Of a stretch of DNA of 64,000 nucleotides, positions 1 to 64,000 are shown one piece after another. The stretch is from Psychromonas ossibalaenae ATCC BAA-1528 (GTDB lineage: Bacteria; Pseudomonadota; Gammaproteobacteria; Enterobacterales; Psychromonadaceae). Below the pieces are notes generated by a model, which worked only from the letters and a program-made list of their open reading frames with translations, did no database searches and was not told the DNA's origin. Position 1 is the first letter of the stretch, and every line of letters begins with the position of its first letter. The translations under genes were made by a program, and so were the position numbers. Location: assembly GCF_000381745.1 (NCBI RefSeq), contig NZ_KB906973.1, positions 62,001 through 126,000 of the forward strand. The letters run 5' to 3'.

Positions 1-584
1 TTGGAGAATTCACATTAAAATCAGGCCGTACCAGTCCTTACTTTTTTAATGCAGGGCTGTTTAACAGTGGTTTGGATTTGGCGCGCTTAGGACGTTTCTA
101 CGCAGCCGCATTAATGGATTCTGGTATTGATTACGATCTTCTGTTTGGTCCTGCTTATAAAGGTATTCCAATTGCGACAACCACAGCAGTTGCATTAGCA
201 AATGATTACGATTTAGACCTGCCGTACTGCTTTAACCGTAAGGAAGCGAAAACTCACGGTGAAGGCGGCAGCTTAGTCGGCTCTGATCTTAAAGGGAAAA
301 TAATGCTGGTTGATGATGTTATCACGGCTGGAACCGCTATTCGTGAATCAATGGATATCATTCAAGCGCACAATGCAGAGCTCGCTGGTGTATTGATTGC
401 CTTAGATCGCCAGGAAAAAGGTAAAGCAGAGCTTTCTGCGATTCAGGAAGTTGAACGAGATTACGGTGCTAAAGTTATTTCAATTGTGCAGCTGGGAGAT
501 TTGGTAACTTATCTGCAGGCTAAACCAGAAATGCAGGAATATCTTCAATCCGTTCAGGCATATCGTGAGAAATACGGCGTTTAG
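1..584 (+). CDS. pyrE: Orotate phosphoribosyltransferase, 5' truncated by window
   Basis: This enzyme transfers phosphoribose from PRPP to orotate, giving OMP in de novo pyrimidine synthesis in the cytoplasm. The reading frame is open from base 3, before any start codon, and those codons read GEFTLKSGR and [11 protein letters not shown], which match the N-terminal part of E. coli PyrE (213 aa). About the first 20 residues therefore lie outside the window, and a TTG at 72 is not the start. The PRPP-binding loop [13 protein letters not shown] and the flexible-loop region [10 protein letters not shown] are present. The C-terminus YREKYGV is complete. A strong hairpin follows the stop. Identity is very secure. 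Confidence 0.97.
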
Positions 585-613
585 AGTTTATTTGTAAATT
601 CAAACAGCCCCGG

Positions 614-640
614 AAAACCACTATTTATAGTGGTTTTTTT
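614..640. terminator. Bidirectional Rho-independent terminator between pyrE and the deacetylase gene
   Basis: A perfect 10-bp stem (AAAACCACTA at 614-623, TAGTGGTTTT at 628-637) encloses a 4-base loop. T-runs follow on the plus strand and A-runs precede it, so it can stop transcripts from both sides. It overlaps the stop codon of the convergent downstream gene by two bases. Confidence 0.9.
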
Positions 641-1676
641 ATATCTTACTTTTAGCTGCAGTATCTCTTAGATGATGTAGATCCTGATAGGTTATTGACT
701 GCAGTTCATGGTGCTCTTTTAAAAAGATATTCAGTTTTTCCAGCGAGTAGGGGGTTAAGCTTTTAGGGTGGCCCATAACATTAAAAACAGCGTGCGGATC
801 TGCTTTATTTTTATGCTCGTTAAGTGCTTTATCTAGTTGTCCGGCCTTACAGCCGTCAAGTGATACAGGACCGCAGGTTGTTCTGCTTAAGCGCTGTATA
901 TAATAACTTTTGTCGTGAATGATAGCCTTACCGTCACCAAATGGAGAAAATTTACTGCTGGAAAGCTGCTTGTGAAATGCAAGTTTCCAAAAAAACAGCG
1001 GAGATGTTTTAATGGCACTGATAGGCAGTTCGGTAAAATATCCGTCCTGCTGCTCTGTTAACGGATCATCCGTGAAGCGCCACCAGGCCTTGTCCGGCAT
1101 TCCTTTAAAATTAAAACTGCGACTGGGATCATCACAGCAACCGTCTGTAAACAGGGTGCTGTCTAACCAAATATTATTATTTTCAAGTGACTGTTTAATT
1201 TCTTCAAAAGGCTGAAGGCACCAGCCCCCTGCACGAAAAGCAAATATTTCCTGTTCAGTGCATGATTCAAGCTCCTGCTTATAGCTTGTCACTATTTCAT
1301 CCTGCTCCTGAGGGCAAAAATCATGTAGGCGGTAGCGTTTAGTATTAATTAGCCAGCCTTCGCTGCTGTAGCTGCTGTCCTGCCAGTGCGGATGGATATG
1401 CAGCTGTATATCGTGACCCTGTTCGGAAAGTGACTTCAGCTGCTTTTTTACTGATGCGTATTGATCTGTCAGGATAGGAAAATCAGCGCTGTATTGTTTG
1501 AGCTTAATTAAAAAACCGGCATCAACAAACAGGCTTATTTTGGTGTCATATTTATTTACAACATTAAGTAAATACTGGGTAGGCCGGATCAGGCTGTGTT
1601 CGACACTGCCGCTTTTATTACCAAAAAAAAGTTCATAATCTAAGCTGATCAGTAATTTAACTTTTTTCTTTGCCAT
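639..1676 (-). CDS. NodB-fold polysaccharide deacetylase-like protein
   Basis: Likely a cytoplasmic carbohydrate de-N-acetylase of the polysaccharide deacetylase (CE4/NodB) superfamily. The N-terminus has the metal-site strand LLISLDYELFFG (Asp13), which stands in for the usual TFDDG. Residues 88-98 read HDIQLHIHPHW, giving the two metal-binding histidines (His93, His97). FRAGGW near 147-152 fits the conserved Arg motif. No signal peptide or membrane segment is seen. At 345 aa it is longer than minimal NodB proteins, with an extended C-terminal half I cannot assign. It lies at the distal edge of the EPS/exosortase locus, separated from it by the PEP-CTERM gene, and probably modifies a sugar intermediate. 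The substrate is unknown. Confidence 0.75.
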   Translation of the reverse strand: MAKKKVKLLISLDYELFFGNKSGSVEHSLIRPTQYLLNVVNKYDTKISLFVDAGFLIKLKQYSADFPILTDQYASVKKQLKSLSEQGHDIQLHIHPHWQDSSYSSEGWLINTKRYRLHDFCPQEQDEIVTSYKQELESCTEQEIFAFRAGGWCLQPFEEIKQSLENNNIWLDSTLFTDGCCDDPSRSFNFKGMPDKAWWRFTDDPLTEQQDGYFTELPISAIKTSPLFFWKLAFHKQLSSSKFSPFGDGKAIIHDKSYYIQRLSRTTCGPVSLDGCKAGQLDKALNEHKNKADPHAVFNVMGHPKSLTPYSLEKLNIFLKEHHELQSITYQDLHHLRDTAAKSKI

Positions 1677-1803
1677 TTTGTTTATTCCAATTATTTTTCC
1701 ACGTATAAATAATAGTTCTTTTTCAGTGAGTTGTTATTGGCGGAAACTGTGAAGTTTCGACAATCTCTGTCTTTGGGTATTGGTCGCATGTTGGTATGCA
1801 GAG

Positions 1804-1841
1804 AAAAGCCCTAGAGCAATAAAAATCGTTCCAGGGCTTTT
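1804..1841 (-). terminator. Hairpin terminator after the PEP-CTERM gene
   Basis: AAAAGCCCT (1804-1812) pairs with AGGGCTTTT (1833-1841) around a 20-base loop. On the minus strand it lies about 30 bases past the stop of the PEP-CTERM gene and ends in a T-rich stretch, so that gene is probably transcribed alone. Confidence 0.6.
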
Positions 1842-1869
1842 GTAATGATGATGCTACTTTAGTCTAGCT

Positions 1870-2391
1870 TTACTGTTTTTTGTTACGGCGGGCAAAACCA
1901 AAACCAATTAATGCCAAGCCCAATAGAGCAGCACCTGCCGGAGCGGGAACGGTTGCGGAGAAGGTTGTCTTTCTGCCTTCCCTCACTTGACTTGTGTATG
2001 TCCACTGAGCCGCAGTATCAAGATAGTTAGCATGGTGTAGAGTCCCATTCCCGGTAACTACTATGCCCTCTCCATCTACGACGTTCTTAACGACTACATC
2101 AAGATCAAAAGTAAAACCATTTACGACCCATAGCGCATTGACAGGTCCAATAGACGGCATGTCTAGAAAAGTAACTGCCATACCCTCGCTGCCTATAAAA
2201 TTACCAGTTGTTAATGCTGCTAAAACAGTGGAAAAATCAATTTTAGTCACTACCCCAGCAACAACCGTATTGCTTGAAGTACCGAAAAAATCAATTGAAC
2301 CATCTATTTCCTGTAGTGGGAGTGCCGATACTGTTAAGCTGCTAAGTAAAAGCATTGTTGATATAAAAAATGTTGAAATAAATTTTTCCAT
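1870..2391 (-). CDS. PEP-CTERM sorting-signal protein (exosortase substrate)
   Basis: A secreted protein of 173 aa that should be processed by exosortase. The N-terminus MEKFISTFF followed by a hydrophobic stretch ending VSALP is a signal peptide. The C-terminus has the tripartite sorting signal: motif VPAPAG, the hydrophobic helix AALLGLALIGFGFA, then the basic tail RRNKKQ. The motif is the VPAPA variant of PEP. The start at 2391 is chosen because GAGGGG lies just upstream; an in-frame ATG 24 bases earlier has no Shine-Dalgarno. The body is rich in small and beta-prone residues and has no domain I recognise. It is the only PEP-CTERM protein in the window, has its own sigma-54 promoter and terminator, and the probable sortase is XrtA at 18768-20258. 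Confidence 0.85.
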   Translation of the reverse strand: MEKFISTFFISTMLLLSSLTVSALPLQEIDGSIDFFGTSSNTVVAGVVTKIDFSTVLAALTTGNFIGSEGMAVTFLDMPSIGPVNALWVVNGFTFDLDVVVKNVVDGEGIVVTGNGTLHHANYLDTAAQWTYTSQVREGRKTTFSATVPAPAGAALLGLALIGFGFARRNKKQ

Positions 2392-2456
2392 TTCATTCCC
2401 CTCACTAATAATCACTTATGGTACGAACATAAATTTGTACTACTTTCCATAACTAC

Positions 2457-2472
2457 AGCATAAATAGTGCCA
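2457..2472 (-). promoter_or_regulatory. Sigma-54 (-24/-12) promoter of the PEP-CTERM gene
   Basis: Read on the minus strand the site is TGGCACTATTTATGCT. This matches the consensus TGGCAC-N5-TTGCW with one mismatch, and the GG-to-GC spacing is exact. The expected start of transcription is about 55 bases before the ATG at 2391. The activator is likely PrsR (5599-6951), which carries the GAFTGA motif needed to contact sigma-54. Confidence 0.8.
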
Positions 2473-2891
2473 AATTAGTAAATGTTATTTTTATCATATG
2501 CTTATATGTTTTTCTTGGCGCTCGGAAAAATTAATTGTAAAGTTTCTCGTCAGTTAAAGTCGAGATTTGGCTTAATGACTGTATACAGCCTGGAAAGCAG
2601 CTGCGAAAGGGGGGCTAGGCATATGTGTGCTGTAACCCACAGATGTTTTTGCTGGTTATTTGATGTTTGGAATTGTAACTATTTGATTATAAATAGAAGT
2701 TGTTTTGTTGTTATATGCTCCGTAAGAGATTACCTGAGATAATTACTCCCTCTTTATTTGCAGTCAGTGTAATATTTTTCGACATTAGCAGGATCAAACA
2801 GTTAGTATTAATGAAAGTCATTATGAAATGCTATATACCCAGGCAGTCCGGGTATGCAGCATTTCAAATTCAGGTTTCTCTGAACAGCAAA
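2473..2891. other. Intergenic region upstream of the sigma-54 promoter; contains one strong hairpin
   Basis: I see no credible gene here; short open frames on the plus strand lack protein-like composition and ribosome sites. The left part (2473-2650) is where PrsR enhancer sites would be expected, but I could not identify a repeated operator beyond the 10-bp palindrome CTGTATACAG at 2579-2588. Bases 2824-2866 form a long two-part hairpin (TGAAATGCT pairing with AGCATTTCA, with TACCC pairing with GGGTA inside). It lies just past the end of prsT on the minus strand and could be its terminator, though it lacks a T-run. Confidence 0.5.
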
Positions 2892-5540
2892 CTAGTTTAC
2901 TGTTTTATTATTGATTTGCCTTAAGTGCTCTTTGATTGCCTGCTCATCTGGCGCGAGCTGCACAGCCTTCTCGATTAACGCTTTACCAGCAGCTTGCTGG
3001 CCATTATTAAATAATATCCAGCCGTAAGTATCTACAATAGCGCCGTTAGTTGGATTAATATTATAAGCTCTTTTGGCTAAGCTGACGGCTCGATCATTAC
3101 CCTGTTCAAAATAGATCCAGGCGGCATTGTTAAGGCTTGTTACTTCGTTTGGTGCTTTTTTTAGTATCTCTTCATAAAGCAGCAGAGCTTGTTTTGTCTT
3201 GCCTTGTTTCTGCTGATAGATAGCATCATGGCGTATGGCCCTAAGGCTGCCGGGTATTTCTTTTCGCCAGTCAGCAAGATATTTCACCGCGGCTGCGGGA
3301 TCTGTTTTATTTAAGGTTTGATAAATTTTTTCTGCGATGAATTCATTCTTTTTCTCCTGCCATTCTTTCTGTAATGAATCTACCGCCTGCTGCGGCCTGT
3401 CCTGCGCTAGGTGCAGGTCTGCCTGCAGTATATGAGATAGAGGACTGTCCGGTAGTAAAGCTGCGATCTGATCAGTAATCTTCTGCGCTTCTTCGTATTG
3501 TCCGGAACGAATCTCGACATTTGCTAATAAACCCAGCAGACTCTGTTCCTCAGGAGATTCTTTAAGCGCGTCTAAAAGTATTATCCGCGCATTTTTATAA
3601 TCTTCCCTGGCGAGCGCTGCGGATGCTTTCTTCATATTAAGCTGTTGTATCAGTTTATTTAACAGCGGTTGATATTTTTCCGGTAAACCTTTGTCTGCTG
3701 ACTGGCTAAGCTGGGTTGTTAAGTCCAGCTTATTCTGCTGCAGGGCTAAATTTGCTAATGTCAGCGCGAGTATTGAAGGCTCATGATTACCCGGAAAATG
3801 GTTTTCAGATTTGAACGGATCTAAGCGCAGCTGGATTAAACTTAAAACCAAACCTCGGTAAGCTTGAATCTCCTGAGGATAAAGATGAACTATTTCTTTG
3901 AAATTTAATAAGTTAAGCTGCCATTTCTGCTGAATTTGATAGATGTAACTTAAGCTGTAAAGCGCCTGAATATTACCTGCTTCAGCTGTTCTTATTTTGT
4001 TTAAAATCTGTTCGGCATCGCTGAAGTTTTTCTGATGAATTCGATAACTGGCAACAATTAGTTGAGTTTCTGTGCTGTTTTTATAGGAAAGTGCTAGTTG
4101 TTTAACGTAGTTATCTGTATCTGATGTGCGTTTTAAAATCAGCAGTTGTTTAATATAAGCCGTCTGCAGTTTCGGATCTGCCGGTGATGCCTGTAATGCT
4201 GCGCTCAAGGTTTGTAATGCTTTTTCAGGCTGCGGTGTGGTTAAACGATTGTAGTAAAGAGCCTGCAGTAATATTAGCTGCGCTGCATCTGGATGTAGTT
4301 TTCTTGCTTGATTGAGGGCTGTTTCAGCTTTTTCAAACTGTTTTTCTTTAATAGCTGCTGTCACATAAAGTGCCCAGGTATCATTATTGTACTGTTCCTT
4401 CGGCATATTCTCTAATAAAGCTAAAACGTCATCGGATTTGTTAAGCTTTAGCTGGGCAACGGCATAGAGTTCCGTAAGCTTAGTTGCGGAGGTTTCTGGA
4501 TCAACCACATCGGATAAATGCTTTTCTGCATTATTAATATCACCCTCACTGTAGAGTATCAGCCCCAGCAGCGTATTCGATTTTTTATGGGAGGGGGCTG
4601 TCTCAATAATCTCCTGTAAAACCTTTTTGGCTTCTGTTAACTGGTTTTTTTTAAATAACTCCAGCGCGACGGTATACTGCTGTCTTACAGACTCGGCTCC
4701 GGGAAACTCTTCTGCTAATATTCGTGAATAGATCATCGCCTCTGCGCTGCGTCCCTGCAGGGTTAAAACATCGGTTAAACGCTGCAGTATTTCGATCCTG
4801 TCGGGGGTGAATATATCTGCTGACGGTAATGCACTTAATGCTAGAGAAAGTGTTTGTTCAGCATTAATATAATCTCCCTTATCAATATAGACACGACTTT
4901 TCAGAATTAAAGCTTCACTGTTTGTCGGCGCTAGTTCAATAATATCATCAAGGATCTTCAGTGCGCCGTCGTGGTTCTGCGACACAGCTTCGATACGAGC
5001 GATGCCAAGCATACTGTCAATTTCATAATCTGGGTCTTTTACTAACTGATTAAAAGCCTGCAGTGCTTCCTGTAGTTTATTTGAATACAGCCATTGCTGA
5101 GCCTGCGCAAATGCAAAACGCTGAGGCTCTACGGCTAACAGCTGTTGATGTCCGTTAATAATTTTCTTAGACGAAGTCAGTTTACCTGATTTTTGATAGG
5201 CTGTGAGCAGGGAGAAATAATACTCACTTTCTTTAACGCCGGAATAACTTTCAAGTACTTTAATACTCTGCTCAGCTTGACCGGATTTTTGATAAGTAGC
5301 TGCTAAAATAAGGTAACCGTCAACTTTGTCCGGATTTGCTTTAACTGCTTTATTGGCAGCGGTAAAGGCTGCTTGAAACTGGTGCTGCTGAAGATAAGAC
5401 TTTCCCTGCTGGACGTACATTGCCAGGTTGCCTTTTTGTGAATCGGGAGATTCATTACAACCTGACAGTAAAGCTGCGCAGATAAGTATTATTATTGATA
5501 AAACAATTCTTATTTTATCACTGCAGTAAGTTGCCTTCAT
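2892..5540 (-). CDS. prsT: PEP-CTERM system TPR-repeat lipoprotein PrsT
   Basis: A large lipoprotein of 882 aa found with exosortase systems; its exact job is unknown, but TPR arrays usually act as protein-binding scaffolds. The N-terminus has a lipoprotein signal with lipobox LLSGC (Cys28). The remainder is a long array of tetratricopeptide units, seen as repeated A-x(3)-G-x-Y/L-x(2)-A helix pairs, for example near residues 40-75, 205-240 and 770-830. It is the last gene of the prsK-to-prsT set on this strand, 58 bases past prsR, and follows the usual PEP-CTERM gene order. The name rests on family length, lipobox, TPR content and context. Confidence 0.88.
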   Translation of the reverse strand: MKATYCSDKIRIVLSIIILICAALLSGCNESPDSQKGNLAMYVQQGKSYLQQHQFQAAFTAANKAVKANPDKVDGYLILAATYQKSGQAEQSIKVLESYSGVKESEYYFSLLTAYQKSGKLTSSKKIINGHQQLLAVEPQRFAFAQAQQWLYSNKLQEALQAFNQLVKDPDYEIDSMLGIARIEAVSQNHDGALKILDDIIELAPTNSEALILKSRVYIDKGDYINAEQTLSLALSALPSADIFTPDRIEILQRLTDVLTLQGRSAEAMIYSRILAEEFPGAESVRQQYTVALELFKKNQLTEAKKVLQEIIETAPSHKKSNTLLGLILYSEGDINNAEKHLSDVVDPETSATKLTELYAVAQLKLNKSDDVLALLENMPKEQYNNDTWALYVTAAIKEKQFEKAETALNQARKLHPDAAQLILLQALYYNRLTTPQPEKALQTLSAALQASPADPKLQTAYIKQLLILKRTSDTDNYVKQLALSYKNSTETQLIVASYRIHQKNFSDAEQILNKIRTAEAGNIQALYSLSYIYQIQQKWQLNLLNFKEIVHLYPQEIQAYRGLVLSLIQLRLDPFKSENHFPGNHEPSILALTLANLALQQNKLDLTTQLSQSADKGLPEKYQPLLNKLIQQLNMKKASAALAREDYKNARIILLDALKESPEEQSLLGLLANVEIRSGQYEEAQKITDQIAALLPDSPLSHILQADLHLAQDRPQQAVDSLQKEWQEKKNEFIAEKIYQTLNKTDPAAAVKYLADWRKEIPGSLRAIRHDAIYQQKQGKTKQALLLYEEILKKAPNEVTSLNNAAWIYFEQGNDRAVSLAKRAYNINPTNGAIVDTYGWILFNNGQQAAGKALIEKAVQLAPDEQAIKEHLRQINNKTVN

Positions 5541-5598
5541 TAAGAGCTCCTTAAATAAAACCCTGTTTTAGTGAAAAATCGGATTAATAGTTTGTTAG

Positions 5599-6951
5599 CT
5601 AGTTCTGATTTAAATTATATTTTTTCATTAGGTCATATAGTGTCGGTCGGGTAATTCCTAATAATTTTGCTGCTGCTGAGACATTATTTTCTGTGGTGAT
5701 TAATGTTCTTTTTAAGGCCTGTATCTCTGCATTCTGACGAACTACTTTTAAGTTCAGCGGTGTCTGGTTTGCTAATTTCAAACCAAGATCTTCAGCGCTG
5801 ATATATTTCTGTTCACACATAATTGCGGCCCGTGTAACTTTATTGCTAAGCTCGCGAATATTACCCGGCCAGAAGTGTTCTTCGATAGCGTTAATGGCAT
5901 CCTCAGTAAAACCGATAATTTTCAGATTCTGCTCCTGGGTGTACTTTTTCAGTAAATAACGTGCAAGTAATATTTTATCGGCACTACGCTCTCTTAAGGC
6001 TGGTATATCAATCTGTATTTCAGCTATCCGGTAATAGAGATCTTCACGGAACTCACCGTTTGCCATCATAGCTTCAAGGTCTCTGTTAGTTGCACAGACA
6101 ATTCGTGTATCAAGGTGAATTAATTCTCGTCCTCCGACGCGCTCAATGACTTTCTCCTGTAGAAAGCGCAGCAGCTTAGACTGCAGCTGCAGTGGCATTT
6201 CACCTATTTCATCTAGAAATACCGTACCGCCGTTGGCAAGTTCAAATTTTCCAGGAGTGCTTTTTACTGCTCCCGTGAATGCGCCTTTTTCATATCCGAA
6301 AAGCTCACTTTCAAATAAATTTTCAGGCAGCGCCGCGCAGTTAATTGCCACAAAACGTTTCTCATTACGGGGACTAAGAGCATGCAGTGATTTAGCTAAA
6401 ACCTCTTTTCCTGTGCCGCTTTCGCCGAGTAATAAACATGCAGCATTAGTTGGTGCGACTTTTTCTATCAATCGGCATACTTTTAACATTTTATCGTCGG
6501 TGGTGATTAAACCTTCAAGTGTACTGCTTTTAGCCTGGTTAAATTCTCTATTTTTTGTTTCTAGCTGATGCATATGAAATGCCCGCTGCACGATAAGATC
6601 CAGTGTCTGCGGATCAACGGGTTTACTGTAAAAGTCATAGGCTCCAAGATTAACTGCTTTAAGTGCATGTTCGTTACTGTCATTACCTGTCATGACAATA
6701 ATTTTCATATAGGGGTTCATATGCAGGGCCTGCTGCAGCAGGTCAAACCCTTGAGTAACCCCGTCCTCGTCCGGAGGCAGGCCAAGATCCTGCACCATTA
6801 CTTTGGGCTCATGTAACCTGATCGCGACGACCGCCTCGCTTAATGTGGTGGCTGTAACGATATTATAATCACAAAAGTGCCATTTTAACTGGGTCAGTAA
6901 GCCGATATCGTCTTCGACAATTAATAAACTCGCCTCGTCATCTTTTTTCAA
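5599..6951 (-). CDS. prsR: PEP-CTERM-box response regulator PrsR (sigma-54 activator)
   Basis: A NtrC-type regulator of 450 aa that should switch on sigma-54 promoters of PEP-CTERM genes. The receiver domain (about 1-125) has the acidic pocket EDD near residue 14, the phosphoacceptor Asp55 in QDLGLP, and Lys110 in YSKP. The central AAA+ domain has Walker A GESGTGKE (176-183) and the sigma-54 contact loop GAFTGA (223-228). The C-terminus is a Fis-type helix-turn-helix (AAKLLGITRPTLYDLM). The partner kinase is PrsK at 11322-13397. The best target in the window is the promoter at 2457-2472. PrsK/PrsR control of PEP-CTERM genes is known from the family; the link here is inferred. Confidence 0.92.
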   Translation of the reverse strand: MKKDDEASLLIVEDDIGLLTQLKWHFCDYNIVTATTLSEAVVAIRLHEPKVMVQDLGLPPDEDGVTQGFDLLQQALHMNPYMKIIVMTGNDSNEHALKAVNLGAYDFYSKPVDPQTLDLIVQRAFHMHQLETKNREFNQAKSSTLEGLITTDDKMLKVCRLIEKVAPTNAACLLLGESGTGKEVLAKSLHALSPRNEKRFVAINCAALPENLFESELFGYEKGAFTGAVKSTPGKFELANGGTVFLDEIGEMPLQLQSKLLRFLQEKVIERVGGRELIHLDTRIVCATNRDLEAMMANGEFREDLYYRIAEIQIDIPALRERSADKILLARYLLKKYTQEQNLKIIGFTEDAINAIEEHFWPGNIRELSNKVTRAAIMCEQKYISAEDLGLKLANQTPLNLKVVRQNAEIQALKRTLITTENNVSAAAKLLGITRPTLYDLMKKYNLNQN

Positions 6952-6977
6952 AATACTTTCCTTAAATACACTGACAT

Positions 6978-8273
6978 TTAGTATATAAATACGATGCGTG
7001 TTGCGTAGTTCTGCTCTGTATTGTCCGCTTCACTTCGATCAAATTTCTGATCCTCCCAGTCAATACGGAACTGAATATATAATGAGTCTGTGAAGTTATA
7101 GCGACTGGAAACTGATGCTTCCATCTGGCGTTTTTGTTCCCCGCTGTACAGATCGGATAGTTTATAATGGACAAATACATTGGCGCTCCATTTATCCGTT
7201 ATCGGCCAGTCAAGCTGAGTATTTATGCCCTGGCTGTCAGAGTCCCTAGTTTCGTTTATGCTGCTGATGGACTCATCTTTGTTAAAGTATATAGAGGATT
7301 TGCTGGTTAAATGGTCGTCAAACATAGTGTATTGATGAGACAGACTGGCTTGTGTGGTCCACACTAATTGATTTTGGAAAAAATCAAGTTCATTACTATT
7401 ACCTTCCCGCAGTGAGGAATCAGTCAGCTCTCTTTTGGCGCTTAAGATTAATAAATGCTGCTTGATCAGTGCATCGGCTGTTAAGCCGTAATTTAAACCA
7501 TCGTATTCTGCGTTCTGATAATCAACCAGGCTCTTACCAACACTGAGTGAGTAACTTCCCATGCGGTGCTTTCCTGATATTTGCGAACTGAATATTTGTG
7601 TCTTGTAACTGTTGGTGTCTGTCTCAAACTCGACCTTGCCGTTACTGTAGGAAAACTGGATCTGCAGCTCTTTTTTTAACTGGTGCTGCCAGCTGACCTG
7701 TCCCGAGTTGCTGTCATTATTTTTACTGCTGAATTCATGAAACCTTGCCTGACTATGCGCAGCGCTTAAAATGAATTTTGAACGCTCGGTATAGGGGATG
7801 AACCACTGCGGCTCTACAGTAAAGATATCTCGTTCAGTTTCATTTGAAGACAAAGAGGCTATATTTTCATCAACAACAAAACGCTCTCTATCATGGCTGA
7901 GCCCAAGCAGCAGATTTTTAGTAAATATTTCTTGAGAAAAAATCCCTTTACCGGCCCAGAATTTGCTGTCATCCAGCAAACTGTTACTTTCGTCGGTATA
8001 TTCTGCGCGATAGTTAAGAGCAATGTTATTTGTTTCATTTATTTTTGCATAGCTAACTTCAACATCTGCTCGTTTACGACCGCTGCTTTGCGTATTTTCT
8101 GCTGTTTTATAGATGTTGTCACTATAGTTATATTCAGCACCGAACTGGATGAAATTTTTTGGTGCTGGTAACTGACTGCTTTCCTGCTCTGCCGCTGTTA
8201 ATAAAGAGGGGGAAAATAAAGCGAGAGATAACAGTCCGTTGTAAATTTGCATGGATAGAGTTTTCATAGACAT
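6978..8273 (-). CDS. Exosortase-locus outer-membrane beta-barrel protein (TIGR03016-like)
   Basis: A predicted outer-membrane protein of 431 aa. The N-terminus carries a signal peptide ending near LLTAAEQ. The mature part is rich in alternating polar and aromatic strands such as FGAEYNYSDNIY, and ends in an aromatic-rich final strand (YATRIVFIY) typical of beta-barrels assembled by Bam. Proteins of this kind sit next to the kinase and PrsR in exosortase A loci. The start at 8273 falls 4 bases after the kinase stop; the ATG at 8267 is an equally possible start, and the longer upstream extension runs into the kinase gene and is not protein-like. Function is unknown; a role in EPS export or anchoring is an inference. 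Confidence 0.72.
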   Translation of the reverse strand: MSMKTLSMQIYNGLLSLALFSPSLLTAAEQESSQLPAPKNFIQFGAEYNYSDNIYKTAENTQSSGRKRADVEVSYAKINETNNIALNYRAEYTDESNSLLDDSKFWAGKGIFSQEIFTKNLLLGLSHDRERFVVDENIASLSSNETERDIFTVEPQWFIPYTERSKFILSAAHSQARFHEFSSKNNDSNSGQVSWQHQLKKELQIQFSYSNGKVEFETDTNSYKTQIFSSQISGKHRMGSYSLSVGKSLVDYQNAEYDGLNYGLTADALIKQHLLILSAKRELTDSSLREGNSNELDFFQNQLVWTTQASLSHQYTMFDDHLTSKSSIYFNKDESISSINETRDSDSQGINTQLDWPITDKWSANVFVHYKLSDLYSGEQKRQMEASVSSRYNFTDSLYIQFRIDWEDQKFDRSEADNTEQNYATRIVFIY

Positions 8274-8277
8274 ACCA

Positions 8278-9039
8278 TCAGTTGTTAAAAATAAGACCGG
8301 CAAGTTTGTCGGTACTGATAATGTCAATTCCGGCCTGTACCTGTGCCGTATTTGACTGACCGTAGCGAACAACTAGAATCGCAAAGTCGCAAAGTGAAGC
8401 TAAAATCTGTCCTTCTGCATACAGTCCTATCGGCGGTGCATCGAGTATAATAAACCTGTCTGGATAGCGCTGTTTTATCCGCGCCATAAACAGCTCCATT
8501 TTTTCAGAAGAAAAATATTCAGCCGCATGCTCTGTTCTGATGCCTACCGGGATCATTCTTACACGCGGAATACCCGACGGGTAAATGATCTCTTCCATAT
8601 CATCTGTATCCTGAGCAAGAAAGTTGGTTAAGCCGAGCCTTGGTGTAACTTTAAAATAGTTATTGAGTTCTGATGCATGGATATTACAGTCGATTATTAC
8701 GGCAGTTTTACTACGGTCAAGTGCAATGCTGGCCGCCAGGTTGATAGCGATTGAGGTTGTACCAGCATCAGGATTAATACTGGAAATCATGCAGATGAAA
8801 TTATTGTTATTGGAAACTTTTAACAACTTAGTGCGCAGTTCGCGGTAATCATTGAGTGTTTTATAGTTGCTGCAGCTGGCATAAATAATTTTACGCTCAT
8901 CAAGCTCTTCCGGAGTGAGTAGAAACTCCTCTTTCATCTTGCAGATCTGCATACGGCTCTTTTTTTCTATATTAGCCGCAACGATATGGTTGTTATCACT
9001 TAACTGTGTACTGTCATTATTTACACTTTTTAATGTCAT
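8278..9039 (-). CDS. Degenerate CpsD/BY-kinase-like ATPase of the EPS locus
   Basis: A 253-aa homologue of the bacterial tyrosine autokinases that pair with chain-length proteins. The fold is recognisable: strand and P-loop region SINPDAGTTSIAINLA (88-103), Walker A' region VIIDCNIHASELN, and Walker B FIILDAPPIG (about 195-205). However, the P-loop Lys is Thr94, the second Asp of the DxD in Walker A' is Asn119, and there is no Tyr-rich C-terminal tail. It therefore probably cannot autophosphorylate in the usual way. It follows the chain-length gene by 3 bases, the usual kinase position. It may act as a structural regulator of chain length. Confidence 0.78.
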   Translation of the reverse strand: MTLKSVNNDSTQLSDNNHIVAANIEKKSRMQICKMKEEFLLTPEELDERKIIYASCSNYKTLNDYRELRTKLLKVSNNNNFICMISSINPDAGTTSIAINLAASIALDRSKTAVIIDCNIHASELNNYFKVTPRLGLTNFLAQDTDDMEEIIYPSGIPRVRMIPVGIRTEHAAEYFSSEKMELFMARIKQRYPDRFIILDAPPIGLYAEGQILASLCDFAILVVRYGQSNTAQVQAGIDIISTDKLAGLIFNN

Positions 9040-9042
9040 GTC

Positions 9043-10584
9043 TTAGCTCCAAAGCGTGAGCAGTTGAGATGCCGGAATATCATATTTATACATAAAGGCT
9101 GCACCCGCATATAAAGCCATGGCGAATAACATGTAAAACATCAGGGTTATATTATGAATACGCCGTTTTTGTATTTCTGAATGATTCATACTGTGACTGA
9201 TTGAGGCAAGCAGTGGAACTCCCTCGAATGAACTCAGCTGTGATGAAAACCTCACCTTGCCGTCAAGCGACCCCTTGATAATAAATATGATTATCAGAAG
9301 CAGGAAAGACAGAATAGGACCGGCGATAACAAAGTGTAGGAATCTAGGTCCGGATGCTGTTGTCGGGTAAGTAGCCGGTTCCTGAATTTTGTAGTTTACC
9401 CCCTGTCCTTCAATATCTAAGACCATTGACAGGCGGGCTTTTTCTTTATTGGCCAGCATATCTTCATATAATACCTTAGTAACGCTGTTATCCCGGTTTA
9501 ACTCAGCAAGCTCAGCTTGATTATTGGCAATACGTTTGCGGCGATCATAAGCTTCAGCGAGTAATGCCTTGAAGGCGTTTAAGCGATTATTAATGGTGGT
9601 ATGTTCAACTTGAGCAGAGGATAATTTACTGCTTATTTCCTTATATAAAGGGTTAAACTCAGCGCCGTTGTCCGACTGCGTTTTCTCTGCTGAGTTTAGT
9701 TCTTCGATGGTTTCCCTGAGGTCTGTAATCTGGTATCTCAGATCAATGACGGACGGGTAGTCGTCCTTGTAGACTAACAGCAGGTTAGCGAGCTCCTGCT
9801 GCAGTTCCTTAAGTCGTGTATGATAAAGGGCCGCTTCATAATCTTTTGCGGAAAACTTATCCTGTGACGACAGCTGTTTTTTGAATGATGCAATACGCGT
9901 TAAGCTTTCCATTTTTTGAATTTTCATATCTTCAATATCGGCACGTATTGTTGATATACGTGTTTCAACTTCTGATTCTGTGCCGTCTAAGTGCGTTGAT
10001 TTAAAGTTTTTTAATCTTTGTTCAGCTAACAGCAGCTGCTTTTTATAGCTGTCAACCTGCTGCTCTATAAAGTTAAATGCGCTGCGGCTCTCTTCTCGTT
10101 TGGTATTGGCACTGTCTTCAATAAACAGCAGCACAACTTCATTAAGCAGGCGAAAGGTTTTATCGGCGGTATCATCTTCATATGAAACTCTGATGTAGTT
10201 GCCGGAGATACTTTCGATACTTAATTTCTGGCGCAATTCAGTTAATTTATTCTCTTTGTCTGTACCTTCAGGAAATGCATTTTTACCGTAGATTTTGTTC
10301 ATCACCTTAGTTAACTGGCGTGGTGAATAAATTATGTCACGAACCTGATCCGTGCGGTTTTGTTTTACGCGGGTAACTTCCGTCTGCTTACCTAATAAAG
10401 GTTTAATAACATTTTGAGTATCAGCGTAAATAGTTACTTCACTTTTGAATACTGACGGTTTAAATATACCTATTGCCATAACAGCAAAGCTTAACAGCGT
10501 GATAATAAATGCCGTTTTGAATTTACGCTGGCATATTTCCCGCCATGCAGTAACAAAGTACTTTAATATATCGGTATGTTCCAT
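9043..10584 (-). CDS. XrtA-locus polysaccharide chain-length determinant (Wzz/EpsF-like)
   Basis: An inner-membrane polysaccharide co-polymerase of 513 aa that would set EPS chain length and link synthesis to export. It has an N-terminal membrane segment (about 22-42, FIITLLSFAVMAIGIF), a large periplasmic part with long coiled-coil helices (about 160-380), a second membrane segment near 410-432 preceded by the Pro-rich stretch EPATYPTTASGP, and a third near 475-495. The extra C-terminal segment is typical of the PEP-CTERM-locus type rather than classical Wzz. The gene starts 2 bases past the export lipoprotein stop and precedes the kinase homologue, so the three are probably co-translated. 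Confidence 0.88.
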   Translation of the reverse strand: MEHTDILKYFVTAWREICQRKFKTAFIITLLSFAVMAIGIFKPSVFKSEVTIYADTQNVIKPLLGKQTEVTRVKQNRTDQVRDIIYSPRQLTKVMNKIYGKNAFPEGTDKENKLTELRQKLSIESISGNYIRVSYEDDTADKTFRLLNEVVLLFIEDSANTKREESRSAFNFIEQQVDSYKKQLLLAEQRLKNFKSTHLDGTESEVETRISTIRADIEDMKIQKMESLTRIASFKKQLSSQDKFSAKDYEAALYHTRLKELQQELANLLLVYKDDYPSVIDLRYQITDLRETIEELNSAEKTQSDNGAEFNPLYKEISSKLSSAQVEHTTINNRLNAFKALLAEAYDRRKRIANNQAELAELNRDNSVTKVLYEDMLANKEKARLSMVLDIEGQGVNYKIQEPATYPTTASGPRFLHFVIAGPILSFLLLIIIFIIKGSLDGKVRFSSQLSSFEGVPLLASISHSMNHSEIQKRRIHNITLMFYMLFAMALYAGAAFMYKYDIPASQLLTLWS

Positions 10585-10586
10585 AA

Positions 10587-11183
10587 TTAAAATATACTCT
10601 CTGGGACGATTAGGATGTCTGACGGCTGAAGCTCGTAATTAGTTGAGATGTCGCCTTTCTTAATGATTTTATCGATCTGTATGGAATAGCGCTTAGTACC
10701 ATCTTTAGTTTTTCTGTACAGAAGAGCTGAATCTCCATCGGCAAAAGCAGTTAAACTCCCGGCTTGAAGTACAAGATCTAGTATGGTCATGCCGCGGCGG
10801 TAGGGAATGGACTGCGGGAGCTGCACTGCACCGGTAATGCGGACTCGACTTAAAAACTCGGCACTTTCTGCGGAGATAACAATAACGGTTACCTTAGGCT
10901 GACGGATAAATTTTTCCAGCTGTTTGGTAAGCACAGCTGCTAAATCTTCTGCTGAAAGGTCAACCGCTGTCGCATCACCCACTAAAGGCACTGAGATTTT
11001 TCCATCGGGGCGCACCGGCACTGTCATTGATAGGTCTGGATTCTGCCAGACATTAATAAACAGCTGATCTCCTGTGCCAATCGTATATTCCGGAACATCA
11101 ACAGCTTGCTCTGGCGTTTCGATTGAGGTGGCACAAGAAGCCAGGATCGTAACACTGAGTAGAATTAGTAGTATTTTTTTCAT
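10587..11183 (-). CDS. Polysaccharide export lipoprotein (Wza/EpsE-like)
   Basis: A periplasmic or outer-membrane export protein of 198 aa. The signal peptide MKKILLILLSVTILASC carries a lipobox with Cys17. It is followed by a PES domain (about 30-110, beginning YTIGTGDQLFINVW) and an SLBB-like domain (RVRITGAVQLPQSIPYRRGMT, about 120-190). The start at 11183 is preferred because AGAGGG precedes it; an ATG 15 bases further upstream has no ribosome site. It is shorter than E. coli Wza (379 aa) and lacks the C-terminal barrel helix, as is usual for exosortase-locus EpsE proteins. It heads a tight group with the chain-length and kinase-like genes, 138 bases after prsK. Confidence 0.87.
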   Translation of the reverse strand: MKKILLILLSVTILASCATSIETPEQAVDVPEYTIGTGDQLFINVWQNPDLSMTVPVRPDGKISVPLVGDATAVDLSAEDLAAVLTKQLEKFIRQPKVTVIVISAESAEFLSRVRITGAVQLPQSIPYRRGMTILDLVLQAGSLTAFADGDSALLYRKTKDGTKRYSIQIDKIIKKGDISTNYELQPSDILIVPESIF

Positions 11184-11321
11184 ATAGCCCTCTATCATTT
11201 ATCCGTTTAATTTAAAGTTATAAACTAATTTGATATTCACAATTCCTAAAATACTTATCGTTTATCGGCATCAGGGAGATGTCTTAATCTGCTTATTGAA
11301 TGTCCCTGTATTCTGAAAACG

Positions 11322-13397
11322 CTAAGCCGATTTGTTTAAGTCTTTTTCTGCGATATTTAAGGGTAAATAGATGGAAAATGTGGTGCCTTTTTCTTTAACA
11401 CTCTCAACAAAAAGCTCTCCCTGTAACGAGTGTATTAGCTCTCTTATCTGATAGGCTCCTAGTCCCATGCCTTCATTTTTTTTTGTACTAGAAAACGGTT
11501 TAAATAATAGTTCATTTATAAAAAATTGCTCCATTCCACAGCCTGAATCTTTGATTTCTAACCATAAAGCTTCTTTTTGCGTATTTAATTTAATCGCGAT
11601 TGAACCGTTGTCCGGCGTGGCATCCTGAGCATTTTTTATAAGATGGTTGATGACCATTAATAATTTGTCCGGGTCCGCCATAACAAAGGCTGTCGGCCCG
11701 TTAATGGACAAGACCGGTTTGGGAAAACCATTGGAATTCATTTCCAGCGCATTTAACAGAGCATCATTAACATTGACCCTTTCCATGTTTCCCTGCGGGT
11801 TTCCCTGTAGTTTAATTAACAACTGATCCATTTTTTTTACTGAATTAGTGATGGTTAAAATTACGTCGCTGACAAACTCGGGTTCATGCTTGAATTTGTC
11901 GGCATTTTTTATCATCAGGCGCTGCTGTGCGACCAGGTTTTTTATATCGTGAATTGCAAAAGCGGTGACCTTGTTAAACAGATCAAATTTTTTATTCTGA
12001 ATTAATTTTTCCGATGCCTGCTGATGATCAATATAACTGGCGACTTGTCTTCCGGTAAGTTTCAGGATGTCTAAATCTTCCCATGTTAAGCATGATAAAA
12101 CCGATTCTTTGCATAATACGATGAAACCAATCAGGTCATTACGGTTATTAAGGGGGACAATCGTCCAGGCATTCTCTGTATTAACAAACCATTCCGGCAG
12201 ATGCCCGTTATAGGAGTTATCAGTGTCGCTGGAGTAGCGGGGGGCCTGAAAAACCCACTCCTGCTGTTCCATTATCTGAATAAAATCACTGTCGTTAGAT
12301 TCAATCGGCAGGGTGGATTGTAAGTCTAGATTTTTTACTGCTACGAGAGAGAAAAACTGCTGTCCTTTTATCCATATTCCACCCTTATTGCAGTCAAATA
12401 AGGTTGTCATGGCCAGCAATGCTGTCTCATAGCTATTGCTTTCCTGTTTTTTTTTGGAAAGCAGAATATCCAGTTTTATCCACTGCTTATGATAGTCATA
12501 TTTGTGAGTGAAAAAATGTTTGCTGGTCCAGACATTGACTCTTCGTCTAAATTTTTCCATGCATGACAAAGTTGCAATCGCAAATACCGCCATCACGTAG
12601 AATAATATTTCCAGAACTTCAGCCCATTGAATACTAAGTGATTTAACGGCAAAGCCGAGTAATGACATGGAAACTAAAAAAGTACCCGCTAAAATAAAGC
12701 TGGTATTAAACAGGATCACTGTATTTGAAAGCTTAAATTGACTTTCTTGACGCTGTTTAAACGGATAAATAATAATACTGAGAGTAAGCAGCAGCGAGGT
12801 ACTGCTGCTGATAAATCCACGCGCATACCAGAGACTGTTGCTGTTGCTGATCTGCAGCAGTAAATTGCAGTAAACCAAAGTATCATAAGCAACCTGGGTG
12901 ATCACAACGAGTCCGACAAACTTTGCTATACGGCTGGAATCGGGGTTTCTAAGCAGTTGTTCGGCCATGACAATAGCGGCTAAACAGAACAGTATTTTTA
13001 CGTAAAGCCATAATATAGGATAGGGGAATTCAGCTAAACTGCGGGTTAATCCGTAGCAAAAAATGATCAGACAGAGTGTCGTACATATATTTATGCTCAA
13101 CGGCCACTGCAGCGGAATTTTTGTTTTTCGTGAATGTATTAACAGATAAATAAGAACAGCTAGCCAGCTGCTGTAACGCAGAATTTCAAGGTTCTGAAAC
13201 TGCCAGCTCAGCGCAGTAAGAGTGACAGGGCTGCTTGCTAAGCTAATGTGCCAGAGAGCGGCAGAAACCGCCATAGCAGTAAAACTAAGCTTTAATTTTA
13301 TGTTTTTGATATTAATTAAAGCGGTAACCGCTAATGCAATTTCAACACAGACTGTTAATAAATCAAAAATAGTTAGTTTTAAGTAATAATCGATCAT
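11322..13397 (-). CDS. prsK: PEP-CTERM system sensor histidine kinase PrsK
   Basis: A membrane histidine kinase of 691 aa, the expected partner of PrsR. Roughly the first 290 residues are hydrophobic with about eight membrane segments. A GAF-like domain follows (about 310-460). The kinase core has the H-box AIHDIKNLVAQQ, the N-box HLIKNAQDATP, and G-boxes KDSGCGM and GMGLGAYQIREL. The H-box has the HDIKN form seen in the PrsK family. No signal it might sense is evident. It lies 90 bases past wecC and upstream of the export genes; prsR is five genes further on, so kinase and regulator are split within the same strand set. Confidence 0.9.
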   Translation of the reverse strand: MIDYYLKLTIFDLLTVCVEIALAVTALINIKNIKLKLSFTAMAVSAALWHISLASSPVTLTALSWQFQNLEILRYSSWLAVLIYLLIHSRKTKIPLQWPLSINICTTLCLIIFCYGLTRSLAEFPYPILWLYVKILFCLAAIVMAEQLLRNPDSSRIAKFVGLVVITQVAYDTLVYCNLLLQISNSNSLWYARGFISSSTSLLLTLSIIIYPFKQRQESQFKLSNTVILFNTSFILAGTFLVSMSLLGFAVKSLSIQWAEVLEILFYVMAVFAIATLSCMEKFRRRVNVWTSKHFFTHKYDYHKQWIKLDILLSKKKQESNSYETALLAMTTLFDCNKGGIWIKGQQFFSLVAVKNLDLQSTLPIESNDSDFIQIMEQQEWVFQAPRYSSDTDNSYNGHLPEWFVNTENAWTIVPLNNRNDLIGFIVLCKESVLSCLTWEDLDILKLTGRQVASYIDHQQASEKLIQNKKFDLFNKVTAFAIHDIKNLVAQQRLMIKNADKFKHEPEFVSDVILTITNSVKKMDQLLIKLQGNPQGNMERVNVNDALLNALEMNSNGFPKPVLSINGPTAFVMADPDKLLMVINHLIKNAQDATPDNGSIAIKLNTQKEALWLEIKDSGCGMEQFFINELLFKPFSSTKKNEGMGLGAYQIRELIHSLQGELFVESVKEKGTTFSIYLPLNIAEKDLNKSA

Positions 13398-13487
13398 TAT
13401 TCGCCTTACCTCGAAATTATAGTAACTGACGGCAGCTGCTGATTTTTGTTTAATTACTTAAGTAAGCGTTTTTTACTGCTGTATTAT

Positions 13488-14741
13488 TTATAAGATCCCG
13501 CGGGTATCAATCACCATGGTGGCTGCAAAGTGAGTTTTATCTGCCGCGATTTTAAATTCTTTATGGTCCACTAGTACAACCACAACATTAGCGATTTCCA
13601 GTGCATGCTCTAAATGAGTAAACTCAACACCCATTTTTAGCAGATGCTCAGGTAATGAGCGTAAATTAGGTTCTACCGCAATTAACTGGCCAATTTTGTT
13701 TTTGGCTAACTGCTCAACGATCTGTAAGGCCGGGCTTTCTCTAAGATCATCAATGTCCGCTTTAAAAGCCAGCCCTAAGCAGGCAATAACCGGACGCTTA
13801 AATTCATCTGCCGCGCGGGTTATCTGTTCGATTACGTAAACATGTTTATGATCATTAGTTAAGCGTGCTTGTTTAATTAGGTTGGCTTCTTCCGGGCAGC
13901 TGTCAACAATAAACCAGGGATCCACGGCAATACAGTGACCGCCGACGCCGGGCCCGGGATTTAAAATATTTACTCTAGGGTGACGGTTAGCTAATTTAAT
14001 CAGTTCCCATACGTTTATTTTTAATTTGTCACAGATGACGGATAACTCATTGGCAAATGCAATATTAACGTCTCGAAAAGAGTTCTCGGTTAATTTTGCC
14101 ATCTCTGCTGTTCGGGCATTTGTGATAATGCACTCGCCGCGGACAAAGGTGCCGTAAAATGTAACCGCTTTATCACTGCATGATTTACTCATGCCGCCGA
14201 TAACCCGGTCATTGGAAACTAATTCCTGCAGCACATGACCTGGTAAAACCCGTTCCGGGCAGTGTGCAATATTAATATCGGCCGCATCCCCGCTGTTCTG
14301 AGGAAAGGATAAATCTGGACGTGCTTCGGCTAACCAGTCTGCCAGTTTTTCAGTGGTTCCTACTGGAGATGTTGATTCTAAAATAATCAGATTCTCCTTT
14401 TCCAGGACCGGTGCGATGGTCTTAGCCGCTTCTTCAATATAATGAAGATCCGGATGATGACTGTCATCATTACTGTGGATAAAAGGGGTGGGTACTGCAA
14501 GTATAAAAACATCTGCCGGCTCTGCAGTGGTTACCGCACGTAAGTTACCGGTAGACACAACGCTGCGCACAACAATATCCAGGTCAGGTTCGACAATATG
14601 AATTTTTCCGGCATTGATGGTATCGACCGCTTTTTGATTAACTTCTACGCCGATCACACTCATACCTCGGGATGCAAGAATCGCCGCTGTTGGTAGTCCT
14701 ATGTATCCAAGCCCGATTACCGACACTTTTTCAAAACTCAT
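13488..14741 (-). CDS. wecC: UDP-N-acetyl-D-mannosamine dehydrogenase
   Basis: Oxidises UDP-ManNAc to UDP-ManNAcA with two NAD. It aligns over its whole length with E. coli WecC (420 aa against 417 aa here). The Rossmann motif GLGYIGLPTAA is at 10-20. Shared blocks include GKIHIVEPDLD, ILESTSPVGTTE, CPERVLPGH, NSFRDVNIAFANELS and NRHPRVNILNPGPGVGGHC, the last holding the catalytic Cys. No wecB epimerase is in the window, so UDP-ManNAc must come from elsewhere. A WecG-family transferase at 20817 could use the product. It is the first gene of the minus-strand set, with 335 noncoding bases upstream. Confidence 0.95.
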   Translation of the reverse strand: MSFEKVSVIGLGYIGLPTAAILASRGMSVIGVEVNQKAVDTINAGKIHIVEPDLDIVVRSVVSTGNLRAVTTAEPADVFILAVPTPFIHSNDDSHHPDLHYIEEAAKTIAPVLEKENLIILESTSPVGTTEKLADWLAEARPDLSFPQNSGDAADINIAHCPERVLPGHVLQELVSNDRVIGGMSKSCSDKAVTFYGTFVRGECIITNARTAEMAKLTENSFRDVNIAFANELSVICDKLKINVWELIKLANRHPRVNILNPGPGVGGHCIAVDPWFIVDSCPEEANLIKQARLTNDHKHVYVIEQITRAADEFKRPVIACLGLAFKADIDDLRESPALQIVEQLAKNKIGQLIAVEPNLRSLPEHLLKMGVEFTHLEHALEIANVVVVLVDHKEFKIAADKTHFAATMVIDTRGIL

Positions 14742-15076
14742 AAGGCACCCCGTGTATTGTTGGTTTTCATTAGGTCAATTCAGTAATATCAAACAGTTAA
14801 AGTGTAATCAGCATAGTAATGATTGTGCTTATTTACAATTATCCGACAAGTTTTCAATTGCTTGAGTTGTATCTGTAAGAGTAGATATTAGAGCGCTTAT
14901 TAATAAACTTGAGAGCAGTATAGGATGTGGTTATTGAACTGCTGTTAGCACAAGATAAGCGCTGAATTTATCTATAAGAAGCTTAGTCCAGGAATGAATT
15001 TTTTTGCTGGTCTGTTTTTTTAGTAAGACTTAATTAAGTGATTTACCTCTCATACTGACACTGTTAATTGTGAATA
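14742..15076. other. Noncoding region upstream of wecC
   Basis: AT-rich, with no open frame of gene-like composition, no convincing hairpin and no sigma-54 site on either strand. It probably holds the wecC promoter; a weak sigma-70-like pair (TTGTAA, 17 bases, TATGCT) can be read on the minus strand about 70-90 bases before wecC, but I do not rely on it. Confidence 0.4.
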
Positions 15077-15496
15077 TTATGGTTGGAACTGTAGAGGATT
15101 TGTGTGCTGACTTTCAAAGCCTAAATCATTAAATGCAGTTATAGAAAAATAATAAAGTCTGTCTGCCGACAGTGTATCTATTTCGATAAAGGTCTGCTGT
15201 GGATCATTAATAATGATCATATTATCTAACTGCTGTGCAGATTGTCCGTAGTAGATTTTAAAACCGGATAAATTAGTCAGCTCTGAGCCGTTTTCATTGA
15301 AAACAGGTGCTTCCCAGCTAATCTTGACAGTGGAACCGCTTTGCCCTGTCTGAGCTGTTATATTATCCGCATTTGCATCTGAAGCGGATAGTTCTGACGA
15401 ACTGCCGCCGCAGGCGCTCAGCAGTAGAGCCGATAAGCCGAAAAAAGTTAGGATATAAAATTTGCTTGAAGTTTGTGACGATTTTGAATAATTCAT
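15077..15496 (-). CDS. Lipoprotein with one fibronectin type III domain
   Basis: A small exported lipoprotein of 139 aa. The signal sequence ends in the lipobox LLSAC (Cys29), followed by a Gly/Ser/Asp-rich spacer to about residue 50. Residues 52-137 form a single fibronectin type III domain: VKISWEAP, then GFKIYYGQS, then the late strand LYYFSITAFNDLGFES, which is the conserved Tyr-x-F/V-x-V-x-A core. It is probably tethered to the outer or inner membrane and binds protein or polysaccharide. It is divergent from the FemAB-like gene, with about 120 bases between. The anchored protein at 36212 carries a similar domain. Specific role unknown. Confidence 0.8.
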   Translation of the reverse strand: MNYSKSSQTSSKFYILTFFGLSALLLSACGGSSSELSASDANADNITAQTGQSGSTVKISWEAPVFNENGSELTNLSGFKIYYGQSAQQLDNMIIINDPQQTFIEIDTLSADRLYYFSITAFNDLGFESQHTNPLQFQP

Positions 15497-15617
15497 TTAC
15501 TGGCTTACGCTTAGTGGTGGTTGAAAATTGAACAGTTGAACATGATAGATAATAATATTCACAAGTCAAATTTTTCAGCAGCAGCAAAAAAGCTTTGAAT
15601 GGAATGCAGGGAGACGC

Positions 15618-16754
15618 ATGCAGATAAATGCAGACCAATTATCTCATATTCGTGTTATCAGTGAATGGCATGATTTTGAAAATATCAAAATAGAGTGGAA
15701 TAGACTGCTTAAACAGTCTGATGCTGACAATATATTCCTGACCTGGGAGTGGATAAACTGCTGGCGTAACAGCCGTAAGTCACTTATTAAACCGCTAATT
15801 ATCGTGATTGAACAAGCAGGTGAGATTGTCGGCATTGCTCCCTTTTATATTCAGCAGTATCAACTTGCTCATCTGCTCTCCTATAACGCCTTGAGGTTTG
15901 CCGGAGATCAGGCAATCGGCTCTGAATATTCCAATTTTATTGTTGATCGGGATAACAGTACAGTGATTAAAGCCAGGTTATGGCGTCACCTGCTTTCTCC
16001 TGAAGTTAAGACTCTTTGGGACTTTATATGGTTTACTAATATTGCGGCCTGGAGTGAGGGAGGAAAAACGCTTCTGCAGTCGTTAACGGAAGTAAAATCA
16101 CTTCATTATAATCAACGGCTTGTTGAGTTTTCTCAGGTACCGTTAGAGCAGTTTAGAACTGGTATTTTACCTAAGCTGTCGAAAAGCCTGCGCACTAATA
16201 TCCGTCAAACCAGCAGGCGTCTTGATAAACTCGGGACGTGGCAGACTACTATCAATGATCCGGACAGTGGTATACCTCAGCAGCTCGATAAGCTGTTTAG
16301 CTTACATAATCAACATTGGTCGCATGCAGGGTCAAGCGGTTCCTTTCAGCGCCGTCCTGAGTTAGTCGCCTTTTACCGCTTATTTGTGCCGCTGGCATTA
16401 AATAAAGGCTGGCTGCGTTTATTTAGCTTAGAAAGTAATAATGAGATACAGGCCATGCAGCTGGGTTATGTTTATAACAATGACTTTCTGGCGCTTCAGG
16501 AGGGGTATAACCCTAAATTTCTGCCGGGAAGCGGGCAGGTTTTACGTTACTCTGCATTTTCATACTGTCGGCAGGAAAAGTTAAGCTGTTATGATTTTCT
16601 CGGTGAATATAGCGATCATAAACGCCGCTGGCTTGCCGAAAAAAAGCTCGGCGTTAATCTTTTTATCTGGCAGAGTAAAGCTTTGAATCTGCCGTTTTAT
16701 ATTAAAAAAATATGGCCGACCGGCCGTTATCTAAAACCCTGCAGCTGCAAATAA
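15618..16754 (+). CDS. FemAB/CelD-like GNAT acyltransferase of the EPS locus
   Basis: A 378-aa protein of the FemAB/CelD acyltransferase group (double GNAT fold). Such proteins are regular members of exosortase A and cellulose/EPS loci, where they are thought to acylate or aminoacylate a sugar or lipid intermediate. Supporting blocks are FLTWEWINCW (about 38-47), GIAPFYI, the mid-protein HNQHWSHAGSSGSFQRRPELVAFYR region, and the C-terminal GNAT core MQLGYVYNNDFLALQEGYNP followed by GSGQVLRYSAFSYC. The start has GGGAG at good spacing. Its stop codon directly abuts that of the convergent heparinase-like gene. The substrate is unknown. Confidence 0.72.
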   Translation: MQINADQLSHIRVISEWHDFENIKIEWNRLLKQSDADNIFLTWEWINCWRNSRKSLIKPLIIVIEQAGEIVGIAPFYIQQYQLAHLLSYNALRFAGDQAIGSEYSNFIVDRDNSTVIKARLWRHLLSPEVKTLWDFIWFTNIAAWSEGGKTLLQSLTEVKSLHYNQRLVEFSQVPLEQFRTGILPKLSKSLRTNIRQTSRRLDKLGTWQTTINDPDSGIPQQLDKLFSLHNQHWSHAGSSGSFQRRPELVAFYRLFVPLALNKGWLRLFSLESNNEIQAMQLGYVYNNDFLALQEGYNPKFLPGSGQVLRYSAFSYCRQEKLSCYDFLGEYSDHKRRWLAEKKLGVNLFIWQSKALNLPFYIKKIWPTGRYLKPCSCK

Positions 16755-18758
16755 TCACCAGTTTATAATGGTTTTAAACTGCTGCTCGCCTGTCGTGCTG
16801 CCTTTGACGATTAAAGTTGTTATAGGCTCTTTTTGATGATAACCGCGGCTTATCCAGCCTAATGAGGGCTTATGGACATCTTCTTCGTTTTTTCCCGTCA
16901 CCGCTGACAGTTGTAAATTTTCGGGTAGACAAATGGTTATGTTTTCTTCAGCCAGGGTTAGGGTGCAGATATGGCCGTTAATTGTTATATCGTTACAGTA
17001 CTCTGAAAGATGAAAGTAGATTGCTATATCGTGCTGCCCTTGGGTATAGATTTTATCAGTAATCTGTAACTGTTTTTTCTGTGAATTCAGTTCGAGACTA
17101 CGCTGGTGAATAGCGGGGGAGGGCAGGCGCTGATAACCGTTATGCTGACCGGTGACTTTTCCACCACAGCTGTTAGGCTTCCAAAGTAAACAGCTGGCTT
17201 GAGCATGCTGCTCCCACATAAACGGGCCGGTCATAACTGACTGATCCTGGCCGTCAATTTCAAGGGTATTATGCGCCCTGGTTTTTCTAAAATGTGACCG
17301 CCACTGCGGAAAGCTGTAATAATCATAAGTACCGCTGTCGATCAGCAGATCTTTGCCGTTAATGCGCATAACAAAGCTCAATGCATCGGCATGGCCGTGA
17401 GCTGCAATGGATGTATACCCCAGTTCTGAACAGTCGAACAAAATACTGACCTGGTCTTGTTCAGTCTGTTTACCAGCCTGTAAAAGAGAATAACCGGACT
17501 CATTGAACTGATGTGATATTAAGTTTTTAGTCTGCTCGGGCAGCATTTTCTGACGATGAGCATTTCTCTGGTTAAATAACCAGAAGGCTGTTTCGCTGGG
17601 CTGCTGACAGCCTGTAGTGAATATCTGTTTATCATAAAGGTGAGATGCAATATCGCAGAGAGTGTTAATATTATGGACATGATCACCAAGATCCAGAGCG
17701 TAACCGTCATCCTGATCACCCAGCATCGGGTAATTTTCACCACCCTGAGCAACTCTGGCAATAAACTCGGCAATTTTGTTTAGGGTGTTGTGATAAGCGC
17801 TTGAAAAGTTCTCCTGCCGCCATTGTCCAGCCAGCGAGGATATTAAGTACAGCTGAAAAACAAAAAACTGATAACCGAATCCGTGCTCTCTGGAGCAGCC
17901 GTCTGCAAAAGTCTGCGCCTGTATTTCAGCTTCTAATACCGCTTTACTTTTAATGCGCCAGGCTGGTGCATCTTTGAGCATCGAAAAATAACTTGAAGCG
18001 ATGTAAACACCGGCCGCTTCGCCTACTAGGTGATTATTTGCAGAAGAGCCTTGAGAAAACTTTGCACTTATATCACGACAGTGCAGAAAAACATTATTTA
18101 ATACTCGTCTCTTAAACTGACCGCTAAATAACCCAGAGTCTTGAATTAAATCAATCGCCCATACCCAGTTAATAAGTCTGATTCCCAGCTCAAGAGGATT
18201 ACACCAGTTCATACCGTACCCATACGGGTTGTTATCTAACCAGCTGCTTAACTGATCTCTAACCGCTTGCGCATATTTTAACTGTCCGCTTATTTTGTAA
18301 GCACGAGCGAGAACAACAAACTGATGATGGCGGTTTGGTTCCCACACCAGTTTGCAGTCGCCGTTAACCGCGATGTCGCGGTAATTTACTGCCATAATAT
18401 GTTTACGGCTGGTTGGCCGGCCTGCTGCATGATCTTTATGCCAGTTGACAGGTGATTCCAGGTGATGTTCCTGCAGATCGAAAAAACTGAGCCGATGGTC
18501 AATAATATAATCGGCTTTATAAAGCAGGGGAGCTCGCCATATAGCATTAAATTCTTTGATATCTCCAACAAAGACTTTAAAAGCCGGTTTAAACTCTGCA
18601 TCAGGATTATAGTCAGCCTGGAATTGAGCCTCAGGAATTTGTTTGAACTGTACACGTAGTCGTTCAAGAAGCGCTTTAGCTAATAATCTTAAACGCCAGA
18701 TTATTTCTTTATATGACATGGTATTAAGACGCTTTATATACCAAAAGGCGCTTTGCAT
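16755..18758 (-). CDS. Heparinase II/III family protein (polysaccharide lyase-like)
   Basis: A 667-aa protein with a putative alpha/alpha-toroid N-terminal part (about 90-380) and a heparinase II/III beta-sandwich C-terminal part (about 410-640). The signature block of the family, AAHGHADALSFVMRINGKD then LLIDSGTYDYY, is present, including the His-x-His-x-Asp of the metal/catalytic site. No signal peptide is evident, which is common for the EPS-locus members; these are thought to edit or degrade nascent or misdirected polymer. AGGAAG lies at good spacing before the start. It is 9 bases past the xrtA stop, so the two are probably co-transcribed. Confidence 0.85.
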   Translation of the reverse strand: MQSAFWYIKRLNTMSYKEIIWRLRLLAKALLERLRVQFKQIPEAQFQADYNPDAEFKPAFKVFVGDIKEFNAIWRAPLLYKADYIIDHRLSFFDLQEHHLESPVNWHKDHAAGRPTSRKHIMAVNYRDIAVNGDCKLVWEPNRHHQFVVLARAYKISGQLKYAQAVRDQLSSWLDNNPYGYGMNWCNPLELGIRLINWVWAIDLIQDSGLFSGQFKRRVLNNVFLHCRDISAKFSQGSSANNHLVGEAAGVYIASSYFSMLKDAPAWRIKSKAVLEAEIQAQTFADGCSREHGFGYQFFVFQLYLISSLAGQWRQENFSSAYHNTLNKIAEFIARVAQGGENYPMLGDQDDGYALDLGDHVHNINTLCDIASHLYDKQIFTTGCQQPSETAFWLFNQRNAHRQKMLPEQTKNLISHQFNESGYSLLQAGKQTEQDQVSILFDCSELGYTSIAAHGHADALSFVMRINGKDLLIDSGTYDYYSFPQWRSHFRKTRAHNTLEIDGQDQSVMTGPFMWEQHAQASCLLWKPNSCGGKVTGQHNGYQRLPSPAIHQRSLELNSQKKQLQITDKIYTQGQHDIAIYFHLSEYCNDITINGHICTLTLAEENITICLPENLQLSAVTGKNEEDVHKPSLGWISRGYHQKEPITTLIVKGSTTGEQQFKTIINW

Positions 18759-18767
18759 AAGGGCTTC

Positions 18768-20258
18768 CTATATTTTTGGGGAAGGGACTGTTGAGTGACT
18801 GATAAACTCAGAAGAAAAGTCACTTATTATCTGCAGTGCATGACTTTGCTCCTGGTTATGGTAGTCAAATGCGATTGCTACGAGCGTTGCGCCCGGGCTG
18901 CCTTTTATTGTGGCAATGGTTTCATTCCATTTCGAGCGTCTTTTATCTGCGCTAAAGTGTCCGTCGTTTACATACCAGTAGGCAATTAGCCGTGAACGTT
19001 TTGTATCTCGGCGAAGTCTGATTAAGTTGACTTTGTTGAGTACCGGGTTCTGCTTGATCGTTAATATCTCCTGCCCCGCAGATACCCAGCGATTTTCATT
19101 AAATAGACTGTTTTCTACAAAGATCATCTCTTTTCCTTGATGCTGGCGCACATAATTAGCCAGATAAACTTGAATTAGCATCTCCCCTTGGGAAAAGTAG
19201 AAAAACTGTTCTGAACTTGCTCCAGTTGAGGTGGGTGACCAGTTAGGACTGGCCGCATTAACCTGACCGAGTTGTTTATAGCTGCTTATCGCCGGTAATG
19301 TAAATTGATAGTCAGAATCAAAGCGGGAGGAAATATATAAAAAAGCACTCGTGAAGAACAGGACAATGGCGGATACCAATAATAAGTAACGTGTATTGAG
19401 AACTGGCTGTGCATTCTGCTCTACGGACTGAGTTGAGTTATCCACTGCGGGTTCATTAAAATTGGCTTGCCCGATAAGGATAAGAGGAAAAATACCGGCG
19501 GCAAAAACAAACCAGCCGAAGGTTAAATGATCTTGTACGATAAAGTGCTGCATATGGGTCTGGCTGCCGACAATAATAATAACTGTTATGCGGATCCAGT
19601 TAGCAATGATGGCGATACTTACTGCAAGTATCAGAAAGCCTAACCCTGCTTTATAAGTTAAATTATTAAATTGAGTAACAAAAGCTGCATATAAAGCCGA
19701 GACTAAAAAGAAACCAAGGCCTGAGCACGCTTCTTCGACGCTAAATATACCGCCCGGTGTAATAAGGCGGTAACCTTCTCTAATTATTTCGAACCCGAGC
19801 AGATTAACGCTATGAAAACTTACCGTAGTTGAAATATCCCGTAACGGCAGCTGCAGGACATTCCATATTGGTAACGTTAAAGCTAATATCAGCAGCGGCA
19901 AAAATAAAGTCTTAATAATTTTATAACCGTAAACCGATGTTAACAAAGCGGTTATGATAAGAAATACGCTCAGTTGTTGTAACTGACCTATGCTGGCAAG
20001 GTTTGCAGCAAAAAGTAACAGGCAGCTGCAGATAACGAACAGAAGTGTAACCGGGTTGAAGCTATAACGCCTGAAAATATCCCGTTTTAACCAGAAGCAG
20101 TACATGCTTAGGCCGAAACCTAACAGTCCGTGGTTATAGGGACCTACGCTCCACCATTCAGCTGTCAGTTCAGAAACCACCGATGGATTAGCCGCTAGAA
20201 CCAACACAATATTGAATGCAAAAAATGAAGTTAATTTTTTCCGGTCACTAAAAACCAT
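18768..20258 (-). CDS. xrtA: Exosortase A with C-terminal EpsI domain
   Basis: The membrane transpeptidase that should cleave PEP-CTERM sorting signals and pass the protein to a surface acceptor. At 496 aa it has an N-terminal exosortase part with about eight membrane helices and the three catalytic residues in their usual motifs: Cys178 in EEACSGLGF, Arg223 in NWIRI, and His244 in DHLTFGW. After about residue 285 comes one more membrane segment and then a soluble EpsI domain (about 310-496), as in typical long XrtA proteins. It precedes the heparinase-like gene. The candidate substrate is the protein at 1870-2391. A MITE-like element sits just upstream of the start. Confidence 0.93.
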   Translation of the reverse strand: MVFSDRKKLTSFFAFNIVLVLAANPSVVSELTAEWWSVGPYNHGLLGFGLSMYCFWLKRDIFRRYSFNPVTLLFVICSCLLLFAANLASIGQLQQLSVFLIITALLTSVYGYKIIKTLFLPLLILALTLPIWNVLQLPLRDISTTVSFHSVNLLGFEIIREGYRLITPGGIFSVEEACSGLGFFLVSALYAAFVTQFNNLTYKAGLGFLILAVSIAIIANWIRITVIIIVGSQTHMQHFIVQDHLTFGWFVFAAGIFPLILIGQANFNEPAVDNSTQSVEQNAQPVLNTRYLLLVSAIVLFFTSAFLYISSRFDSDYQFTLPAISSYKQLGQVNAASPNWSPTSTGASSEQFFYFSQGEMLIQVYLANYVRQHQGKEMIFVENSLFNENRWVSAGQEILTIKQNPVLNKVNLIRLRRDTKRSRLIAYWYVNDGHFSADKRRSKWNETIATIKGSPGATLVAIAFDYHNQEQSHALQIISDFSSEFISHSTVPSPKI

Positions 20259-20290
20259 ATTAAGTATCCTTAAAATAACTTAAATGAGTG

Positions 20291-20617
20291 TATACCCATG
20301 TTACTTCAAGATGCAAAGTCAGCAAGGCAAATTGTGCCGAGATGCTAGGCATAAAATTGAACCTTTCGAGCGATTAACTTCGTTAATCCTCTTTCGGTAG
20401 AATTAAAATAAATACTTTAATTCTTTTATAGTTACTCTACATAGAGGTTTTATAACAACGCAGATTGGTGCAAGTTGCCTTGCCCTACGGGGCACTAGCT
20501 CGAAAACCAGCTCTGCGTTGCAACAATCGAAAAGTGAATAACAATTACCTCATGTTGTGCCTTGCTCTGGTGTCCGAGCTAGCGCCTGGCAAAGCATCTT
20601 GAGGCAGCATGGGCATA
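20291..20617. repeat. MITE-like element with 24-bp terminal inverted repeats
   Basis: The left end (20291-20314, TATACCCATG then TTACTTCAAGATGC) is the near-perfect inverse of the right end (20594-20617): 20 of 24 positions agree. The 327 bp between hold no gene. Internal parts include the palindromic stretch AATTAAAATAAATACTTTAATT and partial repeats of CTAGCTCG/CGAGCTAG. No clear target-site duplication is visible. A related end sequence occurs at 47231-47254. It separates xrtA from the plus-strand glycan genes. Confidence 0.7.
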
Positions 20618-20816
20618 GCTCCTTTAAGCAAACAAAAAAACTTACTGTGTTTGCTATCTGCTTAATTTTTTGCAGGTACAGGCAGATAATTGCTCACTGG
20701 CTTCTATAAATAAGCAAGTGATTAGTTAAAGTGACAAATCTTATCTATGATTATGTTCTTAATATCTTTTTTTATTTCTTTACTGTCGATCGTATTTTGC
20801 TTACGGAGAAAAGTTT

Positions 20817-21623
20817 ATGCCCGTATTGAACAAACCGTCTGCTCCGCTCTCTCCCTTGCCAGTGTTTAATGTTACCCAGAAATATGTCACGTTATTTGGT
20901 ATTAAGGTTCACGCGCTCAGTGAATCTGATGCACTGGATAATATTGATGCGGCTGTCAGAGAAAAAAAATCACTGCATATCGGCATGCTGAACGCAGCAA
21001 AAATAGTCAATATGAAACGCAGCCCGGATCTTAACCTTGATGTTCAATCATCGAATATGATTCTTGCTGACGGCAGTTCATTAGTGGCGGCGAGTAAGCT
21101 GCTCAAGCATAAATTACCTGAGCGGATCGCAGGTATTGATTTAATGCACGCTATCTTGAGGCGGGGCAGTGACAGGGGGTATAAAGTCTTCTGTCTCGGT
21201 GCCACTCCCGATATTTCCGCTAAAACAGAAATTGAAATTCGCAGGCAGTATCCGGGAATTATTATCGCTGGTTGTCAGCATGGATATTTTTCTGATGATC
21301 AGGAGGAAAGTGTTGCACGGCAGATTGCTGATTCCCAGGCTGATGTGTTATTTGTTGCAATTACTTCGCCAAAAAAAGAGCAGTTTATGGCCCGCTGGAA
21401 TGAAACTATGCGGGTGCCTGTTGTACATGGTGTAGGTGGTTCATTTGATGTATTAGCTGGAAAAGTAACTCGTGCGCCGCTGCTGTGGCAGAAGTATGGA
21501 ATGGAGTGGTTATATCGGGTGAAGCAGGAACCGAGACGTTTATGGAAACGCTATTTAGTTACGAATACGTTATTTATTGTTCTATTAGCCAAAGAAATGA
21601 TTTTTCCCAGTAAATCTCGTTAG
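20817..21623 (+). CDS. WecG/TagA/CpsF family glycosyltransferase
   Basis: A GT26-family transferase of 268 aa that would add an N-acetylmannosamine-type sugar (ManNAc or ManNAcA) to a lipid-linked acceptor at the inner face of the membrane. Family blocks are present: HIGMLNAAKIVNM, ILADGSSLVAASKL with the catalytic Asp, the Rossmann-like KVFCLGATPD, VAITSPKKEQFM and VHGVGGSFDVLAGKVTRAP. The basic C-terminal tail (QEPRRLWKRYLVTNTLF) is the membrane-binding part. GGAGA lies just upstream of the start. With wecC in the same locus, ManNAcA is a plausible donor sugar, but this is inferred. It opens the plus-strand EPS set. Confidence 0.85.
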   Translation: MPVLNKPSAPLSPLPVFNVTQKYVTLFGIKVHALSESDALDNIDAAVREKKSLHIGMLNAAKIVNMKRSPDLNLDVQSSNMILADGSSLVAASKLLKHKLPERIAGIDLMHAILRRGSDRGYKVFCLGATPDISAKTEIEIRRQYPGIIIAGCQHGYFSDDQEESVARQIADSQADVLFVAITSPKKEQFMARWNETMRVPVVHGVGGSFDVLAGKVTRAPLLWQKYGMEWLYRVKQEPRRLWKRYLVTNTLFIVLLAKEMIFPSKSR

Positions 21624-21827
21624 TTTTATAGTATCGAACTAAGCTTAATAAAATTATCTGCTTTATTGTTCTGTAAGTTATAGAAAGTAGTGAATTTTGT
21701 ATTTTTATTCTTCGATTGTTTATAAACGATGGGGAATTTTTTTATGTAAATATTAAGCGTGTTTTCTTTTAATTTACCTATTTAGTTATGGTTGATAGGC
21801 AAACAGGAAAAATTAAGTCGTATTATT

Positions 21828-22826
21828 ATGGATAATAAAAAACAAACCTTGATTTATTTAGCTGCCGCCAGTCATTCCGGTTCAACTATGCTGGCAATGC
21901 TGCTTGGTGCTCATCCTGATTTATGCAGTGTAGGTGAATTAAAAGCAGCTCATTTAGGGGATAAAGACAGTTATTTATGTTCCTGTAAAAGCCTGCTGGC
22001 AGAATGTGAATTCTGGCGGGGAGTCAGTGAAAAAATGGCATCCAGAGGGCAGCCGTTTTGCATATTCGATGCAGGTACAGATATTCGTTCTAACGCGAGT
22101 CCTTATGTTCGTTTTTTATTAAAACCTCTGGTGCGTCACCATTTTGCAGAATGGATCCGCGATGCTTTATTAAATATGTCGCCGGTCTGGCGAAAACAGT
22201 TAGTCAAGCTTCAGCAGCGTAATGCTGATTATGTTTGTGCTATTGCACAACAAGCCGGAGTTGAAGCTGTTGTTGACTCATCTAAGACAGGTATCCGCCT
22301 TAAATATCTGCTTAAGAATAAAAATCTGGATATTAAAGTTGTGTGGATTGTGCGCGATGGAAGAGGGGTCTCGTTAGCATATAAAAACCCTTCTGAATAT
22401 GCTGATGCGAAAGAACCTGAATTTCGCGGAGGCGGTGCAAAGAAAACACAGGAGCAAGGAAGAAATATCGCTGCAGGAGCTCATGAATGGCTGCGCTGCA
22501 ATCAGGAAACCGAGGCTGTATTAGCGACGATGGCTGAGGATAAATGGATTAAAGTGTTTTATGAGGATCTTTGTGGCAATACTGAGGTTGAACTCAATCG
22601 AATATTTGAATTTATCGGGGTTAACCCCGGCAAAAAACGAATGGACTTTAAAGCGGTAGAACATCATGTTCTGGGCAACGGTATGCGCTTTGACTCGAGC
22701 AGTCTAATAACACTTGATGATCGCTGGAAAACAGAACTTACGCGGGTTGAAATAAATGAATTTGATCAGGCTGCCGGCGATTATAATAAATCTGTCGGTT
22801 ACTCTTCTGACGAAAGAAGGTTATGA
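21828..22826 (+). CDS. Sulfotransferase family protein
   Basis: A probable PAPS-dependent sulfotransferase of 332 aa, which would sulfate a sugar of the polysaccharide. The 5'-phosphosulfate loop is at the N-terminus (LAAASHSGSTMLAMLLG), and the 3'-phosphate motif VWIVRDGRGVSLAYKNP lies in the middle, with Arg and Ser in the expected places. I chose ATG 21828 because the PAPS loop then starts about 10 residues in; an in-frame TTG at 21792 is possible, and neither start has a strong ribosome site. The stop overlaps the flippase start by 4 bases (ATGA), indicating translational coupling. The acceptor is unknown. Confidence 0.8.
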   Translation: MDNKKQTLIYLAAASHSGSTMLAMLLGAHPDLCSVGELKAAHLGDKDSYLCSCKSLLAECEFWRGVSEKMASRGQPFCIFDAGTDIRSNASPYVRFLLKPLVRHHFAEWIRDALLNMSPVWRKQLVKLQQRNADYVCAIAQQAGVEAVVDSSKTGIRLKYLLKNKNLDIKVVWIVRDGRGVSLAYKNPSEYADAKEPEFRGGGAKKTQEQGRNIAAGAHEWLRCNQETEAVLATMAEDKWIKVFYEDLCGNTEVELNRIFEFIGVNPGKKRMDFKAVEHHVLGNGMRFDSSSLITLDDRWKTELTRVEINEFDQAAGDYNKSVGYSSDERRL

Positions 22827-24364
22827 AAAAAAGAAGTTCTCCTGTAACGGATGTCGATTTAAGCGGCAAAAATAGAATCGTTAGAAATACCTTAATCAGC
22901 TGGGCGAGTCATCTGGTTCTGGTCGTTTCTGGTTTTATTATGCCTCGCTTAATGCATGAGTATATAGGTCAGGTGCAGCTGGGAATCTGGGATTTCTGCT
23001 GGGCATTAATTTCATACCTGTCTTTAATTGGTTTAGGGATCGGAGCAAGTTCAAATAGATATGTTGCAAAATATAACGCAGAACATAAAACCGAAGAGCT
23101 TAGTAAACTTATCAGCTCTACTATAGCCATCGAAATTTTTATTTCTCTTACCATTTTTCTGGGGACTTTAACGGTTGTTTATACCATGCCGCTATTTTTT
23201 GCTGAAGAATTAGGTGAAAACGTACTTAAAACTCAATCGGTTATGTTTTATTTAGGCCTTAGTCTGGCGATCACCACGCTGTTTTCTATCAGCCGCGGAT
23301 TATTAACCGGTCATCACAGATGGGATTTACATAATGCCTTAACGGCAGGTTTCAGCGTGTTGTCACTGGTCATTATGATGACCATGTTAATGTCTGGTTT
23401 TGGCCTTGTTGGGATGGCGCAGGGATATTTAGCTTCAACGGTTATTATTGAAGTGATCCGCATTCTATTTGCCTCTCAATATACTAAACAAATTCACATA
23501 TCACCTTCTAATATATCCAAAGCACTATGCTGGGAGCTTTTAGGTTTTAGCGCTAAAGGAAAGCTGGCTGTACTGCCTCCAGTGGTTTTACTACAGTCGG
23601 TTAATATTCTCATTGTAAATGCATTCGGCCCGGCGGTTTTGGCGGTGTTTGCCAGGCCGCTTGCATTAACCCGGCATATATCAACTTTTATGGTTAAATT
23701 TACTATGATATTAACGCCGACGGCCGGCGCTATGTTAAGTGAAGATAAAGCGGAAGAATTGAAGTCATTTTTTCTAACGACGACTAAATTCAGTTTTGCT
23801 TTTACTCTGCCGCTGGTGATCGCTCTGGCTATTTTCGGCGACATCGTTGTCGCATTCTGGATGGGGGAAGATTATGCAAACTGGCTTCTGATAGCGGTTT
23901 TATCCCTGGGAGCTTTATTACCGACGGCACAAGACAGCTCCCTGCGTATTATGATTGCTAAAAATATTCATGGAAAAATATCTGTTTATATGAGCCTGAT
24001 TGTGCTGCTGACTTTTTTTATTCTTTATCTGTTATTTATTGAAAATAATTTTAATCTTATTACTGCTGCGTGTTTATTAATTATTCCGTCAAATTTGGCT
24101 TATGGTTTTGCATTACCTTTGTATGCCTGTAAAAAACTGTCCATCCCCGTACGAAGCTATTTAAGTAAAGCAGTGTTAAAACCCGTTATTGCTGTTCTTC
24201 CCTATGCCGCTCTGCTGTGTCTGGCGAAATATTTCTACTTACAGTATGCATATTTGTATTCAGTGCTGTTTCTTGTTTTTGCCTGTTTGTCTCTGGCTTT
24301 CTTATATAGTGTTTTACTGCTCAATAAATCTGAAAAAAATCATTTGTGGAATAAGATTCGTTGA
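22823..24364 (+). CDS. Wzx-type polysaccharide flippase (MOP superfamily)
   Basis: An inner-membrane protein of 513 aa with about 12-14 hydrophobic segments spread along its length, the pattern of lipid-linked oligosaccharide flippases. It should move the undecaprenyl-linked repeat unit to the periplasm. The N-terminal block NRIVRNTLISWASHLVLVVSGFI and the early amphipathic RLMHEYIGQVQLGIWDF are typical of the polysaccharide_synt/MatE families. It overlaps the sulfotransferase gene by 4 bases and is followed by the NodB-like gene after about 20 bases. With the WaaL/Wzy-like gene at 30548 it completes a Wzx/Wzy pathway. Identity as a flippase is good; substrate unknown. Confidence 0.88.
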   Translation: MKKRSSPVTDVDLSGKNRIVRNTLISWASHLVLVVSGFIMPRLMHEYIGQVQLGIWDFCWALISYLSLIGLGIGASSNRYVAKYNAEHKTEELSKLISSTIAIEIFISLTIFLGTLTVVYTMPLFFAEELGENVLKTQSVMFYLGLSLAITTLFSISRGLLTGHHRWDLHNALTAGFSVLSLVIMMTMLMSGFGLVGMAQGYLASTVIIEVIRILFASQYTKQIHISPSNISKALCWELLGFSAKGKLAVLPPVVLLQSVNILIVNAFGPAVLAVFARPLALTRHISTFMVKFTMILTPTAGAMLSEDKAEELKSFFLTTTKFSFAFTLPLVIALAIFGDIVVAFWMGEDYANWLLIAVLSLGALLPTAQDSSLRIMIAKNIHGKISVYMSLIVLLTFFILYLLFIENNFNLITAACLLIIPSNLAYGFALPLYACKKLSIPVRSYLSKAVLKPVIAVLPYAALLCLAKYFYLQYAYLYSVLFLVFACLSLAFLYSVLLLNKSEKNHLWNKIR

Positions 24365-24385
24365 TTCACTGGAAAGGAATTGAGA

Positions 24386-25606
24386 ATGAATATATCTTTG
24401 CGAAAATACCCCTATCCCTACCAGGCTATGCTGGCACTCTGCAGTGATTTGGATGAAACGCCGAATAAAGATATTTACTTTGAAACAGCGCGCTATTTGA
24501 ATACCACTGAGCAGACTCTATTAGGGAAAGGTGTCGGCCTGGAAGTTGGTAATACTATCTACTTTGATATGCCTGAAAATCAATTTTCTTATACTAATAC
24601 GGATCAAGACGGCCGGGAAAAAATACATCATTTGATTGATTCTGGTCATATTGACTGTCTGCACTCTTTTGGCGATTTTGTTAACTCCAGGGAGCGTATT
24701 AAGCAGTGCTGGGCGGATCTGCAGAAAGGCCCGCGTAAGATTGAAGTTTGGATTGACCATGCTCAGGCTCCCACGAATTTAGATGACGGTATTATGCAGG
24801 GAAAGGGTGCGGTTGTCGGGGGAAATGCATTTCATACTGATCTTACGATAAAACCAGGGGGGCTGCATTTTATCTGGAAAGGACGGGTCACGAGTATAGC
24901 TTCACAGAATGTAAAGCGAAGCTACCGTAGTCTGTTTAATGTTCGAGAACCTTATAAATCGGGGAAAACGATTTTAATCGAGTTTGTCAAAGGCTGGTTT
25001 GCACGTTTAGGCAGTGTTAAATATGCGATGCATAAAGACAATAGAGTATTAAGAAAAACTCAGCTTGTGGATGGTACCCCTGTACAGGAGTTTATGCGTT
25101 GTAATCCGTCATGGGGCGGTGTTTCTGTGTTTGATTCTGCCCGTGGTATCCATAACGTATTAACCGAATTAGTGTTAAACACGCTGGTGGAAAATGAAGG
25201 CTGCAGTGTTCTGTATAGTCATTTGGGAAAAGTATTCAGCGTCGAACAGGCTTTTCAGAAAAAAACTCAAGATGCATTTGAGTTATTAGCGGCTTACCAG
25301 GAAAACAGGTTGATTTTAACTGCTACAACCCGAAGATTATTAGGGTATTGTCGCAGCTTTGAAGAATTAAGCTTTATAGTTAAGTCTGTCGGGGATGAGG
25401 TTCAGATACATTTGTCCAGTGCTTATAACGGGCAGGATCTTTACGGGCTGACCTGGTATGCCGATGACCCTGAAAAAGTAAGTTTGTACATAAATGGAGA
25501 GTACTACGCAAATTTACAAACTAACCCGGCCGACAATAGCGGTAGAAAAAGTGTTTCTATTGCATGGCTGCCTTTAGTGTTTCCTGATATTAAAAGCCAG
25601 CTTTAA
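24386..25606 (+). CDS. Divergent NodB-fold (polysaccharide deacetylase-like) protein
   Basis: A 406-aa soluble protein I do not recognise precisely. It has the outline of a NodB barrel: strand MLALCSDLDE (DxD in place of TFDDG), a His motif CLHSFGDF near residue 95, EVWIDHAQAP in the middle, and a late LYSHLGK that may be the closing His motif. After about residue 310 there is a separate beta-rich domain (VQIHLSSAYNGQDLYGLTWY). No signal peptide is seen. ATG 24386 is chosen because AAAGGA precedes it; the TTG six bases earlier is not needed. It sits between the flippase and a glycosyltransferase, so it probably modifies the EPS precursor. Activity is unproven. Confidence 0.55.
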   Translation: MNISLRKYPYPYQAMLALCSDLDETPNKDIYFETARYLNTTEQTLLGKGVGLEVGNTIYFDMPENQFSYTNTDQDGREKIHHLIDSGHIDCLHSFGDFVNSRERIKQCWADLQKGPRKIEVWIDHAQAPTNLDDGIMQGKGAVVGGNAFHTDLTIKPGGLHFIWKGRVTSIASQNVKRSYRSLFNVREPYKSGKTILIEFVKGWFARLGSVKYAMHKDNRVLRKTQLVDGTPVQEFMRCNPSWGGVSVFDSARGIHNVLTELVLNTLVENEGCSVLYSHLGKVFSVEQAFQKKTQDAFELLAAYQENRLILTATTRRLLGYCRSFEELSFIVKSVGDEVQIHLSSAYNGQDLYGLTWYADDPEKVSLYINGEYYANLQTNPADNSGRKSVSIAWLPLVFPDIKSQL

Positions 25607-25620
25607 GTCTGAGGTACTTT

Positions 25621-26832
25621 ATGTATAAAGTTAAAATTCTATTCGCTCGTTTAACTATTTTTATTTTGTACTGCCTGATTTTCTTATTTGCACTGCTGCC
25701 GAAAAAGAAAGCCAAAAAACACGGGCATATAATTGTTCTAACGGGCACTTTTTATTCAAAAAACTGGATTGATGCTCATCTTATCCCGATCGTAACCTGC
25801 TCAAGCGTCCACCATGTGTATATTGTTGCAAATAATGTTAATTACAGTGTAGAGGGGCTGACGGTTGTTAAATCCCCTGAGCTGCTGACAAAATACTGCG
25901 GTGATACCCTTGCTCGTTTAATCTCTTTTTTTATCTGTTCGGTGCGCATGAAACCAGATTATATCGGCGGATTTCATATTCTTTTTAATGCATCTTTAGC
26001 AGTTTTGTTTGCCAAAATACTGAGATGCCGTTCAATCTATTTCTGTGTCGGCGGTATTACCGAAACGCTGGCCGCTGGAAAAACAGAAAATCGATTTTTT
26101 AAATTTCTGGACGGTAAAGACAAGTTTTTAACCTTGTATATCTGCCGTATTGCGGCCGCTGCAGACCGTATAATAACAATGGGTAACGGAGCTAAATTAT
26201 TTTTACAGGAAGCCGGTGTGCATGCTGCGAACATACATGTTATCTCGGGGGCAATTGATCATAATAAATTTTACCCCTGCGTGGTTCAAAATGGTAAAAA
26301 ATATGATCTGGTTTTAACGGCACGGTTGTCTAAGGTGAAGCAGGTTAATCTGTTTCTGGATGTTATTAATAAAATCCAATACCAAAAGCCGGATTGTAAA
26401 GCATTGGTGATTGGTGACGGACCGTTATTAAATGATTTAAAGTCTTACGCAGATTCTTTGAATGTCTCCGCTATGGTCGATTTTGCCGGACATCAGGATG
26501 ATGTGCTGAGCTGGCTGCATCAGTCGAAAATATATGTATTAACTTCCAGATCTGAAGGGCTGGCACTGTCCATGCTGGAAGGTTTAAAAACAGGGCTGCC
26601 TGCGGTTGTACCGAATGTCGGGGATTTATCTGATGTGCTGATTAGCGGTTACAACGGTTTTTTAATTGAAAATCATTCCGTTGAGGATTTTGCGCGACAG
26701 ATCTTGTATCTGCTTAATGATGAAAAACTCCTAAATGAGTATTCTCATAATGCGCTTGCATCGACTAAGCGTTTCGATATTGAGTGTGTTCAGACGCAAT
26801 GGCTTAATGTTTTTCAAGAACCGGGGAGCTGA
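25621..26832 (+). CDS. Glycosyltransferase family 4 protein, membrane-anchored
   Basis: A retaining GT-B glycosyltransferase of 403 aa. An N-terminal hydrophobic helix (about 8-28, LTIFILYCLIFLFALL) with following lysines should hold it on the inner membrane. The C-terminal half carries the GT4 donor site: YDLVLTARLSKVKQVN, ALVIGDGPLL, VDFAGHQDDV and the E-x7-E motif SEGLALSMLEGLKTGLPAV. The gene starts 15 bases past the NodB-like gene, and its stop is 1 base before the CapK-like start, so it is part of one operon. The sugar transferred cannot be told from sequence alone. Confidence 0.85.
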   Translation: MYKVKILFARLTIFILYCLIFLFALLPKKKAKKHGHIIVLTGTFYSKNWIDAHLIPIVTCSSVHHVYIVANNVNYSVEGLTVVKSPELLTKYCGDTLARLISFFICSVRMKPDYIGGFHILFNASLAVLFAKILRCRSIYFCVGGITETLAAGKTENRFFKFLDGKDKFLTLYICRIAAAADRIITMGNGAKLFLQEAGVHAANIHVISGAIDHNKFYPCVVQNGKKYDLVLTARLSKVKQVNLFLDVINKIQYQKPDCKALVIGDGPLLNDLKSYADSLNVSAMVDFAGHQDDVLSWLHQSKIYVLTSRSEGLALSMLEGLKTGLPAVVPNVGDLSDVLISGYNGFLIENHSVEDFARQILYLLNDEKLLNEYSHNALASTKRFDIECVQTQWLNVFQEPGS

Positions 26833-26833
26833 A

Positions 26834-28234
26834 ATGAAAAAAGCCTTTTCAAGAAAAAATCTATGGGAAGTTATGCCTTCTCCTGTTAAGAAACTTGCCT
26901 CGATAGTGTTGTCTCGGATCCCTTTAGAGTATTTAATCGGCCGGAAATTTAGAGAAACGACCAGGCTGATTCACTGTGCTGAAAAGTGGACAAGAGCTGA
27001 GGTTGATACCTACCATTTAAAAAAACTGCAGGAGCAGGTGTCTAATGCTTATAATAAATGCCCAGCGTATCGTAAATTATATGATGACGCCGGAATAGAT
27101 ATTTCCTCTCTGCACAAGCTCGATGATTTTAAAAAACTGCCCTTAATTGATAAGGCTTTTATTAATGAAAATATTGATGATCTTCTTCTAGTTGATAAAA
27201 ATAATTCTGATGTTGATTATGTGACTACCGGTGGCACAAGCGGTATTCCTTTAACTTTTTATATCAATGCTGGACGCTCTCAGATTGAATATGCATATTT
27301 AGTGGACGCCTGGAAAAAAGCCGGCTTTAAATTAGGAGATAGTAAAGCGGTGTTCCGCGGGCGGGTAACCGGGACTAAAAACAGCTTAAATTACAGTTTT
27401 GACCCTGTTTTTAATGAGCACTATTATAGTAATTTTCATATGAGTGATAGTGATATGAGAGCTTATATTGAACATATCAAGTCATTAAAATCCTGTTATT
27501 TACACGTCTACCCGTCATCCGTTTATCAGTTAGCCCGCTTTATAAAAAGAGAAAAAATTACCATTGATAATGTAAAAGGCATTTTAGCGGAGTCTGAAAA
27601 TGTTTATCCGGAGCAGAGAGTTTTTGTTGAGTCTGTATTTCACTGTCGTTACTTCTCATCTTATGGACACACTGAAAAATTAGTGGCCGCCGGTGAGTGT
27701 GAGTTTTGTTGTGATTATCACGTTTGGCCGACCTATGGATATTTTGAGTTAATTGATGAGCAGGGAGAAGTTATCACTGAAAAGGGTAAAACCGGGCAGA
27801 TAGTCGGCAGTGGTTTTATGAATACCGTTATGCCGTTTATTCGTTATAAAACTGGAGATTTTGCCGAGTATGTCGGTGATTTTTGTGAGCAATGTAAGCG
27901 CAATCATTTGATTGTTAAAAATATACGCGGACATAGAGTGCAGGAATATCTGGTTGCATCAGATAATAGTTTAATCTCATGGACAGCGGTAAACATGCAC
28001 GATGATACTTTTGACCATGTTATGCAGTATCAGTTTTATCAGGATACTCCCGGATACTCTGTGATCAAAGTGGTTGCTGACCATTTGTTCTCAGAGCAGC
28101 AGAAGCTGCGTATTGAAGAAAATATTGCCGTCAAACTAAAGGGGAGAGTAAAGGTAAAAGTCGAAGTTGTTGAGACAATTCCTTTGACCGGCAGAGGCAA
28201 ATCTATTTTTGTTGACCAAAAGATCCCCCTTTAA
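26834..28234 (+). CDS. PaaK/CapK-like AMP-forming adenylate ligase
   Basis: A 466-aa member of the phenylacetate-CoA ligase/CapK branch of the ANL superfamily. The nucleotide-binding loop YVTTGGTSGIPLTFY, the central SYGHTEKLVAAGECE, and the late FIRYKTGDFAEYV (Asp for the ribose hydroxyls) are all present. Family members in capsule clusters are thought to activate a carboxylic acid for attachment to a sugar or amine. Two CxxC-like pairs (CEFCC and CEQCKRN) resemble those in CapK proteins and may bind metal. Translation should start at ATG 26834, one base after the preceding stop; the open frame extends upstream but overlaps that gene. Its acyl substrate is unknown. Confidence 0.82.
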   Translation: MKKAFSRKNLWEVMPSPVKKLASIVLSRIPLEYLIGRKFRETTRLIHCAEKWTRAEVDTYHLKKLQEQVSNAYNKCPAYRKLYDDAGIDISSLHKLDDFKKLPLIDKAFINENIDDLLLVDKNNSDVDYVTTGGTSGIPLTFYINAGRSQIEYAYLVDAWKKAGFKLGDSKAVFRGRVTGTKNSLNYSFDPVFNEHYYSNFHMSDSDMRAYIEHIKSLKSCYLHVYPSSVYQLARFIKREKITIDNVKGILAESENVYPEQRVFVESVFHCRYFSSYGHTEKLVAAGECEFCCDYHVWPTYGYFELIDEQGEVITEKGKTGQIVGSGFMNTVMPFIRYKTGDFAEYVGDFCEQCKRNHLIVKNIRGHRVQEYLVASDNSLISWTAVNMHDDTFDHVMQYQFYQDTPGYSVIKVVADHLFSEQQKLRIEENIAVKLKGRVKVKVEVVETIPLTGRGKSIFVDQKIPL

Positions 28235-28361
28235 ATACTTCTAAATTGCGAGCATCTGGCTGTAAACCATTTATAACGGAAATGTGCAGGGAGAAATTTT
28301 CTTATTATGTTCGTAGTTAAGTTTATGAATAAGTTAGCTGGTATTGGTGTGGGGCCCGAGG

Positions 28362-28406
28362 AAAATAAAAATGGAGCAGATACAATGTTAAAATTGTATC
28401 TGCTCC
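28362..28406 (-). terminator. Rho-independent terminator of the beta-helix gene
   Basis: GGAGCAGATACAAT (28373-28386) pairs perfectly with ATTGTATCTGCTCC (28393-28406) around a 6-base loop. On the minus strand it is followed by ATTTTTATTTTC, so it stops transcripts of the gene at 28429-30177. From the plus side it would serve the CapK-like operon only poorly. Confidence 0.85.
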
Positions 28407-28428
28407 GTTAGTTCTGAGCTACTGTATA

Positions 28429-30177
28429 TTACTGCAGTATAATCTGCACGTTGCCGGGTTTTTCTGGAATAATAATATTAGAGTTAGTGCCCTGTTGTTC
28501 AAAAGGACCAATATCAACCGAGGAGCCGAGTACTCTTTCTTGCCTTAGAAAATCACGATCTATTGGTACATTATTGTTTAGCAGCTCTGAGAGTGTGGTT
28601 GACAGTTCTGGATACATGTCTTTCCCGAAATCCCATAGCAGGCTGTTATCATATCCCTCAACTGATATCTGCTCTAAATCTATTTGAGTGACATCAACTG
28701 GGCCGGAAAAGTTTGTACTGACTTCACTTGTTGTCCCTGCATTTAGGTGCGCATCTAAATTCAGAGTCGTGGTAAAGTTGGTTTTATTGAGCTGCAGGCT
28801 CATTTCATCAGTGCCGAAAAAGTTATTGGAAATTAAAAGCTCCGGCGCTCTTTGATGGTGCTCTGACCATATCTGATAGCCCTGACCTGTCGTATGGTTG
28901 GCATCCACTTTTAAAATAATATTGTTTTTGATATCTGTCATGCCGAATGTTGAGGATATATTAATTCCATTAGGCGTATTAAATATTAAGTTATTATAGA
29001 TGTATCTTTCCTGGGCTCCCTGGATATGAATTCCGGCACTTTCCCAGGCCGAGGAAGTACCTACCGGGCTTTCTGTATGGATGTTATAGATTACATTTCC
29101 TATTATATATACTTTGATATCAGTATCTTCTATTGCATTTGTGCTCGGTATTCTGATGCCGTATTCAGTATCATGGATTTTGTTGTTAATCATCCATAAG
29201 CCGTTTGGTTCATACTGACCGCCCATCGCTTTGGCCGGTGACCAGGGAGTGCTGATAATGTTATGCACATAGTTACTAGAAAAGACTACATTAGATGCGT
29301 ATTTCACCCACATTCCAGACTGCCTGACATTATAAAACTCGTTATCCCCTACATATATATTATGGGAAGCTGTACGTGGAGGCATTGCATTTATCTGCAG
29401 ACCGGGACCCGATGCATTGAAACCTTTATTCTTTAATATCCAGACATACGAGGTATATCCTGAAACACCAATACAGGTAGCATCAACATCATTGGGGTTA
29501 TATATATCGCCTAAATCTCTAATCACATTATTATACAAAGCAATATTAGAGGTTGAGCTGTTCTGATGGCCCACTGCGGATAACAGGGCAATATTACCGG
29601 TTAGCGGATCGCCGATAAACTCGCTGTCTCTTACTACTATATTGGTCGCACCATAACCTTCTGACATTGATCCGATCTGTATAGATGATTTATTCTGCAC
29701 TAGCATATTGGAGATGAATAAGTTTGAGCCGTAAGCGAGGGCTTTATATTTCTCGAACGAACCCTCTTTTCCTGGTGCGCTGGTTATCCATACCGGCCCT
29801 TTGCTGCCTGCTGCCCATGCATCTGCTGTCCCCGCTGAATTCATCTTAATAACGCCGCCGAGTGAATTAGCGTATCTGCCGTCAATTTCAATATAGCTCC
29901 CGGCTGGAATAGGGAATGGGATCGTTCTTCTCGGACTGAGTGGTGTGCCATACTGGTGGCTGTCGCTGCCGGTGGTGAAATTTATATAGTAGTAACCATT
30001 AGTTTCAGATACTGGGTTAGCAGTCCAGCTTTCTGGTCTTGGTGGAGGAGTTTGTTCAAAGTTGAGTGGGGATTCGGGTATGCCTATTGGAACCTGGTAT
30101 GCGCTTATGATTTGGGACGAAAAGAGCAGAAAAAATAGGACTATTGAGTATGTGGCTTTCCTTGGGTATAAATTCAT
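28429..30177 (-). CDS. Secreted right-handed parallel beta-helix protein
   Basis: A secreted protein of 582 aa with an N-terminal signal peptide ending near QIISAYQVP. From about residue 130 to 430 it has repeated short strands with Asn and aromatic ladders (NIVVRDSEF, NIALYNNVIRDL, NIYVGDNEFYNV, NVVFSSNYVHNI, IYNNLIFNT), the pattern of pectate-lyase-like beta-helices. The final segment (GSSVDIGPFEQQG) is the usual closing block of this group. Such proteins in EPS loci are lyases, epimerases or binding proteins. No sorting signal is seen at the C-terminus. It is a single minus-strand gene with its own terminator, set among plus-strand EPS genes. Confidence 0.82.
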   Translation of the reverse strand: MNLYPRKATYSIVLFFLLFSSQIISAYQVPIGIPESPLNFEQTPPPRPESWTANPVSETNGYYYINFTTGSDSHQYGTPLSPRRTIPFPIPAGSYIEIDGRYANSLGGVIKMNSAGTADAWAAGSKGPVWITSAPGKEGSFEKYKALAYGSNLFISNMLVQNKSSIQIGSMSEGYGATNIVVRDSEFIGDPLTGNIALLSAVGHQNSSTSNIALYNNVIRDLGDIYNPNDVDATCIGVSGYTSYVWILKNKGFNASGPGLQINAMPPRTASHNIYVGDNEFYNVRQSGMWVKYASNVVFSSNYVHNIISTPWSPAKAMGGQYEPNGLWMINNKIHDTEYGIRIPSTNAIEDTDIKVYIIGNVIYNIHTESPVGTSSAWESAGIHIQGAQERYIYNNLIFNTPNGINISSTFGMTDIKNNIILKVDANHTTGQGYQIWSEHHQRAPELLISNNFFGTDEMSLQLNKTNFTTTLNLDAHLNAGTTSEVSTNFSGPVDVTQIDLEQISVEGYDNSLLWDFGKDMYPELSTTLSELLNNNVPIDRDFLRQERVLGSSVDIGPFEQQGTNSNIIIPEKPGNVQIILQ

Positions 30178-30547
30178 TATTTATCCTTAAATGCATTAAA
30201 TGCATTAGATGCATTAAATGCTTAAATGCATTAACACACTATAAGTAATTGATTTTACATTTAGGTCCTTTCTCCTAGGCGAGAAAGTTGTTCCGTACTT
30301 GCTAGCAGTATAGTTAACGATCTACTTCGCGGCTAACAAAAGGTCGAGTAAAGTTGTAGTTGTTAAAATTTAGATGTTGAGACTAGAATAAGTCAGATGT
30401 TTCTAATTCAAATATAACTAACTGATAATATTAAGCCAGATTTTATACTAAGATAAATTAATAAATAATTTACGTTTTAAATCAACGGGCTGCTGGTTTC
30501 TGCTGTGGAAGCGCAGAAGTATCCCGTGTATTTATTGGGGGGAGCCT
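30178..30547. other. Intergenic region between divergent genes; holds a 9-bp tandem repeat
   Basis: It separates the beta-helix gene (minus) from the WaaL/Wzy-like gene (plus) and should hold both promoters. The tandem TAAATGCAT repeat lies at the left edge. A 7-bp hairpin (CTTTCTC 30268-30274 pairing with GAGAAAG 30281-30287) follows. No gene, sigma-54 site or clear sigma-70 promoter was found. Confidence 0.5.
30188..30231. repeat. Tandem 9-bp repeat (TAAATGCAT), five units
   Basis: Units at 30188, 30197, 30206 (one mismatch), 30215 (8 bases) and 30223. The array lies about 10-55 bases before the beta-helix gene start on its coding strand, inside its 5' leader or promoter, so copy-number change could alter its expression. 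Confidence 0.8.
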
Positions 30548-31960
30548 TTGATCCGGATAACTTTATTAACACTTCTAATTGCATATTTAAGTGTTTATGC
30601 CTGGAAAGACTGGTTTCGGACTGCCTGCTGGCTGGTGCTGTTAATGGCTGTATTTCAGCACCCGGATATGCCTAAATCAGTTGCTGATATTCCAGGTTTA
30701 AATCATTGGAACTTTTTATTTCTAAATGTGGTTTTCTCCTGGTTAATCAATAGAAATAAACAGAACCTTACTTGGGAAATGCCTCTGCATATTAATACCA
30801 TCCTGATTTTTTATTACTTTTTTATTTTTATCGGTGTGCTGCGTTATTTCGATGATATGACCGGGATCAGTGATCTGCACGCTGTATACGGCTGGAAAAG
30901 TATGGAGGGGCTGACTGCGGTAAATGAATATTTAATTAACTGCGTTAAGTGGGTGGTCCCCGCTATGATTATATTTGACGGTTGTAGAAATCGTCAGCAG
31001 TATAATTATGCTGTTATTATGCTGAGTCTAATGTTTGTTTTTCTTGCTCTGCAGGTAATAAAGGCGATGACGTTTGGTTCTTTAGTTATTACTGGTGACG
31101 CTTTACAAAGAAAGGCTATTAAGGTTATTTCAGGTAATGTCGGTTTTCATCGTGTCAATATATCTATGATCATGAGCGGCGCTTTCTGGGCTGTATTTTG
31201 TTTAAAAGAGCTGGTAAGCGTTAAAAAATTTCTTTTTATAATTATTCCTGCTTGTGTCTCAATTTTCCTGGCGATGGCGATGACAGGAGGCCGGATGGGA
31301 TATATAACCTGGCTCGTTTTAGGATTTATACTTTGCGCTTTTAGGTGGCGTAAGTTTCTTCTTCTAGCACCGCTTTTAATTGCTGCGGTACTTGTTTTTG
31401 CGCCTTCTACCATCGATCGCTTAATGCAGGGAGTGGCGCCGCAAACTGAAGAGCTGGCCCCTGCAAATTTTGAAAAAGAGGGAATTGATACCTACACTAT
31501 AACATCGGGAAGAGTTATCGGCTGGCCCATAGTCTGGCACTATATTACAGAGTCCCCTTTTTTAGGGTACGGACGTGAGGCTATGCAGAATACCGGTATT
31601 ACAATGAAGATAATGGTTGAATATGGTGAAGGCGAGGTATTTTCGCACCCGCATAATGCTTACCTGGAATGGACTCTTGATAATGGTTTTATTGGTGCAC
31701 TCCCGGTGTTTTTATTTTATTTTTTAATTTTAAAGTATTCCTGGTCCCTGTTTAAAGAAAAGCAGTTTGATATATATGTGGTAACTGGAGGGCTTTGTTT
31801 TGCGCTGGTTTTTGCATTTCTATTTGCATCGACCGGAAGCCAGACTTTTTATCCTCGAGAAGGCGCTGTAGGTATGTGGGTAGCGATTGCTTTGATGTTA
31901 CGTGTTTATATCGAAAGAGAGAAACTTAGAAAAGGTTTCAAAAGTGAGTTGATAGGCTGA
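30548..31960 (+). CDS. O-antigen ligase/polymerase (WaaL/Wzy-like) membrane protein
   Basis: An inner-membrane protein of 470 aa with about 12 hydrophobic segments and the Wzy_C domain. The large periplasmic loop (about 300-365) carries GRVIGWPIVWHYITESPFLGYG and SHPHNAYLEWTLDNGFIGA, the His-Asn-x-x-Leu motif of O-antigen ligases and polymerases. It could polymerise the EPS repeat or attach glycan to an acceptor; sequence alone cannot separate these, and exosortase loci often hold an O-ligase. The start is TTG 30548, preceded by GGGGGGAG; no in-frame ATG occurs before the second membrane segment. It is followed by a gap of about 185 bases. Confidence 0.82.
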   Translation: MIRITLLTLLIAYLSVYAWKDWFRTACWLVLLMAVFQHPDMPKSVADIPGLNHWNFLFLNVVFSWLINRNKQNLTWEMPLHINTILIFYYFFIFIGVLRYFDDMTGISDLHAVYGWKSMEGLTAVNEYLINCVKWVVPAMIIFDGCRNRQQYNYAVIMLSLMFVFLALQVIKAMTFGSLVITGDALQRKAIKVISGNVGFHRVNISMIMSGAFWAVFCLKELVSVKKFLFIIIPACVSIFLAMAMTGGRMGYITWLVLGFILCAFRWRKFLLLAPLLIAAVLVFAPSTIDRLMQGVAPQTEELAPANFEKEGIDTYTITSGRVIGWPIVWHYITESPFLGYGREAMQNTGITMKIMVEYGEGEVFSHPHNAYLEWTLDNGFIGALPVFLFYFLILKYSWSLFKEKQFDIYVVTGGLCFALVFAFLFASTGSQTFYPREGAVGMWVAIALMLRVYIEREKLRKGFKSELIG

Positions 31961-32145
31961 GCTGCTGTAGTTAACAGCCACAGCCGTTTCGGGAACCATT
32001 TCCCAGTATCGGCACCTCAACTGCAGGGCGAACATTTTGATGATCCTAATTCCATAGCAGTAGATTGTTTCTTTATATGTTTGAATAAAATGGCCGGCAG
32101 AAGCTGCTTGTAAGCTCAACAATTGAAGGTAACTAGTCTTAAATA

Positions 32146-33165
32146 ATGAAGCATTTGATAAAGAAAATAATACTTAAAAGCTTATCTATGTTGGGAGTTT
32201 TGCGGTATTTACATTTCAGGAAGCGAAATCAGATCACAGTATTAATGCTGCACGGTGTGATGGCGAAACATGAGAATGTGATATGGGAGCCCTTAAGATC
32301 ACAGCTTTGTCCTGCTGAGTTAGATCGCATACTTAGGGTACTATCTGATTATTATCATTTTATCAGCATTGAACAGTGCATTGATATGCTTGATGGAAAA
32401 ATCCCGATGCAGGAGCATAGTTTACTGATAACCTTTGACGATGGTTACCGGAATAATATTGACTACGCTTTGCCCGTTTGTGAGCGTTTTAATATTAAAC
32501 CTGTTCTGTTTGTTTCAACCTGTCATATAGATTCAGCACAGCCCTTTTGGTTTGATCGCTTAGATTATGCGCTGCAGCAGAATATGGGCGGGCAGATATC
32601 ACTTGAGCATGACGGACGGGTGTATAAATTTGACGGGAGTTCACGTGAAAAATTAACCCTGAGTTATCAGCGTTTCCGCAACCGCTGTAAGCAGACATTT
32701 GATGATGATAATCAGATTAATAAATTATTCAGTGCACTCTGTGAAGAGTTGGAGAAACGTTCTAATAAAGCGCTCAGTGATATTTGTAAAGATGATGACT
32801 GGTCAGCTATTGCGACATGGCCGCAGTTGCGTGATTGTGTAAAAAACGGCAGGCTGGATATTGCCAGTCATACTGTAAACCACTGGCGTTTAGACCGTCT
32901 CTCAGAAGAGCTAATTACTTCCCAGTTAGTCGATTCAAAAAATCGTATTGAACAGGAAATTGAAACGCAATGCCGTTATTTCTGTTACCCGAACGGTAGT
33001 TATAATGAGCTGGCTATTAGTCTGATAAAACAAACAGGTTACAGGGCTGCTTTTTCTACAGATGTTGGACTGTGTCGCTCTGGCGATGATTTAATGACTT
33101 TAAAACGTTTTAGTTTTCCTGTCGGCAGAGAAAAATTCGAAATAGTTTATCTGCTTACAAGCTGA
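32146..33165 (+). CDS. Polysaccharide deacetylase (NodB/CE4 family)
   Basis: A 339-aa member of carbohydrate esterase family 4. The canonical catalytic strand LLITFDDGYRNN supplies the general base and metal-binding Asp, and SHTVNHWRLD gives the His pair of the second motif. FCYPNGSYNE corresponds to the third motif. No signal peptide is obvious, though the N-terminus is basic (MKHLIKKIILKSLSMLG) and may bind the membrane. It probably removes an N-acetyl group from an EPS sugar. It precedes two glycosyltransferases in the same direction, with about 80 bases between. It is a far more typical CE4 protein than the genes at 639 and 24386. Confidence 0.87.
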   Translation: MKHLIKKIILKSLSMLGVLRYLHFRKRNQITVLMLHGVMAKHENVIWEPLRSQLCPAELDRILRVLSDYYHFISIEQCIDMLDGKIPMQEHSLLITFDDGYRNNIDYALPVCERFNIKPVLFVSTCHIDSAQPFWFDRLDYALQQNMGGQISLEHDGRVYKFDGSSREKLTLSYQRFRNRCKQTFDDDNQINKLFSALCEELEKRSNKALSDICKDDDWSAIATWPQLRDCVKNGRLDIASHTVNHWRLDRLSEELITSQLVDSKNRIEQEIETQCRYFCYPNGSYNELAISLIKQTGYRAAFSTDVGLCRSGDDLMTLKRFSFPVGREKFEIVYLLTS

Positions 33166-33247
33166 GCCGTTATGGCAAACGGTCTACTAAAAAGTAGAGC
33201 AAAGAAATTTTTATTAATCCAGCAGAAACTCAAGGTCGAAAATAATT

Positions 33248-34387
33248 ATGCTGAGTATATGTCTTGTTGCACATTTCGCTTATGGTGCGGTTACTGGTGG
33301 TAATCAGGGATCCTTTGGTGGTGTTGAAAGACAAACGACTCTTATGGCTAAATGGTTAGCCGCAAAAGGCCATAAAGTCTCATTATTAACCTGGGCTGAA
33401 GGGCAGGATAAAGATGAGGTTATTGCCGGTATTAATGTTATTAAGATTTGTCGTCAGGACTCGGGGGTAGCGGGAATACGTTTTTTTCATCCCCGCTGGT
33501 CGGGATTGAACGCTGCAATGAAAAGAGCCGATGCTGACCTGTATTACCAAAACTGTGGTGAATATGTTACTGGACAGGTTGCGCTCTGGTGTAAATTTAA
33601 TAAGAAAAAATTTATTTACTCTCTGGCTAGCGATGCCGATGCCGATCCGAGTTTTCCGGTGATGCATACCCTTAGAGAACGGGTTCTGTATAAGTACGGG
33701 CTGCTGCATGCCGATAAAGTTATTACGCAGACAAAAACTCAGATGGCTTTATTGGAAAATGCTTTTAATCTGGAGTCTATTGTTTTACCTATGCCCTGTT
33801 ACGGACCCAAGCAGAGCGAGTATGCCCCTTTAAATTTTCCCGCTGATAAACCAACCGTTCTCTGGGCTGCTCGTTTTCATAAGTGTAAACGTCTTGAGTT
33901 ATTTCTCGAAGCCGCTGCTGATATACCTGAATACAATTTCTTAGTTGCAGGAAGTCCTAGCAATGATGATACTTATTCACAAGAACTGCAGGCCCAAATG
34001 GATAGCTTAGATAACGTATCCTCTCTGGGGATGGTTGCTCGTAGTGATATGCCGGCGCTGTATAGATCCAGCACGATCTTTTGTTGTTCTTCAGAATATG
34101 AAGGTTTCCCTAATACATTTTTAGAGGCCTGGAGCCAGGGGCTGCCGGTAATTTCTACTTTCGATCCGGATGATTTGATAAAAGATAAAAAATTAGGTGT
34201 CAGCGTAACAGATAAAGACGATCTGGTTTCTGCTTTGCGCTGCTTATGTTCGAACCGTGAGCAGTGGGAAGAATATTCAGCGAATGCAAGAGGCTATTAT
34301 CAAAGAAATCATGCAGTGGATCAGGCTATGGAACAGTTTGAAACGATTTTTATTCATTTGCTTGCAGATAAAAAAGGAAGGCGTTGA
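33248..34387 (+). CDS. Glycosyltransferase family 4 protein
   Basis: A cytoplasmic GT-B glycosyltransferase of 379 aa. The N-terminal acceptor domain has the Gly-rich start (AVTGGNQGSFGGVERQT), the usual GG-V-E loop of GT4 enzymes. The C-terminal donor domain has TVLWAARFHKCKRLELFLEAA, FLVAGSP, SSLGMVARSDMPALYR and the E-x7-E motif SSEYEGFPNTFLEAWSQGLPVI. The stop overlaps the next start by one base (TGATG), so both transferases are likely made together. Donor and acceptor are unknown. Confidence 0.88.
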   Translation: MLSICLVAHFAYGAVTGGNQGSFGGVERQTTLMAKWLAAKGHKVSLLTWAEGQDKDEVIAGINVIKICRQDSGVAGIRFFHPRWSGLNAAMKRADADLYYQNCGEYVTGQVALWCKFNKKKFIYSLASDADADPSFPVMHTLRERVLYKYGLLHADKVITQTKTQMALLENAFNLESIVLPMPCYGPKQSEYAPLNFPADKPTVLWAARFHKCKRLELFLEAAADIPEYNFLVAGSPSNDDTYSQELQAQMDSLDNVSSLGMVARSDMPALYRSSTIFCCSSEYEGFPNTFLEAWSQGLPVISTFDPDDLIKDKKLGVSVTDKDDLVSALRCLCSNREQWEEYSANARGYYQRNHAVDQAMEQFETIFIHLLADKKGRR

Positions 34388-35523
34388 TGAAAAAGATTAA
34401 ATTAGCATTTGTTACCCAGTTTCCTGCCGATACAAATCTTCCATTAGGTGGTGTAGAAGCTGTCAGTCTTAATTTAGTTCGTTCTTTAGCTGCTTATCCG
34501 GAACTGGATATACAAGTAATTACCTTGTGTGCGGGCACAGCAGAAACCACTCTGGAAAGCTGGAATAATACAACGATTCATCGCCTGCCGAAACCTAAGG
34601 GCAGCGAATTACTTAATGCGTTAAGTAAGAGTAAAGTGCTTATTTGTGATTATCTGCATAAGTTAAAACCAGACATTATTCATGCTCATGATACCTATGG
34701 AATTATGGTAAACAGCTTATCTATACCTAAAGTTTTTACTGTACACGGTTTTATTTATGGCGATACTTTATTTTCCAACGGCCGTTTCAAATGGTTAAGA
34801 TCAAAACTATGGGAACATGTTGAAAAAAGCAGCTGGGCTAAGCAGCCGAATATTATTTCAATTAGCCCGTATGTGAGGGAGAGGGTTTCTTTGTTTTCGC
34901 CGGCTGCTGTTTATGATATTGATAATCCTATCTCTGATCACTTTTTCACCTTGGAGCGTAAAGAGAAAAAAGGAACAATTTTTACTTCAGCAGTTATTTG
35001 TCCGCGTAAGAATACGTTAATTTTAGTTAAAGCGGTCGCACTGCTGGTTAAGGCTGGTTACGATGTTGAACTTAGGGTGGCCGGCAGTGTGAGCGATCAG
35101 CATTATGCGCAGGAAATGAATGAGTGGATTGTTGAGCATGATCTGGTCAAACATATCAAATTACTCGGCAGAATATCAACACAGAGAGTTATGGAGGAGC
35201 TGCAGTCTGCCGCTGTTTATGCCTTAGCTTCATTTGAAGAAAATTCACCTATGGGCATTGAAGAAGCAATGGCCGCGGGGATCCCTGTTGTGACCTCTAA
35301 CCGCTGCGGTATGCCGTATATGGTTAGAAACAATGAAACAGGGTATTTAATAAATCCGTTTGATGAAAATAACATTGCTGATAAATTCCGACGAATTTTA
35401 GATGATGATAATTTAAGCCTGGCTATGGGGAAAAAAGCGAAAGAGTTAGCTTTAGATTTGTATCATTCAGAGAATGTCGCTCGACGGACATATGCCGTTT
35501 ATCAGGATCTGCTTGATAATTAG
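34387..35523 (+). CDS. Glycosyltransferase family 4 protein
   Basis: A second GT-B glycosyltransferase of 378 aa, similar in plan to its neighbour but clearly a separate protein. N-terminal loop LGGVEAVSLNLVRSLA; HAHDTYGIM and the HGFIYGDT region in the middle; donor domain FTSAVICPRKNTLILVKAVALL, LLGRISTQRVMEEL, and the E-x7-E motif ENSPMGIEEAMAAGIPVV. ATG 34387 is the start, with AAGGAAGG at good spacing; the TTG three bases earlier is not needed. It is the last gene of this run; 690 noncoding bases follow. Confidence 0.88.
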   Translation: MKKIKLAFVTQFPADTNLPLGGVEAVSLNLVRSLAAYPELDIQVITLCAGTAETTLESWNNTTIHRLPKPKGSELLNALSKSKVLICDYLHKLKPDIIHAHDTYGIMVNSLSIPKVFTVHGFIYGDTLFSNGRFKWLRSKLWEHVEKSSWAKQPNIISISPYVRERVSLFSPAAVYDIDNPISDHFFTLERKEKKGTIFTSAVICPRKNTLILVKAVALLVKAGYDVELRVAGSVSDQHYAQEMNEWIVEHDLVKHIKLLGRISTQRVMEELQSAAVYALASFEENSPMGIEEAMAAGIPVVTSNRCGMPYMVRNNETGYLINPFDENNIADKFRRILDDDNLSLAMGKKAKELALDLYHSENVARRTYAVYQDLLDN

Positions 35524-36211
35524 ATCTGCCTCCAAAGTCTCTGCTTAAAAATACTAGTTAAAAAACCATTGTGGCAGGACTTTAAACGAGTGTATTACGC
35601 TTAAAAAGGCTGATTTTCAGCATATTAAAGTCGGGTTTCTACTGATGTAGTAACCTCATTTGTGAAACTTAATACTGTTAAACGCTGTTGAGTTTCTGGC
35701 TGTTGAAAAGAACACGTCAGATTTAGTTGTAGTGATTTTTTTTTGCTTTATTGGCGTTATTTTCCGCTGTTCAGGCATGTTATTACGGTCACTCAAGAAT
35801 GTTTTCAGAGCTTATATTGACAGATATTTCTTAGTCTCTAGAGAAAAATTTGTATTTATTTAAAAAAAATTTCAAGCTGAATTCTTTTTATTTAAATTTA
35901 GAAAGTCGCCAGCCTCTAATCTATTTTATTGTTTCAATTCACTAAATTTAATTACACGATAAAAAGAATTTTTTCCTAATGAATTACCTGGCAATATCGG
36001 GCCGTTTTGTCCTCTCTGGTGATTTGTGTTTGCCAGGATACTGGCATACTGTTAATAATATAATTGCTTTTTACGCAATTAATATTTTTGACTATTAAGT
36101 GACTTTTATCACACTTCTCTCGCAAAGGACTGCTGAATATTTAAGTGAGGTCCCGTAGAGATTGCAAAGTTATCAATTGTCACCTTAAAGAGTGTAGCAA
36201 GGGGATTGATT
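35524..36211. other. Long noncoding region upstream of the anchored repeat protein
   Basis: Nearly 690 bases, AT-rich, with stops in all frames and no protein-like open frame. The right part holds a CRP-like site and presumably the promoter and leader of the gene at 36212. Only short weak hairpins are seen in the left part (for example GCTGATTTTCAGC near 35610). A small RNA or long leader is possible but nothing in the sequence shows one. Confidence 0.45.
36097..36114 (+). promoter_or_regulatory. Candidate CRP-binding site
   Basis: The sequence AAGTGACTTTTATCACAC matches the CRP consensus TGTGA-N6-TCACA at nine of ten core positions with correct spacing. It lies about 100 bases before the start at 36212, a usual distance for CRP activation. 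It is a single-site sequence match only. Confidence 0.45.
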
Positions 36212-37771
36212 ATGTTTAAACTACGAGGAATTTCCACAGCAAACTTTACCACTAAGGTGATGACTCCAGGGACAATTCTATTTTCTGCAATCGTTATTTC
36301 ACTGATCGTTCTGATCGGCTATAAAAGCTGGCAGGAATATCGGATCTATCAAATTAATAAGATGGTTCAGACTTTTCCTACTGCTGGCGGAACAGGTACC
36401 CAAACGGTTATCTCATGGATGGATAATGCCACGGACGAAGATGGTTATGTCGTCGAGCGTAAAACCGATGGTGAGTATGTCATCATTGCTACTCTAAATG
36501 CCGACTCAACTTCTTACGTTGATTATGCAAGCATTCCCGGCAGCACCTCCTGTTATCGAATTGGATCTTATAATCAAGCCGGTACCGCTTATTCAGAAGA
36601 TTATTGTATCGATATTCCATTGGAAGATACAACGGAGCCGCTTCCGGAACCACTACCATTGCCGGATCCAGATGACCCGGTAGAGCCGTTGCCGGACCCT
36701 GATGAGCCGGTTATACCGGGAAATGTTTCTATTGTTTCTACATTCATTGAAAAACCAGGGGTGATTGAGCTTAACGGTCGGGAGTTTTATGGTTTTAAAA
36801 GTGATTATAATTACAACGATGAGTTCAGCGTAGATGAAATCACAGATGTTGATTTCTCGATTGGTAACGGAAGTCTATCATCACACGATTCATCTATTTT
36901 CATCTTTCAGGAACAGGGCGAAGAGTTGGAAAACGGCTATGTAGTGATGAATTATAATGAGCTTAACAGTTTTAATTTCTCTTTATTAGGCAGCGGAAAT
37001 ACGCAGGTCGCGACCTTGTATCTATCACTTGGCGCCTGGAGTTCGGACCTTGCCGGATTGATAATTAATGCGGGTGATACAACGGAGCTTATTACGCTGC
37101 CGACGTCATATACATGGCATTATGTGAAAATCGATATTGAATTTGAGCAGTCTACAGTGGTTACCGTGACCCCTGCAGGCACACACGGCGGTTATAGCGG
37201 AATTAAAGTTGCAGGTCTTTTACTAAATATCGCTAATGACGAAATAATACCTGATGAAGAAAGTAAACCTAGTTATGGGTTGGTGCATGGGGTTAGTGTT
37301 GAAACTGGAGGCGAAATCGACGTAAGTAATGTCAAATATGTCGCATCTGACGGGCAGTCTGGAAATGTTGATTTTAGCGGAGCAGAAGTTACTTCAATTG
37401 ATTATTCCGGTTCGCCTAAATACAGGGACAGCACTTATGAGTTTGTAAATAATGGAACAGTGGTTGCGAGCGGTTATACCGGTATGTCCTGGAAGGAAAC
37501 TAATGCAGTGCTGATTGATTTAAAAAGTGCGGATGATCAGGCTAACTTAGCTTCCTTGTACTTCAAAGCTGGCGCCTGGACTAATGATCCTGCAATGCTC
37601 GAATTAACAGTAAACGGGGAAGTTTCACCTGTTGAGCTAATCAAGGGATATAGGTGGTTTTACCTTAAAGCGGATATTGAGTTTGAAGGAAGTGTTCACG
37701 TTGAGCTCAGGCCCGTTGGTAAATTAGGTGGGTATAGTTATATTTCTTTTGCGGGTCTGACGCTGGAATAA
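36212..37771 (+). CDS. Membrane-anchored protein with FnIII domain and two copies of an unrecognised domain
   Basis: A 519-aa protein of unknown function. Residues about 20-42 form an N-terminal membrane anchor, so the rest should be periplasmic or surface-facing. A fibronectin type III-like domain follows (about 55-135, VISWMDNATDEDGYVVERKT). A Pro/Asp/Glu-rich linker is next (about 138-165, with repeats of PLPDPDDPVE type). Two homologous domains of about 120-150 residues follow. They share the pattern A(T/S)LY(L/F) then GAW, then W(H/F)Y(V/L)K(I/A)DIEFE, then GGYS and (V/F)AGL. They look like beta-sandwich carbohydrate-binding or adhesive domains. ATG 36212 has AAGGGGA upstream; a TTG six bases earlier is not needed. 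It lies just before the initiating transferase gene. Confidence 0.7.
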   Translation: MFKLRGISTANFTTKVMTPGTILFSAIVISLIVLIGYKSWQEYRIYQINKMVQTFPTAGGTGTQTVISWMDNATDEDGYVVERKTDGEYVIIATLNADSTSYVDYASIPGSTSCYRIGSYNQAGTAYSEDYCIDIPLEDTTEPLPEPLPLPDPDDPVEPLPDPDEPVIPGNVSIVSTFIEKPGVIELNGREFYGFKSDYNYNDEFSVDEITDVDFSIGNGSLSSHDSSIFIFQEQGEELENGYVVMNYNELNSFNFSLLGSGNTQVATLYLSLGAWSSDLAGLIINAGDTTELITLPTSYTWHYVKIDIEFEQSTVVTVTPAGTHGGYSGIKVAGLLLNIANDEIIPDEESKPSYGLVHGVSVETGGEIDVSNVKYVASDGQSGNVDFSGAEVTSIDYSGSPKYRDSTYEFVNNGTVVASGYTGMSWKETNAVLIDLKSADDQANLASLYFKAGAWTNDPAMLELTVNGEVSPVELIKGYRWFYLKADIEFEGSVHVELRPVGKLGGYSYISFAGLTLE

Positions 37772-37807
37772 TGACTGTATTAATAGTTCTCCGTAATAAA
37801 TAACAAA

Positions 37808-37843
37808 ACGACTGTAGAAAAATACTCTTTTTTCTGCAGTCGT
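37808..37843 (+). terminator. Hairpin after the anchored repeat protein gene
   Basis: ACGACTGTAGAAAAA pairs with TTTTTTCTGCAGTCGT with one wobble and a short loop. The T-run lies inside the stem rather than after it, so it may be a weak terminator or an mRNA-stabilising hairpin. It lies about 36 bases past the stop at 37771. Confidence 0.45.
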
Positions 37844-37939
37844 CGTATACCGGTTTGATCTAATGTTGTTTTGAAAAGCGATAATACGTTAACTCAGTGC
37901 ATTGCTTTTTATGGTCAGCATAACAGGGGGGTTCAGATT

Positions 37940-39340
37940 GTGGCATCACGTAAAGTTTTTACTTTTGGCTCTAATACCTATTCGTTTATATATCGTCTGC
38001 TTGATTTATGTGTACTGCTTGGCTCGTTACCAATTGCAGCCTGGTTATACGGCTTAACAATAGAGCTGGAATATATCATCGCTTCTTTGATTGTGTCCGT
38101 TGCTTTTTTATATATAGCAGAATCATTTGCTTTGTATCGTTCATGGCGGGTTGGCCATTTTTCAGAAATGCTTTTGAGTGTCTGGGCCTGTCTCAGCGTT
38201 GCTTTTTTTATTGCGGTTATGATTGCCTTTTTACTCAAACAGTCAGAAGAGTTTTCTCGAGTAACAGTTGTTCTTTGGTTTGCTCTTAGTTTTATTTTTA
38301 GTTTTTTGTGGCGGGTTATACAGCGGCAATATATCCGGGCCCGTCATAGAGCTGGGTTCAATATTAAGCGTGTTGCGATTATTGGTGCAACAAATTCGGG
38401 GCGTGAGCTGTTGACCGAAATACGAAAACGTGATGAATTAGGCTACAAAGTTGTTGGTGTTTATGAAGATCGTCATCCTCGTCGGGTTACTGATGATTTA
38501 AATATGGATGTGGAGGGTAAAATAGAGCAAGTAATTAAACTTGCACGTAATGGGCAGGTTGAAATGTTATTTATTGCCCTGCCGTTAAAAGCTGAAAAAC
38601 GTATTGCAGATATATTACTGCGTTTGGGAGATACGACCGTTGATGTACATTACATTCCTGATTTTTTAGTCTCAACCCTGATCCGCTCACGTTTTGCCAA
38701 CGTCGGTGATATTGATACTTTAAGTGTTTTTGAGTCTCCTTATCTTGGCACAAAAGAGTGGGTTAAACGTACAGAAGATATCATTATCAGCAGTATTATA
38801 TTGTGTCTGATCTCTATCCCGTTAATCATGATTGCAGTTGGAATCAAGCTGACATCTCCAGGCCCTATCTTGTTTAAGCAGCGCCGTTATGGACTGCGCG
38901 GCGAAGAAATTGTGGTATGGAAATTCAGATCCATGAGTGTAATGGAAAACAGTGATATTGTGACTCAAGCAACAAAGGGAGATCCTCGTGTCACCCGATT
39001 TGGTAGTTTTCTGCGGCGCACTTCACTAGATGAATTTCCACAGTTTTTTAATGTACTGGCCGGCAGTATGTCGATAGTCGGGCCAAGGCCGCATGCAGTT
39101 GCTCACAATGAGCAGTATCGCGGACAGGTGCGTTATTATATGCTCCGCCATAAGGTTAAACCGGGAGTGACCGGCTGGGCGCAGATCAACGGCTGGCGAG
39201 GGGAAACTGATACTCTTGATAAAATGAAAAATCGGGTTGAATTTGATCTGCATTATATAAAAAACTGGTCGGTATGGCTGGATATAAAAATTATATTCCT
39301 AACCATTATTAAAGGGTTCACTAACCCAAATGCTTATTAA
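37940..39340 (+). CDS. Undecaprenyl-phosphate glycosylphosphotransferase (WcaJ-like initiating transferase)
   Basis: Starts repeat-unit synthesis by moving a sugar-1-phosphate, probably glucose, to undecaprenyl phosphate at the inner membrane. The N-terminal half has four membrane segments (to about 130) and a Rossmann-like CoA-binding domain (RVAIIGATNSGRELL). The C-terminal catalytic domain has a fifth hydrophobic segment, SPGPILFKQRRYGLRG, VWKFRSM, TSLDEFPQFFNVLAGSMS and VGPRPHAV, all hallmarks of the family. I place the start at GTG 37940: AGGGGGG precedes it by 8 bases and the 466-aa product matches WcaJ (464 aa). An open frame extends upstream to a TTG at 37871. It likely initiates the EPS made by this locus. 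Confidence 0.9.
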   Translation: MASRKVFTFGSNTYSFIYRLLDLCVLLGSLPIAAWLYGLTIELEYIIASLIVSVAFLYIAESFALYRSWRVGHFSEMLLSVWACLSVAFFIAVMIAFLLKQSEEFSRVTVVLWFALSFIFSFLWRVIQRQYIRARHRAGFNIKRVAIIGATNSGRELLTEIRKRDELGYKVVGVYEDRHPRRVTDDLNMDVEGKIEQVIKLARNGQVEMLFIALPLKAEKRIADILLRLGDTTVDVHYIPDFLVSTLIRSRFANVGDIDTLSVFESPYLGTKEWVKRTEDIIISSIILCLISIPLIMIAVGIKLTSPGPILFKQRRYGLRGEEIVVWKFRSMSVMENSDIVTQATKGDPRVTRFGSFLRRTSLDEFPQFFNVLAGSMSIVGPRPHAVAHNEQYRGQVRYYMLRHKVKPGVTGWAQINGWRGETDTLDKMKNRVEFDLHYIKNWSVWLDIKIIFLTIIKGFTNPNAY

Positions 39341-39537
39341 CTAATAGGGTTATAAATATAGAAAGCAGATAATACGATAATTTACCTGCTTTCTGCGTAC
39401 CTTTATGAAGGTGAGCTGACACCATTACCTGAACAGCATAGACGTAATGAAATTGTGCAGGCTGCGTGTCTGCTCATTACTGTTGTCTTAAATCCGCTTT
39501 TTCAGTATAGCAATTCTATTGTGCAGTTAAACGAAAA

Positions 39538-40020
39538 TTAAGAGTGTAAGAAAACGCCTTTAAACCAGTCCCAGACGCCAAATGAATAGTTTGGAAAAAT
39601 GTTAATGCCCATTGCAGATTTTATCAGGTACAGCACCAATATCCCCAGCAGGGCGCATAAGCTTAAAAAGATAGTTGTGAATGCTGTTTTCATTAGTAAG
39701 CTGATATGTTTTTCCCGCCGAGTGAGCTCGCGTAGATCTCTTCCTGCAATAAATACATAATAATAATGGTAATGGAAAAATTTAATCGTATGGCGAATAT
39801 CAATAGTATGATTTCCGCGGTTTTGAGAATTTATGGCGCTTTTCATACTGCTTAGCTGTTTATGGCTAAAGCTGTCTCTAACCGTTTCAGGCATACGCTT
39901 TAAAAACAGGCTGAGCTCGGCATCTCTTTTGAGCTGCTCATTACTTTCAGAATTTTCACTTTTATCGGGCAGCATGATTTTATCCTGTGACGATTGATTT
40001 ATTTTGTTAGTGAAGTTCAT
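39538..40020 (-). CDS. Small conserved membrane protein, unknown function
   Basis: A 160-aa protein with a soluble N-terminal half and one or two membrane segments (about 110-133, AFTTIFLSLCALLGILVLYLI, and possibly a shorter one at the end). The middle holds a dense motif, HTIDIRHTIKFFHYHYYYVFIAG followed by RDLRELTRREKH, and before it the helix PETVRDSFSHKQLSSM. I recall similar small proteins in Vibrio-type genomes, sometimes mislabelled as a shikimate-pathway enzyme, which this clearly is not. It is a lone gene convergent with the EPS locus end. Function unknown. Confidence 0.65.
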   Translation of the reverse strand: MNFTNKINQSSQDKIMLPDKSENSESNEQLKRDAELSLFLKRMPETVRDSFSHKQLSSMKSAINSQNRGNHTIDIRHTIKFFHYHYYYVFIAGRDLRELTRREKHISLLMKTAFTTIFLSLCALLGILVLYLIKSAMGINIFPNYSFGVWDWFKGVFLHS

Positions 40021-40115
40021 TGTCGTTTAGATAATTGTTTTTACTTCTTGCTTTCATAGGTTACTTAACACTAGCATCATTTTGTTTTTATTTTCAGATC
40101 TGCAAGACAGGTCAT

Positions 40116-40153
40116 AAAAAAAGGCGCTGCAGTTTAACTGCAGCGCCTTTTGT
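40116..40153. terminator. Strong bidirectional Rho-independent terminator
   Basis: GGCGCTGCAGTT (40123-40134) pairs with AACTGCAGCGCC (40136-40147), flanked by A7 on one side and T4 on the other. On the minus strand it ends in seven T and lies 23 bases past the RND pump stop, so it ends that operon. Confidence 0.93.
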
Positions 40154-40175
40154 TCAAGTGTTATAACTAATTATT

Positions 40176-43100
40176 TTAGTTTACTTGTTCTTTTACTTTA
40201 TGCTCTATGCTTTCATCAAACTCTTGAATCGGAGTATGTTTACTTGCTATAAGAGAATAAATCACCGGTAAAATAAATAAGGTAAACAGTGTTCCAATCG
40301 ACAGACCGGCTACGATTACAATACCAATACCGAAACGGCTTACCGCACCTGCGCCAGTAGCAAATAGCAGCGGCGTTAAACCCGCTACCATAGAGCCTGT
40401 AGTCATTAAAATCGGACGCAGACGTATTGTTGCCGCTTTTTTAACTGCATCTGTACGGCTCATTCCGTGATGGAGCTGTTCTTCTTTAGCCACTTCCGCA
40501 ATTAAGATACCGTGCTTAGTGATTAAGCCGACTAAGGTTATTAATCCAACCTGAGTATAAATATTCATGCTGGCGGCACCCCAGGCAAGTGCAATTAAGG
40601 CACCGCTGATAGCAAGAGGAACTGTCATCATAATAACCAGCGGGTCACGAATACTTTCGAACTGACTGGCTAATACTAAGAATATAATTAAAACGGCTAA
40701 TACAAAGGTCATGTACAGTGCATTACCTTCGGATACAAACTGACGTGCTTCTCCGAGGTAATCATGGGTATAACCTTGCGGCAGTTTTGTTGTTGACAGA
40801 TCTTCAAAGAAATTAATCGCATCCCCCATTGCAAAACCCGGGGCTAATACAGCACCGATTGTTGCGCTGTTAAGCTGATTAAAATGCGGTAGAGAACGCG
40901 GCTCTGCGACTACCTTAATATCGATCAGCTCACTTAGCGGTATCATATCTTCATTTTTTGCTCGTACAAAAAAACTGCCTAGTTTGTCAGGAGATAAACG
41001 ATATTGTCGTTCAACCTGAGCAATAACTTCATAACTACGGCCGTTAAGATCGATACGGTTTAAAATACCATCACTTAATAACGTGCCTAAAGTCATGCCT
41101 ATGTCCTGCATTGTAACACCGTAAGCGCCGGCTTTGTCCCGGTCAATTTTGATGTTCATCGTTGCAGAATCAAATGCTAAATCCAGCTCTGAATAAACAA
41201 AATTTGGGTTAGCCTGCGTAGCTGCTAATACATCCGATGCGATACTTCCCAGGCTTTGGAACGGATTAGCTGTGCTGATAACAAACTGCACAGGTAAACC
41301 ACCTGATGAACCCGGTAATTCCGGCATCTGGAATGCAGTTGTAGCAACAGAAGCGACACTGTTAAAGTCCGGAGCTAACGTGGTTGCAAGTTCTTTAGGG
41401 GTTTTCTCGCGCTGGCTCCAAGGCTTCATAATTGCAATACCGAATGCCTGATTTGCATTCGGTATGCCGGACATCGCTAGACTACTTTCTACTTCCGGCT
41501 GCTCTGACAGCATGCCTGTTACTGTCCGCATGCTGTTTTCGATGTAATCAAGGTTGGCATTTGACGGTGCTTTAGACATCATCATTAAGGCACCTTTATC
41601 TTCTTTGGGGGCCAGCTCTGACGGTATGCCTGTAAACAATAAAGGTAAAGAGATGAATACCAGTACAGCAAAAACAATAACAGCAGGGCGGCGTGTCATT
41701 ACCTTATCCAGCATGCGTGCGTAACTGTCTGTAATACCAGATAAAACGTTTTCGACACCCTGTTCAAAGCGGTTTGGCTGGTGATTGCTTTTAAGCATCA
41801 CACTACACATCATTGGTGATAATGTTAATGCGACAATACCTGATACAAAAACAGAGCCTGCAAGTGTTAAAGCAAATTCAGTAAACAGTGACCCGGTGAT
41901 ACCGCCCATTAATGCAATCGGTGCATAAACGGCTGCCAGGGTTATGGTCATTGAAATAACCGGTACGGCTATTTCTCGTGTACCAATAATGGCGGCGCGG
42001 AACGGATCTTCACCAGCTTTAATATGCCGGTCAATATTCTCTACGACAACAATCGCATCATCAACTACCAGACCGATAGCGAGTACCATTGCCAGCAGCG
42101 TCATTAAGTTAATGGTAAAGCCAAACATCTGCATCACCACGAGTACACCGACCAGTGACAATGGAATGGTGATGATAGGGATCAATGTTGCACGCCATGA
42201 ACCTAAAAACAGAAGCATCACAACTAGTACAATAATACCTGCTTCAGCAATGGTTTTAATTACTTCTGAAATAGACTCTTCAATTGCAATCGTTGAGTCA
42301 TATAACACCTTCATATCAATCGAACTTGGATTGTTTTTCTCAAGATCCGGCAGCATTTCGCGCACACCTGCAGTAATATCCAGCGGGTTTGCTGTTGGTG
42401 CTGCATCGATTGCGACTACAACAGCTTCATCGCCATTAGCCATTGCACGATAAACATCATGGCTTTTTTCTAATGAAACGCGGGCGATATCCTGCAGACG
42501 AATGACTTTACTGTTTTCACGGGTGGCAATGACCAGATTTTCCAGTTCATCTGCATTTTTAATCTGTGTTTCGGTATTACCGTTAATAAGAGTGAAGTAA
42601 CTGTTAGCCTGGCCTGTAGCCGACTGAATATTATTTGCTTGTAAAATCTGTACTACATCTGTTGTTGTTAAACCAAAACCAGCCATACGCTCAGGATCTA
42701 ACCAGATACGCAGGGCGAAATTGGTTCCGCCGTATAAGTTTACTTTAGCAACACCGTTAATACTAAACAGCTGCGGTTTAATTACTCGTTCAAGGTAATC
42801 GGTGATCTGACTTGAATTAAGTTCGTCACTTGAAAATGACAGGTAGATAACTGATGTACTTGAACCAGTACTCATATCAATAGTAGGATCTTCAGCTTCG
42901 CTTGGCAGCTGCGAACTGACACTGTTCACCTTGGCAAGAATATCCGCTACAGCCCCATTAGGATCGGTATTTAACTTCATATATACCGAAATGCTGGAAC
43001 TGCCCATAAAGCTTTGCGAGGTGATAAAGTCAATATTATCTGCCTGTGCAATGGCCTGCTCAAGCGGCTGGGTGATAAAGCCTTGAATAAGGTCGGCATT

Positions 43101-43262
43101 TGCACCGTAATAGCTAGTTGAAACGCTCACAACCGTATTGGTCATGGTCGGGTACTCTCGTACCTGCATTTTTCCTAACGCCTGCAGACCTAATAAAACG
43201 ATCAGCAGACTGATGGATATCGCCAGTATCGGTCGGCGTATAAAGGTATCTGTAAATTTCAT
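40176..43262 (-). CDS. RND multidrug efflux permease (HAE1 family)
   Basis: The inner-membrane proton-driven pump of a tripartite efflux system, 1028 aa, the usual length for AcrB/MexB-type proteins. It has the RND start (MKFTDTFIRRPILAISISLLIVLLG), the proton-relay Asp pair in transmembrane segment 4 (LAIGLVVDDAIVVVENIDRH), and the C-terminal block VGLITKHGILIAEVAKEE. Two large periplasmic loops are present. It lies 8 bases past the adaptor gene and likely works with it and a TolC-like channel coded elsewhere. The LITKHGILIAE sequence places it closer to the MexK/VexD-type branch than to AcrB. Substrates unknown. Confidence 0.93.
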   Translation of the reverse strand: MKFTDTFIRRPILAISISLLIVLLGLQALGKMQVREYPTMTNTVVSVSTSYYGANADLIQGFITQPLEQAIAQADNIDFITSQSFMGSSSISVYMKLNTDPNGAVADILAKVNSVSSQLPSEAEDPTIDMSTGSSTSVIYLSFSSDELNSSQITDYLERVIKPQLFSINGVAKVNLYGGTNFALRIWLDPERMAGFGLTTTDVVQILQANNIQSATGQANSYFTLINGNTETQIKNADELENLVIATRENSKVIRLQDIARVSLEKSHDVYRAMANGDEAVVVAIDAAPTANPLDITAGVREMLPDLEKNNPSSIDMKVLYDSTIAIEESISEVIKTIAEAGIIVLVVMLLFLGSWRATLIPIITIPLSLVGVLVVMQMFGFTINLMTLLAMVLAIGLVVDDAIVVVENIDRHIKAGEDPFRAAIIGTREIAVPVISMTITLAAVYAPIALMGGITGSLFTEFALTLAGSVFVSGIVALTLSPMMCSVMLKSNHQPNRFEQGVENVLSGITDSYARMLDKVMTRRPAVIVFAVLVFISLPLLFTGIPSELAPKEDKGALMMMSKAPSNANLDYIENSMRTVTGMLSEQPEVESSLAMSGIPNANQAFGIAIMKPWSQREKTPKELATTLAPDFNSVASVATTAFQMPELPGSSGGLPVQFVISTANPFQSLGSIASDVLAATQANPNFVYSELDLAFDSATMNIKIDRDKAGAYGVTMQDIGMTLGTLLSDGILNRIDLNGRSYEVIAQVERQYRLSPDKLGSFFVRAKNEDMIPLSELIDIKVVAEPRSLPHFNQLNSATIGAVLAPGFAMGDAINFFEDLSTTKLPQGYTHDYLGEARQFVSEGNALYMTFVLAVLIIFLVLASQFESIRDPLVIMMTVPLAISGALIALAWGAASMNIYTQVGLITLVGLITKHGILIAEVAKEEQLHHGMSRTDAVKKAATIRLRPILMTTGSMVAGLTPLLFATGAGAVSRFGIGIVIVAGLSIGTLFTLFILPVIYSLIASKHTPIQEFDESIEHKVKEQVN

Positions 43263-43270
43263 CGGAGCCC

Positions 43271-44392
43271 CTACAGCGCTGGAATTTCAGCGGGTTTGTT
43301 TAAAATATCAGATTCAACAATTTTAACTCGAGCACCGTTACTTAAACGAACCTGGCCGCTGGTCGCAATAACATCACCTTTTTTCAGGCCGTCAAGAACA
43401 TGTACTGATCCGTCTTTACTCTTGCCTAATTTAACGATCTGCTGATCGGCCTGAATATAGGTGCTGCCGTCTTCATTGGTTTTTTCTGTTAATAGATAAA
43501 CTGTTTCGCCGTAAAGCGTGTAGTTAATCGCTGTTTCAGAAATGATGATCTGAGAGCTTTCCGTCGGTAAAATAATATTTGCCTTAGCGAACATGCCTGA
43601 ACGTAATTTTTGTGCTTCATTCGGGATATCAGCCTGCACCTGAATAACACCGCTCTGGTAGTTTACTGCGGGTTCAATGGCTGAAATTGTTCCTGTGAAT
43701 GGGATTTCCGGCTCTGCATCAACAAATATATCCATCTTCTGGCCGATGTGAATTTGATTAAGATCATTCTGCGGCACAGTGAAGCGCATGCGCATGCGGC
43801 TGACATCTTCTAAACGCACAATATCGCTGCCGTCTTTTAAGTATTCGCCCATAAATACATTACGCAGGCCGGCAATGCCGTCAAATGGTGCGCGAATAAT
43901 GCGGCGGCTGATTGTTGCCTGATAACTTTCTATCTGACCTTGTAAGGCTAAAAATTCAGCTTCAGCTTCATCAACTTTTCCCTGTGATACTGAACCGTTT
44001 TTAAATAATGAATTCATGCGCTTAAGGTTGCGTTCAACAGCCGGCATACGCCCTTGAGATGCTTTCAGATTAGCTTTTTCAACTTCAGAATCAAGATAAA
44101 TCAGTGCATCGCCAGCTTTCAGCTTCTGACCTGATTCAAAATTTATTTTTACTACTTTACCGGCAACTTCATTGGCAACGGTTACCCCTTGAATTGGTTC
44201 GATAAAACCAATTGCGCGCAGGTGAGGCGTCCAGTCTTCAAGCTGAATCGTCGCACTGGTCACCGAAAATTCAGGAACAGGACGGTTAGCAAGGAACTCT
44301 TTAATTTTTGAAGCCTTAAACATGTTAAAACCAATGACACTACCGAATACCAATATTGCTAATAATATTGCCGAAGCGATCCATTTTTTCAT
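43271..44392 (-). CDS. RND efflux periplasmic adaptor (membrane fusion protein)
   Basis: Bridges the RND pump and outer-membrane channel. At 373 aa it has one N-terminal membrane anchor (about 5-24) with no lipobox. The split lipoyl domain is seen as GFIEPIQGVTVANEVAGKVVKI and RRIIRAPFDGIAG, separated by a helical hairpin (about 100-160). A beta-barrel domain follows (MRFTVPQNDLNQIHIGQKMDIFVD). The C-terminal membrane-proximal part ends near VKIVESDIL. It is directly between tetR and the permease gene. Likely repressed by the TetR protein. Confidence 0.92.
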   Translation of the reverse strand: MKKWIASAILLAILVFGSVIGFNMFKASKIKEFLANRPVPEFSVTSATIQLEDWTPHLRAIGFIEPIQGVTVANEVAGKVVKINFESGQKLKAGDALIYLDSEVEKANLKASQGRMPAVERNLKRMNSLFKNGSVSQGKVDEAEAEFLALQGQIESYQATISRRIIRAPFDGIAGLRNVFMGEYLKDGSDIVRLEDVSRMRMRFTVPQNDLNQIHIGQKMDIFVDAEPEIPFTGTISAIEPAVNYQSGVIQVQADIPNEAQKLRSGMFAKANIILPTESSQIIISETAINYTLYGETVYLLTEKTNEDGSTYIQADQQIVKLGKSKDGSVHVLDGLKKGDVIATSGQVRLSNGARVKIVESDILNKPAEIPAL

Positions 44393-44415
44393 TGTATTAC
44401 CTTAATAATTAAAAT

Positions 44416-44991
44416 TTAGTTTGCTGAGTTAACTTTCTGAATACTCAACCATGAAGCATCTCTAACTTGATTAAGCAGCATTTCATCTATTTCTATGTGT
44501 CTACGTGATATTTTTTTAGCGAGATTTATCGATGTATCAAAACTTAGCGTGATTAATGCGCATATATGCCAGTCGTGAAAACGACCTTCGTTTATGCCCT
44601 GCTGATAAAAATCGATTAATGGGAAAAAGGTATTTTCCTCAATTGCCGCACTTTCCGCCTGACAAGGCGGTACAACAAAATTCAGCATTTCTATAACAGC
44701 CACCCGCTTCGGGTTATTTAAAACCGCATGAAAAGCGTTGCTCCATAAGCGGTCATATTTCAATTTTGGTTCCTGAACATCTGACCACCCTTTAAAAATA
44801 ATTAAAGAGGACTGTTTACAAATATGTTGATGTAACTCATGAAGCAGCGCTTCTTTGTTTTCAAAATATCGATAAATTGTACCAGCAGCTATACCTGCTG
44901 TATCGGCTAATAGTTTCATTGACAGACCATAGACCCCATGTTCTGCAAGTAGTTTCTCTGCTACGAGAAATATTTTTTCTTTTTTGTCCAT
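44416..44991 (-). CDS. TetR family transcriptional repressor of the RND pump
   Basis: A 191-aa regulator with an N-terminal TetR DNA-binding domain (about 1-50): KIFLVAEKLLAEHGVYGLSMK and the recognition part TAGIAAGTIYRYFENKEALL. The C-terminal ligand-binding half is divergent. It is the first gene of the tetR-adaptor-permease set, 24 bases before the adaptor, so it is co-transcribed with what it probably controls. The open frame runs up into the palindrome at 45009-45022, so the upstream ATG there is unlikely; ATG 44991 or 44997 is preferred. The inducing ligand is unknown. Confidence 0.88.
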   Translation of the reverse strand: MDKKEKIFLVAEKLLAEHGVYGLSMKLLADTAGIAAGTIYRYFENKEALLHELHQHICKQSSLIIFKGWSDVQEPKLKYDRLWSNAFHAVLNNPKRVAVIEMLNFVVPPCQAESAAIEENTFFPLIDFYQQGINEGRFHDWHICALITLSFDTSINLAKKISRRHIEIDEMLLNQVRDASWLSIQKVNSAN

Positions 44992-45008
44992 AATCATACG
45001 ACCAAGTG

Positions 45009-45022
45009 AATGAACGTTCATT
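45009..45022. promoter_or_regulatory. Perfect 14-bp palindrome, likely TetR operator
   Basis: AATGAACGTTCATT is a perfect palindrome 12-18 bases before the likely TetR start codons. Its place and symmetry fit an autoregulatory operator controlling the tetR-RND operon. The TGAACGTTCA core is typical of operators for TetR proteins beside RND pumps. Confidence 0.75.
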
Positions 45023-45175
45023 ATCGTCAAATTATTTGAATATGCAATGTTAGAATGGACATTTGTTGAGTCTTTTTGATTATTTGGCTGTTTTCCGACT
45101 TATAGAATGTTTTCTATTAAAGTTAAACTAACGTAAAATCTGCTGTTTCGTATTTTTAAGTATTTAGGATAGACC

Positions 45176-47185
45176 ATGAAGCTTAACCCTGGACAAGATG
45201 CCGCAGTAAAAATGATCTCTGGACCTTGTCTTGTTTTAGCGGGGGCAGGCAGTGGAAAAACCCGTGTGATCACCAACAAAATTGCGCATTTAGTGCAGAA
45301 TTGTGATTATTTAGCCAAAAACATTGCTGCGGTAACCTTCACTAATAAAGCCGCGCGGGAAATGAAGGAGCGTGTCAGTCAGACATTGGGGCGAAAAGAA
45401 GCACGCGGTTTGATGGTTTCAACTTTTCACTCTTTAGGTTTAGACATTATTAAACGTGAATATAAAACGTTAGGCATGAAAGCTGGTTTTACCCTGTTTG
45501 ATGATCAAGATACCCTGGCTTTATTAAAAGAGCTTACTGAAAAACAGCTGCAGGAAGATATGGACCTGCTTAAAGCATTAGTTACGCAGATCTCCAACTG
45601 GAAAAATGCGCTAATTTTACCTCCGCAGGCAGTCAAGCATGCCAAAGGTGAGCGTGAAGTTATCTTTGCGCATTGTTATGATCTCTATCAACGTCAGTTA
45701 AAAGCCTATAACGCGCTGGATTTTGATGATTTAATCGTTATGCCTACGTTGCTGCTGACTTTAAAAGAAGAAGTGCGTTTACGCTGGCAGAAGAAGATCC
45801 GCTACCTGCTGGTGGATGAGTACCAGGATACTAATACTAGTCAGTATGAATTAATTAAGGCTTTAGTTGGCGAGCGTGCAAGGTTTACCGTGGTGGGGGA
45901 TGATGATCAGTCTATCTACTCATGGCGCGGAGCTCGTCCTGAAAACCTCGTGCTGCTGCAGAACGATTTTCCGCAGTTAAAAGTTGTCAAACTTGAGCAG
46001 AATTACCGCTCCAGTCAGCGTGTATTAAAAGCCGCTAATATATTGATTGCTAATAATCCGCATGAGTTTGATAAGCGCCTGTTTAGTGAGCTGGCTTACG
46101 GCGAGTCCATTAAAGTGCTGTTTGCAAAAAATGAGCAGCATGAAGCTGAGCGTGTCGTGATGGAGTTATCTGGACATAAATTTATGAATGGCGCTTCATT
46201 TAGTGATTATGCAGTACTTTATCGTGGTAATCATCAGAGTCGATTATTAGAAAAAGTGATGATGGAAAATCGTATTCCCTATCGTATTAGCGGCGGTACC
46301 TCCTTTTTTGCCCGCAGTGAAGTCAAAGATATCATGGCGTATTTAAAGCTTCTGGTAAATCACGATGATGAGAATGCGTTTATACGGGTTGTTAATAAAC
46401 CCGCGCGCGGCATAGGGGCGACAACCCGTGAGAAACTGGGGAATTATGCTAATTTACGGCAGATTAGTATGTTTGCAGCCAGTTTTGAAATGGGTTTAGA
46501 GCAGACATTAACGGGTAAAGGTCTGCAGTCACTGCAGGCTTTCAGCCGCTGGCTAGTTGAATTGAATGATCGTTTGAAACGCGAAGATGCGATTGATGTG
46601 GTGCGGGATCTTATTCGTGATATCGGTTACGAAGACTGGTTATATGAAAGCAGCCCAAGTCCGAAAGCCGCAGAAATGCAGATGAAAAACGTATCTATGC
46701 TATTTAAATGGGTTACCGAGATGCTTAAAGGTGATGATCTTGATGAAGAGATGACACTTGAGCAGGTGGTTGCGCGTTTAACACTGCGCGATATGCTTTC
46801 CCGTAATGAGGAAGAGGAAGAACTAGATCAGGTACAGCTGATGACTCTGCATGCATCAAAAGGCCTGGAGTTTCCCTTTGTATATATGATTGGTATGGAA
46901 GAGGGAATTCTACCGCACCAGGTGAGTATTGATGAAGATAATGTGGAAGAGGAGCGCCGTCTTGCTTATGTGGGCATTACCCGTGCACAGAAAGAGTTAA
47001 CCTTTACTTTAGCCAAAGAACGTAATCAGTATGGTGAGTTGATTAAACCCACGCCAAGCCGTTTTTTATCTGAACTGCCTCAAGATGATCTTGACTGGGA
47101 GAGCGGTCCTCGTAAAAAGACCGATCAACAGAAAAAGCAGCTGGCTGATAAAGGTATTGCTAATTTACGCTCATTGTTTGACTAA
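45176..47185 (+). CDS. rep: ATP-dependent DNA helicase Rep
   Basis: A 3'-to-5' superfamily 1 helicase that clears proteins ahead of replication forks and restarts them. It aligns end to end with E. coli Rep (673 aa against 669 aa here). Motifs in order: Walker [11 protein letters not shown] (about 22-31), Ia [65 protein letters not shown] and [16 protein letters not shown]. The start [17 protein letters not shown] matches the E. coli start. It is a single gene, divergent from the tetR operon, with a common short spacer of about 145 bases. Confidence 0.98.
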
Positions 47186-47199
47186 ATATTTTTGGTAAT

Positions 47200-47254
47200 T
47201 ATACCCGTTAGGCCTCAAAACTCTGATTTTGCATCGTGAAGTGTAACGGGTATA
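47200..47254. repeat. Short inverted-repeat element related to the 20.3-kb MITE ends
   Basis: TATACCCGTTA (47200-47210) pairs perfectly with TAACGGGTATA (47244-47254). The right end (47231-47254) agrees with the inverse of the left end of the element at 20291 at 19 of 24 positions. It lies 15 bases past the rep stop and could also act as its transcription end, though no T-run follows. Confidence 0.6.
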
Positions 47255-47305
47255 AAAGTAAAAAGTCTGTTATTTTAGAGCCTTAATAGGTCAATCTGTA
47301 TTTTG

Positions 47306-47320
47306 ATAGCAATTTTCTAT
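47306..47320 (+). promoter_or_regulatory. Possible OxyR-type half site upstream of the peroxiredoxin
   Basis: ATAG-N7-CTAT at 47306-47320 has the spacing of an OxyR dimer half. A second ATAG lies 20 bases upstream (19 expected) but lacks its CTAT partner, so the full four-part site is not met. It lies about 140 bases before the peroxiredoxin start. Confidence 0.28.
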
Positions 47321-47457
47321 TAATTGTATAAAAACAAACGATTTTACCTATTTATTTGTTTTGTCCATAATTACTCCATCGAAACAAGTTAAGCACTTGT
47401 TCAAAATGAAACTAAAATTTTTACTTATCTCATTTTTATCATATTTAGGAGTTACAC

Positions 47458-48189
47458 ATGTTAGATAATATCGAAGGTCAAAAAATTCCAAGCGTTACTT
47501 TTCCAACTCGCCAGGGTGACGAATGGGTAAACGTAACAACTGAACAGTTATTTGCTGGAAAGACAGTGGTTGTATTTGCATTACCGGGTGCTTTCACTCC
47601 AACTTGTTCTTCAACGCATCTGCCTCGTTACAATGAATTAGCGGGTGTATTAAAAGAAAACGGTGTTGATGAAATAGTATGTTTAAGTGTTAATGATACT
47701 TTTGTAATGAACGCATGGCTGGCAGATCAGGAAGCTGAAAATATTACCGTTGTACCGGACGGTAGCGGCACATTCACTGACGGTATGGGCATGTTAGTTG
47801 ATAAAAGCGATATTGGTTTCGGCAAGCGCAGCTGGCGTTACAGCATGCTGGTTAAAGACGGCGTTATCGAAAAAATGTTTATCGAGCCGAACCAGCCGGG
47901 CGACCCGTTTGAAGTGTCTGATGCAGATACTATGCTTAATTACATCAACCCGAGAGCTAAAGCACCATCAGCAGTAACATTGTTTACTAAACCTGGTTGT
48001 CCTTTCTGTGCAAAAGCGAAAACATCGTTAAAAGATAATAACATCGCCTTTGAAGAGATTGTTTTAGGCACAGATGCAACAAGCGTAAGCCTAAAAGCTG
48101 TTACTGGTGAAACGACAGTACCGCAGTTATTTGTTGATGGAAAACACATCGGCGACAGTGATGCGGTGATTGCTTACGTGAAAGGTTAA
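47458..48189 (+). CDS. Peroxiredoxin-5/glutaredoxin hybrid
   Basis: A glutathione-dependent peroxidase of 243 aa that carries its own glutaredoxin, like the Haemophilus hybrid Prx5. The N-terminal Prx5 domain (about 1-160) has the peroxidatic site [14 protein letters not shown]. The C-terminal glutaredoxin domain (about 170-243) has [11 protein letters not shown] (CPFC), [10 protein letters not shown] (cis-Pro) and GDSDAV. GGAG lies at good spacing before the start. It should reduce peroxides in the cytoplasm using glutathione. The next gene, a lipoamide-dehydrogenase-like flavoprotein, follows after a terminator in the same direction, as seen in related marine bacteria. Confidence 0.95.
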
Positions 48190-48221
48190 TAGGGCTAAAA
48201 AAACTTTTTACTAAGTATTGC

Positions 48222-48260
48222 AAAAGCGCACTTTCAGTATTGAAGGGGGCGCTTTTTTTT
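48222..48260 (+). terminator. Rho-independent terminator after the peroxiredoxin gene
   Basis: AAAAGCGC (48222-48229) pairs with GCGCTTTT (48249-48256) and is followed by T4 more. It lies about 30 bases past the stop, so the flavoprotein gene probably has its own promoter or depends on read-through. Confidence 0.85.
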
Positions 48261-48308
48261 ACCCAAAATTTCATTAAATCATTAATATATTAGTTTCCTG
48301 GAGTATTT

Positions 48309-49760
48309 ATGAGACATATTAAAGTCGAAGTTGCAGTTATTGGTGGCGGTACTGCAGGGCTAGCGGCATACCGAGCTGCTAAAGAAAAAACGGATTCAGT
48401 CGTTCTGATTGAAGGCGCTGAATTTGGCACAACTTGTGCGCGTGTTGGCTGCATGCCGAGCAAATTATTAATTGCAGCCGCTGAAGCTGCCCATAGTACT
48501 GCGCATACCAGTCCGTTTGGTGTGTTTGTTGATGGTGATATACGTGTTGACGGGCAAAAAGTGATGCAGCGTATTCGTGATGAAAGAGACCGATTTGTCG
48601 GCTTTGTAGTGGAAGCCGTTGACAGCATTACAGAGCAGGATAAATTAATTGGAAAAGCGGCTTTTGTGTCCGCAACACAGCTGCAGATTGATGAGCACAC
48701 ACTTGTAGATGCAGAGAGAGTTGTTATTGCTACCGGTTCTCGTCCAAGCTATCCGGGAGTTTGGAATGAGTTAGGCGATAAGCTTATTATCAATGATGAT
48801 TTGTTTAACTGGACCGATTTACCAAAATCAATTGCTGTATTCGGCCCCGGTGTTATTGGTTTAGAGCTTGGCCAGTCCCTGCATCGTTTAGGTGTTGAGG
48901 TGCTGATGTTTGGTATGGGTGGACAAGTCGGTCCCTTTACTGATCCTCAGGTGATGGATTATGCGCAGAAAACATTTTCAAATGAATTTTATTTAGATGC
49001 AGATGCAAACGTAAAAAATATGGTGCGCAAAGGAGATCATGTTGAAATTACCTATACGGACAAAGAGGGTATTGAGCAGGTAGCTGAGGTTGAGTATGTA
49101 TTAGCAGCTACGGGACGTCGACCTAATGTGGATAACTTAGGCTTAGAAAATATCAGTATTGAAAATGATACTCGTGGTGTGCCAATTGCCGATCCCTTTA
49201 CTATGCAGACTTCAATTCCCTCAATTTTTATTGCCGGTGATGCCAGTAACCAGATCCCGTTACTTCATGAAGCTGCCGATCAAGGAAAAATAGCCGGCAG
49301 TAATGCCGGAGTTTATCCGAATATTCGTGCCGGGCTGCGGCGTTCTGCAATTGCCGCGGTATTTACGGATCCGCAGCTGGCAATGGTAGGGCTGACTTAT
49401 AAACAGGTCAGTGAAAAGTATACCGGCTGTAACTGTTTTGAAACCGGCAGTGTTTCCTTTGAAGATCAAGGCCGAAGCCGTGTGATGTTAAAAAATAAAG
49501 GTTTGTTAAACCTTTATGGAGAGCATGGTACGGGACGATTTTTAGGTGCTGAAATGATTGGTCCACAGGCTGAGCACTTAGCGCACCTGTTAGCATGGGC
49601 GCATCAGAATCGAATGACGATTTCACAGATGCTGGATATGCCTTTTTATCACCCGGTAATAGAAGAAGGTGTACGTACTGCATTACGAGACCTGAATGCT
49701 AAGTTGAAACTCGGCTCCGCGATGATCAATCAGTGTATGGAATGTGGGCCGGGTTGTTAA
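48309..49760 (+). CDS. Dihydrolipoamide-dehydrogenase-like flavoprotein disulfide reductase
   Basis: A FAD-dependent pyridine nucleotide-disulfide oxidoreductase of 483 aa. The FAD-binding motif VIGGGTAGLAAY is at the start, the redox pair is in GTTCARVGCMPSK (C-x4-C), the NAD(P) motif is VFGPGVIGLELGQSL, the second FAD motif is IFIAGDAS, and the C-terminal active-site HPVIEEG block (His-x4-Glu) is present. It is not linked to any 2-oxoacid dehydrogenase genes, so its substrate may be another disulfide. The last residues, QCMECGPGC, form an unusual Cys-rich tail. It is next to the peroxiredoxin hybrid, so an oxidative-stress role is likely, but inferred. Confidence 0.85.
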   Translation: MRHIKVEVAVIGGGTAGLAAYRAAKEKTDSVVLIEGAEFGTTCARVGCMPSKLLIAAAEAAHSTAHTSPFGVFVDGDIRVDGQKVMQRIRDERDRFVGFVVEAVDSITEQDKLIGKAAFVSATQLQIDEHTLVDAERVVIATGSRPSYPGVWNELGDKLIINDDLFNWTDLPKSIAVFGPGVIGLELGQSLHRLGVEVLMFGMGGQVGPFTDPQVMDYAQKTFSNEFYLDADANVKNMVRKGDHVEITYTDKEGIEQVAEVEYVLAATGRRPNVDNLGLENISIENDTRGVPIADPFTMQTSIPSIFIAGDASNQIPLLHEAADQGKIAGSNAGVYPNIRAGLRRSAIAAVFTDPQLAMVGLTYKQVSEKYTGCNCFETGSVSFEDQGRSRVMLKNKGLLNLYGEHGTGRFLGAEMIGPQAEHLAHLLAWAHQNRMTISQMLDMPFYHPVIEEGVRTALRDLNAKLKLGSAMINQCMECGPGC

Positions 49761-49781
49761 TAATACGGCTCCACTTATTAA

Positions 49782-50645
49782 TCATAGGTAATTTAAAAAT
49801 AGCGCGAGAAAGATAACCAGCCCTACATAGTTATTATCTAAAAAGGCTTTAAAGCAGGCCTTTTTATCACGTGTTTTTATCTCTATCTGCTGCTTAATAA
49901 ATAAAGCCGATACTATTAATAAACCCGCATAATAGATCCAGTTTAAAGCTTCTATCCAGCCGACAATAACTAATAAAATCAGACTGCTCAGCTGCAGTAG
50001 TCCGACAATTAGTTTGTCATTATCGGCAAATAAAATAGCTGTTGATTTTACGCCGATCTTTAAATCATCATCACGGTCTACCATGGCATATAAAGTATCG
50101 TAAGCTATGGTCCATAAAATGTTAACCGTAAATAAAATCCATACTACCGTTGGAAGAGCATCAGCCTGTGCCGCGTACGCCATTGGGATTGCCCAGCTGA
50201 AGGCCAGGCCTAAAACAAGCTGAGGCAGGTGTGTGAAACGTTTCATAAAAGGGTAAGTGAAGGCTAACAATGCCCCGACAACTGACAGCTGAATAGTTAA
50301 GTTATTCTGTGTTAATACTAAGAAGAAAGAAATAATAGCAAGTATTAAAAACAGCAAGACAGCTTCTGCGCTGGTTGCGCGTCCGGACGGCAGAGGGCGA
50401 TTTTTGGTGCGTTCAACAAACCCATCGATTTTACGATCTGCAAAGTCGTTGATAACACAACCTGCACTACGCATTAAAAATACGCCAAGTGAGAAAACAA
50501 TCAGTACACTGAAATCAGGAAAGCCCTGTGCTGCAATCCACAGTGCCCAAAGTGTAGGCCAAAGTAATAAAAGGGTACCGATCGGTTTATCAACACGCAT
50601 CAGCTGCGTATATGCCTGGAATTTTTGTTTAGAAAAAGAACTCAT
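49782..50645 (-). CDS. ubiA: 4-Hydroxybenzoate octaprenyltransferase
   Basis: Joins a polyprenyl chain to 4-hydroxybenzoate in ubiquinone synthesis at the inner membrane. The length is 287 aa (E. coli 290 aa) with eight or nine membrane segments. The two Asp-rich metal/diphosphate motifs are present: [21 protein letters not shown] in the first loop and [20 protein letters not shown] in the second. The start overlaps the ubiC stop by 4 bases (ATGA), so ubiCA is one operon. It is convergent with the flavoprotein gene 22 bases away. Identity is secure. Confidence 0.97.
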
Positions 50646-51202
50646 GTTGAATATATTCCAGAAGCGGGTAAAAACACTTCACTCACTAATAACGGCTTGT
50701 TTTTTACATAAAATAAAGAGCGCCTTGCCCATAGAGAGTGTCCGCAGCTTTGCTCTAGTGAGTCAGATAACTGATGCACCGCGGAATTTTTGCAAAACTC
50801 GGCAGTTTCAATACTCCCGCGCACCATGGTAGGATCTTGGAAAAGAAACTTACCGAGTGACTGCTCGCCTATTTGGGCTAATTTTCCCTGTTCTTCACTT
50901 AATGTTGAAAAAGGAATTTCAGTTTGCGCAAATATCACTGCAATATCATCACAATATAAGTAAACTTCACGTACTAATACTTGCGATTCGCTGCTAAAAT
51001 AATCAGAAAGAGTGCTGTTTCTTGAGTTTGTGGTTATCTGCTGTTTTATCTGCACACGGAATGTTTTGCATAAACCTTCCAGTTTTTGTGTTAATGAGCT
51101 GTGATCATAAAGCCAGGCAAGCACTTTATCGGGGCAGTGCAGTGGTTTTTGTTGTGCTGACCAGTATGCTGTCGGCCCGATAGGAAGTAAGTGATTGTGC
51201 AT
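50642..51202 (-). CDS. ubiC: Chorismate pyruvate-lyase
   Basis: Removes pyruvate from chorismate to give 4-hydroxybenzoate, the substrate of the next gene. The length is 186 aa (E. coli 165 aa). Characteristic parts are [16 protein letters not shown] (with the substrate-contact region), [21 protein letters not shown] with the Arg-Glu pair of the active site, the LGKFLFQDP block, and [22 protein letters not shown] at the end. It overlaps ubiA by 4 bases. It is the first gene of ubiCA and is divergent from the FliL-like gene; the promoters must lie in about 110 bases between them. Confidence 0.95.
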
Positions 51203-51316
51203 ATAAGCCTTTGACTGTTGTGCCTTTGTTTAACTCTCAAAAGAGGTAAAACGGGAAATAGTTTGCTATTGTATCATTCAAATATATAAGGTTCATCTTT
51301 GTTAAAGGAAATTACC

Positions 51317-51730
51317 ATGTTTAAAAGAGCGCTAGTCTGCGTGCTTTGTTTTTCACTGTTCTCTTCTATTGCATTTGCAGAAGAGGGGGCAGTTGAAGAA
51401 GTGAAAAATGATTATCAGTATTTTTTAATTGAGCCGGATATCATCACCAATTATATAAAACCAGGTAAACGTGTTGGTTTTGTGCGTATGACTATTGAAT
51501 TAATGGTGAACTCAAAGAGCAGCTATGCTCTGTTGGAAAATCATGAACCGCTTATCCGAGATAAAATAATTACTATCTTTGGAGAACAGACTGAAGTTAA
51601 AGTTAAATCAATTGCGGAGCGGGAAAATATTCGCGCACGCTGCTTAGATGAAGTTAATGCGCTATTGCATACTGAAACTGGTAAGAAGCCAGTTGAAGAC
51701 CTTCTGTTTACTAAATATTTGTATCAGTAA
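51317..51730 (+). CDS. FliL-like secreted/periplasmic protein
   Basis: A 137-aa protein with the FliL (flagellar basal-body stator-associated) domain: FLIEPDIITNYIKPGKRVGFVRMTIEL then LLENHEPLIRDKIITIFG, and a C-terminal RARCLDEVNALLHTETGKKPVEDLLFTKYLYQ that fits the stomatin-like FliL fold. Unlike flagellar FliL it has a cleavable signal peptide (MFKRALVCVLCFSLFSSIAFAE) instead of a lasting membrane helix, and no flagellar genes are near. ATG 51317 is the start (AAAGGAA upstream); the TTG 18 bases earlier is not needed. Its role is unknown, perhaps a soluble FliL paralogue. Confidence 0.82.
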   Translation: MFKRALVCVLCFSLFSSIAFAEEGAVEEVKNDYQYFLIEPDIITNYIKPGKRVGFVRMTIELMVNSKSSYALLENHEPLIRDKIITIFGEQTEVKVKSIAERENIRARCLDEVNALLHTETGKKPVEDLLFTKYLYQ

Positions 51731-51858
51731 GTGACTGCTTAGTCGACCCATTTGTAAATGGGTCTATGCACTTCTGTATTTTACCTGCCTGAATTGTCAA
51801 CAGGGGGATTTAGCTTTCCTTTTTAGGAATAGAATTGTCCCCAGACTTTAATGCTAAC

Positions 51859-51879
51859 CTACCCGCCCGGGTAGTTTTT
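51859..51879 (+). terminator. Rho-independent terminator between the FliL-like and ComEA-like genes
   Basis: CTACCC (51859-51864) pairs with GGGTAG (51869-51874) around a 4-base loop, followed by T5. It lies about 130 bases past the FliL-like stop. A second hairpin nearer the stop (GACCCATTT pairing with AAATGGGTC, 51745-51764) has no T-run. Confidence 0.6.
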
Positions 51880-51964
51880 ATCTATATCACTTAAGTTTTG
51901 TTGATAAAGTCAAAATATGGTCTAATTTGAATGGTGCGTTTGGTCATTTATGGAGGAATACCCG

Positions 51965-52279
51965 ATGCTTAAAAAATTAACCTGCCGTTTGTTACTTGTT
52001 GCATCATTGTTTGTTTTATCCGCCGGTCAGCTGGTTTATGCTGTTGATAAGAGCGCAGAAGCGCTTATTTCATCTGTTGAACTGTCGGAAAAAATAAATA
52101 TTAACAGTGCGAATGCTGAACAGCTTTCAGTAGTCAACGGTATTGGAAATAAAAAAGCTCAGGCTATTGTGGATTATCGCGAAAATAACGGCAATTTTTT
52201 GAATATTGATGAGTTAATTAACGTTAAAGGTATTGGTCAAAGTACCCTGAAAAAAATCACACCTTTTGTAACTTTGTAG
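51965..52279 (+). CDS. ComEA-like helix-hairpin-helix protein
   Basis: A small exported DNA-binding protein of 104 aa. An N-terminal signal peptide (about 1-26, ending AGQLVYAVDK) is followed by a single ComEA-type domain with two helix-hairpin-helix motifs: INSANAEQLSVVNGIGNKKAQAIVDYR and LINVKGIGQSTLKKI. In naturally competent gammaproteobacteria, ComEA binds incoming DNA in the periplasm. ATG 51965 has GGAGGA upstream; an ATG 15 bases earlier has no ribosome site. A strong terminator follows. No other competence genes are in the window, so the DNA-uptake role is inferred from the family. Confidence 0.88.
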   Translation: MLKKLTCRLLLVASLFVLSAGQLVYAVDKSAEALISSVELSEKININSANAEQLSVVNGIGNKKAQAIVDYRENNGNFLNIDELINVKGIGQSTLKKITPFVTL

Positions 52280-52290
52280 TCTCAAAATAT

Positions 52291-52326
52291 AAATGCAGCC
52301 GTAGTTTTTTACGGTTGCATTTTTTT
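52291..52326 (+). terminator. Rho-independent terminator after the ComEA-like gene
   Basis: AAATGCAGCCGTA (52291-52303) pairs with TACGGTTGCATTT (52310-52322) with one wobble pair, then T4 follows. It lies 12 bases past the stop. Confidence 0.92.
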
Positions 52327-52347
52327 ACAAAATTCCACCATATTGCG

Positions 52348-52679
52348 CATATTGGAACTGGAGGGTTAGTGCAATGATGCATATTCCGGAACTGGGGGTT
52401 CAACCCCGGCGATGTTGGCGTTTGTGTTTGTAGTACAATGCTGATACATCGTATATATCGGAACTGTGGTTTCAATCCTGGCGATGTTGGCGTTTATGTT
52501 TGCAGGGCAATGCCGTAGCTGTACTAGTGAGCCTTTCGCTACACCGTATATGTCGGAACTGTGGTTTTAACCCCGGCGGTGTTGGAGTTGTGTTTACAGC
52601 GCAATGCCGGAGCTGTACTAGTGAGCCTTTCGCTACATTGTATATATCGGAACTGGGGGGGCAACCCCGGCGTTATTGG
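52348..52679 (+). repeat. REP-like repeat array, left of the RAYT gene (five units)
   Basis: Units with the core TATATNNCGGAACTGKGGNTTNAACCCCGGCG lie at about 52348 (shortened), 52381, 52451, 52547 and 52640, all in the same direction. The GGGG/CCCC arms form a hairpin. Between the last units a longer spacer (GTAGCTGTACTAGTGAGCCT then TTCGCTACA) is repeated at about 52514 and 52609, so the array grew by duplication of a unit of about 94 bases. It starts just after the ComEA-like gene terminator. Confidence 0.85.
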
Positions 52680-52702
52680 TTCTATTTTTTAAGGTAAATA
52701 CT

Positions 52703-53224
52703 ATGGTTCACCATCATTTGCCACACTTTGATACCATTACTCATTATCAGTTTATTACTTTTCGTACAAATGATAGTACTGATGCATTTCTACATAAATT
52801 ATCAGTTCAAAACCAACCTAATAATAAAAAGCAATTACAGGCTGATTGTCATCTTGATACGTCATATCTGGGGGCATATTTAAATGACGATGTTTTACTA
52901 TATTTATGTGAGTTCATAAAAAGTAAAAATCGAGAATTATACCAACTCATTGCTTTTGTAATAATACCTAATCATGTCCATTTATTAATTAAACCACTTA
53001 AAAGCCTTCCTGTGCTGATGCATAGCATTAAAGGTGCGAGTGCTAAATCGATCAATGAGATTATCGGTAGAAGTGGTCCGTTTTGGGCTGCAGAATATTA
53101 TGATAAGGCGATTAGGGATGAGAAGCATTTTAATATTGTTTATAACTACATAAAAAATAATCTGTTGAAACTAAATGAAGAAGAATCGATTTTAAGATTC
53201 TATGGGATTTATGAAATAGAATAA
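52703..53224 (+). CDS. REP-associated tyrosine transposase (RAYT, IS200/IS605-like HUH family)
   Basis: A single-strand-specific Y1 transposase homologue of 173 aa. The His-hydrophobic-His motif is in IPNHVHLLIKP, and the C-terminal block PFWAAEYYDKAIRDEKHFNIVYNYIKNN is the family signature with the catalytic Tyr region. The N-terminus (YQFITFRTND) matches the first strand. RAYTs are domesticated transposases that move or maintain REP sequences. ATG 52703 is chosen because AAGG lies 8 bases upstream; the frame before it is REP sequence. REP-like units lie on both sides, so enzyme and substrate are together. The gene looks intact. Confidence 0.92.
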   Translation: MVHHHLPHFDTITHYQFITFRTNDSTDAFLHKLSVQNQPNNKKQLQADCHLDTSYLGAYLNDDVLLYLCEFIKSKNRELYQLIAFVIIPNHVHLLIKPLKSLPVLMHSIKGASAKSINEIIGRSGPFWAAEYYDKAIRDEKHFNIVYNYIKNNLLKLNEEESILRFYGIYEIE

Positions 53225-53239
53225 TTTACGGAGCACTGT

Positions 53240-53427
53240 GTATTCTGGGCTTGGGATTTCATTCCCGGCGGTGTTAGCTTGTATATCCAGGAACTGGGGG
53301 GGGGAACCCCGGCAGTTTTTTTGATTTGTGTTTTCAACACAGGACCGGAGCTGAAGCACCGGTTCCTAGGTGTGGCGAATCAGCCACATCGTATATACTG
53401 GAACTGGGGGGTAACCCCGGCGGTTTT
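53240..53427 (+). repeat. REP-like repeat array, right of the RAYT gene (three units)
   Basis: Units at about 53240 (diverged), 53282 and 53391 share the core GGAACTGGGG...AACCCCGGCG with those on the left and have the same direction. The unit at 53282 holds a run of nine G. Between units, CACCGGTTCCTAGGTGTGG and neighbouring bases form further small hairpins. The array ends about 27 bases before the glpG stop and may shape the 3' end of that transcript. Confidence 0.82.
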
Positions 53428-53453
53428 GATTTTCGCAGCTAACAACCTCTCAT

Positions 53454-54290
53454 CTATATTTTTATTTTGGAACAAATAGCCGCTAAAACTAAACCGGCGA
53501 ATAAACCAAGCAGATGTGCATAATTGGCAACATTTACCGGTAATAAATCGACAAATCCAAAAACAAGCCAGGCCATTAGAAAGATAAAATAGGAGTTTGG
53601 TAAATTTACCTCGGAGCCTTTATTAAGTTTGCCGTATAACCAGCAATAACCAACCAGACCATAGACAACGCCGCTTAAACCGCCAAAGTAAGGACTAACT
53701 AGATAGTACTGCGCAAGATTGGCAGCTACAGCCGAGAAGAAGAAAAGTATCAATATGCGCTGCTTACCATGCTGTTTTTCAACAATGCCCCCTAACTGCC
53801 ACCACCAGAGTAAGTTGAAAACAATATGCAGAAGACTGAAGTGTAAAAAAGCAGGGGTAACAAAACGCCAGCTTTGTGTGTAGTCAAAAGGCTGCTGGGT
53901 AAAAAATGCAAAAACGGACGGAATGGGGTTAAAGAAACCTAAACTTGTCAGGGTAAATATAACAACACAAAAGGCAAATACTGAATGGGTTATAAGACCT
54001 GCATGGCTGATGAAGTTACTTATTATATTGGAGTGTACATAAGCTAAGTGATCACTATCATTGTTTGTTGTACCTGTATGCCAGCTTACTGAAATATATT
54101 TTGGATCGTTGGGATTTTGTAAAAACAGTTCAAGCTCTGCCTGTGCCCTAGGAAGTAGTGGGCTTTGTTCTATTAGTAACTGGTAGTAAAAGTCATCATG
54201 CTGGATTTTATTTTTAATATTCAGCGCTGTTAAATAATCGGAAAAAGCCTGAGCTGCGCGTAAATTTTGAAATTGATGCAGTGTAAACAT
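53454..54290 (-). CDS. glpG: Rhomboid intramembrane serine protease GlpG
   Basis: Cuts membrane proteins within or near their transmembrane segments. It has 278 aa (E. coli GlpG 276 aa). The N-terminal cytoplasmic domain (about 1-85) is followed by six membrane segments (about 98-275). The catalytic Ser is in GGLSGVVYGLVGYCW and the catalytic His in NYAHLLGLFAGLVLA. The oxyanion-related block HIVFNLLWWWQLGGIVEKQHG is present (His-x3-Asn). It starts 2 bases past the rfaH stop, so the two are co-transcribed; in E. coli they are not neighbours. Confidence 0.95.
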   Translation of the reverse strand: MFTLHQFQNLRAAQAFSDYLTALNIKNKIQHDDFYYQLLIEQSPLLPRAQAELELFLQNPNDPKYISVSWHTGTTNNDSDHLAYVHSNIISNFISHAGLITHSVFAFCVVIFTLTSLGFFNPIPSVFAFFTQQPFDYTQSWRFVTPAFLHFSLLHIVFNLLWWWQLGGIVEKQHGKQRILILFFFSAVAANLAQYYLVSPYFGGLSGVVYGLVGYCWLYGKLNKGSEVNLPNSYFIFLMAWLVFGFVDLLPVNVANYAHLLGLFAGLVLAAICSKIKI

Positions 54291-54292
54291 AA

Positions 54293-54802
54293 TTAACTTT
54301 CCGCTTTTTTAATCTCTTTATTGCAGAAGGAGATTTTATTTTCTTGATTAAGGATATTGAGTAATAACATCGAGCGCTCTAAGCCATCCTGCGCTTCAAA
54401 AATTGCACTTAACCCTTTAAATGAACCGCTCTTAATCTCAACTTTATCACCACTTTTAAATAATGACTGGGTATCAGCTTTAAGATCGTTAATTGAGTGG
54501 CAGGCATTTTCAAGCCGTTTTATGGTTTCCTCGGAAACGCGCGCAATTTCTCGACCAAATTTAACAAAATCATTAATACCACGTGTAGAGCGAATCTTGC
54601 TAAAGTTAGTATATTCTTGATCCACAAATATAAACAGGTAACTTGGAAAAAGAGCTTCTTCAACCGTACTTCTTTTACCTCTAATAATTTTTTCTTTACG
54701 GATTTTTGGAAAAAAGGAATGAATTCCTTGATTCTGTAAATGCAGCTGTGCACGAGATTCTTCTCGACTTTTACAATACACAACAAACCACTGCTTATTC
54801 AT
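54293..54802 (-). CDS. rfaH: Transcription antitermination factor RfaH
   Basis: A NusG paralogue that binds RNA polymerase paused at ops elements and lets long surface-polysaccharide operons be transcribed and translated. It has 169 aa (E. coli 162 aa). The NGN domain (1-100) has the start KQWFVVYCKSREESRAQLHLQNQG, RKEKIIRGKRSTVEEALFPSYLFIFVD and STRGINDFVKFG. A linker is followed by the KOW region (GDKVEIKSGSFKGLSAIF) and a C-terminus that matches E. coli (RSMLLLNILNQENKISF). An ops element lies 310 bases away, ahead of the divergent capsule operon. glpG follows directly. Confidence 0.96.
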   Translation of the reverse strand: MNKQWFVVYCKSREESRAQLHLQNQGIHSFFPKIRKEKIIRGKRSTVEEALFPSYLFIFVDQEYTNFSKIRSTRGINDFVKFGREIARVSEETIKRLENACHSINDLKADTQSLFKSGDKVEIKSGSFKGLSAIFEAQDGLERSMLLLNILNQENKISFCNKEIKKAES

Positions 54803-55063
54803 TAATATCTCTTCTTATGTTTTTGACCGCATCAAGGATACAGAAAATAGGGGCTTGAATCTAGAATCAAAATATATTGTGATTTACGAGAATAAGATAT
54901 GTTTTATTGTCATAAATATAAATCATGCAAGCCGGTTTAATCCTTGCAGTTACTGTGATGTAGCTCTGTTTTAAAATGACTTATCTTTAAAGGTATGATA
55001 TTTGCTTGACTTAAGTGGTAATTATATAAAAATGATTTAACTGGAAATTAGGTATAAAAAAGC

Positions 55064-55130
55064 TATACTACGCGCTCAAAATTTACTATTTCAGGTCTAG
55101 GTTACTTAACTTAGTGGCGGTAGCGTGCCT
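55064..55130 (+). promoter_or_regulatory. JUMPstart sequence with ops element (RfaH recruitment site) and candidate -10 box
   Basis: Bases 55116-55130 read GGCGGTAGCGTGCCT, matching the ops consensus GGCGGTAGCGTG in full. The preceding bases 55092-55115 start with CAGGTCTAGGTTACTTAAC and fit the wider JUMPstart pattern. A TATACT at 55064-55069 could be the -10 box, placing the ops element at about +40 to +55, the usual position. No good -35 is seen, so the promoter part is weak. The element precedes the whole capsule operon. Confidence 0.9.
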
Positions 55131-55185
55131 GAGTATTTGTTTTCTGTGACCTTTTCTCGGTTCCATTTTTTATTAAGTGTCTAAA

Positions 55186-55581
55186 ATGAAAAAACTTTTT
55201 ATAAAAGCAATGGCGTTAAGCTTTATATTTTCTGTTGCTGCTTGTACTTCTCCCCCGCGAGAGGTTACCGCCTCTTTGCCACTGGTCAGTCACTCTCAAA
55301 GCAAACCTAATAAAAAAATAATTCCGCAGCAATATTGGTCTGATCTTGAGAATGTCACGCTTAATTACATTGAGCATCCAACATACCAAATTCAATTAGG
55401 CGAACTTTATACTTCCGCGTTAGGCTTAACATGTCGAGAGTTGACTATTGTTGACAAAGAACAGCAGGTGAAAAGACGCATTGTGTGTAAAGTGCCGTTT
55501 TTAGATGAAAATAATAAACAAGATGAAGCATGGTTTCTAGAGAAAGAAATCATTGAATCCAGCAGTTATGTCGACTTGTAA
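55186..55581 (+). CDS. Lipoprotein of unknown function heading the capsule operon
   Basis: A 131-aa lipoprotein. The signal sequence MKKLFIKAMALSFIFSVAAC has a lipobox VAAC (Cys20). The mature part has no domain I recognise; it contains NYIEHPTYQIQLGELYTSALGLTCRELTI, with conserved-looking Cys residues (near 88 and 104) that may form a disulfide. Small lipoproteins of this kind often precede the Wza/KpsD-like gene in marine capsule operons. ATG 55186 is used; a GTG nine bases earlier is possible. It is 56 bases past the ops element, and 16 bases before the KpsD-like gene. It may help assemble the export complex, but this is a guess from position. Confidence 0.7.
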   Translation: MKKLFIKAMALSFIFSVAACTSPPREVTASLPLVSHSQSKPNKKIIPQQYWSDLENVTLNYIEHPTYQIQLGELYTSALGLTCRELTIVDKEQQVKRRIVCKVPFLDENNKQDEAWFLEKEIIESSSYVDL

Positions 55582-55597
55582 ATAGACTGAATAAACC

Positions 55598-57331
55598 ATG
55601 AAGATAAATACAATAAAAACCATCATAGCGTTCACGTTAGTGTCGTTTACACAAACGGCCATAGCTGCTTTTGAACCAAGCAGTGTCGATGTTGCCTCAA
55701 GCTCGACGACAGACAGCATCCCGACATTAACTAACCCCTCTGCAATCAAATCATTAGAAACGGGCAGTTATAATAAAGCACAGCGAAATGGTGTGTTATT
55801 ACCTGGTGAAGTTGACGTGCGTGAATTGTTACCGTCTTCGGGAGAAGATTTTCCGCCGCCTTATGGTGCGAACATGTTTGCTGGGGGGTATGAGTCAGAA
55901 AGGACTGATGGGTTAAATGAAAATTACTTAATTGCACCTGGTGACAAAATTAATATCTGGTTATGGGGAGCTGTTAATTATGCTGACATCACCACTGTAG
56001 ATAACCAGGGTAATATATTTATTCCTAATATTGGTCCGATCAAAGTTGCAGATGTGCCTGCCAGTGATGTTAACAAGTTAGTTACCTCTAAAATCAAAGC
56101 TATCTACACCAATAATGTCAATGTGTACGTAAACTTATTAACCGCAACACCTGTGAGTGTCTATTTATCAGGGGCAATTATTCGCCCTGGCCAATATGCA
56201 GGCATGGCGTCAGATAGTTTGCTGTATTATTTAAAACGAGCGGGTGGTATCGATTCAGAGCGTGGCAGTTACCGTCAAATAGAAGTGTTACGTAATAATA
56301 AAGTAATTAGCAGTATTGATCTTTATGACTTTATTCAGTCAGGAAAACTGCCCAATGTGACCTTTAAAGATAAAGATGTCATTTTAGTTAAACCACAAAA
56401 ACCGGCGATCAACGTGAGTGGCGGGGTGCGCAATCCGTTCCGCTTTGAGCTGCTTAAAGAGATGTCGTCGGGCAAAGAGATTTCAGACTATGCAAGGCCA
56501 CTAGCTAAAATCAGCCACGTCGGGGTATTTGGTAACCGCATTGATGGACCCTTTTCTGTTTATCTTGAATATAACGACTTCTTAGAATTTGAATTAAAAG
56601 ATGGCGACAGTGTTGTTTTTAATGATGATTTGCATGCACAAATCATCGATGTGCAAGTATCTGGTAGTTATTTAGGACCTTCCTATTTTGCAGTTAAAAA
56701 AAGCACCCGTTTACACGATTTGTTAAGTTATATCCCGATAAACCCTGAATTGACTGACAATAAATCAATTTATATATTACGTAAAAGTGTGGCTGAGCGT
56801 CAAAAACAGATGTTATCAGACTCACTGGATAGATTAGAGCGCAGTGTGTTTACTGCTCCTGCCTCATCAGACGGTGAAGCCGCTATTCGTGCAAAAGAAG
56901 CTGAAATGGTCATGAAGTTTGCTGAAAAGGCTCGATTAGTTGAACCGCTTGGTAAAGTCATAGTTTCTGACAATGGAGCCACGGCTAATATCTTATTAGA
57001 AAAAGGCGATCAGATTGTTATTCCGCATTATACGGATTTGATTCAAGTCGGTGGTGAAGTCTTAATGCCGCAAGCTGTTGTGTTTAATGAAAATGCAAGC
57101 ATTGATGATTATGTAGCCTGGGCGGGCGGTTTTACTGACCGGGCTGAAGATGAACGAATTTCTATTGTACGTGCGAATGGTATAGTTGTTTTTGATACTA
57201 AAGCTAAAATTCAGCGTGGCGACCAAATTTTGGTGTTGCCGAAAGTAGATACCAAAACCATGCAGGCAGTAAAAGACATCACACAAATTATTTACCAAAT
57301 CGCCATCGCGGCCAATGTGGTGTTAGATTAG
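55598..57331 (+). CDS. Capsule export protein, KpsD-like (OPX family with SLBB domains)
   Basis: A periplasmic/outer-membrane polysaccharide export protein of 577 aa, close in length to E. coli KpsD (558 aa). A signal peptide without lipobox (ending AIAAFEP) is followed by a PES domain (about 105-190, YLIAPGDKINIWLWGAVNYADI) and several SLBB domains: VYLSGAIIRPGQYAGMASDSLLYYLKRAGGI, VSGGVRNPFRFELLKE, VQVSGSYLGPSYF and VGGEVLMPQAVVF. It should form the exit path together with the KpsE-like protein. The next gene starts at the base after its stop. Confidence 0.9.
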   Translation: MKINTIKTIIAFTLVSFTQTAIAAFEPSSVDVASSSTTDSIPTLTNPSAIKSLETGSYNKAQRNGVLLPGEVDVRELLPSSGEDFPPPYGANMFAGGYESERTDGLNENYLIAPGDKINIWLWGAVNYADITTVDNQGNIFIPNIGPIKVADVPASDVNKLVTSKIKAIYTNNVNVYVNLLTATPVSVYLSGAIIRPGQYAGMASDSLLYYLKRAGGIDSERGSYRQIEVLRNNKVISSIDLYDFIQSGKLPNVTFKDKDVILVKPQKPAINVSGGVRNPFRFELLKEMSSGKEISDYARPLAKISHVGVFGNRIDGPFSVYLEYNDFLEFELKDGDSVVFNDDLHAQIIDVQVSGSYLGPSYFAVKKSTRLHDLLSYIPINPELTDNKSIYILRKSVAERQKQMLSDSLDRLERSVFTAPASSDGEAAIRAKEAEMVMKFAEKARLVEPLGKVIVSDNGATANILLEKGDQIVIPHYTDLIQVGGEVLMPQAVVFNENASIDDYVAWAGGFTDRAEDERISIVRANGIVVFDTKAKIQRGDQILVLPKVDTKTMQAVKDITQIIYQIAIAANVVLD

Positions 57332-58576
57332 GTGGGAAAATCAAAATATAATATTTTGTCGTTGGATCCGATGTATTCATCTTTGCATGAAAAAATCGCA
57401 AAATTAGTAGCGAAAAAAAAATATGCAGTGACATCCTGCTGGGCAAAAAAAGTTTATTTACCCACGTTTAAATTTACTCTTGCAACAAGCATCATCAAAA
57501 ATTACCGTGGTGAAGTTGATCCGCTGGTATTAGAAAAAATCAAAGCATTACCGACGTATCATCATGCGTATGTTAAGAAAGTCGAAAAAAGAGAGCTTAC
57601 TGCAGATGAGTTAAGCTATATGGCTAAGTTTTATTTAGGACTAAAAGTATTTATTCAAGAAAAAAAAATAGAGTTAATTATTGTGCATAATGATACTCGC
57701 TGGTATCACGCCATTGCAATTTTACTCTGTAAAGAACTTGATATTAAATACTTAGTAACCGAACAAGGGTTAATCAGGCCTTACACAACCGTGATTGATA
57801 ACCAAGGTGTTAATGCAAACGCTAACATGGAACTTATTGTTAAAGGTCTAGAACTTAAAGAAAAATTAAACTTCACGCCGAAGTACACGCATGATTCTGT
57901 ATTATCTATGTTTTTCTTTTTTGTGTTTATTGGGATATTTACCTTAGAAAGGACAATTAAAAGCGCGAGCTTACTTAGATATATGCATAATAATTATCGC
58001 TTAGATAAATATAAACAACGCTTTCTAAATAGAGTTATTAAAAAAAATGAAGTAAAGGAAAGGAGGGAAGTCGATAATAAGAGCGCTCTATTGCTTTTAC
58101 AGTTAGAGCATGATTCTCAGTTTTTGATGTATAGTGATTATCAAAATAATCAAGAAGTGATTAATCGAACTCAAAAAAAGTGCAGTCAATTAGGATTAAC
58201 ATTAGCAATAAAAAAACATCCGTTAGATCAGTCTTCATATAAATTAGATAACTATAGTTATTTAGTTGGCGGCGATGTTATTTTATTAGCCAGACAAGCA
58301 AAGCTGGTTATAGCCGTTAATTCTAGTGCAATTTTATCTGTTTTAAAAACTACGACACCACTCTTTATTATAGGTGAGTCTATTTATGAATATAAAAATA
58401 TGGCTGAGTATACTTGCATTGAGAATATCATTTTGCCTACCCGACAAAGCTATGAAGCACGTTGTGATTATATATATAAAATAAAAGAAAATTATTTATT
58501 AAAAGGGGCCGGTTATTCTTTTAATGGCACTTTATTAAGCCATAAATTAATAAGCTTATTAGATGGTAATAGATAA
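57332..58576 (+). CDS. Capsular polysaccharide biosynthesis protein, KpsS/LipB-like
   Basis: A 414-aa protein resembling the KpsS group (Capsule_synth family), glycosyltransferases that start the beta-Kdo linker on phosphatidylglycerol in ABC-type capsules. Supporting parts are the central NDTRWYHAIAILLCKELDIKYLVTEQGLIRP, and a C-terminal half with LLLQLEHDSQFLMYSDY, IKKHPLDQSSY (Lys-His-Pro), VILLARQAKLVIAVNSSAILSVLKTTTPLFIIGE, which is the donor-site region. The start is GTG directly after the KpsD-like stop. The stop overlaps the next ATG by one base. E. coli KpsS has 389 aa. Confidence 0.75.
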   Translation: MGKSKYNILSLDPMYSSLHEKIAKLVAKKKYAVTSCWAKKVYLPTFKFTLATSIIKNYRGEVDPLVLEKIKALPTYHHAYVKKVEKRELTADELSYMAKFYLGLKVFIQEKKIELIIVHNDTRWYHAIAILLCKELDIKYLVTEQGLIRPYTTVIDNQGVNANANMELIVKGLELKEKLNFTPKYTHDSVLSMFFFFVFIGIFTLERTIKSASLLRYMHNNYRLDKYKQRFLNRVIKKNEVKERREVDNKSALLLLQLEHDSQFLMYSDYQNNQEVINRTQKKCSQLGLTLAIKKHPLDQSSYKLDNYSYLVGGDVILLARQAKLVIAVNSSAILSVLKTTTPLFIIGESIYEYKNMAEYTCIENIILPTRQSYEARCDYIYKIKENYLLKGAGYSFNGTLLSHKLISLLDGNR

Positions 58577-59361
58577 TGACATTAGTGAAAAAACGTTCGA
58601 CACTAAGTGTTTGGAAAGATGTTGTTTTTGCGATTTTTCTAAGAGAAATACGCAGTAAATTTAATGATAAACTGGGTGTTAGTTGGGCTGTGGTTTCCCC
58701 TCTTGTTTTTATTATGGTTTTAACAATAATGAGAGGCAGTATGGATGGTGGTGTTACACACTCAATGCCGACGTTCTTTTTTATGGTTTATGGAATACTA
58801 TTTGTTCGGTTTTTTATGGAAACCGTAGGAAGTGTGTCATCAGCAATTAAATCCAATAAACCATTATTTGCATTCAGGCAAGTACAGCCAATCAGTGCCG
58901 TTATTGCTGTTGCTGTATTCGAGTTGTTGAGCCGAATGGTCGTTGTAATATGCATTTTCATCATCGCATACTACTTGAAGATAGAAACTCAGATAAACAA
59001 CCTTTTAGGTGTTATGTTTTGTTTTTTTCAAATATGGCTGCTTGCTGTGAGTGTCGGATTGCTCTTTGCGTTGCTAGCTTGTTATATTCCTGAAGTTAAT
59101 AAAATAAAAAACCTGATGCTCAGGCCGCTTATTTTTATCTCTGGGGCATTTTTTAGCTTGCAGGATATACCTCATGAGTTATGGAAATATTTTACATGGA
59201 ATCCAATTTTACACGCGATTGAATATTCCCGTTATTATGCTTATTCCACTTATGGAACGGTAGGTGTTGATATTACTTATTTAAGTTATTCAACATTGAT
59301 TCTCTTCTTTTTTTCTCTGTGTTGCTACCATGCAGCATGGAAACCCGCAATTAGTAGATAA
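58576..59361 (+). CDS. kpsM: Capsule ABC transporter permease, KpsM-like
   Basis: The membrane subunit of an ABC-2 type polysaccharide exporter, 261 aa (E. coli KpsM 258 aa) with six membrane segments. Family parts are FAIFLREIRSKFNDKLGVSWAVVSPLVFIMVL at the N-terminus and FISGAFFSLQDIPHELWKYFTWNPILHAIEYSRY near the C-terminus. It should pass the glycolipid-linked capsule across the inner membrane. Its ATPase partner KpsT is not next to it or anywhere in the window. Overlap of one base with the gene before and direct abutment with the one after indicate tight co-expression. Confidence 0.92.
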   Translation: MTLVKKRSTLSVWKDVVFAIFLREIRSKFNDKLGVSWAVVSPLVFIMVLTIMRGSMDGGVTHSMPTFFFMVYGILFVRFFMETVGSVSSAIKSNKPLFAFRQVQPISAVIAVAVFELLSRMVVVICIFIIAYYLKIETQINNLLGVMFCFFQIWLLAVSVGLLFALLACYIPEVNKIKNLMLRPLIFISGAFFSLQDIPHELWKYFTWNPILHAIEYSRYYAYSTYGTVGVDITYLSYSTLILFFFSLCCYHAAWKPAISR

Positions 59362-60462
59362 ATGAAAAATATTATTAATCATATTAAACAAAGATTGTTT
59401 CTTTTTATTGTTATTTTACCGTCATTGCTTTTCACTGTTTATCAAATGGTGATAGCAAGCCCAAGATATGAAGCCGCAACCCAGCTTATCGTTCAGCAAC
59501 CCGATGGTATGGCAACCATGGATCCTGGGATGGCATTATTAAGTGGTTTAGGTGTGTCGAAAGGGGGGCATGATACGCAGTTAGTACAATCTTATATTTT
59601 TTCTAGTGATATGTTGGACTATTTAGAATCGGAACTGGAAATAAAAGAACATTATACCAATCATCAATATGACATTTTTAGCCGTTTAAAAAGTGATAGC
59701 ACATATGAAGAATTTTATGATTATTACAAGAGTGTATTAAGAGTTGAAATTGATGACAAATCCTCAATTATTAGTGTTTATGTGCAGGCCTTTGAACCCG
59801 GAATGTCTTATCAAATCACTCAAACGATTGCTGAAAAATCTGAGTGGTTTATAAATAATATTGGTCATCAATTAGCTGAAGCACAATTAGAGTTCATAAA
59901 AAAAGAGCATAAAGTTGTTGAGAATAAATTACAAACTGCACAACAAAATTTAAATGATTTTCAAAACAAGCATAACTTGCTAGATCCAGAGCAAGAAAGC
60001 ATGGCTTTAAGTCAAATTTCGTATTCTATTGAAGCAAAAATTGCACAGAAAAAAGCAGAATTAACCGCTCTTGAATCATTAATGAGTAAGAGCGCGCCGC
60101 AGGTGCTGGCTGTAAAAAATGAATTAAATTCATTGATTACACAATTGAGAATAGAAAAAACACGATTAATAAATGAAAACTCAACACAATCGATAAATAA
60201 TGTATTAAATGACTTTTCAAATTTAAAAATTGACCTTGAGCTGGCTCTGAGGTCTTTTACCTCATCTACTGTTTCATTAGAGAAATCTCGCATTGAAGCA
60301 TACCGGCAGTTAAAGTTTTTAATTGTTGTAGATAAAGCTAAAGTTCCTCAACAGAATAGATACCCGGAGGTATTTTATAACATTTCTTTATTCATATTAT
60401 TACTAACGATTTTTTTCGGAATAATGAAAATTATAATGGCAACCATTCACGAACTTAAATAG
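59362..60462 (+). CDS. kpsE: Capsule export inner-membrane protein, KpsE-like (PCP-3)
   Basis: A polysaccharide co-polymerase-type export protein of 366 aa (E. coli KpsE 382 aa). Membrane segments lie at about 12-30 and 340-360, with a long periplasmic coiled-coil part (about 175-300, including ENKLQTAQQNLNDFQNKHNLLDPEQESM). The block SPRYEAATQLIVQQPDG and the closing segment DKAKVPQQNRYPEVFYNISLFILLL are typical of the KpsE/BexC/CtrB group. It connects the KpsM-type transporter to the KpsD-type exit protein. It starts at the base after the kpsM stop. Confidence 0.92.
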   Translation: MKNIINHIKQRLFLFIVILPSLLFTVYQMVIASPRYEAATQLIVQQPDGMATMDPGMALLSGLGVSKGGHDTQLVQSYIFSSDMLDYLESELEIKEHYTNHQYDIFSRLKSDSTYEEFYDYYKSVLRVEIDDKSSIISVYVQAFEPGMSYQITQTIAEKSEWFINNIGHQLAEAQLEFIKKEHKVVENKLQTAQQNLNDFQNKHNLLDPEQESMALSQISYSIEAKIAQKKAELTALESLMSKSAPQVLAVKNELNSLITQLRIEKTRLINENSTQSINNVLNDFSNLKIDLELALRSFTSSTVSLEKSRIEAYRQLKFLIVVDKAKVPQQNRYPEVFYNISLFILLLTIFFGIMKIIMATIHELK

Positions 60463-60470
60463 AGACCTTT

Positions 60471-61466
60471 ATGAAACATCTAGACATTGCTACCTATTAC
60501 ACTACAGTAGAAAAAAAATTATTTTCTGTTAGTTCTATAAAAAAAACTTACCAGCACCAGGCTGATGCTTTAAATAAAATGGCTGAAAAGATAGAGCATA
60601 ATGAGTATTTAAAAGCATTAGATTTTATGTTTCATTGTAAAGGCCACGTGATTATCTGTGGTATGGGAAAATCGGGACATGTTGGTACTAAAATAGCAGC
60701 AACCCTTGCATCAACTGGAACGCCGGCCTTTTTTCTACATCCAAGTGAGGCATTTCATGGTGATTTAGGAATGATCACAAAAGATGATGTGATCATTCTT
60801 ATCTCAAACAGTGGCGAAACGGATGAAGTATTACAGCTTATTCCTTCTTTAAAGTCTTTCGGCAATAAAACAATCGCAATAACAGGTAAGACGAGCTCAA
60901 CATTAAGTAAAAACTGTGATGCAACGTTATTGCTAACAATGGATAAAGAAGTCTGCCCTAATAATTTAGCACCAACAACATCAACTACATTAACGATTGC
61001 TGTTGGTGATGCACTTGCTGTTGCTCTAATGGAGATGCGTAATTTTGAGCCGAATGATTTTGCTCGTTTTCATCCCGGTGGCTCTTTAGGAAAGCGGCTA
61101 TTAACTCAAGTCAAAGACGTTATGGTGAGTGACAACTTACCGCTGGTAGATGTTCAAGATAAAATGACTGATGTTATTGTTACCATGAATGACAGTAGAA
61201 AAGGTCTGGCTATGGTGACACAGGATAATAAATTAGTAGGTATTATTACGGATGGTGATTTACGTCGCTCTCTGGTTGCCAATAAGCCTCTTAATGAACT
61301 TATTGCCGAAAATGTGATGAGCGAAGCACCAAAAACATGTTTGGAAAATGAAATGTTGATAGAGGCGGAAGAAAAAATGAAAGCTAATAAAATATCCACT
61401 CTTATAGTATTAAGCAACAACACAATCACTGGTCTAATACAGATCAACACATTATCTTGGGACTAA
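60471..61466 (+). CDS. kpsF: Arabinose-5-phosphate isomerase, KpsF/KdsD type
   Basis: Makes arabinose 5-phosphate from ribulose 5-phosphate, the first step to Kdo, needed for the capsule linker and LPS core. It has 331 aa (E. coli KpsF 327 aa). The sugar isomerase domain (about 40-180) has VIICGMGKSGHVGTKIAATLASTGTPAFFLHP, SEAFHGDLGMI and ISNSGETDEVL. Two CBS domains follow (about 210-265 and 275-330: VMVSDNLPLVD, GIITDGDLRRSL, NVMSEAPKTC). It starts 8 bases past kpsE. A second copy (kdsD) is expected elsewhere in the genome for LPS. Confidence 0.95.
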   Translation: MKHLDIATYYTTVEKKLFSVSSIKKTYQHQADALNKMAEKIEHNEYLKALDFMFHCKGHVIICGMGKSGHVGTKIAATLASTGTPAFFLHPSEAFHGDLGMITKDDVIILISNSGETDEVLQLIPSLKSFGNKTIAITGKTSSTLSKNCDATLLLTMDKEVCPNNLAPTTSTTLTIAVGDALAVALMEMRNFEPNDFARFHPGGSLGKRLLTQVKDVMVSDNLPLVDVQDKMTDVIVTMNDSRKGLAMVTQDNKLVGIITDGDLRRSLVANKPLNELIAENVMSEAPKTCLENEMLIEAEEKMKANKISTLIVLSNNTITGLIQINTLSWD

Positions 61467-61468
61467 TC

Positions 61469-63799
61469 ATGAGTATCAAATCAAAAATTACAACCTTGTT
61501 TTCCAACCCTAAGGGTGTGGTAAATAAGTATGTATATAATGAAAAGCCGGCTAAAAAGCCAATTAAAAAGGTAGTTAAAAAGGTAGTTAAAAAGCCAGTT
61601 AAAAAATCAGTGAATAATTTATCCACTTGCCCATTAGATATAAAAATATCTGTGAGTGATGGAGATTATTTATATATACCATGGATTAAAACACATGGGG
61701 ATAAGTTAGTTAGTTCTTTATCTAACAATAGTGATATCGTTATTTCACCTTTATGGTTAAATGAAAATATTCATAATTCAAATGTTAGAAGAAGTATAAA
61801 TAAATATTCTAGAGAATGCCCTGCTCATTTTAGAAGATATATAATTTCTGCTTTAGCTTTAAACAAAAATAAAATAAAAGCTGTTATTTTAACAATGGAT
61901 TGGAGTACTCCAATGAGGTTAATTTCAAGTGTCTGTAAAGAGCTTGGAATTAAAACAATCCTTATACCGCATGAAGGTGTATTTGCTAAAGAAAGTGAAT
62001 ATTATAAAGATATTTCTACAAATGTTAATGTACCTATATCAGATTATATTTTATGTTGGGGAGAGCAGCAGAAAAATATTTTTTCTGCTAGAGGATACCC
62101 GAAAGAAAGAATTAAAGTGTCAGGCTCCTTAAAATTGGATGAATACTCAAGTTACAGTCCAGTCTTAACCAAGGAATTATTTTGCAAAATATATTCATTT
62201 TGCCCAAGTAAAAAGACTATTCTTTTCTCATGCCAACCATTGGACTCTCAGTATGATGTTGTCTTGGCAAGAAAGGCTCAAAGAGAAATCATTGAAGACT
62301 TAATTGAGTATGTGAACATCAACGATGTTCAATTAATAATTAGAAAACCACCTTCAAATGATCGGATTTTAAATAAAAAACTAGACGATCTGATTAATGT
62401 GTCAGATTTAATCTCAGTAGACTATGCAACACCTTATTTAACAACGCCAGAAGAGTCTATTGCTCATTGTGATGTTGTTTTGTCTATAAATAGTACTATG
62501 CTGTTTGAGGCTATATTATATTCAACACCTGCTATATCAACAAAATACGTTGAGTTCAGACAAATATGGGAAAATATAAACATATCGTCACCTACTAACA
62601 AGGTTGATTTATATCCTGACTTAAATATAGCCTTAAACAACCCTCAAGAGCATTTGGATTCTATTGATTTAACCTGGGCTAAAAATAGCCTGTCTTACGG
62701 TGATTTTTCTGGTGAGGCTAAGTCAAATATAGTTGATTTTTTAAAGAGTGAATTGCCATTTGATATTTATCATCCAGTTAATCGCTTTTTCGCAAAAACT
62801 CATAATGAAAATATTGCATTAAACGCTAGTTTAAACAATAAGTTAGTTGAGTCTAATAAGTATCTACCTAAGATGTTGGGCGTTAATTCTGTTATATCTT
62901 CTGCTTCTTGTGCTAATGATATTTTTGTAGATTTCTTCATTAACTGGGGTATTAGTCAAACTAATAATAAAGCTAGGCAAATTTCGAAAGCTAAAGCATA
63001 TGGCAAAGACTTATTAATTGTTGAAGATGGTTTTATTAGATCTTGTAAAATTGGACTATCAAATGAACCTGGTTTATCTATTATTTTAGACAACAAAACC
63101 GCATATTATGATGCTAGAAAAACTTCGTATTTAGAGGAAAAGTTAAACTCGACAGAAAAATTAATGGATTCTGATATTTTTCGAGCAAAAGAAAATATTA
63201 AAAATATACGAGAGAATAGAGTATCAAAATATAATCATGCACCTGATGTGGCTTTAAAAATAGGTAAAAATAACAGCAAAATATTATTAGTAGATCAACG
63301 TTATGGTGATATGTCAGTTGAAGCTGGTTTAGCGGATGAAAAGTCCTTTGAGAATATGCTTCTTGATGCTATCAATAATTATCCCGAATACGATATTTTA
63401 ATAAAAAGACACCCTGATGCGACAATTGGAGGGAAAAGTTCATATTATAGTGATAAGAAAATTGGCTTTACTAAAGACATAGATAATGTGCATCTGATTG
63501 ATTACGATGTAAATCCATATGCTTTATTTGATATAGTTGATAAAGTTTTTTGTGTTACAAGTGGTATGGGCTTTGAAGCATTATTAGCAGGAAAAGAAGT
63601 TCATGTATATGGCGTTCCATTTTATTCAAATTGGGGGCTTACAATAGATAAAGTCGATTTGCCACGACGCACAAGGAAAAGAACTCTGGAAGAAACGTTT
63701 TTTTATAGTTATATTAATTTTTCAAGGTACTTTAATCCTGAAGAAATGAAAGGTGCAGAGATTGAAGATGTTATAGCTTATATAATAAAAAACAGATAA
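61469..63799 (+). CDS. Composite capsule glycosyltransferase with KpsC-type C-terminal module
   Basis: A 776-aa two-part enzyme. Residues about 1-50 form a basic start with KKVV-type repeats. Residues about 55-420 are a GT-B-like module I do not recognise (KTILIPHEGVFAKES, CWGEQQKNIFSARGYPKERIKVSG, HCDVVLSINSTMLFEAILYSTPAIS). Residues about 430-776 are a clear Capsule_synth/KpsC-type beta-Kdo transferase module: VEDGFIRSCKIGLSNEPGLS, LLVDQRYGDMS, ILIKRHPDA, VTSGMGFEALLAGKEVHVYG and PFYSNWGLT. E. coli KpsC (675 aa) has two similar modules; here the first is different. ATG 61469 is used, three bases after kpsF; a TTG start 12 bases earlier is less likely. Codon use is notably AT-rich. Confidence 0.75.
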   Translation: MSIKSKITTLFSNPKGVVNKYVYNEKPAKKPIKKVVKKVVKKPVKKSVNNLSTCPLDIKISVSDGDYLYIPWIKTHGDKLVSSLSNNSDIVISPLWLNENIHNSNVRRSINKYSRECPAHFRRYIISALALNKNKIKAVILTMDWSTPMRLISSVCKELGIKTILIPHEGVFAKESEYYKDISTNVNVPISDYILCWGEQQKNIFSARGYPKERIKVSGSLKLDEYSSYSPVLTKELFCKIYSFCPSKKTILFSCQPLDSQYDVVLARKAQREIIEDLIEYVNINDVQLIIRKPPSNDRILNKKLDDLINVSDLISVDYATPYLTTPEESIAHCDVVLSINSTMLFEAILYSTPAISTKYVEFRQIWENINISSPTNKVDLYPDLNIALNNPQEHLDSIDLTWAKNSLSYGDFSGEAKSNIVDFLKSELPFDIYHPVNRFFAKTHNENIALNASLNNKLVESNKYLPKMLGVNSVISSASCANDIFVDFFINWGISQTNNKARQISKAKAYGKDLLIVEDGFIRSCKIGLSNEPGLSIILDNKTAYYDARKTSYLEEKLNSTEKLMDSDIFRAKENIKNIRENRVSKYNHAPDVALKIGKNNSKILLVDQRYGDMSVEAGLADEKSFENMLLDAINNYPEYDILIKRHPDATIGGKSSYYSDKKIGFTKDIDNVHLIDYDVNPYALFDIVDKVFCVTSGMGFEALLAGKEVHVYGVPFYSNWGLTIDKVDLPRRTRKRTLEETFFYSYINFSRYFNPEEMKGAEIEDVIAYIIKNR
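61551..61610 (+). repeat. Tandem 12-bp repeat inside the KpsC-like gene
   Basis: Five units of the form TTAAAAAGGTAG (starts at 61551, 61563, 61575, 61587, 61599; the second and third identical) code for KKxV repeats near residues 28-47. The unit is four codons, so copy changes keep the reading frame and only alter the length of the basic linker. Confidence 0.85.
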
Positions 63800-63812
63800 G
63801 AAGTTAAAAATT

Positions 63813-64000
63813 ATGCGTGTGGCAAGTTTTGGAAGTTGTTTATCAAGGCGGATTATTGATGAGTTAGAATTATTAAATTCAGAAATTGAAGTCATTAGTT
63901 GCACTATGCAATTAAAAGTTTCTGATTTTATCAATACTAACAATACATTTAATAAAATCGATTTATATGAATTAGCTAAAAAATCGAGCAATTCTCCTGA
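63813..64000 (+). CDS. Partial gene at window end, SGNH/DUF6270-like start
   Basis: An open frame starts at ATG 63813, 13 bases past the previous stop, with AAGAAG upstream, and runs off the window after 62 codons. The start RVASFGSCLSRRIIDEL resembles the FGSC-SR block at the start of DUF6270-type proteins found in polysaccharide loci, where Gly-Ser-Cys takes the place of the GDS motif of SGNH hydrolases. Too little is visible to assign a function. It continues the capsule operon in the same direction and AT-rich style. Confidence 0.5.
   Translation, partial: MRVASFGSCLSRRIIDELELLNSEIEVISCTMQLKVSDFINTNNTFNKIDLYELAKKSSNSP

Follow-up and report, generated by a model that had tools for sequence, protein, structure and literature searches.

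The closest described system is the promoter element of Haft (2006, PMC1569441), reported in the available text as a motif (motif 1), a spacer and a sigma-54 motif, found upstream of 99 among 167 PEP-CTERM genes of Proteobacteria. The spacer has a mean of 62.8, a standard deviation of 10.6 and a range of 32-92, the units are mostly single genes, typically though not always preceded by a long stretch of non-coding DNA, and motif 1 is sometimes repeated. PrsK, PrsR and PrsT, with which the element co-occurs, were named from their matching phylogenetic profile, and the stimulus of PrsK was called obscure. In Aquincola tertiaricarbonis, transcription of pepA is rpoN1-dependent and its start has been mapped, with -24/-12 motifs TGGCAC and CTGCTT and a predicted enhancer upstream; plasmid-borne prsK or prsK-prsR failed to restore the prsK mutant (Xia et al. 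2023, available text of PMC9850573). In Desulfovibrio vulgaris, a bacterium distant from the one studied here, the response regulator DVUA0057 was predicted to control PEP-CTERM genes, and in vitro enrichment by DAP-chip was seen for the five PEP-CTERM targets predicted for it; the legend naming PEP-CTERM in the available text describes the binding-site motifs as unvalidated for the regulators shown (PMC3333781).

An IHF site between the activator site and a sigma-54 promoter is common, judging from the available text of two reports (PMC7962754, PMC6296734). The NifA and CbrB promoters (PMC6296734) have the same order of activator site, IHF site and -24/-12 elements as the promoter described below, with different activators. 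For the enhancers of 61 Vibrio qrr genes, a tolerance of 10-11-base insertions and deletions has been argued in the accessible part of PMC4740811.

We analysed a stretch of 64,000 nucleotides from Psychromonas ossibalaenae ATCC BAA-1528 (hereafter the window), whose features at this locus are collected in Table 1. The layout reproduces the Haft element as given in the available text (PMC1569441), with a 17-base motif ending in TTTACA, a spacer near 63 bases and a sigma-54 -24/-12 promoter before a PEP-CTERM gene, in a genome where PrsK and PrsR score over their cut-offs and a PrsT-like protein has TIGR02917 as its best match, under cut-off. The product of the downstream gene has a PEP-CTERM tail whose Pfam score is barely over the cut-off (PF07589, 20.4 bits, or 20.8 bits with its neighbours in frame, cut-off 20.7) and which scores 20.3 bits against the NCBIfam VPLPA-CTERM model, under its cut-off of 25.35. 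Only the last part of the protein matches the PepA family (NF033554, 24.6 bits, cut-off 80). Like Aquincola pepA, the gene stands beside prsT, at a distance of about 500 bases, but downstream of it, whereas pepA lies upstream (available text of PMC9850573). The original prediction called it the only PEP-CTERM gene of the window, and it is indeed the sole PF07589 find there, though one of eight in the genome. PrsR, which the same prediction placed 3 kb away, has its GAFTGA motif and lies about 3.1 kb from the sigma-54-type site; it is 98% identical to PrsR of Psychromonas aquimarina. The chain-length and export proteins of the XrtA system are both over their NCBIfam cut-offs, and profile searches of the genome found one rpoN gene and one ihfA gene over cut-off. 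Elsewhere in the window, a look at the sequence suggests an RfaH/NusG-like antiterminator protein at 54293-54802 (minus strand), next to a cluster for capsule-type export at about 55-64 kb, and a protein resembling REP-associated (RAYT) transposases at 52676-53224 (plus strand).

Table 1. Features of the PEP-CTERM promoter locus, in positions of the window
Feature	Position	Strand	Basis
PEP-CTERM protein gene, 173 aa from ATG 2391, C-terminus VPAPAGAALLGLALIGFGFARRNKKQ	1870..2391	-	PF07589, NCBIfam
Predicted transcription start	2446	-	12 bases past the C of the -12 GC; from -24/-12 geometry
Sigma-54 -24/-12 promoter TGGCACTATTTATGCT	2457..2472	-	Motif and weight matrix; 14/16 bases shared with homologue L072
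IHF-like site TAAGCATATGATA, 1 mismatch to YAANNNNTTGATW	2492..2504	-	31 bases after PrsR box, 19 before T of TGG
PrsR box TGACGAGAAACTTTACA (motif 1 of Haft)	2536..2552	-	Motif, weight matrix; 16/17 bases same in L072
Second IHF-like site AATCAAATAGTTA, exact WATCAANNNNTTR	2676..2688	-	Lies between near and distal box; same sequence in L072
Distal PrsR-like box TGTCGAAAAATATTACA	2768..2784	-	232 bases upstream of near box
prsT-like TPR lipoprotein gene	2892..5540	-	TIGR02917 best match, 274 bits, under cut-off 312.2
prsR, sigma-54 activator with GAFTGA	5599..6951	-	TIGR02915, 659.6 bits, cut-off 502.6
prsK, histidine kinase	11322..13397	-	TIGR02916, 465.3 bits, cut-off 300
Exosortase with EpsI-type C-terminal domain	18768..20258	-	Over cut-off for TIGR02602 and TIGR02914; XrtA model 169.1 bits, under 208

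The sigma-54 site from which the original prediction started, TGGCAC-TATTT-ATGCT with exact GG-GC spacing, is real. Read on the minus strand from 2472 to 2457, TGGCACTATTTATGCT has an exact GG-N10-GC and one mismatch to TGGCAC-N5-TTGCW (10 of 11 consensus positions); its 3' end lies 65 bases upstream of the ATG at 2391, which GAGGGG immediately precedes on the 5' side. Transcription beginning at about 2446, as predicted, would give a leader of 55 bases. Taken alone, the sigma-54 motif is not clearly above chance, because the window holds 25 sites with at most two mismatches against 34.4 expected from shuffles, and the genome 101 sites with at most one mismatch to TGGCAC-N5-TTGCW against 81 with a reversed control. 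A weight matrix of PEP-CTERM promoters ranks TGGCACTATTTATGCT first in the window. Another near-consensus site, TGGCACTGTCCATGCT at 26561 (plus strand), lies inside the ORF 25621-26832, with no box-promoter pair there among the 12 best of the window, and was set aside as coding chance. The genome search that had been proposed, for TGGCAC-N5-TTGCW before PEP-CTERM genes, failed: of the eight promoters only that of the window is within one mismatch. This strict pattern is the wrong probe, and its failure is no evidence against a link to PrsK/PrsR.

The signal emerges when the promoter is considered together with the PrsR box. The box TGACGAGAAACTTTACA fits the 17-base motif 1 ending in TTTACA and stands 63 bases from the T of TGGCAC, within the spacer range of 32-92 given by Haft; it has TGAC where most boxes have TGTC. 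With a weight matrix derived from 161 elements, none of them from this genome, box and promoter together score 36.9, compared with a maximum of 27.1 over 60 simulated (Markov) windows, in a score whose gap term rewards common gaps. The combination of a box and a sigma-54 site at 63 bases is beyond chance. The second-best score of the window, 15.8, comes from aligning the same promoter with a shift, and since the next independent site scores 15.0, no EPS gene in the window has a comparable element. The expectation that the EPS genes are not under sigma-54 thus stands for elements of this kind, although sigma-54 promoters answering to other activators may serve them. The companion proposal, that the substrate rather than the glycan machinery would be the regulated output of PrsK/PrsR, fits the same scan.

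Across this genome, PF07589 finds eight PEP-CTERM genes, seven over the cut-off and one at 19 bits, and the gene of the window ranks seventh by score. The 17-base pattern TGWCR-N6-TTTACA is present upstream of all eight; for one of them, L004 on contig C20, it stands 183 bases away from the promoter, with just a weak box close by. Exact matches to the pattern number 29 in the genome, against 20 with a reversed control, and 28 of the 29 were scored, leaving out L061 at a contig end. When boxes were restricted to those outside ORFs of at least 100 aa with a GG-N10-GC 51-74 bases on, seven of the eight PF07589 genes passed, along with L064, L059 and L060. The first of these three (contig C49, box 23551-23567) precedes a gene whose product ends in VPGPNTIGLLILSLGLLLWSRKNKVK, a PEP-CTERM-like tail, and is a ninth candidate found via the promoter element; the product has no PF07589 listing at E 10. 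The other two were taken as chance, L059 having a promoter score of 7/11 and standing before an ORF that looks IS-like from its sequence, and L060 a score of 5/11 with no ORF behind it; the promoter of L006, a PEP-CTERM-like gene, also scores only 7/11. On contig C64, identical box-like 17-mers at 12195 and 15046 (L067 and L068) fall within two ORFs that are alike in size and about 2.9 kb from each other, which may reflect a gene duplication.

Comparison with related genomes connects the element to the regulator. In 60 relatives, the box-plus-promoter pattern gave 128 matches, against 9 with a reversed control. PrsR is over cut-off in 30 of the 60, with PF07589 hits in 28 of those 30, and the element is found in all 28 PF07589-positive genomes as opposed to 3 of the 32 PF07589-negative ones. 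These three genomes, which lack a PrsR over cut-off, have one match each, and all three were rejected: one lies inside an ORF (G028), one has a promoter score of 6/11 (G004) and one, scoring 8/11, stands before no PEP-CTERM gene (G057). Conversely, G030 and G054 have PrsR over cut-off (about 687 bits) with no PF07589 hit (E 0.01) and no element; their system may have decayed, or their substrates may belong to another type. The co-occurrence of PrsR and element agrees with the profile of Haft on more genomes, of which some may be among the 13 used there. A second set comprised 369 genomes of the class, 365 of them outside the 60 (G000, G029, G031 and G053 being shared), with gaps of 32-91 bases allowed; a first search gave 44 matches against 3 in the control, and a second at least 150 against 2.

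We found 16 homologues of the window gene in the relatives, 37-62% identical in protein, and 9 of these have prsR no more than about 5 kb away. The element precedes all 15 that are readable, with scores of 25.4-42.3, two of which (25.4 and 26.7) are under the best simulated 64-kb window; L082, at a contig end, was left out, and L088 and L089 represent a second piece and a different gene. Ten of the 15 also have a distal PrsR-like box, 189-259 bases upstream. Between the window and homologue L072, 16 of the 17 bases of the box and 14 of the 16 of the promoter are the same, compared with 7 of the 31 bases that follow the box. The original prediction tied this promoter to PrsK/PrsR, and the PrsR box at the expected distance, together with the elements before 15 of 15 homologues and in 28 of 28 relatives, supports that tie at the level of sequence. 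The idea of a PrsK/PrsR-sigma-54-PEP-CTERM connection was already published as a prediction (available text of PMC1569441).

Judged by eye, 24 of 30 loci, one per genome, have a PEP-CTERM-like gene downstream, and 3 of the other 6 lie inside ORFs. Among 90 elements, 61 are followed by a complete ORF. A simple rule for the tail classes 39 of these 61 as PEP-CTERM-like, a crude judgement in that the rule over-calls (L199, L230, L275) and misses L188. In some other genera, a look at the sequences showed the element before genes that do not resemble PEP-CTERM genes, for GGDEF-type proteins (L178, L276) and for a small protein ending in LEFKR-like letters (L180, L223, L224), which hints at a wider PrsR regulon.

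The distance between box and promoter is quantised. In the 128 matches of the 60 relatives, the gap from TTTACA to TGG falls mainly at 49-52 (21 matches), 61-64 (80) and 72-74 (13). For the 194 matches listed from the 369 genomes, which include matches inside ORFs, the gaps peak at 52, 63, 74 and 85 bases, one helical turn apart. Among these 194 listed matches, 140 are within 1 base of 41, 52, 63, 74 or 85, with 3 at 46-48, 57-59 and 68-70 and 4 at 79-81; the peaks were named after looking at the gaps. A peak at 41 is only possible, because it has 4 matches, of which 2 come from G116 and one is inside an ORF (L127). The periodicity is 0.68 at about 11.3 bases, compared with a mean of 0.13 and a maximum of 0.26 over 2000 jitters that moved each gap by up to 5 bases. 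With 63 bases, the window has the modal gap, about three helical turns. The homologues have gaps of 51, 61, 61, 62, 63, 63, 64, 71, 71, 73, 73, 73, 74, 82 and 83 bases, which are no independent test of quantisation because the score favours common gaps; from one species to another, promoters of homologous genes thus seem to have shifted by whole turns. The standard deviation of 10.6 reported by Haft is what such clusters would produce.

The spacers also share a motif, YAANNNNTTGATW, which we take to be the reverse complement of the IHF consensus. In 81 non-redundant elements, sites within one mismatch of the motif concentrate 17-20 bases ahead of TGG (26 of 81), and the IHF-like site of the window, between the box and the -24 element, is at this commonest place. 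For a test set, 100 other matches were fetched and the 10 inside same-strand ORFs dropped. Of the 90 remaining elements, 23 have a site with at most one mismatch at 17-20, against a mean of 0.61 and a maximum of 3 in 500 shuffles (mean 0.52 and maximum 5 when repeated with 300 shuffles). Exact motifs at this place number 8 of 90 (0.028, maximum 1, in 500 shuffles), and those with at most two mismatches 48 of 90 (4.8, maximum 11, in shuffles). The position rule was set without the test elements, though the motif was first spotted by eye in listings that held their letters, and some test genomes also gave discovery elements. In the opposite orientation, hits fall 4-8 bases ahead of TGG in 15 elements of the first 81 and in 12 of the 90 others, against shuffle means of 0.87 and 0.77, for a range chosen after both sets had been seen. 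An IHF-like site with at most one mismatch occurs in 11 of the 15 readable homologues, and near one of the two places in 6 of the 9 elements of this genome. From the PrsR box to sites of the 17-20 class the distance is 19-21, 30-32, 40-44 or 52 bases, so that the IHF-like site appears fixed to the promoter and the box to shift by turns of about 10.5 bases. Upstream of the near box, the homologues L080, L083, L084 and L085 have a further IHF-like site with one mismatch, in the same orientation, 76-77 bases away.

The AT-rich motif could instead be DNA with a bend of its own, or a contact site, either UP-like or a second one for PrsR, in a promoter that still depends on sigma-54 and PrsR. IHF sites are weakly specified and AT-rich, the shuffles preserve base composition only, and fewer than half of the elements, 39 of 81 and 35 of 90, have a site within one mismatch at one or other of the two places, all of which would suit such a reading. 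Between the window and L072, however, the IHF-like site keeps 8 of its 9 specified bases and none of the 4 unspecified ones, and the flipped motif has a place of its own. We regard a motif unrelated to IHF as unlikely.

Against a leading role for sigma-54, most transcripts of the gene could come from a sigma-70 promoter or from polymerase reading on out of prsT, leaving the sigma-54 site a minor one. Sigma-70-like hexamers, ATAACA-17-TATAAT, lie upstream of the gene at 2714-2686 on the minus strand, with further ones at 2563-2534 on the same strand, and no terminator-like site was found in 1700-3000, including the interval after prsT, so that some transcription of this kind may occur. The number of hexamers is nonetheless near chance (5 against 3.8), and those at 2714-2709 and 2691-2686 are lost in the L072 alignment, where the conserved bases start with the second IHF-like site (2688), whereas the box and the -24/-12 elements are nearly kept; as the main source of transcription, a sigma-70 promoter or read-through is improbable. 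That the -24/-12 match is a chance motif, as the unremarkable number of sites with at most two mismatches might suggest, is hardly credible in view of the box at the modal spacing, the conservation and the co-occurrence with PrsR.

With the layout, spacing rule, conservation and co-occurrence with PrsR observed here, the site is very probably the core of a PrsR-dependent sigma-54 promoter that drives the PEP-CTERM gene with the help of an IHF bend and a turn-wise spacing of the box. From the sequence we infer the following course, with PrsK as the donor. On some signal, PrsK would phosphorylate PrsR, which would bind the box at 2536-2552 and possibly the distal box at 2768-2784 too. IHF, binding at about 2492-2504, would bend the DNA into a loop and bring PrsR against the sigma-54 polymerase at 2457-2472. 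PrsR would then open the promoter through its GAFTGA loop and ATPase, and transcription would start near 2446. The IHF-like site would hold a constant position with respect to the promoter, and the PrsR box may stand about two, three, four or five helical turns off, here three. For the gammaproteobacterial PrsR/PEP-CTERM regulon at large, it is likely that the IHF site is fixed 17-20 bases (flipped, 4-8) before the -24 element and that the box stays on one face of the helix, evolving by whole turns even between homologous promoters.

The promoter of the window belongs to the known element of Haft; no published account of the quantised spacing or of the fixed IHF-like site was found. Word searches of the available texts found no IHF, integration host or phasing in Haft 2006 (PMC1569441) and no IHF in the D. 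vulgaris report (PMC3333781). No publication with PEP-CTERM and IHF as whole words turned up in a search that most subscription papers fall outside, literature naming PEP-CTERM and 'integration host factor' was off-topic by title, and PEP-CTERM was absent among the best matches listed for the literature on helical spacing, which is a weak check. Compared with the NifA, CbrB and qrr promoters, as far as the available texts describe them, the present case concerns one regulon in many genera, with an IHF-like site fixed to the promoter and a box that shifts by whole turns.

A three-part promoter lying near its own regulator provides a direct test bed for the little-understood switching on of exosortase substrates and the signal behind it. 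The spacing rule makes the regulon more readable in sequence, since it helps to tell PrsR promoters from sigma-54 motifs that arise by chance and can flag substrates with unusual tails. If it is true, the element alone could find exosortase substrates that profile models miss, such as the VPGP gene on contig C49, and the three-part rule would amount to a natural, genome-wide experiment in DNA looping.
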